Positions 1 through 64,000 of a stretch of 64,000 nt of DNA are shown piece after piece. The stretch is from Actinocrinis puniceicyclus (GTDB lineage: Bacteria; Actinomycetota; Actinomycetes; Streptomycetales; Catenulisporaceae). The translations under genes and the position numbers were made by a program. The DNA lies in the NCBI RefSeq assembly GCF_018283645.1, contig NZ_JAGSXH010000023.1, forward strand, positions 1-64,000, read 5' to 3'. Every line of letters begins with the position of its first letter. Position 1 is the stretch's first letter. Under the pieces are notes generated by a model that did no database searches, was not told the origin of the DNA, and saw only the letters and a program-made list of their open reading frames with translations.

Positions 1-2
1 AC

Positions 3-137
3 CAGGACCCGAAGCCCTTCGTGTGGAAGAAATCCGCCGAGGAGATCCTCGAATCCCTGGCCCGGTACCTACGGCGCGTCACGGGCGAAGACGCACGAGA
101 CCAACTTAGTAAACGAAATTTAGAAGCGGGACACTAG
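3..137 (+). pseudogene. IS630-family transposase, C-terminal end (cut by window edge)
   Basis: An open frame runs in from the left edge and ends at TAG 135-137. Its roughly 44 residues contain DPKPFVWKKSAEEILESLAR, which matches the extreme C-terminus of IS630-type DDE transposases; those proteins commonly end with a PKPFVW block, an EI(L) helix and a terminal GH, as here. Only this tail lies in the window, so whether the transposase is intact upstream cannot be told. Its stop overlaps by four bases the stop of the convergent oxidoreductase gene, so there is no room inside this gap for an untouched IS end. No inverted repeat was recognised. Confidence 0.6.
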
Positions 138-1615
138 AGGGTGAAGCGCTCCTGATGGATGTGGCGGCGCGGTACCCGGGCCTCCCGCAGCGCCTGCGCG
201 GCGGCCTGGATCATGCCGGGTGACCCGCACACGAAGACGTCGCGGGACTGGATATCGGGCACGAGTGCGGTCAGCCGCGCGGCGCCGAGCGGAGCCGGCC
301 GGGCGTCGCGGGGACCGAGCAGGTAATGCACCGTCAGCCGGCCGCCGGCGGCGAGCCATTCGAGTTCCCGGTGGAAGACGATGTCGCCGCGCCGCGAGGC
401 CCGATACAGCAGCACCAGGTCCTCACCGGCCGCGGCCAGCGGATCGATCAGGGCGCGCAGCGGGGTGATGCCGATGCCGCCCGCGATGAGCACCACCTTG
501 CGGCGGGTACGCAGCGCCGCGGTCATCGCCCCGTACGGCCCCTCGGCGAAGACCCGCACGCCCGGTTGCAGTTTCTGCAGCGCACGGGTGTGATCTCCCA
601 GCGCGCCGACGGTGATCCGCAGCCATTCCCGGTTCGGAGCGGCGGACAGCGAGAAGGGATGGGCCTGCCACCAGCAGCCGGGGGTCAGGAAGCGCCAGCG
701 GAAGTACTGCCCCGGCTCGGCCTGGAGGCGGCGCAGATTGCGGCCGGTCAGGTAGATCGACACCACGTCGTTCGACTCGCGCTGGACATCGGCCACCCGC
801 AGGCGGTGCCGCAACGAGAACACCACCGGCTTGACCACGCGGAACGCCAGCACCGTCAACGCGACCGCCGCGTACAGACCGACCGCGAAAAGTCGCGCGC
901 TGTAGTTGGTTTCGAAGGTGCTGCCGGCCGTGAACTCGTGCGTGAAGAACAGCACGATCGCGAGATACACCAGCAAATGCGTGTAATGCCACGTCTCGTA
1001 ACGCACACGACGGCGTATCGCCCGCGCCGAGATGAAACCGATGCCGAGCAGCAGCCCGAGGCCGAGGGCGGCGTCGAACACGTAGGGCATGTCGAGGATC
1101 CTGAAGAACTCCGTCGGAGTCTTCCGCAACGAACCCGCATACCCGAGCGTGATGAGCGCCGCGTGTGCGAACAGAAGCAGCACCAGCGACTCGCCCGACG
1201 CCCGATGGGCGCCGGTCAGCCAGTCCGACCCGATCGCGCGCTCCAGCCACGGGATCCGCGCCATCAGCAGCACCTGGATCAGCACGAGATACGCGCCGAG
1301 CATGCCCGCCGCCTGCCCGGCCGCGGTGGCCTGCCCGCCGAGGTCTGCCAGCGACGTGCCCGGCGTGTCCATCCACCAGAACGCCAGCACCGCTACCGCG
1401 CCGACGCCCACCGCGCCCGCCAGCGCGGCCGCGATGTATTCGCGCGGCGGCAAGGTGCGGGTTGAGACGCGCGATCGGTGCAGCGGACGGGCGCGATACG
1501 CCATGGGCGCCGCGGACGCCATGCTGCGCAACGACTCGGCCGGCCGCCCCGGCCCGCGCGCGGACAGATGCGGCGCCGGTGGTACGGAAACGGCACGATC
1601 CACCCACTGCGCCAT
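134..1615 (-). CDS. Ferric reductase-like transmembrane flavoprotein oxidoreductase
   Basis: A 493-residue membrane oxidoreductase likely to pass electrons from NAD(P)H through FAD to membrane haem. After about 55 N-terminal residues rich in Arg and Pro come about six hydrophobic helices of the ferric-reductase type, with histidines suited to haem binding (for example in YETWHYTHLLVY and FFTHEF). The cytoplasmic half has an FAD segment (HPFSLSAAP), an NAD(P) loop (LIAGGIGITPLRAL) and a C-terminal VCGSPGMI. The ATG at 1615 was chosen because GGAG stands about six bases upstream; a longer frame reaching 1858 has no domain support. It is divergent from a Rieske protein gene, which may be a partner. 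The true acceptor (iron, oxygen or a quinone) is not shown by sequence. Confidence 0.85.
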   Translation of the reverse strand: MAQWVDRAVSVPPAPHLSARGPGRPAESLRSMASAAPMAYRARPLHRSRVSTRTLPPREYIAAALAGAVGVGAVAVLAFWWMDTPGTSLADLGGQATAAGQAAGMLGAYLVLIQVLLMARIPWLERAIGSDWLTGAHRASGESLVLLLFAHAALITLGYAGSLRKTPTEFFRILDMPYVFDAALGLGLLLGIGFISARAIRRRVRYETWHYTHLLVYLAIVLFFTHEFTAGSTFETNYSARLFAVGLYAAVALTVLAFRVVKPVVFSLRHRLRVADVQRESNDVVSIYLTGRNLRRLQAEPGQYFRWRFLTPGCWWQAHPFSLSAAPNREWLRITVGALGDHTRALQKLQPGVRVFAEGPYGAMTAALRTRRKVVLIAGGIGITPLRALIDPLAAAGEDLVLLYRASRRGDIVFHRELEWLAAGGRLTVHYLLGPRDARPAPLGAARLTALVPDIQSRDVFVCGSPGMIQAAAQALREARVPRRHIHQERFTL

Positions 1616-1922
1616 AGTCAGCTCCACTGCCTGAATCGGATGCGACGAGCGAGGCCCCGGCGGCGACCTCCTTGGCAGGCCTGCACGGCGCATGGACGCA
1701 AACGGTTCAGCGCGGCCGGCGTATACCCCGCGACCAGGGCGGCTGCGGCGCACGGCGCGATAGTCACGGAAAGTACAGAACCGAACACGGCCGTGATCCG
1801 TGCGGATCCTGCGACGGACGGCCGGTCCGGCCAGGGCCCGGTCGCGAAGGCACGACACGGCACATGCCGCGCATCACTCAGTACGACACCGAATATGGAA
1901 CACCTGATCCGTGGAGCGCATC
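1616..1922. promoter_or_regulatory. Shared divergent upstream region, oxidoreductase and Rieske genes
   Basis: This 307-base gap separates two genes that start away from each other, so it must hold both promoters. Only the two ribosome binding sites are clear: GGAG before the ATG at 1615 on the minus strand and GGAGCGC before the ATG at 1923. No convincing -35/-10 pair, operator palindrome or RNA was recognised. Confidence 0.4.
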
Positions 1923-2576
1923 ATGACCAGCACGCCTGACCCCACCGACCTGCCGACCACCGCCGCGCGGCGACCGGCCGCGGACTGCCGCACGAGCGCT
2001 CACGCGTGCCCGCGCTCCGGGTTCGATCGCCGCGGCCTCCTGCGCGGCGCCGCGGCCGCCGGCACCGCCGCCGTCGCCGGAGCCGGCCTGAGCGCCTGCG
2101 GCCACATCCTGTCCCCGAACGAGAACGTCGCGGACGGCGGCCACTCCGGCGCGAACACCACCGAGACCATGCCCGGAAGCCCGGCCGCGTCCGGCGCGGC
2201 CGCCAAGCCGATGAGCGGCAGCGGCGACACGATGGCCGCGAGCAAGCCCGCGCAGGCACACAGCGCCGCACCGGCCCGGCCCGCCGGTACGTACCTCGCC
2301 AAGGCCGGTCAGATCCCCGTCGGCGGCGGCATGGTCTTCGCCGACCACAACGTCGTGGTCACGCAGCCGAAAGCCGGCACGTACAAGGCGTTCAGCTCCG
2401 TGTGCACCCACGCCGGCTGCCAGTGCGACGCGGTGACCTCCGGCATGATCACCTGCCCTTGTCACGACGCCGCGTTCAGCATCAGCGACGGTTCAGTCCT
2501 GCAGGGCCCGGCCCCCACCGCGCTGCCCGCTCGCAGGATCACCGTGCAGGACGGCGAGGTCCGCCTGCAGGCGTGA
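1923..2576 (+). CDS. Secreted Rieske (2Fe-2S) protein, Tat/lipoprotein signal
   Basis: A 217-residue exported Rieske iron-sulfur protein. Near residue 35 it has DRRGLLRG followed by an Ala-rich hydrophobic stretch and LSAC, which reads as a twin-arginine signal with a lipobox; the protein is probably folded before export and anchored outside the membrane. A low-complexity Ala/Ser/Met/Pro linker follows. The C-terminal Rieske domain has both cluster motifs, CTHAGCQC and CPCHDAAF (C-x-H and C-x-x-H), with the usual extra cysteines. The ATG at 1923 has GGAGCGC just upstream; a GTG at 1911 is possible. Divergence from the ferric-reductase-like gene suggests an electron-transfer pair, which is inference. 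Confidence 0.9.
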   Translation: MTSTPDPTDLPTTAARRPAADCRTSAHACPRSGFDRRGLLRGAAAAGTAAVAGAGLSACGHILSPNENVADGGHSGANTTETMPGSPAASGAAAKPMSGSGDTMAASKPAQAHSAAPARPAGTYLAKAGQIPVGGGMVFADHNVVVTQPKAGTYKAFSSVCTHAGCQCDAVTSGMITCPCHDAAFSISDGSVLQGPAPTALPARRITVQDGEVRLQA

Positions 2577-2730
2577 TCGGCCGCACGGCAGCCGCCCGCC
2601 CACCGAGTTCCGATCGCCCGCCGTCGCCGGGCGCCGCGCCGTTCCAAGCCCGCCCGCCCAGGGTAAGAAGCCTGAGATGTGGCCGGTCGGCGCTGCCGTC
2701 CGGCGGGGGCCAGACGCGGGGGGAGGCGCG

Positions 2731-4503
2731 GTGGCACAGACACGCCGCGAGCCGCTTTCGGCGCGCGCGATCACCACCGTCAGGCTGTTCTTCGTCGGTC
2801 TGGGGCTCAGTAGCCTGATACTCGGTTACCTCGGCCTTGGTCCCTACGTGCGCTCCCTTGAGGCGGCGAAACAGCTGCCCTCCGGCGACGACGGAACCAG
2901 CAACCTGGTCTACTTCGACGCCGAACTGTTCCTGCTCCAGTCCTATCCGCTGTCGGTGGGCGGTCCACCGCCGGGACCGCTGAACTTCGCCCGCTTCAGC
3001 GCTCCCTGCGTGGCCGCCTACACCCTCACCGAGATCGGCATCTCCGTGTCCGCGGCCCGGCTGCGGCGCTCACGCATCCGGCGGGCCAAGGGCCACGCCG
3101 TGGTCTGCGGCGCGACGAGGGCCGCCGAGGTCCTGGCCGCACGCCTGCGGGCGGAGGGAACCCGCGTGGTCACCATCGTTCCCGAGACCCTGGAACGCCC
3201 GGGCCGCGAGACACTGTGCGCGGACCCGCGCACGACGCACGCCCTGCTCGCGGCAGGTGCCCATCGCGCGGAGATGCTCTACGCCTGCCTCGACCGCGGC
3301 GAGGACAACGCGCAGGTCGCCGGGGCCGCCGAGGCCCTGCGCGCGGGCCGGGGGCGGCCGAAGCGCATCCATGTGCTGATTCCCGACCTGGAACTGTGCT
3401 CGGCGCTGCGGGCGCGGCGCTGGAGCCTGGCCGAGTCCCGCACCCGGCACCTCGGCTTCTTCAACCCGGACGAACTGGCGGCGCAGGCGACGGTTCGCGC
3501 CGACCGCGCGGCCTTCGACGGCATCACCCCGCAGATCGCGATCGTCGGCACCGGGGCCTTCGCGCGCAGCGTGCTGGTCGAGTTCGCGTGGCAGTGGGTC
3601 GCCAGAGGCGGAGCACAACGCGAACCCGCGCGGGTGATCCTCATCGGCGACGAGGCCGTCGAGACAGCCGCCGCGCTGTGCGGCCGCTACGCCTTCCTGC
3701 CCCGGGCATGCCGCATCGAGCCACGCACGGAACCGTTCGAACACGTACTCGCCGCGCGCTGGGGCGACCCGTCGCTGCGTCCGCTGCGCAGGCTCTACCT
3801 GTGCCAGGACGACGAGGGCGAAGCGCTGAAGGCCGCCCTGGACACCGCCGCCCAGCTACATGCGGCCTTCGCCGAGGTCGTCGTCCGGCTCGATCGGATG
3901 ACCGCGATGGCCGCCGGCTTCCGCGGCGACCGCGGCGGCGGCGTGCTCTTCGACGCGCTCGGCGGCCAACTGCGCCTGGTGGACGTCACCGGCGAGGGCT
4001 GCGACCCCGCGCTCGTCGATGACGATCTCGCCGAGGGCTTGGCCCGCGCCTGCCATCAGCGCTATCTCACCGAACTGCTCGACGGCGGCGCGATCCCCGG
4101 CAGCACCCCGGCCCTCGTGCCCTGGGAACGTCTCGCGGAGGAGTACCGGACCGCGAACCGGGACCAGGCCGCGGACATCGGCCGCAAGCTGGCCGCGATC
4201 GGCTGCCTGCTCACCCCGCGGCGCAGCGGAAGACCCTGCTTCCGCTGGCGCGACGGCGAACTGGAACGGCTCGCCGAACTGGAACACGAGCGGTGGGCCG
4301 CCGAGCGGCTCAGCCACGGCTGGGTGTGGGGCGCTCAGCGCGACGACGCGGCGAAGCGGCATCCCGACCTGGTGCCCTGGGACCTGCTGGCGGACCGGCA
4401 GCGCGAGCGGGACCGGCGAGCCGTGCGGGACCTGCCCCGCATGCTCGCAGACGCCGGCCTGGCGATCGTGCGGATCGGCCCGGGCGACTACCCGGATCCG
4501 TGA
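2731..4503 (+). CDS. Membrane protein with TrkA-N-like and RyR domains
   Basis: A 590-residue protein starting at a GTG behind a strong GGGGGAGG. Two hydrophobic helices (about residues 16-38 and 90-113) flank an extracytoplasmic loop; this is a two-helix channel-like layout, but the loop has no TVGYG potassium filter. A Rossmann region follows (HAVVCGATRAAEVLAARL, then IAIVGTGAFARSVLVEFA), like paired TrkA-N/RCK nucleotide-binding modules. The last 90 or so residues, beginning ELEHERWAAERLSHGW, are a prokaryotic RyR domain. Such domains are known from nucleotide-signalling and conflict contexts. It converges on the SLOG-like gene, overlapping its 3' end by 16 bases. Sensing a nucleotide ligand and altering the membrane is a hypothesis; transport has not been shown by sequence. 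Confidence 0.75.
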   Translation: MAQTRREPLSARAITTVRLFFVGLGLSSLILGYLGLGPYVRSLEAAKQLPSGDDGTSNLVYFDAELFLLQSYPLSVGGPPPGPLNFARFSAPCVAAYTLTEIGISVSAARLRRSRIRRAKGHAVVCGATRAAEVLAARLRAEGTRVVTIVPETLERPGRETLCADPRTTHALLAAGAHRAEMLYACLDRGEDNAQVAGAAEALRAGRGRPKRIHVLIPDLELCSALRARRWSLAESRTRHLGFFNPDELAAQATVRADRAAFDGITPQIAIVGTGAFARSVLVEFAWQWVARGGAQREPARVILIGDEAVETAAALCGRYAFLPRACRIEPRTEPFEHVLAARWGDPSLRPLRRLYLCQDDEGEALKAALDTAAQLHAAFAEVVVRLDRMTAMAAGFRGDRGGGVLFDALGGQLRLVDVTGEGCDPALVDDDLAEGLARACHQRYLTELLDGGAIPGSTPALVPWERLAEEYRTANRDQAADIGRKLAAIGCLLTPRRSGRPCFRWRDGELERLAELEHERWAAERLSHGWVWGAQRDDAAKRHPDLVPWDLLADRQRERDRRAVRDLPRMLADAGLAIVRIGPGDYPDP

Positions 4504-5063
4504 CCGCGGTGCTCCCGCCGCGCTCCGGGCGGCCAGATCACCGCGACGTGCATCCGGCGCGACCGCGCGATCTCGACGACGTGCGCCGTCCCTCCCGGCT
4601 TGGCTGAGCGGTGCCCGTCCCACACCGCGACGAGCGAGTCGACCGAGGCGAGCATCGCGTCGTTCGCCGCCACGTAGGTGTGCGGGGTCGCGGTCGGACC
4701 CTCGATCGCGCGCACCGAGTCCGCCTGCCGCAACAGCGCCGCGAACGAACTCGGCGCGCAGTCCTCGTCGGTCTGGTCGCGGTATCCGGCGGACGGCAGG
4801 ATCACTTCGAGCCGGCCGCCGAGGTCGAGCAGCACCCGCGCGAAGATCCGGTCCGCGCCGGGCGCCAGGCAGCTGACTCCGACCAGGCCGGCGGCATCGG
4901 CCCCGAGCCCCCTGAGGTGGCCGCGCAGCGCCTCGGCCACCAGCCGCACCGTTTCCGGACCGAGATCCATGTGCCCGGTGACGCCGACGCGCACGGTGCG
5001 GCCCGTCGCGCGGGCCGGGCCCGCGGCCGCGGCCGGCGCCGACTTCGCCAAGGTGATACCCAC
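4488..5063 (-). CDS. SLOG-like Rossmann nucleotide-binding protein
   Basis: A protein of about 191 residues with the pattern of SLOG/LOG-like Rossmann proteins: VRVGVTGHMDL near the N-terminus, CLAPGADRIFARVLLDLGG, then LVAVWDGHRSAKPGGTAHVV and a final strand VAVIWPP. The family binds nucleotides or their derivatives and is often found beside effectors in signalling and conflict systems. The start is uncertain: GTG 5063 is used because it leaves a short leader before the first strand; its ribosome site is weak, and a TTG at 5051 is possible. The gene converges on the RyR/TrkA-N gene and is divergent from fxsA, with a long structured gap between. It may make or sense the ligand of its RyR neighbour (inference). 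Confidence 0.7.
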   Translation of the reverse strand: MGITLAKSAPAAAAGPARATGRTVRVGVTGHMDLGPETVRLVAEALRGHLRGLGADAAGLVGVSCLAPGADRIFARVLLDLGGRLEVILPSAGYRDQTDEDCAPSSFAALLRQADSVRAIEGPTATPHTYVAANDAMLASVDSLVAVWDGHRSAKPGGTAHVVEIARSRRMHVAVIWPPGARREHRGHGSG

Positions 5064-5750
5064 AACCCCGCAGTCTGCCCGCTGAAACCACCCTCTTAAC
5101 GCACTCAACACCCTGAAAAAGCCTTGAGAGGCACGGCGGCGCGACCACTCGGCCCGGTTCCCATAGTGTCCCGCGCCGGAAATCCGCCGTGAAAATCGGC
5201 CCCCGCATCCCGCCTGGCCGCGTTGCCGAAACGCCCACAGACGACCCACTGCGTTGATTGAGCACCGCGAGGGTGTTCCGGCGCCTTGCCAGCCGGGCGC
5301 GGATGACCGGACGCGCGCAGCCAGGTCGAGCAGAGTCATGCGACGGATTTCCGGCGCGGGACACCAGCGCCCGTGGCGCGAGCGGCGAGTTCCGGACCGC
5401 GCCGATTCGCCCGCTGCGCGGTCCCGCAAGTGCGGCGGATTCGTGATGTTCCGTTGGCCGCAACCGGTACTACAGGGCACTGCGTTGTGATTGAATTCAC
5501 GTGTGCAAAAGCACAGGGGTGGGAAGCGCTCGGCGGTGATGCCCGCGACCGGCTTCGGCCGTGTCCGCGCAGCGAGGCCCGATTCAATCCCGTCCGGCGT
5601 CGCGACGCGCGGTCGCCCCGGTGCGCTCGAAGCCCGCCCTTCCGTCTGGCGCCAGGTAGCGCTTACTCACCCGCGTAGCCTAACCCGCGTGTCTTCGTGT
5701 TCATCCGGGCGTTGGACGGCCGTCAACCATTGACAAGCTGAAGGATGACC
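5064..5750. promoter_or_regulatory. Long divergent intergenic region upstream of fxsA
   Basis: No frame in these 687 bases looks like a real protein. It holds a perfect inverted repeat (listed separately), two near-copies of CACTGCGTTG followed by ATTGA at 5247-5261 and 5478-5494, and a small hairpin around 5500-5515. It must include the promoters of fxsA and the SLOG-like gene, but no clear -35/-10 was recognised. Confidence 0.4.
5166..5364. repeat. Perfect 21-bp inverted repeat with 157-base spacer
   Basis: Bases 5166-5186 and 5344-5364 are exact reverse complements over 21 bases; the left arm begins GTGTCCCGCGCC and ends AATCCG. Similarity fades just outside and inside the arms. The spacer codes for nothing evident. 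Such a long exact match is not expected by chance. It may be a small transposable relic, a long-range RNA stem or a pair of regulator sites. No flanking target duplication was identified. Confidence 0.7.
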
Positions 5751-5924
5751 GTGCCCTCCACCCTGACTCAGTCCGGTCCGCAGACCCAGGTTCCGGACGT
5801 CCACAACCTCCCGCTCGGCGAACGGTCCGAGGAGAGGCTGTCGGCCACCGCCGCCATCCGCGAGCGGGTTCTGCGGAAAACCGGCTCGGGAGTCACGGCC
5901 GCCGCCTTCCAGTCCTCGATCTGA
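5751..5924 (+). CDS. fxsA: FxsA, FxSxx-COOH peptide precursor
   Basis: A 57-residue peptide whose last five residues are F-Q-S-S-I, an exact match to the F-x-S-x-x-COOH signature of the substrate of FxsB-type maturases. The N-terminal two thirds are a polar leader with PDVHNLPLGER and a charged helix (ATAAIRERVLRK); the core follows a short Gly/Ala stretch. The GTG start at 5751 is preferred because AAGGA lies five bases upstream; the ATG at 5745 would add two residues but overlaps that site. fxsB begins 19 bases after the stop. By analogy with other three-residue cyclophane-forming systems, the Phe and Ser of the core are the likely crosslink sites. The mature product and its role are unknown. 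Confidence 0.88.
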   Translation: MPSTLTQSGPQTQVPDVHNLPLGERSEERLSATAAIRERVLRKTGSGVTAAAFQSSI

Positions 5925-5943
5925 TCCCGGCGGGCGGCTCGGC

Positions 5944-8394
5944 ATGGTCGCCGGTCCCGCGGTGCTGCCGTTCCGGCACTACGTCCTGAAGCTGCACAGC
6001 AGGTGCGACCTGGCCTGCGACCACTGCTACGTCTACGAGCACGCCGACCAGTCCTGGCGCGGCCGCCCTCTCGCCCTGAGCGAGGAGGCGGCCGCGCGCA
6101 TCGCCGACCGCATCGTCGAACACACCGTGCGGCACACTCTCGGGCGGATCACGGTCGTTCTGCACGGGGGCGAGCCGCTGCTCTACGGTGCCGAGCGCAC
6201 TCGCGCGCTACTGTCCCTCTTCCGGGAGCGGATCACTCCTTACACGAAGCTTGATTTCAGGATCCATACCAACGCGGTGCGACTCGACCGCGATTTTCTC
6301 GACCTGTTCGCCGAGTTCGCCGTCAGCGTCGGGGTCTCGCTCGACGGTGACCGCTCCGCCAACGACCTGCACCGGCGCTACGCGAGCGGCCGCAGCAGCC
6401 ATTCGCGGGTCCTGAGCGCGCTCTCGCTGTTGCGGGAACCGCGCTACCGGCATCTCTATGCCGGCATCCTGTGCACGATCGACATCAGGAACGATCCCGG
6501 CAGGGTGTACGAGGCGCTCGCCGCCGAACAGCCGCCGCGCGCTGATCTGCTCCTGCCGCATGCGACTTGGGACCATCCGCCGCTGCGCGGCGTGCGCCGG
6601 GACGAGCACGGGCCACCCGAGTACGCGGCGTGGCTGACCGCGGTCTACGACCGCTGGGCGAAGGACGGCCGGCCCTTCGCGATCCGCACCTTCGACTCCA
6701 TATCCGGCATCCTGCGCGGCCGGCCGAGCCAGACCGAATCGCTGGGCCTGGCCCCCGCCGCCCTGGTCGTGATCGAGACGGACGGCAGCCTGGAACAGGC
6801 GGACTCGCTCAAGACCGCCTACGACGGCGCCGGCGCGACCGGCTTCAACGTCTTCGAGCACAGCTTCGACCAGGCCGCGGCGCACGCGGGCATCACCGCC
6901 CGGCAGGGCGGCGCCGAGTCCCTGTGCGCCACCTGCCGCGCCTGCCCCGTCGTCGAGATCTGCGGCGGCGGGCTGTACGCGCACCGGCACCGAGCCGGCA
7001 GCGGCTTCGCCAACCCCTCAGTCTACTGCGAAGATATCAAGGCAATGATCGAACATATTGAACGGGATGAAACCCGGCGCCACGCCGAAGCGGCGATCGC
7101 GCCCCACGTCGGTTCGCTGCGCGATTTCGACCTGCTGGCCTCCGGTCTCGGGGGCGAGGACGAGGTGGGCCGGCTCGGCGCACCGCAGCGCTCGATCACC
7201 AGAGAACTGGTGAAGTCCGTCGGCGAGCAGGTGCCGCCGCGATCGCCGTTCGCGGCGGCCTGGCAGGAACTGGTCCGGCTCGACCAGTCCAATCCCGCGC
7301 AACTCGGCGCGGTGCTCGCCGATCCGTATACGCGCGTGTGGGCGGTACGAGTCCTGCAACGCGAACACGAGGCGCCCGCCGACGACGAGCTCACCCGGCT
7401 CTCGGAGCTGGCCGCCGCTACCGCGCTGCTGTCCGGCGAGGCGGTCCGCCTCCCGCTGCACGTCGTCGACGGCATCGTGCACCTGCCCACGATCGGCGCG
7501 CTCGCGCTCGGCGGTCCGGCCCGTCCCGCGGCGATCGAGACCCGCAAGGACGGCACCGCGACGATCACGGCCGACCTGACCGACTACGAGATCTGCCTCG
7601 CCGAGGCCGCGGTGCGCGCCGACGCCCGCTGGCTGCCCACCCGCAGCCTGCGGGCAGGCTCCTGGTCTCTCGCCGTGCAGGACACCGACCCTTATCGCGA
7701 CTGCCACCAGTGGCCCGCCGCCGGGCGCCTTTCCGACGACGAGGCCCGGCACTGGGAACAGTGCCTAGGCGAGGCGGCCGCGTTCCTGGAGGAGTCGATG
7801 CCGGCCTACCCGCCGGGGCTCCGCGCCGGTTTGAGTACCCTGATGCCATTGGCCCCCCCGCCCGCCGGTCGCGACCTGAGCGCCACGGCCCGCCACGCGT
7901 ACGGGGCCGTGGGGCTGGCGATGCCCGGCGACGGTCCGACGCTCGCCCTGCTGCTGATCCACGAATTCCAGCACATCAAACTCAATGCGCTGCTGGATAT
8001 GTATGACCTTTACGACACCAACGATGAGCGCAGGTACTACGCGCCGTGGCGGGACGATCCGCGGCCGCTCGAAGGGCTGCTTCAGGGTACTTATGCACAT
8101 CTCGCGGTGACAGACTATTGGCGGGTACGCAGCCGCGAGAGCGCCGCCGCGCAGCGGGAAGCCGCCGAAATCCAGTTCGCCCGATGGCGGCTGCACACGG
8201 CCGAGGCGGTCGAGGAACTGCTGCGCTCCGGTTCGCTCACCGCGCTCGGCGAGCGTTTCGCCCGCGTCATGGGCGACGCGCTCGCGCCTTGGCTCGACGA
8301 ACCGGTCGGGCACGGCGCGGCGGCCGCCGCGCAGCAGGCTGTGCAGGCCGACCGCGGTGCCTGGCAGGCCCGTCGGCAGGCGAACGCCGGCTGA
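5944..8394 (+). CDS. fxsB: FxsB radical SAM/SPASM peptide maturase with HExxH domain
   Basis: An 816-residue fused enzyme. Cys21, Cys25 and Cys28 (CDLACDHC) are the radical SAM 4Fe-4S ligands, and VVLHGGEPLLYG is the glycine-rich SAM-binding strand. Around residues 320-365 the cysteine cluster LCATCRACPVVEICGGG, with a later VYCEDI, forms the SPASM region for auxiliary clusters. The last 400 or so residues are a second domain with LLLIHEFQHIKLNALLDM, a HExxH motif typical of a domain fused to or encoded beside peptide maturases. FxsB-family enzymes are classed as three-residue cyclophane formers on FxSxx peptides. The HExxH half may add a second modification; that is inference. No good ribosome site is seen, so translation may depend on fxsA. 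A hairpin repeat lies just downstream. Confidence 0.93.
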   Translation: MVAGPAVLPFRHYVLKLHSRCDLACDHCYVYEHADQSWRGRPLALSEEAAARIADRIVEHTVRHTLGRITVVLHGGEPLLYGAERTRALLSLFRERITPYTKLDFRIHTNAVRLDRDFLDLFAEFAVSVGVSLDGDRSANDLHRRYASGRSSHSRVLSALSLLREPRYRHLYAGILCTIDIRNDPGRVYEALAAEQPPRADLLLPHATWDHPPLRGVRRDEHGPPEYAAWLTAVYDRWAKDGRPFAIRTFDSISGILRGRPSQTESLGLAPAALVVIETDGSLEQADSLKTAYDGAGATGFNVFEHSFDQAAAHAGITARQGGAESLCATCRACPVVEICGGGLYAHRHRAGSGFANPSVYCEDIKAMIEHIERDETRRHAEAAIAPHVGSLRDFDLLASGLGGEDEVGRLGAPQRSITRELVKSVGEQVPPRSPFAAAWQELVRLDQSNPAQLGAVLADPYTRVWAVRVLQREHEAPADDELTRLSELAAATALLSGEAVRLPLHVVDGIVHLPTIGALALGGPARPAAIETRKDGTATITADLTDYEICLAEAAVRADARWLPTRSLRAGSWSLAVQDTDPYRDCHQWPAAGRLSDDEARHWEQCLGEAAAFLEESMPAYPPGLRAGLSTLMPLAPPPAGRDLSATARHAYGAVGLAMPGDGPTLALLLIHEFQHIKLNALLDMYDLYDTNDERRYYAPWRDDPRPLEGLLQGTYAHLAVTDYWRVRSRESAAAQREAAEIQFARWRLHTAEAVEELLRSGSLTALGERFARVMGDALAPWLDEPVGHGAAAAAQQAVQADRGAWQARRQANAG

Positions 8395-8400
8395 CAGTTC

Positions 8401-8451
8401 GCGCGGACAGCCGTGCCGCACAGGCGTCCGGTGAGGTACCCCTGTCCGCGC
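8401..8451. repeat. Short palindromic repeat, related to 33881-34038
   Basis: Arms 8401-8410 (GCGCGGACAG) and 8442-8451 pair perfectly around a 31-base loop, seven bases after the fxsB stop. The right arm with flank (8436-8453) reads GGTACCCCTGTCCGCGCG and is almost the same as the arms of the larger element at 33881-34038 (CTATCC in place of CTGTCC). It could end or slow transcription between fxsB and fxsC, or be a dispersed palindromic repeat. There is no T-run, so it is not a canonical terminator. Confidence 0.6.
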
Positions 8452-8650
8452 GCACCGTGAATTTCCCGTCCGGGCGCGAGTTACCGGGCGGCCTTCCCCA
8501 GCCTCTTCGAACCCCGGCCTCCTCGAAGGCGGCCGTGGCGTGCGCAGATCGATTCGCCACGGCCAAATTCGGAGAAACCCTTTCGCTGCCATCACAGACT
8601 TCTTACAGTGTTTGCCGGGGAGGCTAAGCGGTACGTGGGAGGGAGACCGC

Positions 8651-9976
8651 ATGTCGGTCGGCTCGGCCGGGCCTGCCGACAGGCCTGCCCGTTTCTTCCT
8701 CAGCTACGCGCATCCACGCCGTCCCGGCCGCCGCGACGACCCGCCGGACAAGCCGGTGCGGGACTTCTACCGCGACCTTTCCGAGGAGGTCGCCGCGCTC
8801 GCCGGGCTGCCGCGCTCGGCGCCGGTCGGCTTCGCGGACTGGCAGATCCGCACCGGCCAGTACTGGCAGCGCGAACTGGGCCACGTGCTGGCGACCTGCT
8901 CGGTCTTCGTCGCGCTGTACTCCCCGGACTATTTCGGGCGCCCGATCTGCGGCCAGGAGTGGGCCGCGTTCCACCGCCGCGAGCAGACCCACCGCGCCAG
9001 CACCAGGGCGGACAAGGCCGCGATAGTCCCCGTGATGTGGCGGCCCGTGGACAGCGGCAGCATGCCGCCCGTCGCAAAACGCATCCATTACGCGCTGCCC
9101 GACGCCGGCGAACTCTACCGGCGCCGCGGCATGCGGGAACTGGTGATGCGAAGCAACCGCGAAGAGATCCGGTTCGCGTACCGCACCGCGCTGGAAGCGT
9201 TCGCCCAGCACATCGCCTGGGTCGCGGACACCGACCCGCTGCCGCCGATGGACGGCGGAATGGTGCACCTCGACCCGCACGAGAACGCCTTCGAGGGCGG
9301 TTGGAACCCGGACGATCCGCGCCCGCTGCGCTTCGTCGTCGTCGCGCCGGTGCGCGGGAAACTGCCCTCCGGGGCGAACCCGGAAATGTACGGCAACAGC
9401 CCGGAACAGTGGCGTCCCTACTGGCCCGCGAACCACACGCCGATCGCCGAGACCGCCACCCTGCTCGGCGAGGCGGACGGATTCCACCCCATCGTCGAAT
9501 TCCTCGGCTCCTGCCACGATCTGCGCGACGGCGCCGAACCGAGCGCGCCCACGGTGCTGATCGTGGACCCGTGGGCCGCGCAGGACCCGGAACTGCGGCG
9601 GCAGCTCAGTGAGTTCGACCGGATCAGCCACGACAAGCCGTGGGTGCGTCTGGTGGTCCCCTGGGACAAGGAGCGATCGGGCGACGGCGACCTGGTCGAC
9701 TTCCTCGAACGCGGCCTGCAGCGGGCACTGGACCGCACCCGCGCGCAATGCCGGCTGCACACTCCCGAGGCGGTCGCCGGCCTGCCCACGGTCGCGGCCT
9801 TCGGCGCCCGGCTGCCCGGGGTGATCGCCGCGGCCGAGCGCGGCTACTTCCGCAGCACCGCGACATACCCGCCCGGCAACGAAGCGCCGCCGCTGCCCCG
9901 GCTCAGCGGCGCGCCGCCCGCGGCCGGGCCGGCGGACGCGGACGCGCACGAAGCGACGGAAGGGGATGGCGAATGA
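8651..9976 (+). CDS. fxsC: FxsC, TIR-like protein of the FxSxx-COOH system
   Basis: A 441-residue protein opening with a TIR-like domain: RFFLSYAHPR as first strand and box 1, DFYRDLSEEVAAL as first helix, VFVALYSPDYF as a later strand, and a Cys-Gly-Gln-Glu where TIR proteins carry their key glutamate. The C-terminal half has a further alpha/beta region (LRFVVVAPVRGKLP and PTVLIVDPWAAQDP) ending in a Pro/Ala-rich tail. It matches the TIR-like protein that accompanies FxsA/FxsB in actinobacteria. The ATG at 8651 follows GGGAGGGAG; a longer frame from 8540 lacks a ribosome site. The 256-base gap after fxsB suggests a separate promoter. It overlaps fxsT as ATGA. NADase activity is possible but not shown. 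Confidence 0.9.
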   Translation: MSVGSAGPADRPARFFLSYAHPRRPGRRDDPPDKPVRDFYRDLSEEVAALAGLPRSAPVGFADWQIRTGQYWQRELGHVLATCSVFVALYSPDYFGRPICGQEWAAFHRREQTHRASTRADKAAIVPVMWRPVDSGSMPPVAKRIHYALPDAGELYRRRGMRELVMRSNREEIRFAYRTALEAFAQHIAWVADTDPLPPMDGGMVHLDPHENAFEGGWNPDDPRPLRFVVVAPVRGKLPSGANPEMYGNSPEQWRPYWPANHTPIAETATLLGEADGFHPIVEFLGSCHDLRDGAEPSAPTVLIVDPWAAQDPELRRQLSEFDRISHDKPWVRLVVPWDKERSGDGDLVDFLERGLQRALDRTRAQCRLHTPEAVAGLPTVAAFGARLPGVIAAAERGYFRSTATYPPGNEAPPLPRLSGAPPAAGPADADAHEATEGDGE

Positions 9977-12900
9977 CCGACGAGACGCGCGGCAGGATCG
10001 TCACGTTCTACTCGTTCAAGGGCGGGACGGGGCGGACGATGGCGCTGGCGAACACCGCCTGGATCCTGGCCTCCGCCGGACTGAGGGTCCTGATGGTCGA
10101 CTGGGACCTCGAGTCCCCGGGCCTGCACCGCTTCTTCGAGCCCTTCCTCGACGCCGAGACCGTCTCCGGCAACTCGGGCGTGATCGACCTGATCAAGGAC
10201 TACCAGTGGGCGGTGACCCGGGCCAGCGACCGGCCGATGGACGAGCAGCGGCTGCGCGAACTGGCGCGGGTCGGCCCGCACGTGGTGCCGATGGACTGGG
10301 CCTTCCCGTCCGGGGGCTCGCTGGACCTGCTGTGCGCGGGGCGCCAGGACCGCAACTACTCCGCCGCGGTCGCCTCGCTGGACTGGGACAACTTCTACGA
10401 CCGGCTCGGCGGCGGACAGTTCTTCGACGCGCTGCGCGAGGACATTCGCGCCGAGTACGACTACGCCCTCATCGACAGCCGCACCGGGCTGAGCGACGCG
10501 GCGGCGATCTGCACGGTGCACCTGCCGGACGTGCTGGTCACCTGCTTCACGCTGAGCAACCAGGGCATCGACGGCGCGGCGAGCGTGGTCAAGGAGATCA
10601 CCACCGACTACGCGAACCACAACATCAGAATCCTGCCCGTACCCAGCCGCATCGACGAGGGCGAGAAGGAGAAGGCCGACACCGGGCGCCGGCTGGCCCG
10701 CTCCCGGTTCGCCTCGCTGCCCTCCGGGCTCTCACCGCAGCGGTCGGCGGAGTACTGGGGCTCGGTGGAGATCCCGTACCGGCCCTTCTACGCGTACGAG
10801 GAGATCCTGGCCACCTTCGGCGACGCGCCCGGCGTGGCCAACTCGATGCTTTCCGCCTTCGAACGGCTCACCGGGTATCTCACCGACGGCGCGGTCACCG
10901 CGTACAACCCGGTGCCCGAGGCCGAACGGCTGCGCGTCCTGGGCGCCTTCACGCGCAAACACGTCCCGGAGTCGGCCCGCCTGCTGCTCAGTTTCGTGCC
11001 GGAGAACCGGTTCTGGGCCGAGTGGATCGAGGCCGTGCTGACGAACGCCGGCGCCCAGGTGGAGCGCTTCGATCCAAACGGGGGCCCGCAGGAGCGCGCC
11101 ACGGCGCTCACCTGTGACAGGATTCTGATCGTCGCGTCGGCCGCTTATATGCGTTCTGAGACTTACCGCGCGCTGAACGCCGACCTGATCGATCTCAACC
11201 GCGTCGGCGGCGCCGAGCGGGCCGTGATGCTGAACGTCGACAACGCGCGCATCGGCGAAGCCTTCGCGGCGGGCCGGATCTTCGACCTCGGTGGCCTGGG
11301 GCAGTCGCAGGCCGTGGACGCGTTGCTTCGCTCGGCGGGCCTCACCGCCGGCGCGGGCCCCGCGCCGCCGGACCGGACGAGCCCGCGCTTCCCCGGCAAC
11401 ACCCCGGGTGTGTTCAACGTGCCGCAACGCAACGCCAATTTCACCGGTCGCAACGCCGCCCTCGACAAGCTGCGCGAGCAACTGGTCTCGGGCAGTTCCT
11501 CGGTCCTGCTCCCGGTCGCGCTGCACGGCCTCGGCGGTGTCGGGAAGACACAGCTGGCGCTCGAGTACGCGTACCGCTTCCGAGCCGACTACGACCTGGT
11601 GTGGTGGGTCAACGCGGAGCAGGACGAGACAGTCGTCGAATCGCTCTCGCAGCTGGCCCGCCGCCTGGGTATCCCGGTCGGCGACAGCAGCGCCGCGGCC
11701 GCCGAGGACGCGGTGCAGGAACTGCGCCGGCGTGGGGCCGAGTTCCGGTGGCTGCTCGTGTTCGACAACGCGGACGAGCCCGAGCAGCTGATCCAGTTCC
11801 TGCCACGCGGCGCGAGCGGCCACACGCTGGTCACCTCGCGCAATCAGGGTTGGGCGGCGATCGCCAAGCCGCTTGAGGTCAACGTGTTCGACCGCGCCGA
11901 GAGCGTGGAATTGCTCACCCGCCGCGTCACCGGGCTCAGCGAGAGCGACGCGGACCGGGTCGCGCAGGCGCTCGGGGACCTGCCGCTGGCCGTCGAGGTC
12001 GCGGCCGCGTGGCTGAAGGTGACCGGGACACCGGTCGACGACTATCTCGACCTGCTCGACGCCCAGGCGTCCGTGGCCCTCTCGGTGACCAGGCCCGCGG
12101 ATTACGCGCTGCCCGTGGAGGCCACCTGGAACATCTCCCTGGACCGGTTGCAGCAGCGTTCGCCCGCGGCGGTGCGCATGCTGCAACTGTGCGCGTTCAT
12201 GGCGCCGTCGATCTCGCTCACGCTGATCCGCAGCCGGGAGATGGTGGACGCGCTGCGCGCGCACGATCCCTCGCTGCGCGAGCAGCTGGTCGTCGGCCAG
12301 GTGATCCAGGAGATCGGCCGGCTCGCGCTGGCGAAGGTCGACCGGCGCAGCAACACCATCCAGATCCACCGGCTGGTCCAGGCGGTGATCCGGGAGCAGA
12401 TGCCGCCGCAGGTGCGGGAGGACACGCAGCACACGGTACACCGGATCCTCGCGGCGACCTGGCCGGACGAGCCGGACACCGACAACCCGGAGAACTGGTC
12501 CAGGTACGCGGTGATCTGGCCGCACCTGGAACCGTCCCGCGCCCTCGAATGCGTCGAGGAGCCGGTGCGCCAACTGCTCGTCGAACGAGTCAGGTACCTG
12601 TATCGCATCGGCAGCCTGGAGTCGGCGCTGGCGACCGCGAAGCCGCTGGAGGCGACCTGGCAGGCCGCCGTGGACACGCACGCTCTACCCGCCTCGGATC
12701 CCGAGCTGGAGACCGCGTTGCGACGCCAGTTGCTGAGCCTGCGCTACGAGATCGCGAACATCCAGCGCTCCCGGGGCGAGTACGTCGAGGCGCGCGAGAT
12801 CGACCAGGCCGCGCTGGCGGAGCTGACCGCGGTCCTCGGCCCGGACAGTCCGCGTACCCTGATGACGGCGCGCAGCCTCGCCGCCGACCTTCGGGGCCTG

Positions 12901-13920
12901 AGCCGGTACGGCGATGCGCTCGCCATGGACCGGGAGACGTACAACAGCTTCCGCGAGGTGCTCGGCGAGGACGACCCGGGCACGCTGATGGCCGCGAACA
13001 ATCTCGCGATCTCCTACCGCCTGGTCGGGGACTGCTTCACCGCGCTGCGGATCGACGAGGAGACCCACGCCAAGCGCAGCGAGATCCTCGGTCCCACGCA
13101 CCCTCACACGCTGATCTCCGCCGGGCACCTGGCCCGTGACCTGCGCGAGGCCGGGCAGTTCGAGCGCTCGGTGACGCAACTGGAGGCGGCCCTGAGCTCC
13201 TTCCAGCGGCTCGGCCGGACCCTGCCGGAGACGCTGCGCACCGCCAAGTCGCTCGCCGTCTCGCTGCGGCGCGCCGGGCAGGTCACGCGGGCACGGGCAC
13301 TGACCGAGGAGACGTACGCGCTGTACGTCAGCGAATCCGAGGCCGAGACGCCGGACGCTTTCGCGTGCCTTCTCAACCACGCCGCGGACCTGTCAGTGCA
13401 CGAAGAAAAGCGCGACGCCGTGGACGAGACCCGCAGGGTGCACGAGGCGTACCGGTCCACGTACGGCGAGGAGCACCCGTACACGCTGATGTGTCTGACG
13501 AACCTTTCGATGTACGAGCGCGGCACCAGGCGGTTTGACAGCGCGGTGGTGCACGCGCGCCAGGCCCACGACGGACTGCTGCGCACGGTCGGCGAGCAGC
13601 ATCCGTATACGCTGTGCGCCGCGCTGAACCTGGCGAACGCCCTGGCCGAACTGGCGCGGTTCACCGACGCGCTCGCGCTGGAGACCGGCGCGAGCGAGGG
13701 GCTGTCGGCGCGCCTCGGCGAAACCCACCCGGACGTGCTGATCGCGCAGGCGAACCTCGCGGTGACGCTGCGCCAGCTCGGCCGCTCCAGGGAGGCGGAC
13801 GCGCTGCGGGAGCGCGCGGTGGCGGCCCTGGCCGAGAAACTGGGCGCCGAGCACCCGAACACCAAGGCCGTCCGCGGCGGCAAACGGGTCAGCCGGGACC
13901 TGGAACCGCAGCCGATCTGA
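9973..13920 (+). CDS. fxsT: FxsT, FxSxx-COOH system MinD/TIR-like/NB-ARC/TPR protein
   Basis: A 1315-residue multidomain protein. Residues 8-300: a MinD/ParA-like ATPase with KGGTGRT (signature Lys16 kept, the second Lys replaced by Arg21) and LMVDWDLESPG. Residues about 335-455: a TIR-like segment (RLLLSFVPENRFWAEWI, ILIVASAAYM). Residues about 480-800: an NB-ARC/STAND ATPase with HGLGGVGKTQLALEYAY, WLLVFDNADEP (Walker B) and GDLPLAVEVAAAWL. Residues about 850-1290: tandem tetratricopeptide repeats of the kinesin-light-chain type, with recurrent LG..HP.TL blocks. STAND proteins usually switch on when the repeat region senses a ligand. The start overlaps the fxsC stop as ATGA, so the two are probably made together. 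It converges on the next gene. Confidence 0.92.
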   Translation: MTDETRGRIVTFYSFKGGTGRTMALANTAWILASAGLRVLMVDWDLESPGLHRFFEPFLDAETVSGNSGVIDLIKDYQWAVTRASDRPMDEQRLRELARVGPHVVPMDWAFPSGGSLDLLCAGRQDRNYSAAVASLDWDNFYDRLGGGQFFDALREDIRAEYDYALIDSRTGLSDAAAICTVHLPDVLVTCFTLSNQGIDGAASVVKEITTDYANHNIRILPVPSRIDEGEKEKADTGRRLARSRFASLPSGLSPQRSAEYWGSVEIPYRPFYAYEEILATFGDAPGVANSMLSAFERLTGYLTDGAVTAYNPVPEAERLRVLGAFTRKHVPESARLLLSFVPENRFWAEWIEAVLTNAGAQVERFDPNGGPQERATALTCDRILIVASAAYMRSETYRALNADLIDLNRVGGAERAVMLNVDNARIGEAFAAGRIFDLGGLGQSQAVDALLRSAGLTAGAGPAPPDRTSPRFPGNTPGVFNVPQRNANFTGRNAALDKLREQLVSGSSSVLLPVALHGLGGVGKTQLALEYAYRFRADYDLVWWVNAEQDETVVESLSQLARRLGIPVGDSSAAAAEDAVQELRRRGAEFRWLLVFDNADEPEQLIQFLPRGASGHTLVTSRNQGWAAIAKPLEVNVFDRAESVELLTRRVTGLSESDADRVAQALGDLPLAVEVAAAWLKVTGTPVDDYLDLLDAQASVALSVTRPADYALPVEATWNISLDRLQQRSPAAVRMLQLCAFMAPSISLTLIRSREMVDALRAHDPSLREQLVVGQVIQEIGRLALAKVDRRSNTIQIHRLVQAVIREQMPPQVREDTQHTVHRILAATWPDEPDTDNPENWSRYAVIWPHLEPSRALECVEEPVRQLLVERVRYLYRIGSLESALATAKPLEATWQAAVDTHALPASDPELETALRRQLLSLRYEIANIQRSRGEYVEAREIDQAALAELTAVLGPDSPRTLMTARSLAADLRGLSRYGDALAMDRETYNSFREVLGEDDPGTLMAANNLAISYRLVGDCFTALRIDEETHAKRSEILGPTHPHTLISAGHLARDLREAGQFERSVTQLEAALSSFQRLGRTLPETLRTAKSLAVSLRRAGQVTRARALTEETYALYVSESEAETPDAFACLLNHAADLSVHEEKRDAVDETRRVHEAYRSTYGEEHPYTLMCLTNLSMYERGTRRFDSAVVHARQAHDGLLRTVGEQHPYTLCAALNLANALAELARFTDALALETGASEGLSARLGETHPDVLIAQANLAVTLRQLGRSREADALRERAVAALAEKLGAEHPNTKAVRGGKRVSRDLEPQPI

Positions 13921-13968
13921 CCGGCGGCACCGCAGGTGCCACGGAACCCGGACCCGGTGCCCGCGCGA

Positions 13969-14880
13969 TCACAGGCCGGTCCACCGGCCGCGCTCCGACT
14001 CGCCCGGCTGGAGCGCGCCCACCGCCAGCCAACTGAGCACACGCGGCAGTACGGCCACCGCGCCGAAGTGCGCCGCGCCGTGCGAGGCGATGAACGCGAC
14101 GTGCCGGATCCGTTCGGCCAGCCAGCGGCTGTGGCCGATCGGCGCGAAGACGTCCTGGGTGCCGTGCCACAGCAGCACCGGGGCCTCGATCTGGCTCAGG
14201 TCGAAGCCCCACGGCGCGATGAAGGCGAGCGTGTCGTCGGTCCACCCGGCCGCCGACTCGCGGAACGCCTCCGCGAAATTCGACGCCAGCATGCTCTTGA
14301 TGCCGAAGTCGGAGACCACCCGCCGGTCGGCCTCGGGCAGTTGCGGGTCGAGGAAGTCGAGCATCGAGGCCGGGTTCGCCCGGGCCGCGGCGGCCTTGAC
14401 CTCGTACCATTCGGCCAGCCGGTCGGCTCCCGTGTCCGCGATGGCGTAGGCGTGCCGGTTCGCCGGGGTCATGCCCGCGTGCCACTCCAGGCCGGCCGCG
14501 TTGCGCGGCGCGATCCCGACGAGCACGGCGGCGCGGGTGACCCGGTGCGGCAGCAGGGCGGCGCACGCCAGCGCGTGCGGCCCGCCGCCGGAGCGCCCGA
14601 CCACCGCGAAGCGCTCCACGCCCAGGGCGTCCGCGACCGCCTCGACGTCCGCCGCGGCGTCGGCGACTGCCCGGCCGGCATGCCGGTCGGAGCCGCCGTA
14701 TCCGGGCCGGTCGTACGCCAGCAGCCTGATTCCGCGGCGGTAGAGCACCGCGCCGCGCGGGCGCGGGCCGACCCTGCTGCCGGGCGTTCCGTGCAGCAGG
14801 AACACCGGATGGCCGCGCGGATCCCCCCACTGTTCGACGGTCAGCCGCCGCCCGTCCTTCGTGATCAGAGCCTGCGTCAT
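13969..14880 (-). CDS. Alpha/beta-hydrolase
   Basis: A 303-residue alpha/beta-hydrolase. It has the oxyanion stretch VFLLHGTPGSR, the LLAYDRPGYGGSD segment, the nucleophile elbow VVGRSGGGPHAL (G-x-S-x-G), a cap with many aromatic residues, the acid-bearing strand APVLLWHGTQDVFAPIG and a C-terminal histidine region (ASHGAAHFG). The substrate cannot be read from the sequence. The start at 14880 follows AAGGAAG; an upstream start at 14916 has no such site. It faces fxsT tail to tail with a 48-base gap, so it is a separate unit. Confidence 0.88.
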   Translation of the reverse strand: MTQALITKDGRRLTVEQWGDPRGHPVFLLHGTPGSRVGPRPRGAVLYRRGIRLLAYDRPGYGGSDRHAGRAVADAAADVEAVADALGVERFAVVGRSGGGPHALACAALLPHRVTRAAVLVGIAPRNAAGLEWHAGMTPANRHAYAIADTGADRLAEWYEVKAAAARANPASMLDFLDPQLPEADRRVVSDFGIKSMLASNFAEAFRESAAGWTDDTLAFIAPWGFDLSQIEAPVLLWHGTQDVFAPIGHSRWLAERIRHVAFIASHGAAHFGAVAVLPRVLSWLAVGALQPGESERGRWTGL

Positions 14881-15419
14881 CGCTTCCTTATACGTCGTGA
14901 CCACCCCCAGCGCCACGGCCCGCCCGCCTGGAGCGGGTTATCACACCCGCGGTTATTCCCAAAGGTCGCGGCGCATATCCCGATCTCGACCGCGCCGCCG
15001 GTACGCGCACGCATCCACCCTCGATGCCACTCCTCGACGGTACGCCGACAAACGTCACGGCGAGGCCTGACTCGACGGATACCACCGATTTCGCTTCTCC
15101 CACGCGGACCGGTCCTGCTTTCCTGTCGCATGCCGGCGGCCTGCCGCGCACTGCCGCGCTCATCTGCGCGCCGGCTGATTCGAACCCGAAAGCCCGGTTG
15201 AACACCGGCCGGGAGCACCGGGGGCAGATCGGCCCCGGGTCGGCGGGCCACTCGTCCCTATCGCCATGGGCTGTCCGCGACGATCGTGTAAATGAGCACA
15301 GGTTCCACAGCATGCGCGGCCGAACCGCCGGGCGCACGCACCGACGGTCACAGGCGCAGCAGGATGCCCGAGACGGCATGGCCGCACGCCGGATCCGGCG
15401 CCGAGAGAAGTGATTGACC
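14881..15419. other. Intergenic region before the SHOCT gene
   Basis: This 539-base stretch lies between the start of the hydrolase (minus) and the start of the SHOCT gene (plus). Frames here lack recognisable motifs and do not resemble each other or known families. It presumably holds two divergent promoters, but none could be placed with confidence. Confidence 0.35.
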
Positions 15420-15722
15420 ATGATGTACTGGTACGGCGACCACGGTATGAGCGGCTGGGCCTGGGGCCTGGCCACGATCGGCATGATCGTCTTCTGGGGT
15501 GTGCTGATCGCCGCGGGCGTGGCCCTCTTCCGTTACCTGGCGCACGGTCCGCGGCAGCAGAACCACGCCGCACCCGGCGCCGGGATCACTGCGCACTCCG
15601 CGCCGCCTGCGCCGCCCGCCTCGCCTGAGGCGATCCTTGCCGAGCGCTTCGCCCGAGGTGAGATCGACGAAGAGGAGTACCACGCGCGCTTGGCCACGTT
15701 GCGCGGCACGGTCCGTACGTGA
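15420..15722 (+). CDS. Small membrane protein with SHOCT domain
   Basis: A 100-residue protein with an aromatic N-terminus (MMYWYGDHGM), one transmembrane helix (about residues 15-40, IVFWGVLIAAGVALFRYL) and a C-terminal SHOCT motif: PEAILAERFARGEIDEEEY followed by HARLATLR. SHOCT motifs are short helical pairs often found on small membrane or cell-envelope proteins. The ATG at 15420 follows GAGAGAAG at a normal distance; a TTG two codons earlier is less likely. The next gene starts as GTGA across its stop, so the SHOCT protein and the copper-type protein are translationally coupled and may act together at the membrane. Confidence 0.85.
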   Translation: MMYWYGDHGMSGWAWGLATIGMIVFWGVLIAAGVALFRYLAHGPRQQNHAAPGAGITAHSAPPAPPASPEAILAERFARGEIDEEEYHARLATLRGTVRT

Positions 15723-16309
15723 GAACGCACGGCACGACGGGATCGTCGCGGCGCCGGACCTTCTGGATCGGCGCCGCGGCCGCGGTCGTGCTCGGCCTCG
15801 GTTCGACGGCGCTGGCGGCCGCCGCGACCGGCGGTTTCGACCGCACGTCCGCGGCGGCCGGGTGCCGGCCGCCCGCGCTGACCGGGAGTGTCGTCCGCGT
15901 CACGGTGACCGACATGGGCTCGATGATGACGGACGGGACGATGATGGGCGGGGCGCGGTTCGGCGACGCTGGCCGCATGGCCGTCATCGACAACCCGCAG
16001 GCCGTGCCCGCGGGCGCGGTCTCGCTGTGGGTCGCCAACGTCGGGATGCGCGCCCACGAGATACTGGTCCTCCCTCTTGCCGCCGGCCGGGGCGCCGGAG
16101 AACGCGCCGTCGGAGCGGACGGACGCGTGGACGAATCCAGCAGCCTTGGCGAATCCTCGCGCTCCTGCGCCGAGGGCGCAGGCGACGGGATCGCCCCTGG
16201 CGCCACCGGCTGGGTCACCCTCACCCTGGCCACCGGACGCTACGAACTGCTGTGCAACATCCCCGGCCACTACGCGGCCGGGGCTTACACGGAACTCGAC
16301 GTGAACTGA
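15719..16309 (+). CDS. Exported cupredoxin-like protein
   Basis: A 196-residue protein with an Arg-rich N-terminus and a hydrophobic helix (about residues 15-33), reading as a signal peptide or anchor, then a cupredoxin fold. Likely type 1 copper ligands are the His of NVGMRAHEILVLPL and the Cys and His of YELLCNIPGHYAAGAY. The axial Met usually found a few residues after the second His is absent, so the site may be Met-free or altered. A Met/Gly-rich segment (VTDMGSMMTDGTMMGG) could also bind copper. It overlaps the SHOCT gene start-to-stop. Role: probably extracytoplasmic electron transfer or copper handling; which is not decided. Confidence 0.78.
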   Translation: MRTHGTTGSSRRRTFWIGAAAAVVLGLGSTALAAAATGGFDRTSAAAGCRPPALTGSVVRVTVTDMGSMMTDGTMMGGARFGDAGRMAVIDNPQAVPAGAVSLWVANVGMRAHEILVLPLAAGRGAGERAVGADGRVDESSSLGESSRSCAEGAGDGIAPGATGWVTLTLATGRYELLCNIPGHYAAGAYTELDVN

Positions 16310-16503
16310 CGATCCACGCGAGCCGGTGTGACAGCGGACACTGCGCCGGGCCGGGCGGCCGCCTGGTTTCGGTGTCGACCTGCGAGGCGGCGTGTTCGCT
16401 TACGAAGCGGGTTTCTGAAAACCTCTCAGGGTAAGTCCCGTGGCCCCCGCGCGCCCGCGCGGCGTCGTGGAACAACCCAGAACTCGAAGACGGAAAGCAG
16501 TCC

Positions 16504-17730
16504 ATGGTGGAGATCTCACGGTTCGCGCCGGCCGCGTTCCCGCGGCTGGCCCGAGTGCCCGGAGTCAGCGCGGCGACCGCGTCCTGTGCTTTCAAGTCCG
16601 GCGACCAGCGCGACCTGTTGCTGGTCGCGCTGCGTCCCGGTACCGCGGTGGCAGGCGTCTTCACTCAGTCCACGGTCACGTCGGCCGCGGTGCAGAGTTC
16701 GAAGCGCAGCGTCCGCGGCGGGCGCGCACGCGCTCTCGTCGTGCATTCGGGCAACGCCAACGCGCTGACCGGCCGGCACGGAAAGGTCCTCGTCGAGCGT
16801 ATGTGCCAGACCGTCGGCGACTCGCTCGGCTGCCCGCCGGACGAGGTGCTGATGGCGGCGACCGGCATCATCGGCCAGCGGGTCACCGACGAGCAGTTGC
16901 TCGGCCGCCTGCCGGACCTGGCCGGGGACCTCGGCGAGGTGGACTGGGAGCAGGCGGTAGAAGCCATCCGCACCACCGATACGTTTTCGAAGGGCAGCAC
17001 GCGCGCCTTCACCGTGGGCGACCGGCAGGTCTCCGTCTCCGGGATCGCCAAAGGCGCCGGGATGATCGCGCCGGACATGGCCACCATGCTGTGCTTCCTG
17101 TTCACCGACGCGGCGGTCGAGCCGGACGAATTGCAGCGTCTGCTCACTTACGCGAACGCCCGCAGCTTCCGGCGCATCACCGTGGACGGCGACGAGTCGA
17201 CCAGCGACACGATGCTCGCCTTCGCGACCGCGCACACCGATCTGGCTGCGGGAGGCGACCGGGACGCGGCCCTGGGCCAGCTGCGTGAGGCGCTGGCCGA
17301 GGTGGCGTTCGACCTGGCGATGCAGGTGGTGAAGGACGGCGAGGGCATCTCGAAGCTGATCGAGGTCACCGTGCGGGGCGCGCGCACCGAGGGCGACGCC
17401 TTTGCGATGTCCAAGGCGATCGCCGAGTCCCCGCTGGTGAAGACCGCGGTCGCGGGCGGGCACGCGAACTGGGGGCGCATCGCGATGGCGATCGGCAAGA
17501 CGCACCGGCCGGTCGACCAGGACCGGCTGTCCGTGTGGCTGGGCCCGCACCAGGTGGTCGTCGACGGCGATCAGAACGACGAACTCGACCTGGACGCATT
17601 GGCCGCCTACATGAAGTCCGACTCGATCGCGATCGCCGCCGACGTCGCCATGGGCCACGAGAGCAGCACCGTGTGGACCTGCGACCTGACGCATCAGTAT
17701 ATCGACATCAATGCCTACTACATGACCTGA
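16504..17730 (+). CDS. argJ: ArgJ-type ornithine/glutamate acetyltransferase
   Basis: A 408-residue protein of the ornithine acetyltransferase (Ntn-like) family. It has VVHSGNANALTG, the central GIAKGAGMIAPDMATML block and a C-terminal half with HANWGRIAMAIGK. The enzyme cleaves itself before the Thr of MATML (Thr194) to give alpha and beta chains, and moves the acetyl group from acetylornithine to glutamate in arginine synthesis. Usually it sits in an argCJBD operon; here it stands alone between the cupredoxin gene and a degraded mobile region. Standalone paralogues are known in antibiotic clusters (OAT2 of the clavulanic acid cluster), so a non-arginine role is possible. Confidence 0.9.
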   Translation: MVEISRFAPAAFPRLARVPGVSAATASCAFKSGDQRDLLLVALRPGTAVAGVFTQSTVTSAAVQSSKRSVRGGRARALVVHSGNANALTGRHGKVLVERMCQTVGDSLGCPPDEVLMAATGIIGQRVTDEQLLGRLPDLAGDLGEVDWEQAVEAIRTTDTFSKGSTRAFTVGDRQVSVSGIAKGAGMIAPDMATMLCFLFTDAAVEPDELQRLLTYANARSFRRITVDGDESTSDTMLAFATAHTDLAAGGDRDAALGQLREALAEVAFDLAMQVVKDGEGISKLIEVTVRGARTEGDAFAMSKAIAESPLVKTAVAGGHANWGRIAMAIGKTHRPVDQDRLSVWLGPHQVVVDGDQNDELDLDALAAYMKSDSIAIAADVAMGHESSTVWTCDLTHQYIDINAYYMT

Positions 17731-18063
17731 CGGGTACCGGCGACGCCGGGTGCGGCGACGCCTCGCCGTCGAAGTAGCCCGCGCCCGGGCCGGACCCAGT
17801 CTGGCGACACCACGATGCCGCTGTACTCGGGCAGTGGCATCCCCACGGGCACACTCAATGTGATCGAGAAGGACCTGGAACGGGCGTGCGCGAAGGGAGG
17901 GCCGACGTGCTCGGCCTATCCCGCCGGTGATGTCGCGGACGACGTCGACGCGCTCGAGCATCGCTTGGTTACCGCACAGGGGCCCGCCTCGATGTCGATG
18001 GACGAGAAGTAGTAGCCGCGCGGCCCGACATTCAGGCTCGACCTGGCGCAATCGCGGCTCGGC

Positions 18064-18666
18064 ATGACGCCGTTGTGGGTGCTCGCGCCGCGCCACGGCT
18101 GTCACGTCGTGGTGTGGATCAACGGCGAGCGGCTGCACGATCCGTACGAGCACCACGAGACTGCACACCCGTTCTGGCACGCTCAGGCGCGCGTGTCCGT
18201 CGCTATGGAGGGGCTCGATGAACGACTGTGGTTGTTCGGGGCTCACTTCTCGCCGTTCGTGCCGCGTATCCGGGTAGATGAGGCGTACGCCACCAGTGAT
18301 CTGGCGGACGGGCGGCTGGTGATCGGCGGCGGGGACTTCAACGATGACGCGCTGTTGGATCCGATGCCGGATCGAAGCTGGATGCCCGCGTACAAGCGGA
18401 TGCGGCACATGCGACCGGGCGGGGAGAGCGCGGCGAGTGTGCTGAACGCTGCGCAGTTCTTGGATGTGGCTGCGGCGCTGTTCCCGGACGTGCCTCGCGA
18501 GCCCACGGCCGGGTTCGAGCATGAAGCGCCGTTGCGCTGCGATCGGCAGTACGTGTGCCACCGGCTGCGCGAGACCCCTCGTGCCTACGCGCGCCTGCCC
18601 TATGACCCGGCGCTGTCGGACCACTGCGGCATTCACGCCCGGTACGACCTATCGGCAGTCCTCTAG
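18064..18666 (+). pseudogene. Endonuclease/exonuclease/phosphatase-family protein, N-terminus missing
   Basis: About 200 residues matching the C-terminal two thirds of endonuclease/exonuclease/phosphatase proteins: HGCHVVVWINGERL, LWLFGAHFSPF, the metal-site IGGGDFNDD, RCDRQYVC and the final LSDHCGIHARYDL. The frame is open back to a TAG at 18013-18015 and family-like residues continue upstream of the ATG, yet the catalytic N-terminal motifs (a WNL-type strand and the LQE glutamate) are not found in any nearby frame. It is best read as a gene that has lost its 5' part, within the remnant region, and probably inactive. Confidence 0.65.
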
Positions 18667-19101
18667 CACGTAACAGTGCCCGTAGACCTGGCGCGCGGCG
18701 TCAACGTCACCCGCCGGGCTGCTCATCACGGGCGTTCGCGGGAATCCATGGTGGCCGGGTGCCCGGGTGCCCGTCCGAGGGGCGCGCCAAGCCTCGGCAA
18801 GTTCACCAACGCGTGCATACTCCACTTCATTGACATTCGCGAACTCAATCGCGCCTACAGACTGATCGCGGCTTGGTTCGGGCACGCGGACGCATCGTTC
18901 ACGCACCGCGACCATGTGCGCGGGCGGAAGACCTTATAGATGCGCGTGACACTGAGACGCTCGCGTTCAGCCCGAAAGAAGATCCAAAAAGCAGTTGTGA
19001 CGTTTTGTGACTTCACTGGTGTCACAGGGTCTTGCTATATCATCAGCTTGAGAAGTTCTTAGACTTCCCACCTGCGGTAACACTGTGATCGAAGGGCGCA
19101 C

Positions 19102-19132
19102 CCGGAGGGATTCGAACCCCCTTAGATCCGTA
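19102..19132 (-). repeat. Partial tRNA-Arg(ACG) copy, probable old attachment site
   Basis: On the minus strand this segment repeats the 3' half of the tRNA-Arg gene at 19814-19885. A 19-base block covering the T-arm (rightward CGGAGGGATTCGAACCCCC) is identical, and the anticodon-loop block GATCCGTAG is identical, but five bases of the variable region are missing between them. The 5' half does not fold as a tRNA. Integrases often recombine at tRNA 3' ends and leave such direct repeats, so this looks like the far end of an integrated element, 0.7 kb from the intact gene. Confidence 0.6.
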
Positions 19133-19287
19133 GAGCTCGAAAATCCGTGCACTAACTTTGCAGTACGCGCGCCACCTGCTCAAGCGCGGCGCACGCGACG
19201 CCAGCTGAGACCGTGAGTCGGGCTGAACTGAGACCCAGACTGAGACCGAACGTCCGCTCGCGATGCCAGCTCACAGCCACCGCAGGC

Positions 19288-19641
19288 TCAGTCGATGTCG
19301 CCCCACAGCTCATCAGCGTCGTCCAGCTGCTCGTAGCCCTCCAGTGGATCGTCAGCCCCGGGTACGATTCCGATAATCTCTGCGCCCTTGTGGTTACCGA
19401 TGACCAAATTGAACCGGTGGCCTGCGGAGCATGACAGGTCGATCCGCACAAACCCGCCGCGCGTACCGACGGGACTCACGTACTCATCCCTGTCCGGCTC
19501 CATCACGATCGCGTCGTGATCTCCGCCATCCCCTCTGAAGCGATCGACAACGTCGCTTCCGCACCGCGGGCAATGCAGTTGCCACGCCAAGTCGGCCCGC
19601 CAGCCAGTCTGGGGTTGGAGTACGTCGGGGTGATCAAGCAT
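19288..19641 (-). CDS. Small protein with zinc-ribbon-like cysteines
   Basis: A 117-residue acidic protein of unknown function. It has CPRCGSDVV near residue 24 and a later CSAGHRFNLVIGNHKG, so a Cys-x2-Cys and Cys-x3-His set that could hold zinc. The second half resembles short hypothetical proteins common in actinobacterial mobile elements and phages, in which an aromatic/zinc patch precedes a VIGxHKG strand; that is recalled resemblance, not a search. It lies between the partial and intact tRNA-Arg copies, so it was probably brought in by the element. The tail is very acidic (DDADELWGDID). Confidence 0.55.
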   Translation of the reverse strand: MLDHPDVLQPQTGWRADLAWQLHCPRCGSDVVDRFRGDGGDHDAIVMEPDRDEYVSPVGTRGGFVRIDLSCSAGHRFNLVIGNHKGAEIIGIVPGADDPLEGYEQLDDADELWGDID

Positions 19642-19767
19642 CTATGTATTCTGCGACAGTCATGCGGTCACGCGGTAGCCGACACGCCGATCAGACGACC
19701 AACATCCACCTAAACCCGCTCATTCCGTGCGACTCTGAGGACACACCTAACCCCAACTGAGACCAGA

Positions 19768-19795
19768 AAGGCCCCGCTATTTTCGGCGGGGCCTT
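19768..19795. terminator. Hairpin terminator downstream of tRNA-Arg
   Basis: Bases 19768-19777 (AAGGCCCCGC) and 19786-19795 are exact reverse complements around an eight-base loop. Read on the minus strand it is followed by TTTCT and lies about 20 bases after the 3' end of tRNA-Arg, a normal place for an intrinsic terminator. On the plus strand it is followed by CTTTC, so it may act both ways. Confidence 0.75.
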
Positions 19796-19813
19796 CTTTC
19801 CTGGTCAGACTGC

Positions 19814-19885
19814 GCGCTCGGAGGGATTCGAACCCCCAACCTTTTGATCCGTAGTCAAATGCTCTATCCGTTGAGCTACGAGCGC
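19814..19885 (-). tRNA. tRNA-Arg(ACG)
   Basis: Seventy-two bases fold as a full tRNA on the minus strand: seven-base acceptor stem GCGCTCG/CGAGCGC, D arm GCTC...GAGC, anticodon stem TTTGA/TCAAA with loop CTACGGA (anticodon ACG, read as ICG after deamination), variable AGGTT and T arm GGGGG/CCCTC with loop TTCGAAT. CCA is not encoded. A hairpin terminator follows, and the 3' half is repeated at 19102-19132. Confidence 0.95.
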
Positions 19886-20230
19886 TGGGCGCCAACGACG
19901 GAACCTTCCCGCCACTTGCCGACCCGTCGAGTGTACATGGTCCGGGGGGTGGGTCAGCAAACCGTTAGTCCGGAGCAGGGAACCGGACGCTGCGGCGAAC
20001 CGGAGCTGCTGCCAGCCGACTGCGGCAGACGGGCTGGTGCCGGACATCGCCGGGTTGCGCTGCTGAGGCGGACCGGCGGCCGCAGGGCCGGGCGGGGCCA
20101 ACTCGTCGCAGCGCGCACGGCGACCGAGCGCGACGCGCCCGGGCCCGAACTCGGAAAAGCATTTGCGGGGCGCACGGTAGCGCGGCAGACTCTGCCGAAA
20201 GTGCAAGCCGACGAGCGCAGGAGGTGCCCG

Positions 20231-20293
20231 ATGGCCAACGTCGTTGTCATGGGCTCGGCCCAGCCACTCCTCACCGCTTCGCCTCGGTTCTGA
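20231..20293 (+). CDS. Possible 20-residue peptide behind a perfect ribosome site
   Basis: An ATG with AGGAGG six bases upstream (20219-20224) opens a frame of 20 codons starting MANVVVMGSAQ and stopping at 20291-20293. The ribosome site is as good as any in the window, but the peptide resembles no known leader. It may be a leader for the RIO-type kinase gene 87 bases on, or the surviving 5' end of a lost gene. It lies within the 495-base gap 19886-20380, where nothing else was recognised. Confidence 0.3.
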   Translation: MANVVVMGSAQPLLTASPRF

Positions 20294-20380
20294 ACCAAGC
20301 AGCACTTCCGGCACGCGCACGGCGCGGCCCACCCCCTTCCGGCGAAGCGGAATCCACTCGCTTCTTTGGGAGATATTCCG

Positions 20381-21508
20381 GTGCGCAAGCACTCATTTGA
20401 TGACGAAACCGACACCTCCGGTTACAGCGATGACGACGCCGCGCTGGCCGACGACTACAAGGGGCGCGGTGGTCGCCGGTCCCGGCCCCGCAGAGCACGG
20501 CGCTTGGATGACGAGAACGAGACTCCTTCGCAACTGCGGACACGGCGGGGACGGCTCACCGACCTGGAACGGGCGCGGCTGGCGACCGCACAGCGGGACT
20601 CCGAGGACGAACTCGCGCTGCCGGAGGGCGCCGACCGCTGGTCCACCTGGGGCCAAGGCGAAGTCGGCCCGCAACCGCACCCGTCGTGGCTGATCACCGC
20701 GCAAGCAGCCGTCGACACCCAACTCGGCGTCGTGAAGACCGGCAAGGAAGCCGAAGTACACCTGATCGAGCGGTGGCTGCCAGAAGGCGCGACGGCGACC
20801 GCTTACCCGAGCGAGGTCGGTGGCGCGGATGAGCAGCGACCGACTCCGCAGCCACAACCACAACCACAACCACAACCACGACGTCTGTTGCTCGCCGAGA
20901 AGCGGTACCGCAGCGCTGAACACCGCCTCTTCCACCGCGACGCCGGTTACCTCGAAGGCCGCCGGACGCGGGAATCCCGGATAGATCGGGCGATGGCGAA
21001 CCGGACGACATTCGGACGCAAGCTCATCGCGGAGCAGTGGGCAGCCGCCGAATTCACCGCCCTGTGCGAGCTGTGGCAGGCCGGGGCGCCGGTCCCATAT
21101 CCCGTCTCCCGGCTGGGGACCGACTTGGTACTGGAGTTCATCGGAGACACGGACGGCGGCGCCGCGCCGCGCCTCGCACAGGTGCGGCCGGACATTGAGC
21201 AGCTTGTCGACCTGTGGGAACAGCTCATCGACGCGCTGACCTGCGTGGCACACGCGGGCTTCACGCACGGCGACCTGTCGGCGTACAACCTGCTGGTCCA
21301 CGAGGGTTGCCTCGTGCTGATCGACCTGCCGCAGGTCGTGGACCTCGTCAAGAATCCGCGCGGCGGCGAACTGCTCGCACGCGACGTGCACAACATCGCC
21401 GACTGGTTCATGGCGCGCGGACTGCCGGACGCGGCGTATCGCACCGATCAGTTGCTGCTCTTGTTACGCGATGAGGCAGGGATAAGCAGTCCCGGAGGAG
21501 CAGGCTAG
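20381..21508 (+). CDS. RIO-type atypical serine kinase
   Basis: A 375-residue RIO-like kinase. A charged, probably disordered N-terminus (about 90 residues) is followed by the ATP-site strand GVVKTGKEAEVHLIE, a Pro-Gln repeat insert (residues about 155-167), the catalytic loop GFTHGDLSAYNLLVH and the metal-binding LIDLPQVVDL in place of DFG. This is the RIO1 arrangement. RIO1 proteins act in ribosome maturation in archaea and eukaryotes; the bacterial role is not settled. The GTG at 20381 follows GGGAGA; a TTG at 20366 is less likely. It converges on the AAA ATPase gene at 21600. Confidence 0.85.
   Translation: MRKHSFDDETDTSGYSDDDAALADDYKGRGGRRSRPRRARRLDDENETPSQLRTRRGRLTDLERARLATAQRDSEDELALPEGADRWSTWGQGEVGPQPHPSWLITAQAAVDTQLGVVKTGKEAEVHLIERWLPEGATATAYPSEVGGADEQRPTPQPQPQPQPQPRRLLLAEKRYRSAEHRLFHRDAGYLEGRRTRESRIDRAMANRTTFGRKLIAEQWAAAEFTALCELWQAGAPVPYPVSRLGTDLVLEFIGDTDGGAAPRLAQVRPDIEQLVDLWEQLIDALTCVAHAGFTHGDLSAYNLLVHEGCLVLIDLPQVVDLVKNPRGGELLARDVHNIADWFMARGLPDAAYRTDQLLLLLRDEAGISSPGGAG
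20847..20879. repeat. CACAAC hexanucleotide repeat inside the RIO kinase gene
   Basis: Four to five copies of a six-base CACAAC-like unit encode a run of alternating Pro and Gln. It lies in a loop between the first kinase strands, so length changes by slippage would keep the frame and alter only the insert. Confidence 0.8.
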
Positions 21509-21599
21509 CGGCCGCCCGCGCGCGGCTACCTTCGTCTAGGCGAATATAGAGCAAAGCGAAGACTCGGCTAGAGAGCCTTAGCGGCGAGCGTTAGGACGA

Positions 21600-22850
21600 T
21601 CAGACCGGCTGCGAGCGCAGGAAGTGGCCGAAGTGCGGGACGGTGAACGCCACCGAACCGCGCTCGGCCGCGTAGACCAGACCCTTCTTGATCAAACTGT
21701 CACGAGCCGGAGAGAGCGAAGAAGGGCGGCGGCCGAGAGACATGGCGACGTCGGCCGTCGGGACCGGACCGTCGCCGAGAGCGGCCATCGCGCGCATGTA
21801 CTCACGCTCCGCCGGGGTGGCCCGCTCGTAGCGGGAACCGAAGAACCCGACCGCCAGTTCAGCCTCCGCCTCGGGCGCGGCGACCTTGACGTCCTCCGCC
21901 GTGATCGGTGATGTCAGGGCCGCGTCCCAGGCGACCTTGCCGTACGCCTGGATGAAATAGGGGTAGCCGTCGGCCGCGTCGTAGAGCGAGTCGAGGGCGT
22001 CTACGGCGAAACTCACGCCCTCCCGCTGCGCCGGCGCGGTCAGCGCCTGATCGGCGGCCTGGCGTTCGAGCCGGTCGATCCGGTGATAGCGGAAAAGCCG
22101 CTCCGAGTATGACTTCGAACTCGACAGCAGCACCGGCAGTTGGGGCAGCCCCGCGCCGACGATGATGAGCGGCGCCCCCGTCTGCGAGAGCTCGTGGCAG
22201 GCGGCGCAGAGCGCTGACAGGTCCGGGGCGGGCACGTCCTGCATCTCGTCGACGAACAGCGCGATTCCGACGCCGAGGTCGGTGCCGATCGAGGCCGCGT
22301 CGGTGAACAGTTCGGTCAGGTCGATCTCGATGTCGCCGGAGTCGGCGCGGCCACGCGCCGCGGGCACGTCGATGCCAGGCTGCCAGCGGTGCGCAGGCTT
22401 GGCCGCGGCCTTCGACTGCCCGGTCCGGCCGACATCGCCGTCGCGCAGGGCGAAAGCCTTGATGACCGACAGCACGTAGTCGACCCGCTCCGGGTCGCGA
22501 TGCCGCGCGGCCAGTTCACGCACGGCCATGTGCAAGGCCGCCGCCACGGGGCGCCGCAGCGTCTGCTCCGGTCGCGCCTCGATCTTGCCGGTCCCCCACA
22601 ACCGCCCGATCGCCTGCGACCGCAGCGCGTTGAGCAGCACGGTCTTGCCGACCCCGCGCAGACCGGTGAGCACGAGCGAGCGCTCCGGACGACCCTTGGC
22701 GATGCGCTCGAGCACCACGTCGAACTGGTCCAGCTCGCGATCCCGCCCGGCCAGTTCGGGTGGACGCTGCCCGGCGCCCGGCGCATAGGGATTCCTGATC
22801 GGATCCACGAAAACGACTCTATGACGGCGTCTCAGCTCTACGCTAGACAC
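21600..22850 (-). CDS. AAA ATPase of the ORC/AAA_16 type
   Basis: A 416-residue P-loop ATPase. After DPIRNPYAPGAGQRPPELAGR comes Walker A TGLRGVGKTVLL, then Walker B IALFVDEMQDVP, sensor-like LIIVGAGLPQLP and a C-terminal winged-helix-like region (SLGRRPSSLSPARDSLIKKG) that may bind DNA. The arrangement recalls archaeal-type AAA proteins with a helix-turn-helix tail. GTG 22850 has GGAG seven bases upstream; a GTG at 22808 just before DPIRNPYAPG is an alternative. It is probably monocistronic and converges on the RIO-type kinase gene. Its process is unknown. Confidence 0.8.
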   Translation of the reverse strand: MSSVELRRRHRVVFVDPIRNPYAPGAGQRPPELAGRDRELDQFDVVLERIAKGRPERSLVLTGLRGVGKTVLLNALRSQAIGRLWGTGKIEARPEQTLRRPVAAALHMAVRELAARHRDPERVDYVLSVIKAFALRDGDVGRTGQSKAAAKPAHRWQPGIDVPAARGRADSGDIEIDLTELFTDAASIGTDLGVGIALFVDEMQDVPAPDLSALCAACHELSQTGAPLIIVGAGLPQLPVLLSSSKSYSERLFRYHRIDRLERQAADQALTAPAQREGVSFAVDALDSLYDAADGYPYFIQAYGKVAWDAALTSPITAEDVKVAAPEAEAELAVGFFGSRYERATPAEREYMRAMAALGDGPVPTADVAMSLGRRPSSLSPARDSLIKKGLVYAAERGSVAFTVPHFGHFLRSQPV

Positions 22851-23063
22851 TCATATACTCCGCAATGAGCGCTCGTCGCGCTTGACCGGTCGACAGCGAG
22901 GCGAAGGGTTGGCCGGTGGGAGGCGTCCACGCCGAGCAGCGGGACGCCTGTGGGCACCGGGCCGGGCCGGTTGAGCGACGATGTGGGCGCTTCGGGCATC
23001 ATCACGCGTTCCAGTACGTTGTCATGACTATCGCGCACACCCCGCAGCAGGACGGACCGCTCT

Positions 23064-23609
23064 ATGGCCATCCACTTGGAGAAGATCACCGCTACTGTTG
23101 ACGCCTACCTGTCGGCGTACCCCGAGGAACGCGAGGCGCTGGCCCCGTTGATCCAGGCGCTGGGCAAAGGCTTCGACTTCACCTCGCGCCGCCGTTATCC
23201 GGCACACATCACCGCCGGCGTCATCCTGCTCGACGACCAGGAACGGGTCCTGCAGATCCATCACCGCGGCCTGGGCCGCTGGTTGAACCCGGGCGGGCAC
23301 TGCGAGCCGCACGACAAGTCGCTGACCGGGACCGCGCTGCGCGAACTGGCCGAGGAGTGCGGGATCAGGCCCGAGGACATCGAGCAGGTCGGCGGGGAGG
23401 ACGCGCTGCCGATCCAGATCGACGTGCACCCGATCCCGGCCAGCGACGTACGCGCCGAGCCGGCACACCGGCACTTCGACTTCCGCTTCGCGTTCCGCAC
23501 CGGGGCGAACGTCGTGGCGCTGGGCGAGGATCGCCAGGCGGTGGCGCACCGATGGCACCCGCTGCGGGCTCTGGGAGACGCGGTCCTGGCCGCGCGGCTG
23601 ACCGCGTAA
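23064..23609 (+). CDS. Nudix hydrolase
   Basis: A 181-residue Nudix protein. The Nudix box is recognisable as GGHCEPHD...ALRELAEECGI, though spacing is one residue longer than the textbook pattern and Asp stands near the first Glu; the RELxEExG core is intact, so catalysis is likely. A DFRFAFRT strand follows. Nudix enzymes split nucleoside diphosphates linked to another group; the substrate is not evident. Its downstream hairpin terminator (23677-23700) is shared with tRNA-Ser on the opposite strand. Confidence 0.88.
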   Translation: MAIHLEKITATVDAYLSAYPEEREALAPLIQALGKGFDFTSRRRYPAHITAGVILLDDQERVLQIHHRGLGRWLNPGGHCEPHDKSLTGTALRELAEECGIRPEDIEQVGGEDALPIQIDVHPIPASDVRAEPAHRHFDFRFAFRTGANVVALGEDRQAVAHRWHPLRALGDAVLAARLTA

Positions 23610-23676
23610 CGACCCGCCCGGCCGGCGCGCGGCCCACGCGCGCCGCGGATGAGAACAGCAAGGCGAAGACTGAAGC

Positions 23677-23700
23677 GGCCCCCGTCCTGAGACGGGGGCC
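23677..23700. terminator. Bidirectional hairpin terminator
   Basis: Bases 23677-23686 (GGCCCCCGTC) and 23691-23700 form a perfect ten-base stem with a CTGA loop. It lies after the Nudix gene on the plus strand and just after the 3' end of tRNA-Ser on the minus strand, so it can serve both. It lacks a strong T-run on either side. Confidence 0.7.
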
Positions 23701-23706
23701 GTGCAG

Positions 23707-23796
23707 CGGAGGCTGAGGGATTTGAACCCTCGATGGGTTTTAGACCCAAACCGCATTAGCAGTGCGGCGCCATAGACCGGACTAGGCGAAGCCTCC
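23707..23796 (-). tRNA. tRNA-Ser(GCU)
   Basis: Ninety bases on the minus strand fold as a class II tRNA: acceptor GGAGGCT/AGCCTCC with discriminator G, anticodon stem closing loop CTGCTAA (anticodon GCU), a long variable arm typical of serine tRNA (GGGTCTAAAACCC) and T arm GAGGG/CCCTC with loop TTCAAAT. CCA is not encoded. The terminator hairpin at 23677-23700 follows at once. Confidence 0.95.
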
Positions 23797-24172
23797 TGGA
23801 ACAGTTCGCCCCCATGCGGGAACGCGGACAGCACTTTCCGGGACACCGTGGGTGACCGGCTTGGTACGATCCCGGACAGCATACCCGGATCGGCGACGGT
23901 GCGACAAAACAAATCCGGGTTCTTGCAGCGCGGCGTTCGCGCGGCGGGCGCCGGGCGGCAACCCCCCGGCGTTCCGGGACGTCTACCGGGAAAGTGGTCC
24001 CTCCCGCCACAGCGCAGCGTGTGGAATAGTCGGACGCACAATCCGCTTCGGGCCGCGCCGACCGTGGCGGTCCCGAGGTGTGGTCGGGGCGCCAAATGTG
24101 GGCGCCGACCAGGCGTGTCGACCGATCCGTCGCGACGGGTCGGCCTGGAAAGCGAGTGGAGGGCAGTACCCG
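23797..24172. other. Intergenic region between tRNA-Ser and the PAS/kinase-like gene
   Basis: These 376 bases must contain the tRNA-Ser promoter (minus) and the promoter of the PAS gene (plus). An open frame runs through from 23852, but its N-terminal part has no domain character. The only clear signal is GGAGGG at 24157-24162, which sets the TTG start at 24173. Confidence 0.4.
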
Positions 24173-27100
24173 TTGAGCCGTACGTCCGGCCGTTCTGCCT
24201 CTCGACTCGCGGCGATACTCGACGCGTTACCGGACGCGCTCCTGCTCGCCGACACCTCGGGAACGGTGGTCAACGCCAACGCCGTCGCCCTTGAACTGTT
24301 CGAAGGCGAGAGCGCCGAGCGGCTGCTCGGCAAACCCGTCGTGCTGCTGTTGCCGGGTCTCGGCCGGGCGATGGCGCACATGGGACCGGGACCGGCCGCG
24401 CTGCCCGCGGGCTCCGCGCCGGCCGGCGCGGTCCCATCGGGTGCGGGGCGGTCGCGCGGCCCGGCCGAGCGGCTGGCCGCGCGGCGCACGGACGGCACCG
24501 TCTTCCCCGCCGAGGTGAACACCGCGAGGCTGCCCGACGACGGCGACGAGCTGACGTTGTACGTGGTCCGGGACCTGACCGGCGTGCTCGACGTCGAGGC
24601 GGAACTGCGCCGGCAGCAGCGGCAGATCGAGCTGATCCTGCGGGCCGCGTCCGAGGGCATCATCGGCATCGACAACGAGTCCCGCATCGTCCTGGTGAAC
24701 CCGGCGGGCGCGCGGATCCTGCGGCACCGGGCCAGCGACTTGGGCGGGCAGGACGTGCACGAGTTGATCGCGCACTCGGCCGCGGACGGTACGCCGATGG
24801 CCGCGGACCAGGTTCTGATCGTCGACAGCCTGCGCACCGGCGCCAAACACCGCTCCCAGGACGAGGTGCTGTGGCGCAGCGACGGCAGCGCGGTGACTGT
24901 GGACGTGACCACCGCGCCGGTATACGAGGGCGATGTGATCATCGGCGCGGTGATGACCTTCGCCGACAACGGCGAGGCCCGGGCGGCGACCCGGCGGGCG
25001 CGCGAACTGGCCGAGGTGCTGGAGGACGAACTGCACGGGCCGCTGGCCGCCGTGCTCACCGAACTGCGCAACGTGGCGGAGTACGGGATAGGCGAGCTGG
25101 GCCCGAACGTGCGCCAGGCCCTGAGCTCGGCGACCTCGGACCTGGCCGAACTTGCCCGACTGGTGGACGACATCGTGGACTACCAGCACATGGTGGTCGG
25201 CGACACGCCCTGCGATCCGCGCAAGATCGCGCTGTCCACGGTGGTGGACGCGGCGGTACAGGCGACGGACTCCGACGCTGCGGCCCTGGGTGTGGATCTG
25301 GTCGCACATACCGCGGACGTCGAGGTCATGGTCGATCCGCAACTCTTCGCGACGATGCTGGCCCATCTGCTGGCCGACATGATCAACGCCTCACCGGTCG
25401 GCGGCAAGGTCGTGGTCACCGCCGCGCGGCGCGGCCCGGTGGCGCGCATCGAGATACGAGGACCGCACACCGGCGGCGGCCCGCTGCACCTGCCGATCGC
25501 CCGGGCGATCGTCGCGCAGCACGGCGGCACGGTGACGACGCACCGCATCGCGGGCAAGGGCAACACGCACGTGGTCGAGATCCCGCTGGAGGGTCCGGCG
25601 GGTGGCGGCGGCAAGAGCGCGCAGCGCGCGCTGGCGAAGGGCAGCGGCGCGACGGGCCCCGCCGCGGGCTCGTCGGTGGCCGCGGCCAATTCGCGGGCCG
25701 TGACGGTGGCGCGGATCGCTCCGGTATCGCGGGTGCGCGTTCCGAGCGCGGACCACCCGCAGCCCGGCGGTGCTGCGGCGAAAGTGGCCGTGACGTCGCC
25801 GGATGCGGATCCGGGCGCGGCGGCCGCCGGTCAGGTAAAGCAGATCGAGAAGACCAACGGCCACCACACCAGCCACGGAGCGGATGCGCGGCGGCCGGTC
25901 GCCGCCGCCGCGCCCGGGCAGAACGGCCAGGCGCGCATTCCGGTCCAGTCGCGTTCCTCCGGTTCGTTCCCGCTGGACCTCAAACCGAGCAAACCTCTGC
26001 CGACCAGCGACGTGTGGTCGCGCCCGCCGCGCAATCCGGCGGACCCGCCGACGCAGGAGTTTCGGGCGATCGGATCCGCCACCGCCGCGGCCCACTCGGA
26101 CCAGGTCGCCGCCGCGAACGGCGGCACACAGGTGACCGAACCGCAGGAGCAGCGCCCGTGGCAGCCTCAAGCCGAGGCCGCGCCGGAGGAACAGCCCGTG
26201 CAACAGCCGGGGTCGCAGAACGACGACCAGACGATGCACGGTCAGACAACGCCCGGTCAGCAGGGCCAGGCGACCCAAGGCCAGGCGACGCACGACCAGG
26301 CGGCGGCGCACCCCGTCGAGGAGACCGGGCAGCCGCGCGGCCGCAGGCGAGCGGCTCATTCCCCGGACTCGCCGGCATCCGCCGCGCCGGTACCGCCTCA
26401 AGCCGACGCGCGTGCGGCGCGGTTCGACGTCACGGACGACGCGCCGACACAGCGGATGCCGCCGGTGGTGATCGGCGACGCCCGGCCGGCTGAGCGGACC
26501 GGCGGACCGGCGGCGCTGCGTCCGGTCACCGCGCAGGTCGTCTCGCCCCAGCCGGTCCGCGGCCGGCCCGCGGCGATCGAGCCCGGATCCACCGAAGCCG
26601 TGGCGGCGCGGCCAGGGACCTCGATTTCGAGAGCCGTCGATCAGAGGACTGCCGATTCCGGTGCCGTCCCGGGGGCGACGGCGTCCGGGACGAGCGCGGT
26701 CAACCAGGAGCCGACGGACTACCCGACGTTGTTGCTCTGGCCCGAACCGGACGAATCCACCCTCGAACTGCTCGACGAGCGCGGATACGAGGCCGTGCCG
26801 CTGGACAACTTCGACGCGCTCGCGCGCACGCTCGACGAACTCGCGTCGCAGCAGGCGAAGCGGCCCAGCGCGGTGCTGGTGGACCCGATCGCGGCCCCGA
26901 TCACCCGGCGCGGCCTGAGAATACTGCGCGGCGCGGCGGTCAACGCGAGCCTGCCGATCATGGTGACCGCGGGCATCGGCGGCGGCCCGGCCGAGTCGCC
27001 GCAGGGTCCTGATCCCGCGCTGCTGCTCCAGGCGCTCACCCCGCCGGCGGTCTCGCTGCCCCGGGTGCTGCTGATCGAGGCGCGTGACGGCCTGGCCGAG

Positions 27101-27439
27101 GCGATGACGGACGCCCTGGAGCGTCAGGGCATGCAGGTCCTGCACGCGGCGACCGACGCGGAAAGCATCGACCGCGCGTCCGATGGTGTACCCGACGTCG
27201 TCCTCATGGATCTGATGCAGCTACGGCGGCGCCGGGCCGGAATCGTCGAGTGGCTGCGCGACCACGAACGGCTGACCACCACGCCGATCGTCGTCTACAC
27301 GGCCCTCGACACCGATTCGGCGCAGTTCGCGACCGGGCTGCGCAGCGGGACCGACGCGCTGTTCCTGGCGGAGCGATCCACCGACGCGGAGGCCGGCAAC
27401 CGCATCGCCGACCTGCTCGCGAAGATCTGCCCGGCCTGA
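24173..27439 (+). CDS. PAS / degenerate histidine-kinase / receiver protein
   Basis: A 1088-residue regulator. Two PAS domains (about residues 8-140 and 145-265: DALLLADTSGTVVNANAVAL, then GIIGIDNESRIVLVNPAG) lead into a kinase-like core. There the usual SHELRTPL is DELHGPLAAVL, so the phospho-His position is Asp, and the ATPase N-box is HLLADMINASP with no clear G boxes. About 350 residues of low-complexity Gln/Pro/Ala linker follow. Two receiver-like folds end the protein: TLLLWPEPDESTLELL, and PRVLLIEARDGLAEAM with VVLMDLM (Asp kept, acidic pair weakened). It looks like a non-catalytic descendant of a hybrid kinase used as a scaffold or sensor. The TTG start follows GGAGGG ten bases upstream. 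Confidence 0.75.
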   Translation: MSRTSGRSASRLAAILDALPDALLLADTSGTVVNANAVALELFEGESAERLLGKPVVLLLPGLGRAMAHMGPGPAALPAGSAPAGAVPSGAGRSRGPAERLAARRTDGTVFPAEVNTARLPDDGDELTLYVVRDLTGVLDVEAELRRQQRQIELILRAASEGIIGIDNESRIVLVNPAGARILRHRASDLGGQDVHELIAHSAADGTPMAADQVLIVDSLRTGAKHRSQDEVLWRSDGSAVTVDVTTAPVYEGDVIIGAVMTFADNGEARAATRRARELAEVLEDELHGPLAAVLTELRNVAEYGIGELGPNVRQALSSATSDLAELARLVDDIVDYQHMVVGDTPCDPRKIALSTVVDAAVQATDSDAAALGVDLVAHTADVEVMVDPQLFATMLAHLLADMINASPVGGKVVVTAARRGPVARIEIRGPHTGGGPLHLPIARAIVAQHGGTVTTHRIAGKGNTHVVEIPLEGPAGGGGKSAQRALAKGSGATGPAAGSSVAAANSRAVTVARIAPVSRVRVPSADHPQPGGAAAKVAVTSPDADPGAAAAGQVKQIEKTNGHHTSHGADARRPVAAAAPGQNGQARIPVQSRSSGSFPLDLKPSKPLPTSDVWSRPPRNPADPPTQEFRAIGSATAAAHSDQVAAANGGTQVTEPQEQRPWQPQAEAAPEEQPVQQPGSQNDDQTMHGQTTPGQQGQATQGQATHDQAAAHPVEETGQPRGRRRAAHSPDSPASAAPVPPQADARAARFDVTDDAPTQRMPPVVIGDARPAERTGGPAALRPVTAQVVSPQPVRGRPAAIEPGSTEAVAARPGTSISRAVDQRTADSGAVPGATASGTSAVNQEPTDYPTLLLWPEPDESTLELLDERGYEAVPLDNFDALARTLDELASQQAKRPSAVLVDPIAAPITRRGLRILRGAAVNASLPIMVTAGIGGGPAESPQGPDPALLLQALTPPAVSLPRVLLIEARDGLAEAMTDALERQGMQVLHAATDAESIDRASDGVPDVVLMDLMQLRRRRAGIVEWLRDHERLTTTPIVVYTALDTDSAQFATGLRSGTDALFLAERSTDAEAGNRIADLLAKICPA

Positions 27440-27483
27440 CGCGCAAGGCGCCGGCGCGGCTACCGCGGCACGGAAGGCGCCGC

Positions 27484-29118
<1,635 letters not shown>

Positions 29119-29483
29119 GCCGCACCACCTGTCCGTTTGGGTTCGTCGCCGCGACGCACGTCATCGGCTCCGGCGTTTTGGAGCGTAGAGCCGATCGGCT
29201 TTCGAAACCAGCCTCCGTGTGGGCTGATCACGGCGCACCGCGGCGCACCGTGACTCTCACCCCGAATTTACCCGCCATCTGTCCGGCTTTGTAGGATTGT
29301 GCTCCGTGAGCGGTGCAAGAAGCACGACAAGGTCGTACCCTGTGGGACTGTTGGAATCGGCACTTGTTCAGTACCTTCGGTTCATGTTCGGCGCGCTGCA
29401 CTCCGAGCACCACCTTCCCTACCGCTGCGACGCCTAGGCGGATCCATGATGCTGTGCGTGAGCCGTGTTACCGGAGCGGCCCG
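29119..29483. other. Divergent intergenic region, acyl-CoA synthetase and Ser/Pro-rich gene
   Basis: These 365 bases separate two outward-facing genes. An open frame from 29313 leads into the downstream gene, but its first 57 codons look like noise. GGAG before the ATG at 29484 is the only recognised signal. Confidence 0.35.
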
Positions 29484-30542
29484 ATGAGCCTGCCCCCCTA
29501 CGACCAGTCGGTCCGCGACTTCGAGCGGTACTTCCAAGTCGTGCTGCCGGATTCCGTGGGGCAGGCCACAATCGGGTTCCGCGACGGCGTCTGGTATCGG
29601 CTGAACAGCGGCTCTCCGCACCCGGTGCCGATCCGCTCGGCGATCATCCTGTGCCCGCATGCGGCCGGGTCGATCGTGCAGATCGCCTGCTGGTGGATGC
29701 GTGAGAACACGCGCGCCCCGCGTGCCCTCGATCTGGCGACGGAGCTGGCGCTGACGGTGGGCGAGCTGGCCCGCAAAGCCATCGAGGACGACCCGCTGGG
29801 CATGTCGCTGACCACGCTGCCCCAGGCGCCCTCGCAGAGTTCGTCGACACCGCTGGGTGCGTCCTCGCTGGGCAGCGCGAGCCTCGGTTCTTCGTCCTCG
29901 TCACTCGCGGGCGGCTCATACGACAGCAGCTCGTACAGCGGCTCGTACAGTGGCTCGTACGGCAACTCATACGGCGGCGGATCCTACGACAGCGGTTCGT
30001 ACAACTCCGCTCCATACGCGGCCGAGCCGTACCCGGCTGCGCCGCCGCCCGCGCCGTCTCCGTACGAGCCCGCGTATTCCGCGGCGACCACGCTGCTGCC
30101 GCAGATCACTCCGAACATGCCCGCGCCCGACATGACGAGCACGGGACGCTCGTTCGGCGGGGCGCAGCGCCCCTCGGGCCCGATGCCGGGGCTGCCCGCG
30201 CTGCCGCCGCCGGCCCCGGGCCGTCCCGCGCAGGCGCCGCCGGGGTTCGGCCCCGCGCGCGGCCAAGGCGGTGCGATGCCCGGCGGACGCCCGCCGATGG
30301 GCCCGCCGCCGGGGCAGTCGGGCGCTTGGGACCGGCCGGGCGGTTTCGAGCCGGGCCGCGGCAGGCCCTCGGGCGGCCCGCCGCCGCGCCAGCCGGGAAA
30401 TGAGAACATCGACCCACGCGGGGAGTTGCGCGGTGGACCGCCCGCACCCCGGCGCCCGGAGCGCGACGAGTACAACGGCAACGGCCGGCCCGCACAGGGA
30501 CGACCCGGCGGCGGCCGACCGGATCCGGGTCGCGCCTGGTAG
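29484..30542 (+). CDS. Unknown protein with Ser/Gly/Tyr repeats and Pro/Gly-rich tail
   Basis: A 352-residue protein. The first 120 residues look folded and conserved in character (DFERYFQVVLPDSVGQATIG, IILCPHAAGSIVQIACWWM, a helix with RKAIEDDPLG). Then comes a Ser-rich run, an unusual Tyr block at about residues 148-175 (repeats of SYSG, SYGN, SYDSG) and some 160 residues rich in Pro, Gly and Arg. No signal peptide or membrane helix is clear. The family is not recognised. The sticky Tyr/Ser/Gly block and Arg/Gly tail resemble low-complexity regions that promote assembly or nucleic-acid binding, which is inference. The start follows GGAG. Confidence 0.7.
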   Translation: MSLPPYDQSVRDFERYFQVVLPDSVGQATIGFRDGVWYRLNSGSPHPVPIRSAIILCPHAAGSIVQIACWWMRENTRAPRALDLATELALTVGELARKAIEDDPLGMSLTTLPQAPSQSSSTPLGASSLGSASLGSSSSSLAGGSYDSSSYSGSYSGSYGNSYGGGSYDSGSYNSAPYAAEPYPAAPPPAPSPYEPAYSAATTLLPQITPNMPAPDMTSTGRSFGGAQRPSGPMPGLPALPPPAPGRPAQAPPGFGPARGQGGAMPGGRPPMGPPPGQSGAWDRPGGFEPGRGRPSGGPPPRQPGNENIDPRGELRGGPPAPRRPERDEYNGNGRPAQGRPGGGRPDPGRAW

Positions 30543-30607
30543 CCGTTCCGGCCTGCGCGGCCCCCTGGTCGCGCCCCCGGTCGCGCGCTCCGGTCGCACC
30601 CGCCCGA

Positions 30608-31342
30608 TCAGGTGCGCACCAGTACGGTTCGCGCACCGTGCCGGATGCCGTGTAGTGCGTTGAGCATGCCGCGGGCCAGGAAGAGTGGGTCCGCGACGAC
30701 CTTCGTCTCGCCGGGCTCCGGTGTCACGCCGGCGACGCCGAGGTGCAGCGCCCGGTGGGTGAACGCCACGTGCTCGTGGTCGTCCCCACTGTGCACCTGG
30801 AGCACCGGGTCGTCGACATGCGGCCGGTGCTTGGCGGCCTCGTACATGCCCTCGCCGGTTTCGTGCAGTTCGAGCCAGAGTTCGTAGTCGTCGGTGCCGT
30901 GCGGGTTGTCGCTCGGCGGCCCCACCATGACCACGGTGTCCAGTTCGTCGAGCTCGGGCCGTATGCGCTCCAGCAGCTGCGCGAAATCCGAGCCGACGAA
31001 CAGCAGCTTCACCTGCTCCCGGCGCAGGATGCCGACGATCACGTGGTCCGGCAGCCGCCAGTTGAGGATGACCGCGGTGGTTCCGGTCAACGCCGCCGCG
31101 AAGAGCGCTTCAAGGCAGGCCGGATGGTTGTGCGAAAGCACCGCGAAGCGTTCCCCGGGCCGCATCAGACAGGCGCGCAGCCCGCAGGCCACGTGCCGGA
31201 TGCGCTGGTCCAGTTCGCGCCAGGTGAGCCGGTGCTCGCCGCACTCGACGGCGGTGGCGCGCGGGCTGTGGCCGAGGTGGCGCTTGACCAGTTCGGTGAT
31301 GAGCGCGGGTTCGTCGAGCAGAGAGCCGGAGCCGAGCGGCAT
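30608..31342 (-). CDS. Truncated acyl-CoA synthetase-like protein (N-terminal half only)
   Basis: A 244-residue protein that aligns by eye with the first half of adenylate-forming ligases (LTWRELDQRIRHVACGLRA, GTTAVILNWRLPDHVIVGIL) but stops after about half the usual 500-plus residues. At the place of the ATP loop TSGTTGxPKG it reads HSGDDHEHVAFTHRALHL, so the Ser/Thr/Gly loop and its Lys are lost. There is no C-terminal lid and no catalytic Lys, so ligase activity is very unlikely. The rest is smooth, without internal stops. It may be a relic or a non-catalytic fatty-acyl binder; the missing half was not found nearby. Confidence 0.65.
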   Translation of the reverse strand: MPLGSGSLLDEPALITELVKRHLGHSPRATAVECGEHRLTWRELDQRIRHVACGLRACLMRPGERFAVLSHNHPACLEALFAAALTGTTAVILNWRLPDHVIVGILRREQVKLLFVGSDFAQLLERIRPELDELDTVVMVGPPSDNPHGTDDYELWLELHETGEGMYEAAKHRPHVDDPVLQVHSGDDHEHVAFTHRALHLGVAGVTPEPGETKVVADPLFLARGMLNALHGIRHGARTVLVRT

Positions 31343-31506
31343 GTGCGTTCCCCCAGTACTGCCGATGCTGTGTCAGATAAGATATGCGCCTGTGTCAGCG
31401 CTGAGCGAGACGAGTCGCATGTGATGCCAGGGACATTAACGCGGCGCGTGCATGGTCGCCAGGGGTGTCACAAGGCGCCGGGCAAAGGATCAGTTCGCTG
31501 ATCGGA

Positions 31507-31908
31507 TCAGCCGTACATCCGCTTCATCGTGTAGTCGATCATCTGGTCGATGGCCTGCGCGTCGAAGACGACGCGGTGCTCGCCCTCCAGGTCGAGCACT
31601 ATGCCGTATCCGGTCGGCAGAAGGTCGAGCACCTCCGCGCCCGTGACCGTGAAGTACCGGGACTGCTCCCCGGAGTAGCGGCGCAACTCGACCAGCGAGG
31701 AGAACATCGGGATGACCGGTTGCGGAGTGTCGTGCAGCGCGAGGAAGCCGGGCCGCTCCCCGCGCGGGCAGTAGACCTTGCATGTGGTGAAGACGGCGTG
31801 GAAGTCCTCGGGGCTTATCGCGCCGGAGGCGAAGGCGCGCACCGCGTCCGCGAGCGACGGCTGGAGCACCTGGCCGCCGCCGGAGTCGTCACCGTTGTAG
31901 CCGTACAC
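31507..31908 (-). CDS. SseB-family protein
   Basis: A protein of about 133 residues of the actinobacterial SseB family: SLADAVRAFASGAISPEDF, a Cys-containing VYCPRGERPGFLALHD, PVIPMFSSLVELRRYSG and the C-terminal strand/helix HRVVFDAQAIDQMIDYTM. Function in actinobacteria is unknown. The start is uncertain. GTG 31908 (giving MYGYNGDD) is chosen because relatives I recall begin MYGYDQ; starts at 31950, 31986 or 32049 would eat into the promoter of the divergent acyl-CoA dehydrogenase gene. Confidence 0.75.
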   Translation of the reverse strand: MYGYNGDDSGGGQVLQPSLADAVRAFASGAISPEDFHAVFTTCKVYCPRGERPGFLALHDTPQPVIPMFSSLVELRRYSGEQSRYFTVTGAEVLDLLPTGYGIVLDLEGEHRVVFDAQAIDQMIDYTMKRMYG

Positions 31909-32054
31909 AACTGACGAGCGTAGCGGGCCGCGAAGTCCTGCGGGCACCATCGAAGTCCCGCCGGTGGCTTGCGGGATGTTACCCATGAGTAGCATCATGA
32001 AGTTACCGACTAGTTCTACTCGCAGGTAGCCGAGGACGCAAAGGACCACCCCCT

Positions 32055-33881
32055 ATGGGCCACTACAAGTCCAACCTCCGTGACATCGAGTTCAACCTCT
32101 TCGAGGTGTTCGACTCCGGGACCCACTACGGCTCCGCCGCGTACCCCGAGATAGATGTCGAGACGGCGCGCACGATCCTGGGCGAACTGGAGCGTCTGGC
32201 CGTCACGGAACTGGCCGAGTCCTTCGCCGACGCCGACCGCAACCCGCCGGACTTCGACCCGTCCACGCATTCGGCGACGCTGCCGGAATCCTTCAAGCGC
32301 TCGTACAAGGCGTACATGGACACCGAGTACTGGCGCCTGGGGCTGCCCGAGGAGATGGGCGGCACGCTCTGCCCGGCCTCGCTGCGGTGGGCCGCGGGTG
32401 AACTGGTGCTCGGCGCCAACCCGGCCATCTGGATCTACGCGGCCGGCACCGACTTCGGCAGGGTCCTGTGGGAGCTGGGCACCGACGAGCAGCGCAAGAT
32501 CGCGAAGCTGATGGCCGAGCACCTGTGGGGCGCGACCATGGTGCTCACCGAGCCGGACGCCGGCTCCGACGTGGGCGCCGGCCGCACCAAGGCGGTCGAG
32601 CAGCCCGACGGCTCCTGGCACATCGAGGGCGTCAAGCGGTTCATCACCAGCGGCGACCACGACCTGTCCGAGAACATCATCCACCTGGTGCTGGCGCGGC
32701 CGGAGGGCCACGGCCCCGGCACCAAAGGCCTGTCGCTGTTCGTCGTGCCGAAGTTCCTGTTCGACTGGGACACCGGCGAACTGGGCGAGCGCAACGGGGT
32801 GTTCGTCACCAACGTCGAGCACAAGATGGGCCTGAAGGTCTCCACCACCTGCGAGCTGACCTTCGGCGCGGACCGCCCGGCCAAGGGCTGGCTGGTCGGC
32901 GAGGTGCACAACGGCATAGCCCAGATGTTCAACATCATCGAGATGGCCCGGATGATGGTCGGCACGAAGGCCATCGCCACCCTCTCCACCGGCTACCTCA
33001 ACGCCCTCGAATACGCGAAGACCCGGGTCCAGGGCGCCGACCTGCCGGAGGCGACGAACAAGAACGCGCCACGGGTCACCATCACGCATCACGCGGACGT
33101 GCGCCGGCTGCTGATGCAGCAGAAGGCTTACGCCGAGGGCATGCGGGCGCTGGTGTTCTACACCGCCAGCTGGCAGGACCGGGTGTACGCCGCGCGGCTG
33201 ACCGGCGGCGAGGACGAGCTGGCCGAGCGGATCAACGACTTCCTGCTGCCGATCGTCAAGGGCTACGGCTCGGAGAAGTCCTACGAACAGCTGGCGCACT
33301 CGCTGCAGATTCTCGGCGGCTCCGGCTACCTGCAGGACTACCCGATCGAGCAGTACATCCGCGACGCGAAGATCGACACCCTCTACGAGGGCACCACCGC
33401 GATCCAGGGTATGGACCTGTTCTTCCGCAAGATCGTCAAGGACCAGGGCCGGGCGCTGACCCACCTGAAGTCCGAGATCCAGGCGTTCCTCGACGCCGGG
33501 GTCGGCGGCGAGAGGCTGGCCGTGGAACGGGACCTGCTGGCCGGGGCGCTCGGCGAGGTCGAGGCGATGGCCAACGCGATGTTCGCGCAGGCGGCCAAGG
33601 CGCTGGAGAACGCGCGGGAGATCTACGTGGTCGGGCAGTCGACCACCGATTTCCTGTACTCGGTCGGCGATCTGGTGATCGGCTGGCTGCTGCTGCGGCA
33701 GGCCGCCGTCGCGCTGGACAAGAGCGCCGCGGCGTCCGCGAGGGACGTGCCGTTCTACACTGGGAAGGTCGCCGCGGCGAGCTGGTTCGCCCGCAATGTG
33801 CTGCCGCTGCTCACCGCCCGGCGCGCAGTCGTCGAGGCCACGGACAACGCGCTGATGGACGTGCCGGAGGAGGCGTTTTAG
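32055..33881 (+). CDS. Acyl-CoA dehydrogenase, long (about 600-residue) type
   Basis: A 608-residue flavoenzyme that makes the first double bond in acyl-CoA during beta-oxidation. It is of the longer class (FadE5/DmdC-like), with an extra C-terminal helical domain. Visible features: an FAD/substrate region [44 protein letters not shown] and the catalytic-base segment [14 protein letters not shown]. The ATG at 32055 follows AAGGAC. It is divergent from the SseB-like gene, and an inverted-repeat element begins at its stop codon. The acyl-CoA synthetases nearby fit a lipid-degradation role. Confidence 0.93.
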
Positions 33882-34038
33882 AGTGCGCGCGGATAGGGGT
33901 GCCGTGCTGGGCGGTTCAGGACCGAGCATGGCAAGACGTGGGCGAAGGCTCATCCTGGTTGGCTGTGCCTTTGACCACGACGCAGCCAGGCGATGTGTCA
34001 TCAACCGTCCAGCGCGGTACCCCTATCCGCGCGCGCTC
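33881..34038. mobile_element. 158-bp inverted-repeat (MITE-like) element with TTA flanks
   Basis: The ends of this segment are imperfect inverted repeats about 36 bases long, with a perfect core GCGCGCGGATAGGGGT at 33885-33900 mirrored at 34019-34034. The trinucleotide TTA stands directly outside both ends (33878-33880 and 34039-34041), as a target duplication would. The interior has no protein frame and can itself partly pair. The end sequence is nearly the same as the arm at 8436-8453. It begins inside the stop codon of the acyl-CoA dehydrogenase gene, so it may also fold as that gene's 3' hairpin. Confidence 0.65.
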
Positions 34039-34169
34039 TTAAGCCGCCGCGCTCCCGCACCGGTCCGAGCGGCGCGTGTGAACGCCCGGTCGGATTGGTG
34101 ATCGGGCTGTGCGGGCCGGGTCCCCGGAAGGGATGAGCTCCTTCCGCGGGACCTGGTTCTCCGCGTATC

Positions 34170-35996
34170 GTGCCCGCCGTGGTGGGACTGCTGCGACGCA
34201 TCTTCGCGATACCTGTCGGCCGGCTTTTCGCCAGGGCCCCGGCCGAGCCGCCCGTGCCCGTGGACGCCGCAGCGGACACCGGCTTCGCCCCGGCCGCGCC
34301 CCGGGACACCACCCTCGCCGAGACGCTGCTGGCTGGTCCGGCGGGGCCCGGCGGCTATCGGCCGATCGTGGCGGCGCCGGGCGAGCCCTATCTGCTGCGC
34401 GAGGAGCTTGCCGGCCGCCCGGCGCCCGGTGGCGCGGGGGGCCGCCGCTCGCCGATTCTCGCCTTCGCGCATCTGACGGACATTCACCTCGTCGACGATC
34501 AGTCCCCTGCCCGCGTCGAGTTCCTCGACCGGTACAACGACCCTGGTTCGCGTTTCACCGGGCTGGCCAACCTGACCGGGGCCTACCGCCCCAACGAGAT
34601 GCTGACGGTGCAGGTGGCCGACGCGATGGTGCGGCGGATCAACCGGATCGGCGTCGGGCCGGCCTTCGGCGCGCCGCTGGCCTTCGCCGTGGCGACCGGC
34701 GACAACGCGGACAACGCGCAGTACAACGAGACCCGCTGGTTCGTCGACGTGCTCGACGGCGGCTCGATCCGCCCGGACTCCGGGGACCCGGACAAGTACG
34801 AGGGTGTCGCGGACTGGTCCAAGTACGACGCGCGCTACTGGCACCCGGACGGAACGCCAGAGGGCGCCGTAGACGATCTGCCGAGGGCGTTGCACGGCTA
34901 CCCGGTCGCACCCGGCCTGCTCGATGCGTCACGCAAGCCGTTCGACGCGCAGGGCTTGCGTACCGCGGACGGCGAAGCGTTGCCGTGGTACTCCGCGTAT
35001 GGAAACCACGACGCACTGATTCAGGGCAACCTGCCGCGCTTTCCGGAGAGCTCTGAGTACGCCACCAGCACACACAAGGCCGTGGAACTGCCTACGGGCA
35101 CCGACCTGATGCACTTGGCCATCGACATCGCGCGCATCTCGCCGCATGCCGTCGAGCAGTTGATCTCCGGGGATTTCCGGGTGGTGTCGGCGGATCCGGA
35201 CCGGCGGCTGCTCGATCGCGCCGGCATGGTGCGTGAACACTTCGAGACCACAGGGCTTCCGGTCGGCCACGGGTTCACCCAGGAGAACCTGAGCGAGAAC
35301 ACCGCGTACTACGGTTTCGACGCCGGCCCGGTGCGCTGCTTGGTGCTGGACACGGTCAACCCGCATGGCGGCGCGGACGGTTCGCTGGACGAGAAGCAGT
35401 TTCTGTGGCTGGAGAGCGAACTCTTCGCGGCGGCGACGCGGTATCTGTCGGAGACCGGCGAATTGGTGCACGGTGCGGGTACGGACCGGCTTGTCGTCGT
35501 CTTCAGTCACCACACAGCCGAGACGATGGGCAACTGGATGACGGAACCGGGTCAGCACCGGGTGCTTGGGCCCGCGGTGCGCGACCTTCTCCTCCGCTTC
35601 CCGAACGTGGTGTTGTGGGTCAACGGCCATACACACATCAACGCCGTCGTACCGCATCGTCGTCACCCTGATTCACCGGTTACGGGCGGATTCTGGGAAC
35701 TGAACACCGCGTCGCATGTGGACTGGCCGCAGCAGGCGCGGCTGGTCGAGCTGGTGGACAACGGCGACCGGACGCTGTCGATCTTCGGGACCGTGATCGA
35801 CCACGCGGCTGCGGCGGCACCGCCGCGCACCGACTCGGGATACGAACTCGGCTCACCCCTCGCGCTGGCCGCGCTGTCCCGGGAACTGGGCCTCAACGAC
35901 TGGCAGTCGCGGACGCGTTCGGTGCCAGGAGCGGACGGCCGCCGCGGCACACTCGCGGACCGCAACGTGGAACTGCTGCTGCCCGCGCCGTTCTGA
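34170..35996 (+). CDS. Large metallophosphoesterase (TIGR03767-like)
   Basis: A 608-residue calcineurin-like phosphoesterase resembling an actinobacterial family of about this size. The metal motifs appear in order: [54 protein letters not shown] and [10 protein letters not shown]. Long inserts between them are typical of the family. The N-terminus is Arg/Ala-rich with a weak hydrophobic part; export by Tat is possible but no clear RR motif was placed. The GTG at 34170 is used; a GTG three codons later is possible. The substrate is unknown. It stands alone before the M18 aminopeptidase gene. Confidence 0.85.
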
Positions 35997-36168
35997 CGGG
36001 CTGCCCGGCCGGGCTGACCAGAGCCGACCATCGCCGACCATCGCTGACCAGGCAAGAAAAGCTCTGCGGGAACGCGGTGGCTGCCACGCGGCCCTGAGCT
36101 TGCGGCGGCCGGACGCGGATGCGAGCGGTCCCTGCGCCGCTGCCGACGCGACCCGTAAGCTGGGCCGC

Positions 36169-37455
36169 ATGGCACAGTTCGACCGCACGCACACGGACAA
36201 TCTGCTGACGTATCTGGCCGCTTCACCCACTCCGTACCACGCGGTGGCGGAAGCGGCGGCGCTGCTGGACAAGGGCGGTTTCCGGCAGCTGTCCGAAACC
36301 GAGGCGTGGGATGGGCAGCCCGGCGGGCAGTACGTCATCCGCGGCGGCGCGCTGGTGGCCTGGTATCTGCCGACGGATGCGGAGCCCTCGCGGCCTTTCC
36401 GGATCATCGGCACCCACACCGACTCGCCGAACCTGCGGGTGAAGCCGGTCCCTGACACCGGGGCGCTGGGCTGGCGGCAGGTCGCGGTCGAGGTGTACGG
36501 CGGCGCGCTGTTCAACAGCTGGCTGGACCGGGACCTCGGCCTGGCCGGGCGGCTGGCTCTGCGCGACGGGTCGCAGCGCCTGGTCCGCGTCGACCGGCCA
36601 CTGCTGCGCGTACCGCAGCTGGCGATCCACCTGGACCGCGGCGTGAACGAGGGCCTGAAGCTGAACCCGCAGGCGCACCTGACGCCGGTGTGGGGTCTGG
36701 GTGAGCCGGTCGAGGGCGACCTGATCGAGTTCCTGGCGCAGGAGCACGACCTGGCGCCCGAGGAGGTGCTCGGCTGGGACCTGATGGTGCACGACGTGCT
36801 CGCGCCGGCCTATCTCGGCCGCGACGCGGAACTGGTCGCGGCGGCGCGGCTGGACAACCTGCTGTCGGTGCACGCCGGCGTGGGCGCGCTGTTGGCGGCC
36901 GCGCGGTCCGGGATCGGCGCGGGCCCCATCCCGATGCTGGCCGCGATGGATCACGAGGAGAACGGCTCGGTCTCCACCACCGGCGCGGCCGGCCCGTTCC
37001 TGGAATCCGTCCTCGAACGGCTCGTCGAAGTCCGCGGCGGCGGCGTCGACGCCCGCGCCCGGGCCTACGCCGGCTCGGTGATGGCCTCGGCGGACCTGGC
37101 CCACGCGGTGCACCCGAACTACCCGGAGAGGCACGATTCCGGCCACCGGCCGCTGGCGAACGGCGGCCCGGTGCTCAAGGTGAACGCGAATCAGCGGTAT
37201 GCGACGGACGGGGCCACCCGCGCGGTCTGGGCACGGGCCTGCGAGGCGGCCGAGGTGCCGTGGCAGACCTTCGTCTCCCGCAACGACCAGCCGTGCGGCA
37301 GCACCATCGGCCCGATCGCCTCATCCCGGCTGGGCATCGCGACATTCGACATCGGGGTCGCCGCGCTGTCCATGCACTCGGTCCGGGAGTTGTGCGGCGC
37401 CGACGACCCGTGGCGTCTCGCCGCCGCGCTGGCCGCGTTTCTGCGACTGAGCTGA
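36169..37455 (+). CDS. M18-family aminopeptidase
   Basis: A 428-residue zinc aminopeptidase of family M18 (aspartyl/lysyl aminopeptidase type), cytosolic, removing N-terminal residues from peptides. Metal and active-site motifs: FRIIGTHTDSPNLRVKP (first His), AARLDNLLSV (bridging Asp), MLAAMDHEENGS (Glu pair) and a final TFDIGVAALSMHSVREL with the last His. The ATG at 36169 gives a protein of normal length starting MAQFDRTHTDNLL; a frame from 36100 adds nothing family-like. Single gene; converges on the NHLRC2-like gene. Confidence 0.92.
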   Translation: MAQFDRTHTDNLLTYLAASPTPYHAVAEAAALLDKGGFRQLSETEAWDGQPGGQYVIRGGALVAWYLPTDAEPSRPFRIIGTHTDSPNLRVKPVPDTGALGWRQVAVEVYGGALFNSWLDRDLGLAGRLALRDGSQRLVRVDRPLLRVPQLAIHLDRGVNEGLKLNPQAHLTPVWGLGEPVEGDLIEFLAQEHDLAPEEVLGWDLMVHDVLAPAYLGRDAELVAAARLDNLLSVHAGVGALLAAARSGIGAGPIPMLAAMDHEENGSVSTTGAAGPFLESVLERLVEVRGGGVDARARAYAGSVMASADLAHAVHPNYPERHDSGHRPLANGGPVLKVNANQRYATDGATRAVWARACEAAEVPWQTFVSRNDQPCGSTIGPIASSRLGIATFDIGVAALSMHSVRELCGADDPWRLAAALAAFLRLS

Positions 37456-37558
37456 AGCTCTCCCGCCGTGGGTCCGGGCGAGCCCGGCACTCGCCGACAG
37501 TCAGTCGTTGACCGTCACTCGTTCACAGCGGCCTGAGACGTGGGACGGACGGACGCAG

Positions 37559-39412
37559 TCAGGACTCTGTTCCGCGCAGGATGAGGGAAAGCCGGTTCGG
37601 CGCGTCGCGGACGAGCCGGACCGGGATTCCCCAGTCCTGCTGGTGGACGTGGCAGGCGGGGAAGAAGCCCTCGTCGTCCTCTTGCGCGCCCGGTGGCGGT
37701 TCGTCACAGGACGCTGCCCTGACCGAAACGTGCAAGACGCCTGATTCCAGGTCGCCGTCGAGTACGAGCGTGCGGCGCAGTGGCGTGTTCCGTCCGGCGC
37801 CCTCGCTGAGCAGCTGCGGCGGGGAGGCGGACACGACGAGTTGGGTGGAGGGACCGTAGCGCTCGTCGAGCTTCTGGCCCGCCGGGGGTTCGAAGACCAC
37901 TGACAGCTCCAGCTCACCGGGTGACAGGTCGGTCGCGGGACGCTGGGTGCGGTAGGCCGCCGACTCGACGCGTAGGGCCTCCTCGGGCAGGCGCACGCGG
38001 GTCAGGCGGTGCGCTGCCGACTCGACGACGAGCAGGTCGCCGTCGGCGAGGACCGCGTCGGAGGGTTCCCTCAGGCCGGTGATCAGGGTACTGACCTGGT
38101 CGGTAGCCGGGTCGAAGCGGCGGATGGCGCCGTTGTACGTGTCGCTGATCGCGATGGATCCGTCCGGCAGGGCCGTGACGCCGAGCGGGTGCTGGAGCAG
38201 CGCCTGCCGCGCGGCGCCGTCGCGCAGGCCGAAGTCGAACAGCCCGTGGCCGACCACGGTGGTCACGCTCGCCGCCGCGAGATCGAGGCGGCGCAGCGCG
38301 GAGGACTCGGAATCGGCGACCCAGACGACCCCGTCCGCGTCCACGGTCAGGCCGGACGGCTGGGAGAACCACGCCTCGGCCGCGGCGCCGTCGACGAGCC
38401 CTTCGTTTGTTGTGCCGGCGAGTACGGACACCGTCCGACTGGCCGGGTCGTACGCCCACAGTTGATGGATCCCGGCCATGGCGATGACGGTTCGGCCGTC
38501 CGCCGCCACCACCAGGTCCCAGGGCGAGGAGAGGTCCACCTCGCGGGCCGGGCCGCTTGTCGCGCGACCCTGAGACCACTGCCGGCCGGTACCGGCGAGC
38601 GTGGTGACCTCTCCGGTGCGCAGGTCGATGGCGCGCAGCGCGTGGTTCACCGAGTCGGCGACCACGGCGGTGTGCTCGTCGAGCAGGCACAACCCCTGCG
38701 GTTCGCTGAACCAGGCCTCGTGCGCCTCTCCGTCCAGCAGACCGCGTTCGCCCGATCCGAACCGGCGCAGCACGCTCTCGCCGTCGGCCGCGAGTTCGAC
38801 CACCGAATGATGCGCGGTATCAGAGACCAGGTACGTGCCGCCGGGCAGTGCGATCACCTTGCCGGGAAAGCTCAGCGCGGTGGGCTCGGGCTCCGGCGGC
38901 ACGTAGGGACTGTCGCCGCGTCGCAACGTACCCTTGGCTTCGTGCTCTGTGACGAGTTCGGATAGCAGGGTACGCAGACCGTGCGCGTGGCCCTCACCGG
39001 ACATCTGCGCGACGACGTACCCTTCGGGATCGATGACGCTGAGCGTGGGCCAGGCGCGCACCGCGTAGGCCTTCCACGTGGTCAGCCCGGGGTCGTCGAG
39101 CACCGGGTGCCGCACGTCGTACCGCGCGCAGGCGGCGACGAGCGCGTCATGGTCGGCTTCGTGTACGAACTTCGGCGAGTGCACGCCGACAACGACCAGC
39201 ACGTCGGCGAACTGCTCCTCCAACTCGCGCAGTTCGTCGAGCACGTGCAGGCAGTTCGCGCAGCAGAAGGTCCAGAAGTCCAGCAACACGCACCGGCCGC
39301 GCAGATCCGCGAGTGTCAGGCCCTTGCCGCCGGTGTTGATCCATCCGCCCGCGCCGACCAGCTCAGGGGCGCGGACGCGGGGCTGCCTGAGGTTGCCGTC
39401 ACCGTTGCGCAT
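37559..39412 (-). CDS. NHLRC2-like protein: thioredoxin fold plus NHL repeats
   Basis: A 617-residue protein with the NHLRC2 layout. Residues about 30-165 form a thioredoxin/TlpA-like domain with LLDFWTFCCANCLHVLDEL, so the motif is Cys-Cys-x-x-Cys rather than plain CxxC. Residues about 185-480 hold NHL-type beta-propeller repeats (LVSDTAHHSVVEL, VVADSVNHALRAIDL, VWVADSESSALRRLDL, AISDTYNGAIRRFDP). A C-terminal beta-sandwich follows. No signal peptide is seen, so it is probably cytosolic. The bacterial substrate is unknown; a redox-linked chaperone-like role is inferred. Confidence 0.9.
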   Translation of the reverse strand: MRNGDGNLRQPRVRAPELVGAGGWINTGGKGLTLADLRGRCVLLDFWTFCCANCLHVLDELRELEEQFADVLVVVGVHSPKFVHEADHDALVAACARYDVRHPVLDDPGLTTWKAYAVRAWPTLSVIDPEGYVVAQMSGEGHAHGLRTLLSELVTEHEAKGTLRRGDSPYVPPEPEPTALSFPGKVIALPGGTYLVSDTAHHSVVELAADGESVLRRFGSGERGLLDGEAHEAWFSEPQGLCLLDEHTAVVADSVNHALRAIDLRTGEVTTLAGTGRQWSQGRATSGPAREVDLSSPWDLVVAADGRTVIAMAGIHQLWAYDPASRTVSVLAGTTNEGLVDGAAAEAWFSQPSGLTVDADGVVWVADSESSALRRLDLAAASVTTVVGHGLFDFGLRDGAARQALLQHPLGVTALPDGSIAISDTYNGAIRRFDPATDQVSTLITGLREPSDAVLADGDLLVVESAAHRLTRVRLPEEALRVESAAYRTQRPATDLSPGELELSVVFEPPAGQKLDERYGPSTQLVVSASPPQLLSEGAGRNTPLRRTLVLDGDLESGVLHVSVRAASCDEPPPGAQEDDEGFFPACHVHQQDWGIPVRLVRDAPNRLSLILRGTES

Positions 39413-39443
39413 CGTTCGATTCTAATCGGACTTCAGCGGGTGA

Positions 39444-39490
39444 TCGTCACGCCTTCGGTCGTCACAGCCTTCGATCGTCACAGCCTTCGG
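39444..39490. repeat. Three tandem 15-16-base repeats at the nitrilase stop codon
   Basis: The unit TCGTCACAGCCTTCGG occurs three times in a row (39444-39458, 39459-39474, 39475-39490; the first lacks one A). The last copy includes the nitrilase gene's final codons and stop, so its 3' end has been duplicated twice. The extra copies are outside the coding frame. Confidence 0.8.
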
Positions 39491-40275
39491 TCCTTGAGCA
39501 CGGGAAAGCTCTCGCGGGTGCGCTCGACCAAGCCGGGGTCGATCTCGGCGTAGACGATCTGCTCACCCTCGCCACCCTCGGCCACGATCTCGCCCCACGG
39601 ATCGATGACCAGCGAGTGGCCGGCCATCTCGATCCCGGCCTGAGTGCCGGCCGCGCCGCACGCCAGCACGAACACCTGATCCTCGATGGCGCGGGCACGC
39701 GAGAGGGTCCGCCAGTGCTCGACCCGGCGCGCCGGCCAGGCCGCGACCTGCAGAACCGTCTGCACACCGGCGTCGAGCAGGCCGCGGTACAGCTCGGGGA
39801 AGCGTAAGTCGTAGCAGGTGGCCAGCCCGATCTTGGTCAGGACGGTGTCGTCGAGGTCCAGCAGGTCGAAGCTGACCAACTGCTCGCCGGGCGACATGAC
39901 CGCCGCCTCGCCCTGGTCGAAGCCGAAGCGGTGGATCTTGCGGTATCCGGCCAGCAGCTCGCCCTCGGCGTCGAAGACCAGTGAGGTGTTGTACAGCTTG
40001 CCGTCCGGGGTCCGCTCCACGATGGACCCGGCGTGCAGCACCACACCGCAGTCCATCGCCGCCTCACGCATTACCTGTGCGGTCTCGCCGTGCAGCGGCT
40101 CGGCGCCCTCCCGCCACGGCTCGGGATCGAACGCCCCGTGCAGCCACAGCTCCGGCAGCGCGACGAGATCCGCGCCGTCCTCGGCGGCCTCGTGGACCTT
40201 GGCCACGGCCAGCTCGCGGCTCTTCTCGGGCGCGCGGCCAAGGTCCACGTCGAATTGGATCAGTGCAGCCTTCAC
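39478..40275 (-). CDS. Carbon-nitrogen hydrolase (nitrilase superfamily)
   Basis: A 265-residue amidase of the nitrilase superfamily. The catalytic triad can be read: Glu in ADLVALPELWLHG, Lys in LLAGYRKIHRFGF and Cys in IGLATCYDLRFPEL. It probably cleaves a small omega-amide or similar C-N bond. The GTG at 40275 is chosen: it gives the usual MKAALIQFDV start and overlaps the bkdC stop as GTGA, so it is coupled to the branched-chain dehydrogenase operon. Relatives include omega-amidases acting on 2-oxoacid amides, a possible link to the bkd genes (inference). Confidence 0.9.
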   Translation of the reverse strand: MKAALIQFDVDLGRAPEKSRELAVAKVHEAAEDGADLVALPELWLHGAFDPEPWREGAEPLHGETAQVMREAAMDCGVVLHAGSIVERTPDGKLYNTSLVFDAEGELLAGYRKIHRFGFDQGEAAVMSPGEQLVSFDLLDLDDTVLTKIGLATCYDLRFPELYRGLLDAGVQTVLQVAAWPARRVEHWRTLSRARAIEDQVFVLACGAAGTQAGIEMAGHSLVIDPWGEIVAEGGEGEQIVYAEIDPGLVERTRESFPVLKDRRL

Positions 40276-41765
40276 ACCAAGGAAGCTACCGGGTCCTCCA
40301 GCACACGGCCAACGTCGCGCAGGAACTTCGACCCCAGTTCCCCGTCGATCATGCGGTGGTCGAAGGACAGGCCGAGCGTGGTCACCCAGCGCGGCTTGAT
40401 CTTCGCCTTGCCGTGCTTGTCGGTCACCACCCACGGCTGCTGCCGGATCGCGCCGAAGGCCAGGATCGCGGCCTCGCCGGGATTGATGATCGGGGTGCCG
40501 GTGTCCACGCCGAACACGCCCACGTTGGTGATCGTGATGGTGCCGCCGGTGAGGTCTTCGAGCGCTGTCCGGCCTTCGCGCGCGGTCGCGGCGAGCCCAC
40601 CGAGCGCGAGCGCGAGTTCGCGCAGCGGCAACCGCTCGGCGGCCTTGATGTTGGGCACGATCAGTCCACGCGGGGTGGCCGCGGCGATGCCGAGGTTCAC
40701 CGATCCGTGGATCACGATCTCCTGCGCGGCTTCGTCCCAGGAGGCGTTGACCTCCGGGTGCTTGGCCACCGCGAGCAGCAGCGCCTTGGCGACGAGGAGC
40801 AGCGGCGAGACCTTCACGTCCGCGAACTCGGGCAGCGCCTTGAGCCGCGCGACCAGCTTCATGGTGCGTGTCACGTCGAGGGTGAGGAACTCGGTCACGT
40901 GCGGCGCGGTGAACGCCGAGGACACCATCGCCGCGGCTGTCGCCTTACGCACACCCTTCACCGGTACGCGCCTGGTCTCGCCCACGGGAACGATCATCGG
41001 GTGCGACCCGACAGGCGGGGCCTCCCGGTGTGTCGCCGCCCGCTCGACCTCGTCGCGCGTGATGACGCCGTCCTCACGCTCGGGCGTGATCGTCGCCAGA
41101 TCCACGCCGAGGTCCCTGGCCAGCTTGCGAACCAGAGGCTTGGCGAGGACATAGCCCGGGCGGGCGGTGGCCCGATCGGGTGCTTGCGGCTGCTCGGGTC
41201 GGATCGGAGCGGCGAGAGCGCCGGCAACCGCGGGACGGGCCGGAGCAGTGACCGCGGCCGCCTGCTGTGCCGGCCGCTGCTCAATGGTCTGAGTTTGCGC
41301 CGCCTGAGTCTGCGCCGCCTGGGCCTGCACTGCCCGGGCCTGCGGAGCCTGGGCCTGCGGAGCCTCACTCATCGGCTTGCGCGCGCGGCGCTTGGTGGCT
41401 CCGTGCGTTACGCCGTACCCGACGAGCACGGGCTCGCGCTTGGCTTCGCCCTGGCCGTCTGCCCGCGGCGCGCTGTCGGCTCGGCCGGATCCGGTCGCCG
41501 GCGCCGAACCGCCCGGCTCGGCGCTCGCGGTCTCGATCGCGATGATCGGCGTGCCGACGTCCACCGTGCTGCCCTGCTCGACCAGCAACTCGCGCACCAC
41601 GCCCGCGAACGGCGAGGGCAACTCGACCGCCGCCTTCGCCGTCTCGATCTCCACCAGAGTCTGGTTGACCTTCACCTCGTCGCCGACGGCGACGACCCAC
41701 TGCAGGATCTCCGCCTCGGTCAGGCCCTCGCCCACGTCGGGCAGCCGGAACTGCTTGATCGCCAT
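40272..41765 (-). CDS. bkdC: 2-oxoacid dehydrogenase E2 (dihydrolipoyl acyltransferase)
   Basis: A 497-residue E2 core subunit. A single lipoyl domain occupies residues 1-80, with Lys44 of EIETAKAAVE as lipoyl site. A long Ala/Gln/Pro linker with repeated AQAPQARAVQAQ-like units follows, then a peripheral-subunit-binding domain (KPLVRKLARDLGVDLATI) and the catalytic domain with FDHRMIDGELGSKFL (active His). Order and content with E1 alpha and beta point to a branched-chain 2-oxoacid dehydrogenase, feeding isobutyryl/isovaleryl starters to branched fatty acids. E3 is not encoded here. Confidence 0.93.
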   Translation of the reverse strand: MAIKQFRLPDVGEGLTEAEILQWVVAVGDEVKVNQTLVEIETAKAAVELPSPFAGVVRELLVEQGSTVDVGTPIIAIETASAEPGGSAPATGSGRADSAPRADGQGEAKREPVLVGYGVTHGATKRRARKPMSEAPQAQAPQARAVQAQAAQTQAAQTQTIEQRPAQQAAAVTAPARPAVAGALAAPIRPEQPQAPDRATARPGYVLAKPLVRKLARDLGVDLATITPEREDGVITRDEVERAATHREAPPVGSHPMIVPVGETRRVPVKGVRKATAAAMVSSAFTAPHVTEFLTLDVTRTMKLVARLKALPEFADVKVSPLLLVAKALLLAVAKHPEVNASWDEAAQEIVIHGSVNLGIAAATPRGLIVPNIKAAERLPLRELALALGGLAATAREGRTALEDLTGGTITITNVGVFGVDTGTPIINPGEAAILAFGAIRQQPWVVTDKHGKAKIKPRWVTTLGLSFDHRMIDGELGSKFLRDVGRVLEDPVASLV

Positions 41766-41783
41766 TGCTTCGGCTCCCCTCTC

Positions 41784-42791
41784 TCAGTGCTCGAAGGCGC
41801 GGTCGACGGCGTCGAGCACGCGGTCCAGGTCGGGCAGGTAGGTCTCCTCGATCCGCGAGGGCGGATACGGGGTGTGGAATCCGCCGACCCGGCCGACGGG
41901 GGCCTCAAGCCGGTAGAAACAGCGCTCGGTGATCTGCGCGGCCAGTTCGCCGCCGAGCCCGAAGAAGACCGGGGCCTCGTGCACGACGACCAGCCGGCCG
42001 GTTCGGCCGACCGAATCGGCGACCGTGTCCACGTCGAGCGGCGAGATGGTGCGCAGGTCCACGACCTCGATCGAGCGTCCCTCGTCCTCGGCGGCGCGGG
42101 CCGCGTCAAGACAGGTGCGCACCATCGGGCCGTGGGCGGCGAGCGTCAGATCGGTTCCCGGGCGCACCACGACCGCCTGGTCCAGCCGGTACGCCGGGCC
42201 GGCCGTCTCGTCGAGCTGAGCCTTGTCCCAGTACCGGCGCTTCGGCTCGAAGAAGATGACCGGATCATCGGACTCGATCGCCTGCTGGATCATCCAGTAG
42301 CCGTCCACCGGGTTCGAGCAGGCCACGACGCGCAGACCGGCGGTGTGCGCGAACAGCGCCTCGGGCGACTCGGAGTGGTGCTCGACCGCGCCGATGCCGC
42401 CGCCGTAGGGGATGCGGATGACGATCGGAACGCGCATCTTGCCGAGCGAACGCGCATAGAGCTTGGCGACCTGCGTGGTGATCTGGTCGAAGGCCGGGAA
42501 GACGAAGCCGTCGAACTGGATCTCGCACACCGGCCGGTAGCCGCGCAGCGCCAGGCCGATGGCGGCGCCGATGATGCCGGACTCGGCCAGCGGGGTATCG
42601 ATGACCCGGGCGTCACCGAAGTCCTTCTGCAGGCCGTCGGTGACCCGGAACACCCCGCCGAGCTTGCCGATGTCCTCGCCCATCAGCAAGACCTTCGGGT
42701 CGCGCTCCATCGCGCGGCGCAGGCCCTTGTTCAGCGCCTTGGCGAGGGTGACCGGGGCCGCGGCGGCGGCGGAGTCGGGAGCCGCGCTCAT
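41784..42791 (-). CDS. bkdB: 2-oxoacid dehydrogenase E1 beta
   Basis: A 335-residue E1 beta (transketolase-like) subunit. Features: VLLMGEDIGKLGGVFRVTDG, DTPLAESGIIGAAIGLALRG, the IPYGGGIGAVEHHSESPEAL region with active-site histidines and the C-terminal GRLVVVHEAPVFFGLGGELA. The ATG at 42791 overlaps the E1 alpha stop as ATGA. With E1 alpha it forms the thiamine-diphosphate-dependent decarboxylase. Branched-chain preference is inferred from family resemblance and operon layout. Confidence 0.94.
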   Translation of the reverse strand: MSAAPDSAAAAAPVTLAKALNKGLRRAMERDPKVLLMGEDIGKLGGVFRVTDGLQKDFGDARVIDTPLAESGIIGAAIGLALRGYRPVCEIQFDGFVFPAFDQITTQVAKLYARSLGKMRVPIVIRIPYGGGIGAVEHHSESPEALFAHTAGLRVVACSNPVDGYWMIQQAIESDDPVIFFEPKRRYWDKAQLDETAGPAYRLDQAVVVRPGTDLTLAAHGPMVRTCLDAARAAEDEGRSIEVVDLRTISPLDVDTVADSVGRTGRLVVVHEAPVFFGLGGELAAQITERCFYRLEAPVGRVGGFHTPYPPSRIEETYLPDLDRVLDAVDRAFEH

Positions 42792-43981
42792 CGAGCCGCC
42801 TCCTCGTCGTGGAAGCCGTCGAGGTACGCGGACAACTGTGCGCGCTCGGCCGTGACCTGAGCGTGCGGTCCGGTGTACACGTAATCGAACATGCTCATCG
42901 GATGCGGGTCCGGCAGCGCCAGGCAACCCGCTCGGATCTCGGCGGCCAAGGCGTCGGCCTCGGCGTCCACGTCGGCGAAGAAGGCATCGTCCGCCTGAGC
43001 CTCGCGCACGAGGTACGCACGCAGCCGGGCGATCGGGTCTCGGGTACGCCAAAGTTCGACTTCGTCATTGCCGCGGTAACGGGTCGGGTCGTCCGAGGTG
43101 GTGTGCGCCCCCATGCGGTACGTGTAAGCCTCGATCAGCGTCGGGCCGTTGCCGCTGCGGGCGCGGTCGAGCGCGGCGCGCGTCACCGCGAGGCACGCGA
43201 AGACGTCGTTGCCGTCAACGCGCACTCCGGGAAACCCGAACCCGGAAGCGCGCCGGAAGAGGGGGACGCGGCTCTGCCGCTCGGTCGGCTCGGAGATCGC
43301 CCACTGGTTGTTCTGGCAGAAGAAGACCACCGGGGCGTTGTAGGAGGCGGCGAACACGAAGGACTCGTTCACGTCGCCCTGGGAGGAGGCGCCGTCGCCG
43401 AAGTAGGCGATCACCGCGTCGTCCGAGCCGTCCCGCTGGATGCCCATCGCGTAGCCGACCGCGTGCAACGTCTGCGATCCGATCACGATGGTGTACAGCA
43501 TGAAGTTCTTCTCGTTCGGGTCCCATCCGCCGTTGTTGACCCCGCGGAACATGCCCAGCAGGTTGATCGGCGGGACGCCCCGGGTCCACGCGACGCCGTG
43601 TTCCCGGTAGGTCGGGAAGGCGAAGTCGCCCGGCCGCATCGCCCGGCCCGAGCCGACCTGCGCGGCCTCCTGGCCGAGCAGCGAGGCCCACAGACCCAGC
43701 TCGCCCTGGCGTTGCAGCGCGGTGCCCTCGGTGTCGACCCGCCGCACCAGGACCAGGTCCCGGTAGAGCGCGCGGGCCTGCTCGGCGTCCACTTCGAGCG
43801 GATAGTCCGGGTGGCTGCGTCGTTCACCCTCAGGGGTGAGCAGCTGAACCAGGGGGAGCTGTTCGGCTTCCCCGTTCTCGTCGGCGGGGTGGGCGGCATC
43901 CGGCGGGGAGAGCGGTTCAGGCGCCGGTGCCTGCGCGGACCGGCGGGAGCGCGCCGGGGTCCGTGTCGTCACGTTCTTCAC
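42788..43981 (-). CDS. bkdA: 2-oxoacid dehydrogenase E1 alpha
   Basis: A 397-residue E1 alpha subunit. The thiamine-diphosphate motif runs from YFGDGASSQGDVNES to CQNNQWAISEP, and the phosphorylation-loop region YRMGAHTTSDDPTRYR is present. The N-terminal 45 residues are a Pro/Ala-rich extension. It heads the operon bkdA-bkdB-bkdC-nitrilase, all on the minus strand with overlaps or short gaps, after a 345-base upstream region. The HisC-like aminotransferase gene lies upstream on the same strand. Relative to an acetoin or pyruvate enzyme, a branched-chain role is more likely but not proved. Confidence 0.93.
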   Translation of the reverse strand: MKNVTTRTPARSRRSAQAPAPEPLSPPDAAHPADENGEAEQLPLVQLLTPEGERRSHPDYPLEVDAEQARALYRDLVLVRRVDTEGTALQRQGELGLWASLLGQEAAQVGSGRAMRPGDFAFPTYREHGVAWTRGVPPINLLGMFRGVNNGGWDPNEKNFMLYTIVIGSQTLHAVGYAMGIQRDGSDDAVIAYFGDGASSQGDVNESFVFAASYNAPVVFFCQNNQWAISEPTERQSRVPLFRRASGFGFPGVRVDGNDVFACLAVTRAALDRARSGNGPTLIEAYTYRMGAHTTSDDPTRYRGNDEVELWRTRDPIARLRAYLVREAQADDAFFADVDAEADALAAEIRAGCLALPDPHPMSMFDYVYTGPHAQVTAERAQLSAYLDGFHDEEAAR

Positions 43982-44326
43982 TCCTCATCGTCGGCGAGGA
44001 CCACGGAGGTCGTCCGCGGTTACGTCCTCAAGGCGGCCGGCACGGCGAGGTGAGGCGCGGGTGGGCTCAGTCACCCTCCGCGTCCGGACCGTCGCCGGTC
44101 GGTCGCTCCGTGTTCCCGGGATCGCCGGGCGCGGTTGGATCGTTGCCGGGTCGCCGCGCCGCCGCCTCGGATGTCGGCGGGCGAACGCGTTGACGAGGGT
44201 CACGTTACCGACCGGTTGCATCTGTCGAACAGTGCCTACCGGCTTAACCACGGACTGAAAACTTGTACCTCGGCTCAGGTGCTTAATCATTGCGTATGCT
44301 CAAAGGCCGGCAAGCGAGGCAGCACC
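43982..44326. promoter_or_regulatory. Upstream region of the bkd operon
   Basis: These 345 bases lie between the HisC-like gene's stop and the bkdA start, both on the minus strand, so they hold the bkd promoter. The part nearest hisC (44180-44300) is clearly more AT-rich than its surroundings, as promoters here tend to be. No operator or riboswitch was recognised. Confidence 0.35.
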
Positions 44327-45430
44327 TCACGCGAAACGCGCGGCCACCGCGATCACCAGATCGTTGGCCGCGGGCTCGCCGATGGTGACGCGCACCCCCT
44401 CGCCGGCGAACGGCCGCACCGTCACGCCCGCCTCCTCACAGGCCGCGGCGAACTTCTCGGTCCGCTCGCCCAGCCGCAGCCAGTAGAAGTTGGCCTCGGT
44501 GGCCGGTACCGCCAGGCCGTGGGCGCGCAACGCGTCCAGCACCCGGCCGCGCTCCGCGACCAGCGCGGCGACCCGTTCCCGCAGAGCGTCGCCGGCGCGC
44601 AGCGAGGCCACCGCGGCGGCCTGGGCCACCACGTTGACGCCGAACGGCACGGCGCACGCACGCAGCGCGGCCGCGACCGGAGGATGCGCGACCGCGAAGC
44701 CGATCCGGAGCCCGGCCAGACCGTAGGCCTTCGAGAAGGTACGCAGAACGCAGACGTTCGCTCGATCGCGGTACACATCGATGCCGTCCGCGACCGCTGG
44801 GTCGCGGTTGAACTCGCGGTACGCCTCGTCGATGACCACGAGCACGTCGGAGGGCACGCGGTCCAGGAAGCGCTCCAGTTCGTCGCGGTGCACCACCGTG
44901 CCGGTCGGGTTGTTGGGCGTGCAGACGAAGATCAGGCGGGTGCGTTCGGTGACCGCATCGGCCATCGCGCCGAGGTCGTGCCTCTCGTCGCGCAACGGCA
45001 CCTGCACGCAGGTCGCCCCCGCGATCCGGGCCAGGATCGGGTACGCCTCGAAGGACCGCCACGCGTACACCACCTCGTCCCCAGGACCGGTGGTGATCTG
45101 CAGCAGTTGCTGGGCGACGCCGACCGAACCGGTACCCACGGCCAAGTGCTCGACGGGCACGTCGTAGTACGCGGCGAGCACGCCGAGCAGTTCGCCCGAG
45201 CCGAAGTCCGGGTAGCGGTTGACCGATGCCGCGGCCACGGTCGCGGCTTCGAGCACGCCCGGCAGCGGCGGGTACGGGTTCTCGTTTGAAGCGAGCTTGT
45301 ACGACGGCCCCGCGCCGGGCGTGGGCGCCTTGCCCGCCTTGTAGGCCGGCAGCCCGGCCACAGCCTCGCGCAGCTTCGGACGAGCGGACGACCCGGTGCC
45401 GGCGGCCGGTTCGCCCGCCGAGTTCGCCAT
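44327..45430 (-). CDS. hisC: HisC-like aminotransferase (histidinol-phosphate/aromatic)
   Basis: A 367-residue class I/II aminotransferase of the HisC branch. It has [12 protein letters not shown] (substrate-end loop), [12 protein letters not shown]-type strand, [10 protein letters not shown] and the PLP Lys in [16 protein letters not shown]. Members use histidinol phosphate or aromatic amino acids; with no his operon here, an aromatic aminotransferase (Pat-like) role is equally possible. The start is uncertain between ATG 45430 and GTG 45445. It is divergent from the nickel permease gene. Confidence 0.85.
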
Positions 45431-45549
45431 CGCAGAATTGGTCACCGCTGCCCGCTTTCTCCGCTCCGCGGCGGCAAGCCCGCCACCGCGCTCAGCGTAC
45501 GTCTTCGGCCAGGCGACTTTCATCCGTGCAGTTGCTTTATAGCCGCAGA

Positions 45550-45564
45550 TGCGAACTCTTTGCA
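45550..45564 (+). promoter_or_regulatory. Candidate Nur box upstream of the nickel permease gene
   Basis: The 15 bases TGCGAACTCTTTGCA fit the Streptomyces Nur operator pattern tGCaa-N5-ttGCA with one mismatch. They end 11 bases before the permease ATG, where a bound repressor would block transcription or initiation. Nur is the nickel-responsive Fur-family repressor of nickel uptake genes, so both site and gene fit. Confidence 0.55.
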
Positions 45565-45575
45565 ATAGTAGCCAC

Positions 45576-46703
45576 ATGAGCCGATCCGCCATCGCCGAAC
45601 AGGCGCCCGCGCCAGCCCCCGAAGCCGGCCTGATCGGACGGTTGCGCGGCGCGCTGACCCGGGCGGAGTGGTACCGGCTGGCCGGCATGGGCGGGTTCAT
45701 CCTGCTGCTGCATCTCGTCGGCTGGGGCATCGTCCTCACCCTCGCTTCGAGGCACTACCCGCTCGGCGCGGCGGCCTTCGGCGTCGGCACCGGACTGACC
45801 GCGTACACCCTGGGGATGCGGCACGCCTTCGACGCGGACCACATCGCCGCGATCGACAACACGACGCGCAAACTCATGGGCGAGGGCGAGCGGCCGCTGT
45901 CCGTGGGCTTCTGGTTCTCGCTCGGCCACTCCTCCGTCGTCTTCGGGCTCGCGCTGCTGCTCTCACTCGGAGTCAAAGCACTGGTCGGGCCGGTGAGGAA
46001 CGACGGCTCGCGGCTTCACCACTACACCGGTCTGATCGGCACCACGCTCTCCGGTGCCTTCCTCTACCTGATCGCGGCGGTCAACGTGGCGATCCTCTGG
46101 GGCATCCTGAAGGTCTTCCGCGCGATGCGCCGCGGCGCGTTCGACGAGGCCGCGCTCGAAGCGCACCTGGCCAACCGCGGCCTGCTCAACCGGCTGCTCG
46201 GACGTGTCACGCGGGCGATCAGCAGGCCCTGGCAGATGTACCCGGTCGGGCTGCTGTTCGGCCTGGGCTTCGACACCGCCTCCGAGGTCGCCTTCCTGGT
46301 GCTGGCTTCCACCAGCGCTCTGGCCGGGCTGCCCTGGTACGCGATCCTCTCGCTGCCGGTGCTCTTCGCGGCCGGGATGAGCCTGCTGGACACGATCGAC
46401 GGCTCGTTCATGAACTTCGCCTACGGCTGGGCCTTCGCCAGCCCGGTGCGCAAGGTGTACTACAACCTGACCATCACAGGGCTCTCGGTGGCCGTCGCGC
46501 TGATCGTCGGGACCGTGGAGCTGCTGAGCCTGGTCGCGCAGCAGTTGAACTACACCAGCGGATTCTGGTCGTGGATCGGCGGGATGAGCCTGAACACGGT
46601 CGGGTTCTTCATCGTCGGGCTCTTCGTCGCGACCTGGGTGGTCGCGCTCGCGGTGTGGAAATACGGCCGGATCGAGGAACGGTGGCGGCACGGCGGGGGC
46701 TGA
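45576..46703 (+). CDS. NicT/HoxN-type nickel(/cobalt) permease
   Basis: A 375-residue inner-membrane transporter with about eight helices. The family signature [18 protein letters not shown] lies in the second helix, with [22 protein letters not shown] and [18 protein letters not shown] as further signatures. It imports nickel, perhaps cobalt, with high affinity and low capacity. The ATG at 45576 is used; a start at 45549 would place the N-terminus over the candidate Nur box. No urease or hydrogenase genes lie nearby. Confidence 0.92.
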
Positions 46704-46723
46704 CACGCCGGCGCCGCGCGTCA

Positions 46724-47527
46724 TCATCCGGCTCTGGCCGGGTCCTTGCTCAGCAGCAGCCGGTCGGCGGCGTCGGCCAGGCTCCGCACGGCGGGGGCCG
46801 ACCAGCGCACGTCGGGGCTGCGCAGCATCGGGGCGAGCTGCGGGGGGGTGACCACGGTGACTCCGAGCATGTTGCGCGGTGTGCCCGGCAGATTCTCCAT
46901 GTGCACCGCCAGTACCGGCTGCACGGTGACTATGCCGACCTCCTCGTCGTGCGCCGCCGCCTCGGTCAGCGCCTCGCCGAGTGCGCGCGCCTGCTCGACC
47001 AGGCGCTTGAACATCGGCGCCCGGTCTTCGTGGTCGACGTAGATCTTCGTGCCGAACATCCGCACGTCACGGTTCTGCCACTGCTTGGAGTCGATCAGGA
47101 AGGCGCCGCGCGGCGAGAGCACGAGGTGTTCGACCTCGAACGGCTCGGTGACCCGTGTGAGCATCCGGTCGTGCAGCACGATCGCCCGGCCCCGGATCTC
47201 CACCGCCCGCAGCGCCTTGCCCGTCTCGGACTCCGCCGCCGCCCGCGCCCGCACCCGCACCAGCGCGTCCGGTTTGCGGAACAGCACGTCGAGCACGACC
47301 GCGAAGGCGAGCACGAAGTAGAGGGCGCCGAAGAACGGGAAATGCGTCGAATAGCCCGCGACGATCGAAACGCCCACGATCGCCGGACCCCACCACAGCG
47401 CGGAGAGCGCCGCGGACCGGCGACGGTTGGAGATCCAGGCGCTGTAGCGCTGCGAATAAGCAATCTGCAGGCTCTGGCCCGCGCGCGGCGGACCCTCCCG
47501 ACGTGCCGCCCGGCCGATCGTGGCCAT
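46724..47527 (-). CDS. NERD-domain membrane protein
   Basis: A 267-residue protein. A basic N-terminus precedes two close hydrophobic helices (about residues 40-80: IVGVSIVAGYSTHFPFFG, ALYFVLAFAVVLDVLF), then a NERD (nuclease-related) domain with VEHLVLSPRGAFLIDSKQW. The Asp and the Lys-Gln pair match the core of this restriction-endonuclease-like fold. Actinobacterial relatives are uncharacterised. The ATG at 47527 is set by a perfect AGGAGG six bases upstream. It converges on the nickel permease gene. Confidence 0.82.
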   Translation of the reverse strand: MATIGRAARREGPPRAGQSLQIAYSQRYSAWISNRRRSAALSALWWGPAIVGVSIVAGYSTHFPFFGALYFVLAFAVVLDVLFRKPDALVRVRARAAAESETGKALRAVEIRGRAIVLHDRMLTRVTEPFEVEHLVLSPRGAFLIDSKQWQNRDVRMFGTKIYVDHEDRAPMFKRLVEQARALGEALTEAAAHDEEVGIVTVQPVLAVHMENLPGTPRNMLGVTVVTPPQLAPMLRSPDVRWSAPAVRSLADAADRLLLSKDPARAG

Positions 47528-47675
47528 CGGCAACCTCCTAGAAGCCACGGGTGCTCGACACGGCCGCGCGTTTCTCCGCGCGCAGCGCCGAAAACCCTTC
47601 CCAGCACGTTACGGCATACGGACACACTCGGCAGGGATACCGTAATACGGCTTTCTCCCACTACCCTCACATCTC

Positions 47676-48506
47676 ATGGTTGACCTGTCCGAGTCGGTGG
47701 CCGCGGTGGGCGATGTGCACGGCTGCCTGGCCCCGCTGCGCGAGGCGCTGTACCGCGCCGGCTTCATCGACGAGCGGGAACGCTGGATCGGCGAGGACGC
47801 CCGGCTGTGGCTCCTGGGCGATCTGACCGACCGCGGACCGGACGGCGTCGGCGTGCTCGACCTGGTGATGTCCCTGCAGCGACAGGCAGCGGACCACGGC
47901 GGCGAGGTGGGCTGCCTGCTGGGCAACCACGAGCTGATGTTGCTGGCCGCGCACCTGCCCGGAGGGCGCCGGCTGCGGCTGATGCACAGCGGCGAGGACG
48001 ACGCGCACGCGCTGTTCCGCGAGCGCTGGGTCGGCAACGGCGGCCAGGACGCCGACTCCAGCCGCCTGACGGACGCGCACCTGGAATGGATCTCCAGGCT
48101 GCCCGCCATGGCGCTGCTCGGCGACCACCTGCTCGTGCACGCGGACACGGTCGGGTACCAGGAGTTCGGCGACACCGTCGCGGCGGTCAACGAGGGCGTG
48201 ACAGCCCTGCTGAGCGACCCCGTGGACGTCGAGGAGATCGACCGTCTCACCCACCTGATGACCAAGCGCTTCGCCTTCGCTTCCGATGACGGGATGGCTG
48301 CCCGCGAGTTCCTGCGCACCTTCGGCGGCAGGCAGCTCGTGCACGGCCACTCCCCGATCCCGCTGCTGCTCGGTATCGAGCCGCAGGCGGTGACCGGGCC
48401 GCTGGTGTACGCCGGGGGCTACGCGATCAACCTCGACACGGGCCTTTTCCTCGGCGGCCCCTGCCTGGTGTGCGGCCTTCCCTCCGTGCCCAGCGAGCTT
48501 CCCTGA
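47676..48506 (+). CDS. Calcineurin-like metallophosphoesterase
   Basis: A 276-residue phosphoesterase of the PrpA/ApaH-like type. Motifs in order: VAAVGDVHGCL, LLGDLTDRGPDG, CLLGNHELMLLA, HLLVHADTV and LVHGHSPIPLL, giving the full di-metal site. Substrate may be phosphoprotein or dinucleotide; the sequence does not decide. Single gene, no clear partner. Confidence 0.88.
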   Translation: MVDLSESVAAVGDVHGCLAPLREALYRAGFIDERERWIGEDARLWLLGDLTDRGPDGVGVLDLVMSLQRQAADHGGEVGCLLGNHELMLLAAHLPGGRRLRLMHSGEDDAHALFRERWVGNGGQDADSSRLTDAHLEWISRLPAMALLGDHLLVHADTVGYQEFGDTVAAVNEGVTALLSDPVDVEEIDRLTHLMTKRFAFASDDGMAAREFLRTFGGRQLVHGHSPIPLLLGIEPQAVTGPLVYAGGYAINLDTGLFLGGPCLVCGLPSVPSELP

Positions 48507-48587
48507 TACCCGCTTCGCGCGCGAATACACCTGAACGGATGAGTACACGAACGACGTATCAAGGCAGCGCTACATCAATGTTCTACG

Positions 48588-50471
48588 TCAAGCGGTCCGG
48601 ACCTCGGACGCGTCGGCTGCCGCGGGTGCGGGTGCGGCCAGGCCGAGCCTGGCCGGGTCCCAGATCCGTTCGCACAGCGCGCGATACAGCCGCTGCCGCT
48701 CGGTGATCGACGTGATCCCGAAGGTGTGCGGGTAGGCCCGGAAGTGGTCGGCGAACCCGTTACGCACCACGAAGCGGCGAAACGAGGGATTGCGCTCGTA
48801 GCACAGCGGGTGCAGCGAACGGGCCAGCAGGTTCTGGGCACGGTAGTGCTCTGCCTTGAGCGAGTACGGGTCGTCCCGGAAGGCGGCGTTGATCTCCTTC
48901 GGTAGCAGAAGCAGCGCGCCGAGACGGTTGCGTACGACCCGGAAGCGCTCGGGCGTTCCTGCCTCGTCGGCGTAGGGTCCGAAGTGGTCGGCCCAGATGT
49001 GTTCGATCTCGTATGGCCGCCCGGACGGCCCGTAGCCGAGATAGTCGGCGATCAAGTCCGGCTGCCCGCACTGGGTCTCCAGCCACGCGGTCATCCGCGC
49101 CAGCAGGTAGCGCACCTGCTTGCGGTTGTCCGAGCGCAGCCCGAAGGTGTCCAGGCCGCCGAAGTCGTGTTCGAGCCCGCACACCTCCGCGGCCAGCAGC
49201 GCGCGCACCGCCTCCACGCTCTGCGCGGCACGCAGCGGCTCGACCAGGGCGCCGACCTGCCGGGCCAGGTCACCGGACTGGAGCGAGGCGTAGTTGACCA
49301 TGCGACGGGCCAGCAACAGGTCGCAGAAGGCGGCGACGAGGCGGGTCTTCTCCCGGAACGCGGTGTCCGAGTCGTTCGGACCGATCGCCGCCATGATCAG
49401 GGTGAGCTGGTGGGTGAAGCCGTTGGCGGCGTTGTAGAACACCGGTTCCAGACCCTTGACCGGCGCCGAGCACGCCTCGACGAGAGCGCGGTACCGGTCC
49501 GCCAGGGGCCTGACGGTGTCCCGGATGAACACGCGGTAGTCGCGCGGGCGAACGAGGCCGACCAGGTTCGTGTTCTGTCGAACCCACTCGTGGAACGCTG
49601 TGGCGATGCGCTCCCCGGTGGCCGGGTCCGCGGCGGCGTAGCGGGCCAGCAGCATGGTCTTGACGAAGTCGCCGGGCGCCTGGTCGTCGGTGACCGCGAG
49701 CTGCGACATCGTGCGCCGCCAGATCGCGTTCAGCGCGCTGTGGTCCTTGTCCGCGCGGGAGAGCAGGAACGACTTGAGCAGGTCCAGCGGGGTCAGCCGG
49801 GCGCCGCGGTCGTTCATCGACTCGAAGATCTCCCAGCCGTGGTCGCGGTCGCGTGCCGTGATCTCGACCAGGAACACCCGCTCCAGCAGCCAGTCCACGA
49901 AGAACGGCAGCGCCTCCTCGCGCAGCGCCGCCGGGAAGTCCTCGACCAGTTCCCGGTACCGCTGGCACATCGTGCGCACCGCGAGCGGGGTCAGTTCGGT
50001 GACCGGGAAGTCACGCCCGGCGCGCAGTGCGCGCAGCGCCGGCTCGCGCTCGTCCACGTGCACGGTGAACGTCGGCACACCGTACTGGACGGTGCAGATC
50101 ATGTTGTCCAGCACCGCCGCGCCCGCGTGATCCTCCTGGTCGGTCAGCCGGTGCCGCAGATGGATCAGCAAGAGCAGCAGGGTCGTGAAACGCTGCTGGC
50201 CGTCGACGAGAAAGGACACGCCGGGCGCCGGATAGGTGACGAACGGGCCGAGGAAGTAAGGACGGTAGACGGCGACGTCCTCCCGATCGTGGTCGGCCCG
50301 CCACTGCTCCAGGAAGCGGGTGGACAGATCCTGCAGGAGATCGCCGACGTGCGTCCGGCTCCAGTCGTACTCGCGCTGATAGTGTTCGAGCCCGTACCTG
50401 CGACCGGTGAACAGCTCCCTGACGGTGTGTCCCCGGCCGTCGATCCGGTCTTGCCTGTCCCTGGTCAACAT
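48588..50471 (-). CDS. GmrSD-like DUF262/DUF1524 protein
   Basis: A 627-residue protein with an N-terminal DUF262 (ParB-like NTP-using) domain: a YQREYDWSRTHVGDLL helix, FLVDGQQRFTTLLLLL (DGQQR motif) and IFESMNDRGARLTPLDLLK. The C-terminal DUF1524 HNH-like nuclease has EIEHIWADHF and RNRLGALLLLPKEIN with a later KAEHY. This pairing in one chain is that of GmrSD-type IV restriction enzymes, which cut DNA with modified bases; other family members have different antiphage roles. The start at 50471 is preferred over 50558 (AAGG upstream; MLTRDRQDRIDG). No methylase or other defence gene adjoins. Confidence 0.8.
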   Translation of the reverse strand: MLTRDRQDRIDGRGHTVRELFTGRRYGLEHYQREYDWSRTHVGDLLQDLSTRFLEQWRADHDREDVAVYRPYFLGPFVTYPAPGVSFLVDGQQRFTTLLLLLIHLRHRLTDQEDHAGAAVLDNMICTVQYGVPTFTVHVDEREPALRALRAGRDFPVTELTPLAVRTMCQRYRELVEDFPAALREEALPFFVDWLLERVFLVEITARDRDHGWEIFESMNDRGARLTPLDLLKSFLLSRADKDHSALNAIWRRTMSQLAVTDDQAPGDFVKTMLLARYAAADPATGERIATAFHEWVRQNTNLVGLVRPRDYRVFIRDTVRPLADRYRALVEACSAPVKGLEPVFYNAANGFTHQLTLIMAAIGPNDSDTAFREKTRLVAAFCDLLLARRMVNYASLQSGDLARQVGALVEPLRAAQSVEAVRALLAAEVCGLEHDFGGLDTFGLRSDNRKQVRYLLARMTAWLETQCGQPDLIADYLGYGPSGRPYEIEHIWADHFGPYADEAGTPERFRVVRNRLGALLLLPKEINAAFRDDPYSLKAEHYRAQNLLARSLHPLCYERNPSFRRFVVRNGFADHFRAYPHTFGITSITERQRLYRALCERIWDPARLGLAAPAPAAADASEVRTA

Positions 50472-50603
50472 CGCGCCTTGGTCGTAATCGCGCGCTCCCG
50501 CGAGCACGGGACGCGACGGCACGGGCCCGCTGAGCGCGCTCTCGAGCGCCGCTGCCACCCCAGTGCGCCTCTTGCCTACCCTGCCTCGGGAAAGATGCCC
50601 TGG

Positions 50604-53261
50604 TCAGCGGACGGGAAAACCAGACGGAGGGTTACGAATGAGTGAAGCGATCAAGGCGGTCCACCCCGTCTGATGCGACGCGCCGAGACCCTTGCCGGTG
50701 TCGCCGTGGAAGTACTCGAAGAACCACGGACGATCCCGCCAACGCGGGTCGCGCTGCAAGAGCGCTGACTCGCCCAGCGCGCAGCCGCCCGGATCGGCTC
50801 CGGGCGCGCTCGCGCCGAGCACCGGCCGGGTGCCGTCGGGGTCGAGCCGGAAGATCCCGGCCAGCCGCTGGCGCAACTGCCCGACGAACCGCTCGCGGTC
50901 GATTCCGGGTACGCCGGGCACCGGGTGCGCGGTGACCGCGAGGACCGGGCCGACCCGGCAGACCACCTCGTACACCAGGTAGTTCAGCGGCATCCAGACC
51001 GGCCCGCGCCAGTTGGAGTTGCCGCCGAACATGCCGGAGTGGGATTCGCCCGGCTCGTAGTCCACGCTCGCGGTGCAGCCGTCGACCTGCACCGCGAACG
51101 GGTGGTCGCGATGGTAGCGGGAGAGCGAGCGCAGACCGTGCGGGGAGAAGAACTCCTCGGGATCGCCGAGCCGTTCCAGCAGGCGGCCCGCCTGCACGTC
51201 GTCCGCGAGGGAGAAGACTATGCCGCCGGCCGCGTGCGGCCGGGTGATGGCGCGGGCGTACTCGGGACGCCGCGTGGTGAACTCCGCCAGGTGCGCGGTG
51301 AAACGGGGCAGGCGCTTGAGGGTGTCCGCCTCGACGGCGATGGCGGCCAGCAGCGGCACGGCGCCGACCATCGAGCGCACCCTGATCACCACCGGCTCGT
51401 TCCCGGCGCGGCGCAGCCGGTCGTAGTAGAAACCGTCCTGTTCGTCCCAGAGCCCGTGGTCGTTGATCGCCTTGGCGATGTAGGCGTAGTGCTCGGCGAA
51501 CTTGCAGGCCATCTCTTCGTAGATCGGCTCCGCGCCGGCCAGCTCGATGGAGATCTCCAGCATGTGCAGGCAGAAGAAGGCCATCCACCCGGTGCCGTCG
51601 GACTGTTCCAGCACGCCGTCGACCGGCAGCCTGGAGCGGTCGAAGACCCCGATGTTGTCCAGGCCGAGGAAGCCGCCCTCGAAGATGTTGTCCTGGCCCT
51701 CGTCCTTGCGGTTGACCCAGAAGGTGAAGTTCAGCAGCAGCTTGTGGAAGCAGGCCTTGAGGAACTCCAGGTCGCCGCCGACCGCGCGGTGCACCCGCAG
51801 CGCGGCCCAAGCCAGCACCGGGGGGTTCACATCGTCGAAGTTCCACTCGTAGGCCGGGACCTGGCCGTTCGGGTGCTGATAACGTCCCGACAGGAACGTG
51901 TAGAGCTGCTGCTTGGCGCGGCCGGGGTCGATCTCCGCCATGACCGCGCAGTGGAAGGCGAGGTCCCAGGCCGCGAACCAGGGGTACTCCCAGGGGTCGG
52001 GCATCAGCAGCACGTCGCGCGCCCAGAAATGGTCCCAGCCGGCGTTGCGGTCGTCGGCGCGGTGGTCCGGGGGCAGCGGCTGGTCCGGATCGCCGTTGAG
52101 CCAGCGGTGCACGTCGTAGTGGTAGAACTGCTGGGACCAGACCAGGCCGGCGAACGCCTGACGCATGGTCCACGCGTCCTCGGCGGGCAGATCCGCGGGG
52201 GCGAGGGCCGCGTAGAACTCGTCGGCCTCCGCCTGCCGGGCCGCGAGCACGCCGGCGTGGTCGGCCGGCCCGAGGCCGGAGGCGGCCAGCCAGAGCCGGA
52301 TCTCGCGCCGCTCGCCGGGCGCGAGATCCAGTACGTAGTGCAGCGCGCCCTTCGTGCCCACGTTCTCGGGGTTGACCGTCGCGGCGCCGCGCACCACGTG
52401 GTCGCCGATGCCGTCCTTCGGGTACTGCGTCCGGTTCTGCGCGCCGAACAGCAGAGCCGCGTTCGTCTCGTTGTCGCACAACAGCGCCGGGGGCCTCTCG
52501 CCGTCGGCGTCCGCCAGCACGAGCGGCGCGGCCAGGTGCGGGTGCGTCGCGGTCAGCCGGCCCGGCTCGCCGCGGATGAGCAGCGCCTCTGTGTCCACCG
52601 CGTCCTCGATGTCGGGCGCTCGTCCCCACGACCACATGTCGCGGAACCACAGGTGCGGCAGCACGTGCAGCGTCGCGCGCTCGGGACCGGCGTTCTCGGC
52701 CGTGATGACCAGAGCGTATGCGTCGGGCGCGGCCTTCGCGTAGTCGGCGGTGACGACGAAGTACCGGTCTTCGGCGAAGATCCCGGTATCGATGAGTTCG
52801 TACTCCGGGTCGTCCTTACCGCGCACCGCGTTCTGGTCGCGCAAAGCCTGATACGGGAACTCGCCCTGCGGATAGTGGTAGCGCCAGCGCAGCCAGGAAC
52901 CGGTCGGCGTGGCGTCCTCGTACCACCAGTAGTCCTTGGCGTCCTCACCGTGGTTGCCCTCGTCGTTGCCGAGGCCGAAGGCGCGCTCCTTGAGGATCGG
53001 GTCGCGCCCGTTCCACAGGCCCAGCGCGAAGCACCAGTCCTGGTTGAGGTTGCACAGCCCGGCCAGGCCGTCCTCGCTCCACCGGTAGGCGCGCGAGCGC
53101 GCGTGGTCGAACGGGAAGTAGCGCCAGGCGTTGCCGTCCGCGCTGTAATCCTCCCGCACGGTTCCCCACGCGCGCTCGGACAGGTACGGGCCCCACTCGC
53201 GCCAGGGCTGCGTCCCCTCGTCCGCAGCCTTCAGCCGCCGCCTCTCCACACCTTCATGCAT
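50604..53261 (-). CDS. Large glucosidase, MGH1-like (GH63-type) family
   Basis: An 885-residue glycoside hydrolase of the (alpha/alpha)6-barrel type related to GH63/mannosylglycerate hydrolases. Segments typical of the family are WREWGPYLSERAWGTVREDY, LCNLNQDWCFALGLWNGRDP, FWARDVLLMPDPWEYPWFA, YEWNFDDVNPPVLAWAAL and NSNWRGPVWMPLNYLVYE. The acidic residues in these segments are candidates for catalysis. No signal peptide is seen, so it acts inside the cell. Substrate unknown, probably an alpha-glucoside. It is followed by the DUF262/DUF1524 gene and preceded by thiC, all on one strand. Confidence 0.85.
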   Translation of the reverse strand: MHEGVERRRLKAADEGTQPWREWGPYLSERAWGTVREDYSADGNAWRYFPFDHARSRAYRWSEDGLAGLCNLNQDWCFALGLWNGRDPILKERAFGLGNDEGNHGEDAKDYWWYEDATPTGSWLRWRYHYPQGEFPYQALRDQNAVRGKDDPEYELIDTGIFAEDRYFVVTADYAKAAPDAYALVITAENAGPERATLHVLPHLWFRDMWSWGRAPDIEDAVDTEALLIRGEPGRLTATHPHLAAPLVLADADGERPPALLCDNETNAALLFGAQNRTQYPKDGIGDHVVRGAATVNPENVGTKGALHYVLDLAPGERREIRLWLAASGLGPADHAGVLAARQAEADEFYAALAPADLPAEDAWTMRQAFAGLVWSQQFYHYDVHRWLNGDPDQPLPPDHRADDRNAGWDHFWARDVLLMPDPWEYPWFAAWDLAFHCAVMAEIDPGRAKQQLYTFLSGRYQHPNGQVPAYEWNFDDVNPPVLAWAALRVHRAVGGDLEFLKACFHKLLLNFTFWVNRKDEGQDNIFEGGFLGLDNIGVFDRSRLPVDGVLEQSDGTGWMAFFCLHMLEISIELAGAEPIYEEMACKFAEHYAYIAKAINDHGLWDEQDGFYYDRLRRAGNEPVVIRVRSMVGAVPLLAAIAVEADTLKRLPRFTAHLAEFTTRRPEYARAITRPHAAGGIVFSLADDVQAGRLLERLGDPEEFFSPHGLRSLSRYHRDHPFAVQVDGCTASVDYEPGESHSGMFGGNSNWRGPVWMPLNYLVYEVVCRVGPVLAVTAHPVPGVPGIDRERFVGQLRQRLAGIFRLDPDGTRPVLGASAPGADPGGCALGESALLQRDPRWRDRPWFFEYFHGDTGKGLGASHQTGWTALIASLIRNPPSGFPVR

Positions 53262-53286
53262 CCGACCAGTCTTACCCCACGCCGAT

Positions 53287-54940
<1,654 letters not shown>

Positions 54941-55045
54941 GTTTTGAGTTTTCCCGGGTCACCCTAGCGCGGGTGCGCGAGCGCGCAAGTGCGCACGAGC
55001 GTCAGCCCGGCGGCCGCTGCGGGCCGCCGGACACGCGCGATCGGT

Positions 55046-55258
55046 TCAGAAGTCCCGGCGGTTGCGGATCTGCCGCCGGCGGTAGGCCGGCAGCGAGTTC
55101 ATGAACCGGTGGTATCCGTACCAGAGGACGCCCACCGCCCCGACGGCGAGCGCGACGAAGAAAAGCGTGCTGAACACCGCGCTGACCAGCGCGATGACGA
55201 TCTTGGCGGCGATCACCACACCGGCGACCGCGAGCACAGCCTTAAGCCAGGTTGGCAT
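55046..55258 (-). CDS. Small membrane protein, 70 residues
   Basis: A short protein with two hydrophobic stretches (about residues 5-27 and 29-48) and a very basic C-terminus (YRRRQIRNRRDF), so it should insert with the tail in the cytoplasm. GGGGAAGG stands a few bases upstream of the ATG at 55258, which supports translation. No family was recognised and neighbours give no clue. Confidence 0.65.
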   Translation of the reverse strand: MPTWLKAVLAVAGVVIAAKIVIALVSAVFSTLFFVALAVGAVGVLWYGYHRFMNSLPAYRRRQIRNRRDF

Positions 55259-55774
55259 CTGCCTTCCCCAACCCCTTCAGGAGCGTCAGGACACCGCGTG
55301 ATACGGCGTCTGTAGTGAGAACGTTCGGGCTGTCGCCCCCGTTCCCAATCCACGATATATCGCGTCCGGCGGGTGCGCCAGTGTGCCGCGCGGCGGAAGA
55401 GGACGGGCCGTGATCGGCAGCCGGAGGGAAGGCGAGAGGAGATGTGGGGACGAGCGTGCGTGCGTGCGTAGCAGGTGTCGCGGCCCCGGCGATACTTCTC
55501 AAACGCAGCACTTCTCGAACGCAGCCCAAGCCCGCCGGGACCTAATGCGCCCCGGCGGGCTGTTGGGCGCCTCGCCGCACCGCGCCTATCTTGCGCGCTG
55601 TGGGCTCGGCCAGTGCCGCGAAGGCAGCTGTTGCGAATACAGCTGTTGCTCTTGTCAGCTCCTGATACCAGTGAGTCGCACTGAAACCACTGATACGACG
55701 GCGAAGCCGACCGTTGCGTATCGCAGCGTTCGGTTGTGACGGCCGTGATGTACACCGGCTGTCGGTTCGGCGGA
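55259..55774. other. Intergenic region downstream of the MarR gene
   Basis: A 516-base gap between the MarR gene's stop (minus) and the start of the small membrane protein (minus). Frames here are unconvincing. It holds the strong hairpin listed separately and an AT-richer patch around 55610-55700. A promoter for the small membrane protein is expected but not placed. Confidence 0.35.
55529..55561. terminator. Strong GC hairpin, probable terminator
   Basis: Bases 55529-55539 (AGCCCGCCGGG) and 55551-55561 pair without mismatch around an 11-base loop, and GCCCAA/TTGGGC outside can lengthen the stem. It lies about 215 bases beyond the MarR stop on the minus strand. There is no T-run, so its direction and strength are uncertain. 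Confidence 0.5.
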
Positions 55775-56344
55775 TCAGGCCTTCTTGGCGCGCGTGGAAG
55801 CGCGCTTCGTCGCGGCCTTCTTCGCGGGCCTCTTGGCGGCGGCAGGTGCCTTCTTCGCGGGCGCCTTGCGTGCCGGACGCGCGGGCGGAGCGGGTTCCTC
55901 CGCCTCGACCTGCTCGGTCACGATGGCGAACGCGCTGCGGCACTTCTCCAGCAGCTTGCGCAGCGACTGCTGGTCCGCCTTGCTGAGCTGCCCGTTGAGC
56001 AGCTCCTCGACCTCGAGGATCTTCTTGTCGGCGCGGCCGAGCAATCTCTTGCCCGCCGCGGTGATGGTCGTCTCCATCGCGCGACCCTGACCCGGTACGG
56101 TGCGCCGCTCGATGAGCCCCTTGACGGTCAGGTTGCCCAGGACCGTGGTCATCGTCTGCGGAGTCACAAGGCACCGGCGGGCCAGTTCAGCCCCGCTGAT
56201 ACCCGGCGTGTCAGCGATCACCAACAGCGCCGAGTACTGCGGGACGGTAAGGCCCATCGGGCGCAGTGCCGCGTCCTTCGCTCCGGAGAGCTCTTGCTCA
56301 AGGCTCTTGACCATGTGGCCGAGCCGGTCATCCACTGCTGTCAT
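55775..56344 (-). CDS. MarR-family regulator with histone H1-like Lys/Ala tail
   Basis: A 189-residue regulator. Residues about 10-135 form a MarR winged helix-turn-helix: LTVPQYSALLVIADTPGISG, ELARRCLVTPQTMTTVLGNL (recognition helix) and KGLIERRTVPGQGRAMETTI (wing). After an acidic hinge (EEPAPPARPARK) the last 35 or so residues are almost only Ala, Lys, Arg and Pro, with repeated PAKKA/KKAPA units like eukaryotic H1 or actinobacterial HupS/HU tails. Such a tail should bind DNA without sequence choice. Starts at 56344 or 56356 are both possible. The regulated genes are unknown; the holin-like gene is divergent and a candidate. Confidence 0.82.
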   Translation of the reverse strand: MTAVDDRLGHMVKSLEQELSGAKDAALRPMGLTVPQYSALLVIADTPGISGAELARRCLVTPQTMTTVLGNLTVKGLIERRTVPGQGRAMETTITAAGKRLLGRADKKILEVEELLNGQLSKADQQSLRKLLEKCRSAFAIVTEQVEAEEPAPPARPARKAPAKKAPAAAKRPAKKAATKRASTRAKKA

Positions 56345-56505
56345 GGCGTCGATCATATCCTGTGTCGCACAAAATGCCCGTTTTTGCGGCGGGCTCTGAC
56401 GCGGATGGGTGATACACAACGCTCTGCGAGCGCCACCCGTACCCTTCTACAACAGCTTGCCACACCTTCTTGGCCGAAGCGCACCACTTGCGGGAACATG
56501 CGGCC

Positions 56506-56889
56506 ATGAAGAAATTCGTGATCAAGATCCTGGTGAACGCGGTCGGCCTGTACGTGGCCTCAATCGTGGTCAAGTCAGGCATCGCGTTCCAGGGCACGGG
56601 CTTGCAACTAGTGTGGACCGTCCTGCTGGTCGCGCTCATCTTCGGGCTGGTGAATACGTTCATCAGGCCCATCGTCAAGCTCTTCAGCGTAGGGATCCGG
56701 CTGTTAACCCTAGGGCTGTTCACCTTCGTCATCAACGCTCTCATGCTGTGGCTGACCTCGAAGATCTCCGAACACTTCGCCGTGGCCTTCCACGTGCGCA
56801 ACTTCTGGTACGCACTGCTCGGCTCGCTGATCATCACCGCGGTGTCGCTGGTCCTGCACGCCGCGCTGCCCGACGACAAGCGGAGGTAG
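56506..56889 (+). CDS. Phage-holin-4-like small membrane protein
   Basis: A 127-residue membrane protein with about four helices: VIKILVNAVGLYVASIVV, LVWTVLLVALIFGLVNTFI, LLTLGLFTFVINALMLWL and FWYALLGSLIITAVSLVL. The NTFIRPIVKLFS segment is typical of the phage_holin_4_2/YvlD-like family, which is found in many bacteria outside phages and whose role is unknown. The ATG at 56506 starts MKKFVIKIL. Divergent from the MarR gene. Confidence 0.85.
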   Translation: MKKFVIKILVNAVGLYVASIVVKSGIAFQGTGLQLVWTVLLVALIFGLVNTFIRPIVKLFSVGIRLLTLGLFTFVINALMLWLTSKISEHFAVAFHVRNFWYALLGSLIITAVSLVLHAALPDDKRR

Positions 56890-56940
56890 CGGCCGAAGGT
56901 CAAGGCCCGCGCACTCGATCATGACCGAAGAACAAGGCCA

Positions 56941-57539
<599 letters not shown>

Positions 57540-57543
<4 letters not shown>

Positions 57544-58388
57544 TCGGCGACCAGGTGGCCGCGGTGCTCGGGGGCGCCGTGGCGGGGGTGACGGCGCTGG
57601 GTACCGGCGCCGGGGGCGCGGGTACCTACCGCGTGGCGCTGCTCGCCGGCGGCAACGTGTTCGTCAAGGCGACCGGCGGGCAGGACCCGGGTTTCCTCGC
57701 CTCGGAGGCCGCCGGGCTGCGCTGGTTGCGCGAGGCCGAGGGCGTGCTCGTACCCGAGGTGCTCGGCGTGAGCGACTCGCTGCTGGTGACGACATGGATC
57801 GCACCGGGCCGGGCGACCCGGCAGGGCGCGGAGGAGTTCGGCCGGCAGCTTGCCACGCTGCACGCGCGCGGGGCGCAGTCCTTCGGCGCGCCGTGGCCCG
57901 GCTACATCGGGGCGCTGCCACTGGACAACGCGGAAGAGGAGGATTGGCCCGGCTTCTACGCCCGGCGCAGAGTGCTGCCTTACCTGCGTGCGGCGGTGGA
58001 CCGCGGCGCGGTCGACAAGCAGGGCGCGGGCGTGATCGAGCGGGTCTGCGACCGCATCGAGGCGCTGTCCGGACCGGCGGAACTGCCGGCCCGGATCCAC
58101 GGCGACCTGTGGGCCGGCAACATCCACTGGGATACCCGCGGCCGTGCCTGGCTGATCGACCCCGCGGCGCACGGCGGCCACCGGGAGACCGACCTGGCGA
58201 TGACGGCGCTGTTCGAGCCGCCGCACCTGGAAACCGTCGTCGCCGCGTATGACGAGGTGTATCCACTCGACGAGGACTGGCGCGAGCGGATCGCGCTGCA
58301 TCAGCTGCATCCGCTTCTCGTGCACGCGGTGCTGTTCGGCTCCTCCTATGGCGTGCAGGCCGTGGCAGCCGCGCGGCAGTATCTGTGA
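57540..58388 (+). CDS. Fructosamine/ribulosamine-3-kinase family protein
   Basis: A 282-residue kinase of the fructosamine-3-kinase/aminoglycoside-phosphotransferase type. It has VFVKATGGQDPGFLASEAAG (ATP Lys and helix Glu), the catalytic loop ARIHGDLWAGNIHWD and the metal motif LIDPAAHGGHRETDLA. It should phosphorylate sugar adducts on protein lysines so that they fall off. Bacterial members mostly prefer ribulosamines or erythrulosamines. The GTG start overlaps the phosphatase stop, so the two are translated together. Confidence 0.9.
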
Positions 58389-58712
58389 ACCGGCCTCTGC
58401 TTCACCTGTGACCGTTTCACCAGCGACCGCGCCGGGAGTTGAACCGCTCCGCCACCGCATCCGTGGGCCGCAAGTGTGACATCGGCGAGGTATACACCGG
58501 CGGCCCGGCGAAATCCGGCCCATGGGCACTGTCGAGCCGATAACATCCCGGTCGCATTTGTGACAGTCCTGTCGCAGGAGTGCAAAGGGCCGGTAGGAGA
58601 TGTTCCGGACACGCGCGTTGTCGTACTAAAGTTGCCGACCGGCAGTCGGGGCGACGGGACAAGATCCGATAAGGTGTCGACCTCACGGGCTACCTATGGA
58701 GCGTGACGAGCG
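58389..58712. other. Intergenic region before the zinc-ribbon gene
   Basis: A 324-base gap between two genes on the plus strand. No convincing frame, terminator or promoter was found. A GATAAG at about 58669-58674, roughly 40 bases before the start, is the best -10 candidate for the next gene. Confidence 0.3.
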
Positions 58713-59801
58713 GTGAGCTACTGCAGCTCCTGTGGCGAGCCGGTGGAAGGCCGGTTCTGCCGGATGTGCGGAGCCCCTTTCGAGGCGGTCCCCGCGGAAG
58801 CGGTGGCGGCGGCCGCCACTCAGCAGGTCTCCTTCCCGGCCCAGGCCGCGGGCGCCCACGCCCGGCCCACGGAATCGGCGTTCGAATCGCTGTTCCGGCA
58901 GCCGGAAGGGCAGATCAACCCGCACAGTCTCACCCAGCTGATCCCTCCGGTCGATGCCGATTACCGGATGCCGCCGCCCGGGGCACAGCCCGTCGACCCG
59001 TTCGGCGGCACCCCGGAGCGCACGACCGTGCTCCCGGCGCATCCCGGTCGCCCTCTCCCGCCTGCCGGGTTGCGGGACTCCGAGGATGAGGTCTGGGACG
59101 ACGAGCCGGGCCTGCGCAAGCCGGTGCTCTGGGGGACCGTCGGCGCGGTGGTCGCGGCTTCCGCGGTGATCCTCGGTCTGCTCTACATCGGCAGCCACAA
59201 CAACGGAGCCGCGGCCGCCGCGGGCACGTCGACGAGCTCGCCGACCAGCGCCGTCTCGGCCCAGTCCTCGGTCGGCAGCGTCGATCTGGCGCCCGGCTCG
59301 GCCGCCGCATCGCCCTCGCCCAGCCCCTCTCCCAGCGCCAGCGCGAGTGCGCAGGCCACCGGCGGTACCACGCTGCCGTTGTCGCTTGGCTCAACCGGTT
59401 CGTACGTGCGCTATGTGCAGAGCCGGCTGCATCAGCTGGGCTACTACCACGGTCAGATCACCGGACAGTACGACCAGGTCACGGCGCAGGCGGTGGTTTC
59501 GTTCCAGGCCAGGGCCCGGGTGAGCGCGGATCCCTCTGGCACTGTCGGTCGGCCGACGCTCACCGCCCTGATCGCCGCCGGATCCCAGCCGAACCTGCAC
59601 CTCGGGGAGCGCTCCGGAGACGTCAGGCGGCTCCAGCAGGCACTCAACAGTGCAGAGAGCGCCGGCCTCAACATCAGCGGACGCTACGACCAGTCGACGT
59701 TCCTCGCCGTGGCGAGCTACCAGTCGAGGGTCGGACTCCAGCCCACCGGAAGCATGAACGCGCAGACGTGGGCCGCGCTCCAATCCGGCACCATCGTCTG
59801 A
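58713..59801 (+). CDS. Zinc-ribbon membrane protein with two peptidoglycan-binding domains
   Basis: A 362-residue single-pass protein. Residues 1-25 form a zinc ribbon (YCSSCGEPVEGRFCRMCGAPF, four Cys). A disordered cytoplasmic region and one helix at about 145-165 (VGAVVAASAVILGLLYIG) follow, then a Ser/Pro/Ala-rich outer linker and two tandem PG_binding_1 domains (LGSTGSYVRYVQSRLHQLGY and LGERSGDVRRLQQALNSAES). It therefore links a cytoplasmic zinc ribbon to the wall. Function unknown. GTG start. Confidence 0.88.
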   Translation: MSYCSSCGEPVEGRFCRMCGAPFEAVPAEAVAAAATQQVSFPAQAAGAHARPTESAFESLFRQPEGQINPHSLTQLIPPVDADYRMPPPGAQPVDPFGGTPERTTVLPAHPGRPLPPAGLRDSEDEVWDDEPGLRKPVLWGTVGAVVAASAVILGLLYIGSHNNGAAAAAGTSTSSPTSAVSAQSSVGSVDLAPGSAAASPSPSPSPSASASAQATGGTTLPLSLGSTGSYVRYVQSRLHQLGYYHGQITGQYDQVTAQAVVSFQARARVSADPSGTVGRPTLTALIAAGSQPNLHLGERSGDVRRLQQALNSAESAGLNISGRYDQSTFLAVASYQSRVGLQPTGSMNAQTWAALQSGTIV

Positions 59802-59836
59802 GCGCCGGTGCCGATCGACGAAGCGGCCTCGGCCGG

Positions 59837-60082
59837 TTACCGCAGCCCGGCGGCGGCAAGCAGCCGGTCACGCTCCGGCCTGCTGATGGCGGTCCACCGC
59901 ACCGCCCGGATCGCGCCCTCCAGCGCGAGCAGCGTGTGCACGCGCTCCTCTTCGGGCGTCTTTTCCGCGATCCGCTCCCACGCCCGCAGGGTACCGAGCT
60001 GTTTGAGCTGCTCCAGAGTCTCGATGCCGACGGAGCCCAGTCGTTCGGAGAGCACCGGTCCGATGTTCACCGCGCGATCCAT
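59837..60082 (-). CDS. TfoX C-terminal (helix-hairpin-helix-like) domain protein
   Basis: An 81-residue protein equal to the C-terminal domain of TfoX/Sxy proteins: NIGPVLSERLGSVGIETLEQLKQLG, then a helix with a conserved Trp (RAWERI) and a final helical pair. The N-terminal TfoX domain is absent, as in many standalone members. The ATG at 60082 has GGGGAA upstream; longer starts at 60115 or 60139 are less likely. Role in actinobacteria unknown. Confidence 0.8.
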   Translation of the reverse strand: MDRAVNIGPVLSERLGSVGIETLEQLKQLGTLRAWERIAEKTPEEERVHTLLALEGAIRAVRWTAISRPERDRLLAAAGLR

Positions 60083-60515
60083 CGGCGTTCCCCGGGTTGA
60101 TCCGCCCACCGCCATCGCCACAGCCTCCGCCCTTCTCACGGCCGATCCACCCGGCGCCCACGCATCGAGCGTGGCCCAGCCGTGGCCGGTCGGCCACTCG
60201 GTTGGACCTTATGACTGACCGCGGCGCTGGAAACGGGTCGGCCGGAACAGGGCCGCGCGCGCGGTTGTTGAGCGACAGGCCGGCCGCCGGGCGTGGATCA
60301 TCCGTGCCCGATCGCCCTCAGCGGAGGTGATCGGCTCGGTTTTCCGCACCGCTGATTGAACCGTCGAACCGGCGCGTCCGTGTCCGTGACCAGGTGGTTA
60401 CCGCTCGGAGCATCGCGCCGCTTAGATATCGATCCTGTGTCAGACGCCGCCCGCCCATGGCGTCGTCGCCGGTCACCGATATCTTTACCGCGTAAGGACG
60501 CAGCAAGGAGGGGCC
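60083..60515. other. Divergent intergenic region, TfoX-C and J-domain genes
   Basis: These 433 bases separate two outward-facing genes. No frame has a recognisable product. AAGGAGG at about 60505-60511 is the ribosome site of the J-domain gene. A moderately AT-richer part at 60415-60490, including a GATATC-type palindromic patch, may hold its promoter. Confidence 0.3.
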
Positions 60516-61589
60516 ATGGACGTCTCCGCGACGTCTGCCACGGCAGTAAACCCCTTCGGCACGGCATCACCGCCCACGGGGGGTCAGGCGGCGCCGTCGC
60601 TGGAGGACACCGTAGCCTCCGCCGAGAGAGGACTCGCCGAGGCGCAGATCGCCTTGGAGACCACCCGGTTCGACCTGGACCGGCTGACCCGGCTGCACCA
60701 TCACCACCTCGGACCGCTCTACGACCGGCTCGACGAACTGGACCTGATGATCGCCGAGGCCAGGGCGGCGATGACCGGCGATCCCGAGCAGGCGCGGCGC
60801 GCGTACGAACTGAGGTACGGACCGAGCGGGCAGCCCGTGTTCGATCCGCTCACCGATCCGCTGCCGACCGAACCCGAACCCACCGCGGTGATCGACCCGG
60901 AATACGCGAGCACGCTGCGTTTCACCGAACCGGTCGAGGAGCCTTCGAAGAGTGCCGATCCGGCGAAGACCTTGCAGCGGCTCTACCGCGACCTCGCCCG
61001 CCGGGCCCATCCCGACTTCACGCAGGACCCGCGGGAGAAGGAGCGGCGTAACGCCTTCATAACCCGGGTGAACGACGCCTACCGCCGCTCCAACCTGTAC
61101 GAGTTGCAGCGGCTCGCCGAAGAGTGGGTGGTGATCAGCGCCGAGGGCCCGCAGATGGGCACGGAGGAGCGCCAGTTGTGGTTGCGGCAGCGGCTGATCT
61201 GGCTGCGCGCCCGCACCGCCGAGGCTCGGGTGGAGCGCGAGACGCTGTTGTCGAGCCCGTTGGGCCAGGTGCTCGCCGAGTTCGGCGCCGAACGCGCGCT
61301 TGAGGCCCTGTACGCGCGGCTCTACGAGCAGATCCAGCACAAGGAGCGGGAACTCCACGCGGTCTACACGACGGACGTGCGGGCGGATCCAGGCGCTTAC
61401 GTGACGGCGGCGTACGCAGCCGACGCCGGCTACGCGGCGCAGCACGCTTATGCCGCGGATCCCGTCTACGCGACCGAACCCTCCGGCCCCCTCCAGGCCG
61501 GACCTTTGCAGGCGAGCCCGGTTCAGTACGCGACGCCTTACCCAGCGCAGGTCCAGCAGGAGAAGCCGGGGCTCGGCTTCTTCGGTTGA
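60516..61589 (+). CDS. J-domain protein
   Basis: A 357-residue protein. A helical region (about residues 28-95, probably coiled coil: AERGLAEAQIALETTRFDL, LYDRLDELDLMIAEARAAM) precedes a J-like domain at about 150-190 with the HPD signature in RDLARRAHPDFTQDPRE. More helices follow (WLRQRLIWLRARTAEARVE), then a Tyr/Ala-rich tail (TAAYAADAGYAAQHAYAAD). It lacks the Gly/Phe and zinc parts of DnaJ, so it is not a housekeeping DnaJ; it would recruit a DnaK for some special task. ATG after AAGGAGG. Confidence 0.85.
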   Translation: MDVSATSATAVNPFGTASPPTGGQAAPSLEDTVASAERGLAEAQIALETTRFDLDRLTRLHHHHLGPLYDRLDELDLMIAEARAAMTGDPEQARRAYELRYGPSGQPVFDPLTDPLPTEPEPTAVIDPEYASTLRFTEPVEEPSKSADPAKTLQRLYRDLARRAHPDFTQDPREKERRNAFITRVNDAYRRSNLYELQRLAEEWVVISAEGPQMGTEERQLWLRQRLIWLRARTAEARVERETLLSSPLGQVLAEFGAERALEALYARLYEQIQHKERELHAVYTTDVRADPGAYVTAAYAADAGYAAQHAYAADPVYATEPSGPLQAGPLQASPVQYATPYPAQVQQEKPGLGFFG

Positions 61590-61783
61590 CAGGCTCCTGA
61601 CCACGCATCAGCCCACTGGCCCGGCGGCGAGTCGAACCCGAGTACTGAGAGTATCGGTGAACTCAGCGACTCGAATGCAGAGCCCTGATTGATGAGAGCC
61701 CGCACCGATGTGGGCCCGCACCGATGAGAGCGCTGACGACGCAGGATCCGGATACCGAGCACCCCGGTCGGTGGCGGCCGCGA

Positions 61784-62764
61784 CTACTTGGGGTAGACGC
61801 CCAGGCCGGCCGCCACCGCCCGGCCGACCACCCGGTCCAGCAGATACGGGTACAACTCACCGCAACTGCTCTTGATCTCGACGACCTCGTCCTCGATGCC
61901 GGGCCCGAAGCGGTCGGTCAACTGCGGGGCGATCATCGAGGTCGGGTCCGAATGCGCCACCACGTTGGACCAGCGGCGTATGGCGGCGGGCCACTGACCT
62001 TGTCCGTTGCGCGGCGCGGGTTCGAGCCGGGTGAAGACCTGCTGCGGTCCGCACATCGCTGCACCGAGCGATACGAAGGACACCGAGACCGCGTCACTCA
62101 GCGCGCACAACGCCTCGTAGGCGACCAGCGCGCCGAGCCCGTGGGCGATGATCACCCTGGTGTCCGGCAGGATCGCGCTCAACGTACGGTCGCGCACCTC
62201 GTGCCGCAGCTTCAGGTCGGTCAGGTAACGGCTCAGCGTCCACGCCTCCGCGCCGGCCAGTTCGGGCGAGCCGCGGAAGTACGGGCTGGTGCCGAGCGCG
62301 GCGCAGTAGGCGGCGGCGGCCGCGGGTTCGCCGCCCGGCTCGGACGGGCGCTGCGCGGCCTGCGCGGGCCTGCGCCGCCGGTCCGTCTGCGCCTCGAACC
62401 GGCCGATCCGGGTGGCCGCGGTCCACCAGCCGCACAGCAGTTCCTCGGCCAGTTGCTCCGCCTCGCCGGACGGCGCCGCGTCGTCGCAGGGGCGTTCCGC
62501 GAACAGATCGGCGAAGTCGAGCAGGACGACGTCCCCGGTCCTCGGCACCGGCCCGCGCGCCGCGCGCACGGACGAGGACAGGGCGGCGACCACCCGATGC
62601 ACCGGGTCGGTACGGCGCGACGCCGAACCGACCGACAGCGGACCCGTGGACAGGGGGCCCGCGGACAGGGGGCCTACGGACAGCGGACCGAACGAGCGCT
62701 GCCCGCCCGGCCGGGAGCCGCCGCCTGGCCCGCCCGCTCCCGGAACCACGACTACGAGCGCCAC
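61784..62764 (-). CDS. Alpha/beta-hydrolase-like protein without nucleophile serine
   Basis: A 326-residue protein. It opens VVVVPGAGGPGGG, then has four GPLSx repeats at about residues 25-45. The core has VIIAHGLGALVAYEAL, where hydrolases read GHSxG; Ser is replaced by Gly. An FVSLGAAMCGPQQVFTRL strand, a VVAHSDPTSMIAPQL segment and a C-terminal helix complete a lipase-like fold. Lacking the nucleophile it is probably not a hydrolase in the usual sense. The GTG at 62764 follows GAGGGGG at six bases; a TTG two codons earlier is possible. Family function unknown. Confidence 0.7.
   Translation of the reverse strand: MALVVVVPGAGGPGGGSRPGGQRSFGPLSVGPLSAGPLSTGPLSVGSASRRTDPVHRVVAALSSSVRAARGPVPRTGDVVLLDFADLFAERPCDDAAPSGEAEQLAEELLCGWWTAATRIGRFEAQTDRRRRPAQAAQRPSEPGGEPAAAAAYCAALGTSPYFRGSPELAGAEAWTLSRYLTDLKLRHEVRDRTLSAILPDTRVIIAHGLGALVAYEALCALSDAVSVSFVSLGAAMCGPQQVFTRLEPAPRNGQGQWPAAIRRWSNVVAHSDPTSMIAPQLTDRFGPGIEDEVVEIKSSCGELYPYLLDRVVGRAVAAGLGVYPK
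62634..62693. repeat. Four 15-base tandem repeats in the hydrolase-like gene
   Basis: The unit GACAGGGGGCCCGCG occurs four times with a few substitutions, encoding GPLSx pentapeptides on the minus strand. It is in frame, lies in a likely disordered segment and could vary in copy number. Confidence 0.85.
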
Positions 62765-63056
62765 CGTCAACCCCCTCGTGCGTCGATCCGTGCTCGTTGG
62801 TTTCGCGCGTCCGGGTCCCGCGCCCGCGGACGAAGAGGCGCCGCGCCCCGGTACGTCCCGGGCGTCGTCCTTTCCCTATGCGCTCGGCCCGGGAATCAGC
62901 CTTGTGGCCTAGCGTAACCGAATCAGGACGCCAGGTGAGAACTCTGTCGGGAAGTTGTCGTCGCCGTGGGCGAATGCACGCGGCGCGGCGCTGATTCGGC
63001 GTCACCAACGATGTCGCATCACGTGTCCGGCCGCCAGCCCCGGACGCCGGCGAGGG

Positions 63057-64000
63057 TCAGGCGGGACCGCCGCCGCGCGCCTTCTCCAGCCAGTCGCGGG
63101 CCTCGGTGAACTCTTCGTCGCTGGTGCCGAACCGAACCGCCGGCGCCTGGCCGTCGGCCCTCGGGTAGGAGCCCAGGAACCGCAGGTTCGCGCTCGACCT
63201 GCGCAGCCCCATCAACGCCTCCCCGACCCGCGAGTCCGCGATGTGCCCTTCGCAGTCGATGAAGAAGAAGTAGCGGCCCATGCCTTCACCGGTCGGCCGG
63301 GACTCGATCCGGCACAGGTTCACCCCTCGGGTGGCGAACTGCTCAAGGATCTCCATCAGCTCACCGGGATGGTTGTCATGCAGCCCGACCGTGATCGAGG
63401 TCTTGTCCACGCCGGTGGGCGGCGGCAGCGGCCCCGGCCGGGTCACCACCACGAAGCGGGTCTGCGCGCCCGCGATGTCGTGCACCGGCTCGGCGAGCAC
63501 CTCAAGCCCGTAGCGGGCCGCGGCGAAGGAACCGGCGAGTGCCGCGTCGTACTGACCGTCCCGCACCTGTCGGGCCGCGTGCGCATTCGAGGTGGTGGCT
63601 TCCCAGCGGGCGTGCGGGAGGTGCTCGCCGAGCCACCGGCGGCACTGCGGTTCGGCGACCGGGTGGCCCGCGACCGTCTTGACGTCCTCAAGCGTCGTGC
63701 CCGGGCGCACCAGCAGCGCGAAGCCGACCGGCAGCAGGAGCTCGCGGATGATGACCAACGGCTGCCCGGAGGCCAACTCGTCCATGGTGGCGGTGACCGC
63801 ACCCTCGACCGAACTCTCCATCGCGACCACCGCGGCCACGCACTCGCCGCGCCGGACGGCGTCGAGGGCGGACGGGACGGTCGGCCACGGTACCGCCTCG
63901 ACCGAACCCGATTCCGGCAACGCGAGCAGTGCGGCCTCGGTGAAGGTGCCTTCCGGGCCGAGATAGGCGTAGCGGCGTGGGTGCGGTACCGGATGCTCAG
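63057..64000 (-). CDS. pheA: Prephenate dehydratase (5' end beyond the window)
   Basis: At least 314 residues of prephenate dehydratase, which makes phenylpyruvate for phenylalanine. Translation past the first Met gives RYAYLGPEGTFTEAALLALP, the true family N-terminus, and the frame stays open to the window edge without a start codon, so the gene begins beyond 64000. Other marks: AAVVAMESSVEGAVTATMD, the catalytic Thr in AGAQTRFVVVTRP, and a C-terminal ACT domain (GLHDNHPGELMEILEQFA, NLCRIESRPTG) that binds phenylalanine for feedback control. Confidence 0.95.
   Translation of the reverse strand, partial: EHPVPHPRRYAYLGPEGTFTEAALLALPESGSVEAVPWPTVPSALDAVRRGECVAAVVAMESSVEGAVTATMDELASGQPLVIIRELLLPVGFALLVRPGTTLEDVKTVAGHPVAEPQCRRWLGEHLPHARWEATTSNAHAARQVRDGQYDAALAGSFAAARYGLEVLAEPVHDIAGAQTRFVVVTRPGPLPPPTGVDKTSITVGLHDNHPGELMEILEQFATRGVNLCRIESRPTGEGMGRYFFFIDCEGHIADSRVGEALMGLRRSSANLRFLGSYPRADGQAPAVRFGTSDEEFTEARDWLEKARGGGPA

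Follow-up and report, generated by a model that had tools for sequence, protein, structure and literature searches.

A complete FxSxx-COOH peptide cassette and a candidate HExxH-domain target in its precursor

Organization of the cassette

The window, a 64,000-nt stretch of DNA from Actinocrinis puniceicyclus, contains an intact and complete FxSxx-COOH cassette, fxsA, fxsB, fxsC, and fxsT, that extends from 5745 or 5751, depending on the fxsA start, to 13920. A preliminary description had named this family from the sequence alone, and the curated NCBIfam models agree: FxsB, FxsC, and FxsT each score above their cut-offs, with FxsA below its own. Gene order and coordinates are as placed there, as are the FQSSI terminus of FxsA and the start of fxsB 19 bases after fxsA. 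The ATGA overlap of fxsC and fxsT also stands, but fxsB and fxsC are separated by 256 bp, so that fxsC and fxsT are the only overlapping pair. All motifs are intact, which rules out decay of the cassette. A TrkA-N/RyR gene lies upstream and a hydrolase gene downstream; only the four fxs genes are contiguous.

Table 1. Features of the cassette, in window coordinates.
Feature	Position	Strand	Evidence or remark
fxsA, precursor peptide	5745..5924	+	59 aa from ATG 5745 or 57 aa from GTG 5751
V-T-A-A-A segment before core Phe, predicted HExxH-domain target	5892..5906	+	constraint lost in HExxH-dead clade (inference)
F-Q-S-S-I core, predicted Phe-to-Ser cyclophane	5907..5921	+	C-terminal sequence; F and S kept across loci
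fxsB, fused radical SAM/SPASM and aKG-HExxH maturase	5944..8394	+	816 aa; NCBIfam; PDB sequence matches
Radical SAM/SPASM domain of FxsB	5971..7062	+	TIGR04269, 542 bits (cut-off 370)
aKG-HExxH-type domain of FxsB	7768..8271	+	TIGR04267, 171 bits (cut-off 40)
Hairpin immediately after fxsB stop	8394..8458	+	inverted repeat; -39.5 kcal/mol, z -4.2
fxsC, TIR protein whose C-terminal domain is specific to the family	8651..9976	+	NF040588, TIGR04276
fxsT, KGG-x-G-R MinD-like, Glu-less TIR-like stretch, NB-ARC, and TPR	9973..13920	+	NF040586, 979 bits (cut-off 300)
NB-ARC P-loop GLGGVGKT of FxsT	11527..11550	+	Lys in 126/126 aligned homologues

The locus sample comprised 80 loci from named genomes, 60 from relatives, and the window; 115 loci with a fused FxsB (fused-type loci) were taken from it, with L140 counted by hand. 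In 103 of these 115, fxsC and fxsT lie downstream of fxsB, and several of the remaining loci are cut by contig ends. The window shares gene set, order, domains, and active-site motifs with the FxSxx-COOH system (TIGR04268, TIGR04269, TIGR04267, NF040588/TIGR04276, NF040586). It differs from other such loci in its sub-cut-off FxsA and in the strong hairpin within the fxsB–fxsC gap, and it lacks the AAC(3)-like gene that 35 of 115 loci carry between fxsB and fxsC. The hairpin may serve to terminate or attenuate transcription between fxsAB and fxsCT. This is not a general feature of the family: good folding after fxsB was seen in only 8% of loci, which rules out a terminator common to all.

Precursor, maturase, and partner proteins

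The C-terminus of FxsA reads ...GVTAAAFQSSI, and of the two candidate starts GTG 5751 is better spaced from a Shine–Dalgarno-like GAAGGA at 5740 than is ATG 5745. The match to TIGR04268 is weak (19.9 bits, cut-off 28; E 6e-4), so automatic annotation would miss the gene, in keeping with its earlier characterization as easily missed. It had also been proposed that absence of fxsA-like peptides from homologous loci would speak against the assignment. In every one of the 115 fused-type loci we found, by profile or by hand, an FxsA-like frame immediately upstream of fxsB, and under the strict FxSx[ILV] pattern a frame was present in 93 of 113 loci. The chance expectation is 0.0026 frames per locus (at least 30 aa, ending FxSx[ILV], in a 400-bp stretch around the fxsB start); this comparison therefore leaves the assignment standing. 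Distances among FxsA sequences track those of FxsB (rho 0.50, 0.46) above those of FxsT or FxsC. Coevolution of FxsA with the FxsT TPR region was dropped as a weak signal (rho 0.29).

The radical SAM plus HExxH architecture originally ascribed to FxsB was right; both domains exceed their model cut-offs (Table 1), and the HExxH motif is intact (HEFQH at 7960–7974, residue 673). FxsB matches PDB 22nu and 9gm3 by sequence; its HExxH domain aligns along its length with 22nu (E 8e-84), an entry deposited as a radical SAM core domain-containing protein. The family signature IPR026335 we take to denote FxsB. MscB, which carries this signature, is reported to form a bond from Phe C4 to the Cbeta of Ser (PMC11002830), so the earlier prediction that the FxsA product bears a Phe–Ser three-residue cyclophane is well founded. 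Like MscB and the other three-residue cyclophane synthases, whose products are triceptides, FxsB is a SPASM radical SAM enzyme with a predicted Phe-x-Ser target (PMC11002830); it differs in its fused aKG-HExxH domain, and its product is a predicted one.

From its motif and sequence match, the HExxH domain is a predicted Fe/aKG oxygenase. Enzymes of this type hydroxylate side chains, beta-hydroxylation among their reactions being known from others' work, and PflC/PosC can cleave the backbone at Ala (PMC12636437; PMC13060819). FxsB shares the HExxH motif and a domain match with ChlB/ChlH and other aKG-HExxH enzymes (PDB 9gm3, 8s5f; PflC/PosC, PesO). The residues these enzymes are known to act on are His, Asp, Phe, Gln, Pro, or, for backbone cleavage, Ala (PMC12636437; PMC13060819), whereas the V-A-A target in FxsA is a prediction.

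Both halves of FxsC score above cut-off (NF040588, 180 bits against 130; TIGR04276, 126 against 55), as does the cassette's NF047398 match (146 against 90). The best fold matches of an FxsC model in the PDB are plant TIR domains, with RUN1-type TIRs at E 0.03–0.1 and none below E 0.001. The predicted catalytic residue, Glu103 (8957–8959), is intact and is Glu in 111 of 113 homologues, making FxsC a candidate TIR NADase. In a phylum-wide sample of 397 genomes, FxsC was found in 4, and each of these has a fused FxsB. The MinD/TIR-like/NB-ARC/TPR composition first given for FxsT holds, with the refinement that its internal TIR-like stretch is without the catalytic Glu. The N-terminus has a MinD/ParA fold in which Arg replaces the Walker A Lys in 115/115 sequences.

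A split FxSxx system is encoded elsewhere in the same genome, on contig C111, by fxsB2, fxsA2, fxsT2, and an HExxH gene of its own, with a third FxSxx TPR gene close by. Like the window cassette it has FxsB, HExxH, FxsA, and FxsT homologues; unlike it, the HExxH protein is separate, fxsC is absent, and FASSI is not terminal. FxsA2 scores 38–39 bits, above the cut-off of 28, and its gene sits between those for the HExxH protein and FxsT2, which rules out a system without a precursor. Another 21 residues come after the FASSI of FxsA2; the "-COOH" of the family name is thus not strict. FxSxx systems were found in 40 of 60 relatives, with a patchy, multicopy distribution of up to four per genome. 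A search of viral contigs gave no relatives.

FxsA tails and the state of the HExxH domain

The FxSxx family, Phe–Ser cyclophane chemistry, and a proposed role in conflict have all been described before; the novelty lies in a comparison of FxsA tails with the state of the HExxH domain. The HExxH motif is lost in 12 of the 115 fused-type loci, and 40 further loci, all but one from one genus, were fetched for this comparison. It covers 151 loci, 102 HExxH-intact and 49 HExxH-dead; three HExxH-dead loci (L196, L199, L203), in which the search pattern picked up no FxsA, are excluded. Phe is present in 151/151 tails and Ser in 139/151, residues that belong to the selection pattern. The pattern constrains positions 0, +1, +2, and +4, so that only the positions before Phe and +3 are unbiased.

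HExxH-intact tails (n = 102) read V-x-V-A-A-F-[N/Q]-[S/A]-x-[I/V/L], with V at -3 in 86/102, A or S at -2 in 102/102, and A at -1 in 84/102. HExxH-dead tails have A at -1 in 1/49, keep F in 49/49 and S in 46/49, and have gained a preference of their own, T at -1 in 32/49. The HExxH-dead clade retains F-[N/D]-S while V-x-V-A-A drifts. Entropies were compared between sister clades matched in depth (radical SAM p-distances of 0.25 and 0.28), one intact and one dead, with 47 rows apiece. From the intact to the dead clade, entropy rose from 1.37 to 3.26 bits at -5, 0.68 to 2.90 at -3, 0.34 to 2.56 at -2, and 0.15 to 1.54 at -1, whereas the rise was at most 0.5 bit at -8 to -6, at -4, and at 0 to +4.

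When mapped on a radical SAM domain tree, the HExxH state changes three times, and 47 of the 49 dead rows form one clade. Of the two singletons, L142 roughly fits the drift and L144 retains A-A. Because HExxH loss is essentially one event, the association between V-A-A and HExxH calls for caution, and a paired test of its independence was dropped for want of enough events. Short-FxsB systems (L168–L188) were also dropped as a contrast set, since their precursors differ (e.g., ...LWGFNNSL).

These data are most simply explained if the V-x-V-A-A stretch is read or modified by the HExxH domain. The pattern, which comes from essentially one loss event, suggests that F-x-S is the target of the radical SAM domain and the V-A-A stretch that of the HExxH domain. 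N or Q at the x of F-x-S is ruled out as a mark of HExxH-specific hydroxylation, because N, Q, or D persists where HExxH is dead, and the FxS motif itself is accordingly not indicated as the HExxH target. The segment before Phe appears the better candidate than FxS for a +16-Da change (or a cut). Co-occurrence of the same kind correctly indicated the hydroxylated Pro in the nitrilobacillin/PesO system (PMC13060819).

Proposed mechanism and alternatives

From these observations we infer where the HExxH domain acts on FxsA, what becomes of the peptide, and what FxsT and FxsC do. FxsB would bind the FxsA leader, and its radical SAM/SPASM domain would link the Phe and Ser of F-Q-S, which stand two residues apart, forming a three-residue cyclophane. 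The aKG/Fe HExxH domain would then oxidize V-x-[V/A]-A-A before Phe, by hydroxylation or, less surely, by an oxidative cut that releases the C-terminal peptide. The mature peptide would remain with the cell and act with FxsT, as a STAND NB-ARC/TPR switch, and with FxsC. FxsT and FxsC may sense the peptide or act on it; the FxsT pseudo-TIR might recruit the catalytic TIR of FxsC once the peptide or another cue is bound. Together they would form a self/non-self or infection-response system. We consider this account as a whole, from cyclophane through oxidation before Phe to cellular response, reasonably probable.

Kaur et al. (2020) called the HExxH part a peptidase and suggested amplification of conflict systems as the role of such peptides (PMC7159879); as a zinc peptidase, it would cut FxsA to release a C-terminal peptide toxin or signal. 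PflC shows some proteolysis when the leader is absent (PMC12636437), and V-A-A before Phe would also fit a protease site. The domain, however, matches the curated aKG-HExxH beta-hydroxylase model and its studied relatives are Fe/aKG enzymes (PMC12636437; PMC13060819), and we regard a zinc peptidase as improbable. We place slightly less weight still on a far-reaching version of the oxidative cut, in which the HExxH domain cleaves FxsA at the conserved Ala immediately preceding the cyclophane, a ketoacyl-capped FxSxx peptide made without a protease serves as an internal ligand, and the NLR-like STAND protein restrains or fires the TIR NADase. Were the oxidative cut true, one bifunctional enzyme would both close the ring and free the peptide.

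The proposed self/non-self or infection-response role likewise has competitors. FxSxx systems are concentrated in multicellular actinobacteria and are frequent, if patchy, among the relatives, as might be expected of a developmental or housekeeping signaling device; their patchy, multicopy distribution and their TIR and STAND parts are seen more typically in conflict systems, which leaves this option unlikely but worth keeping in view. The product could instead be a triceptide antibiotic or pheromone that is secreted, FxsT and FxsC then serving in regulation or immunity; secretion is known for other three-residue cyclophane peptides, and the core of FxsA is small and hydrophobic. We rate this a little lower, given that the cassette contains no exporter or separate protease and that the proteins constantly associated with it are of the STAND and TIR kinds rather than transporters. 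PADLOC returned only a candidate-model match, to the MinD-like portion of FxsT. Conflict systems of the VMAP-ternary and related types share with the window AP-ATPase/TPR, MinD-like, and TIR-like parts and a peptide-processing module (PMC7159879); the window cassette is of the stand-alone type, with no vWA or MoxR-type partner gene in it.

The comparison names the residues to inspect, V-x-V-A-A ahead of Phe, and one large HExxH-dead clade of the same order offers natural controls. The HExxH target thereby becomes a specific and cheap question for one mass-spectrometry experiment. Precursors that, like the FxsA described here, fall below the model cut-off are likely absent from annotations. FxSxx systems couple a ribosomal ring peptide to plant-NLR-like parts.

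The surroundings of the window cassette

A strong hairpin (z -4.2) lies directly 3' of the fxsB stop and is perhaps a divider between the peptide-making genes and the receptor genes. Upstream of the cassette is a gene encoding TrkA-N and RyR domains; nucleotide-centred conflict systems are one setting where RyR domains occur. The divergent ORF gave no above-threshold Pfam match.

Features at the FxSxx loci
Feature	Position	Strand	Remarks
TrkA-N + RyR domain gene	window 2677-4503		
Divergent ORF	window 4488-5480	minus	SLOG-type nucleotide-binding protein likeness, judged by eye
Hairpin	window 8394-8458		
Additional FxsA-like frame	L047:9353-9565		C-terminal VSAFQSSI
AAC(3)-like acetyltransferase	L047:12238-13083		PF02522 match; score under NCBIfam AAC_3 cut-off
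Second, split FxSxx system of A. puniceicyclus (L009)	C111 128000-147500		fxsB2, HExxH as separate gene, fxsA2, fxsT2

Variation among precursors and systems

Because FxsA carries F-x-A, with Ala replacing Ser, at loci L034, L039, L040, L043, L134, L150, L158, L159 and L160, its sequence suggests that the ring may close onto the Ala Cbeta in some members. In fxsA2, FASSI is followed by 21 more residues and is not terminal; a third FxSxx TPR gene of the genome lies near this system. Short FxsB accompanies an FxSxx TPR protein of ~1000 aa at loci L168-L188, where precursors differ in type (e.g. ...EMLWGFNNSL at L177) and a separate HExxH gene is variably present or absent.

An acetyltransferase between fxsB and fxsC

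Absent from the window cassette, an AAC(3)-like acetyltransferase gene separates fxsB from fxsC at 35 of the 115 fused-type loci (L047 and 34 others). At L047, the additional FxsA-like frame lies 0.4 kb upstream of the first FxsA. The FxSxx peptide could be an acylation substrate of the AAC(3)-like enzyme.
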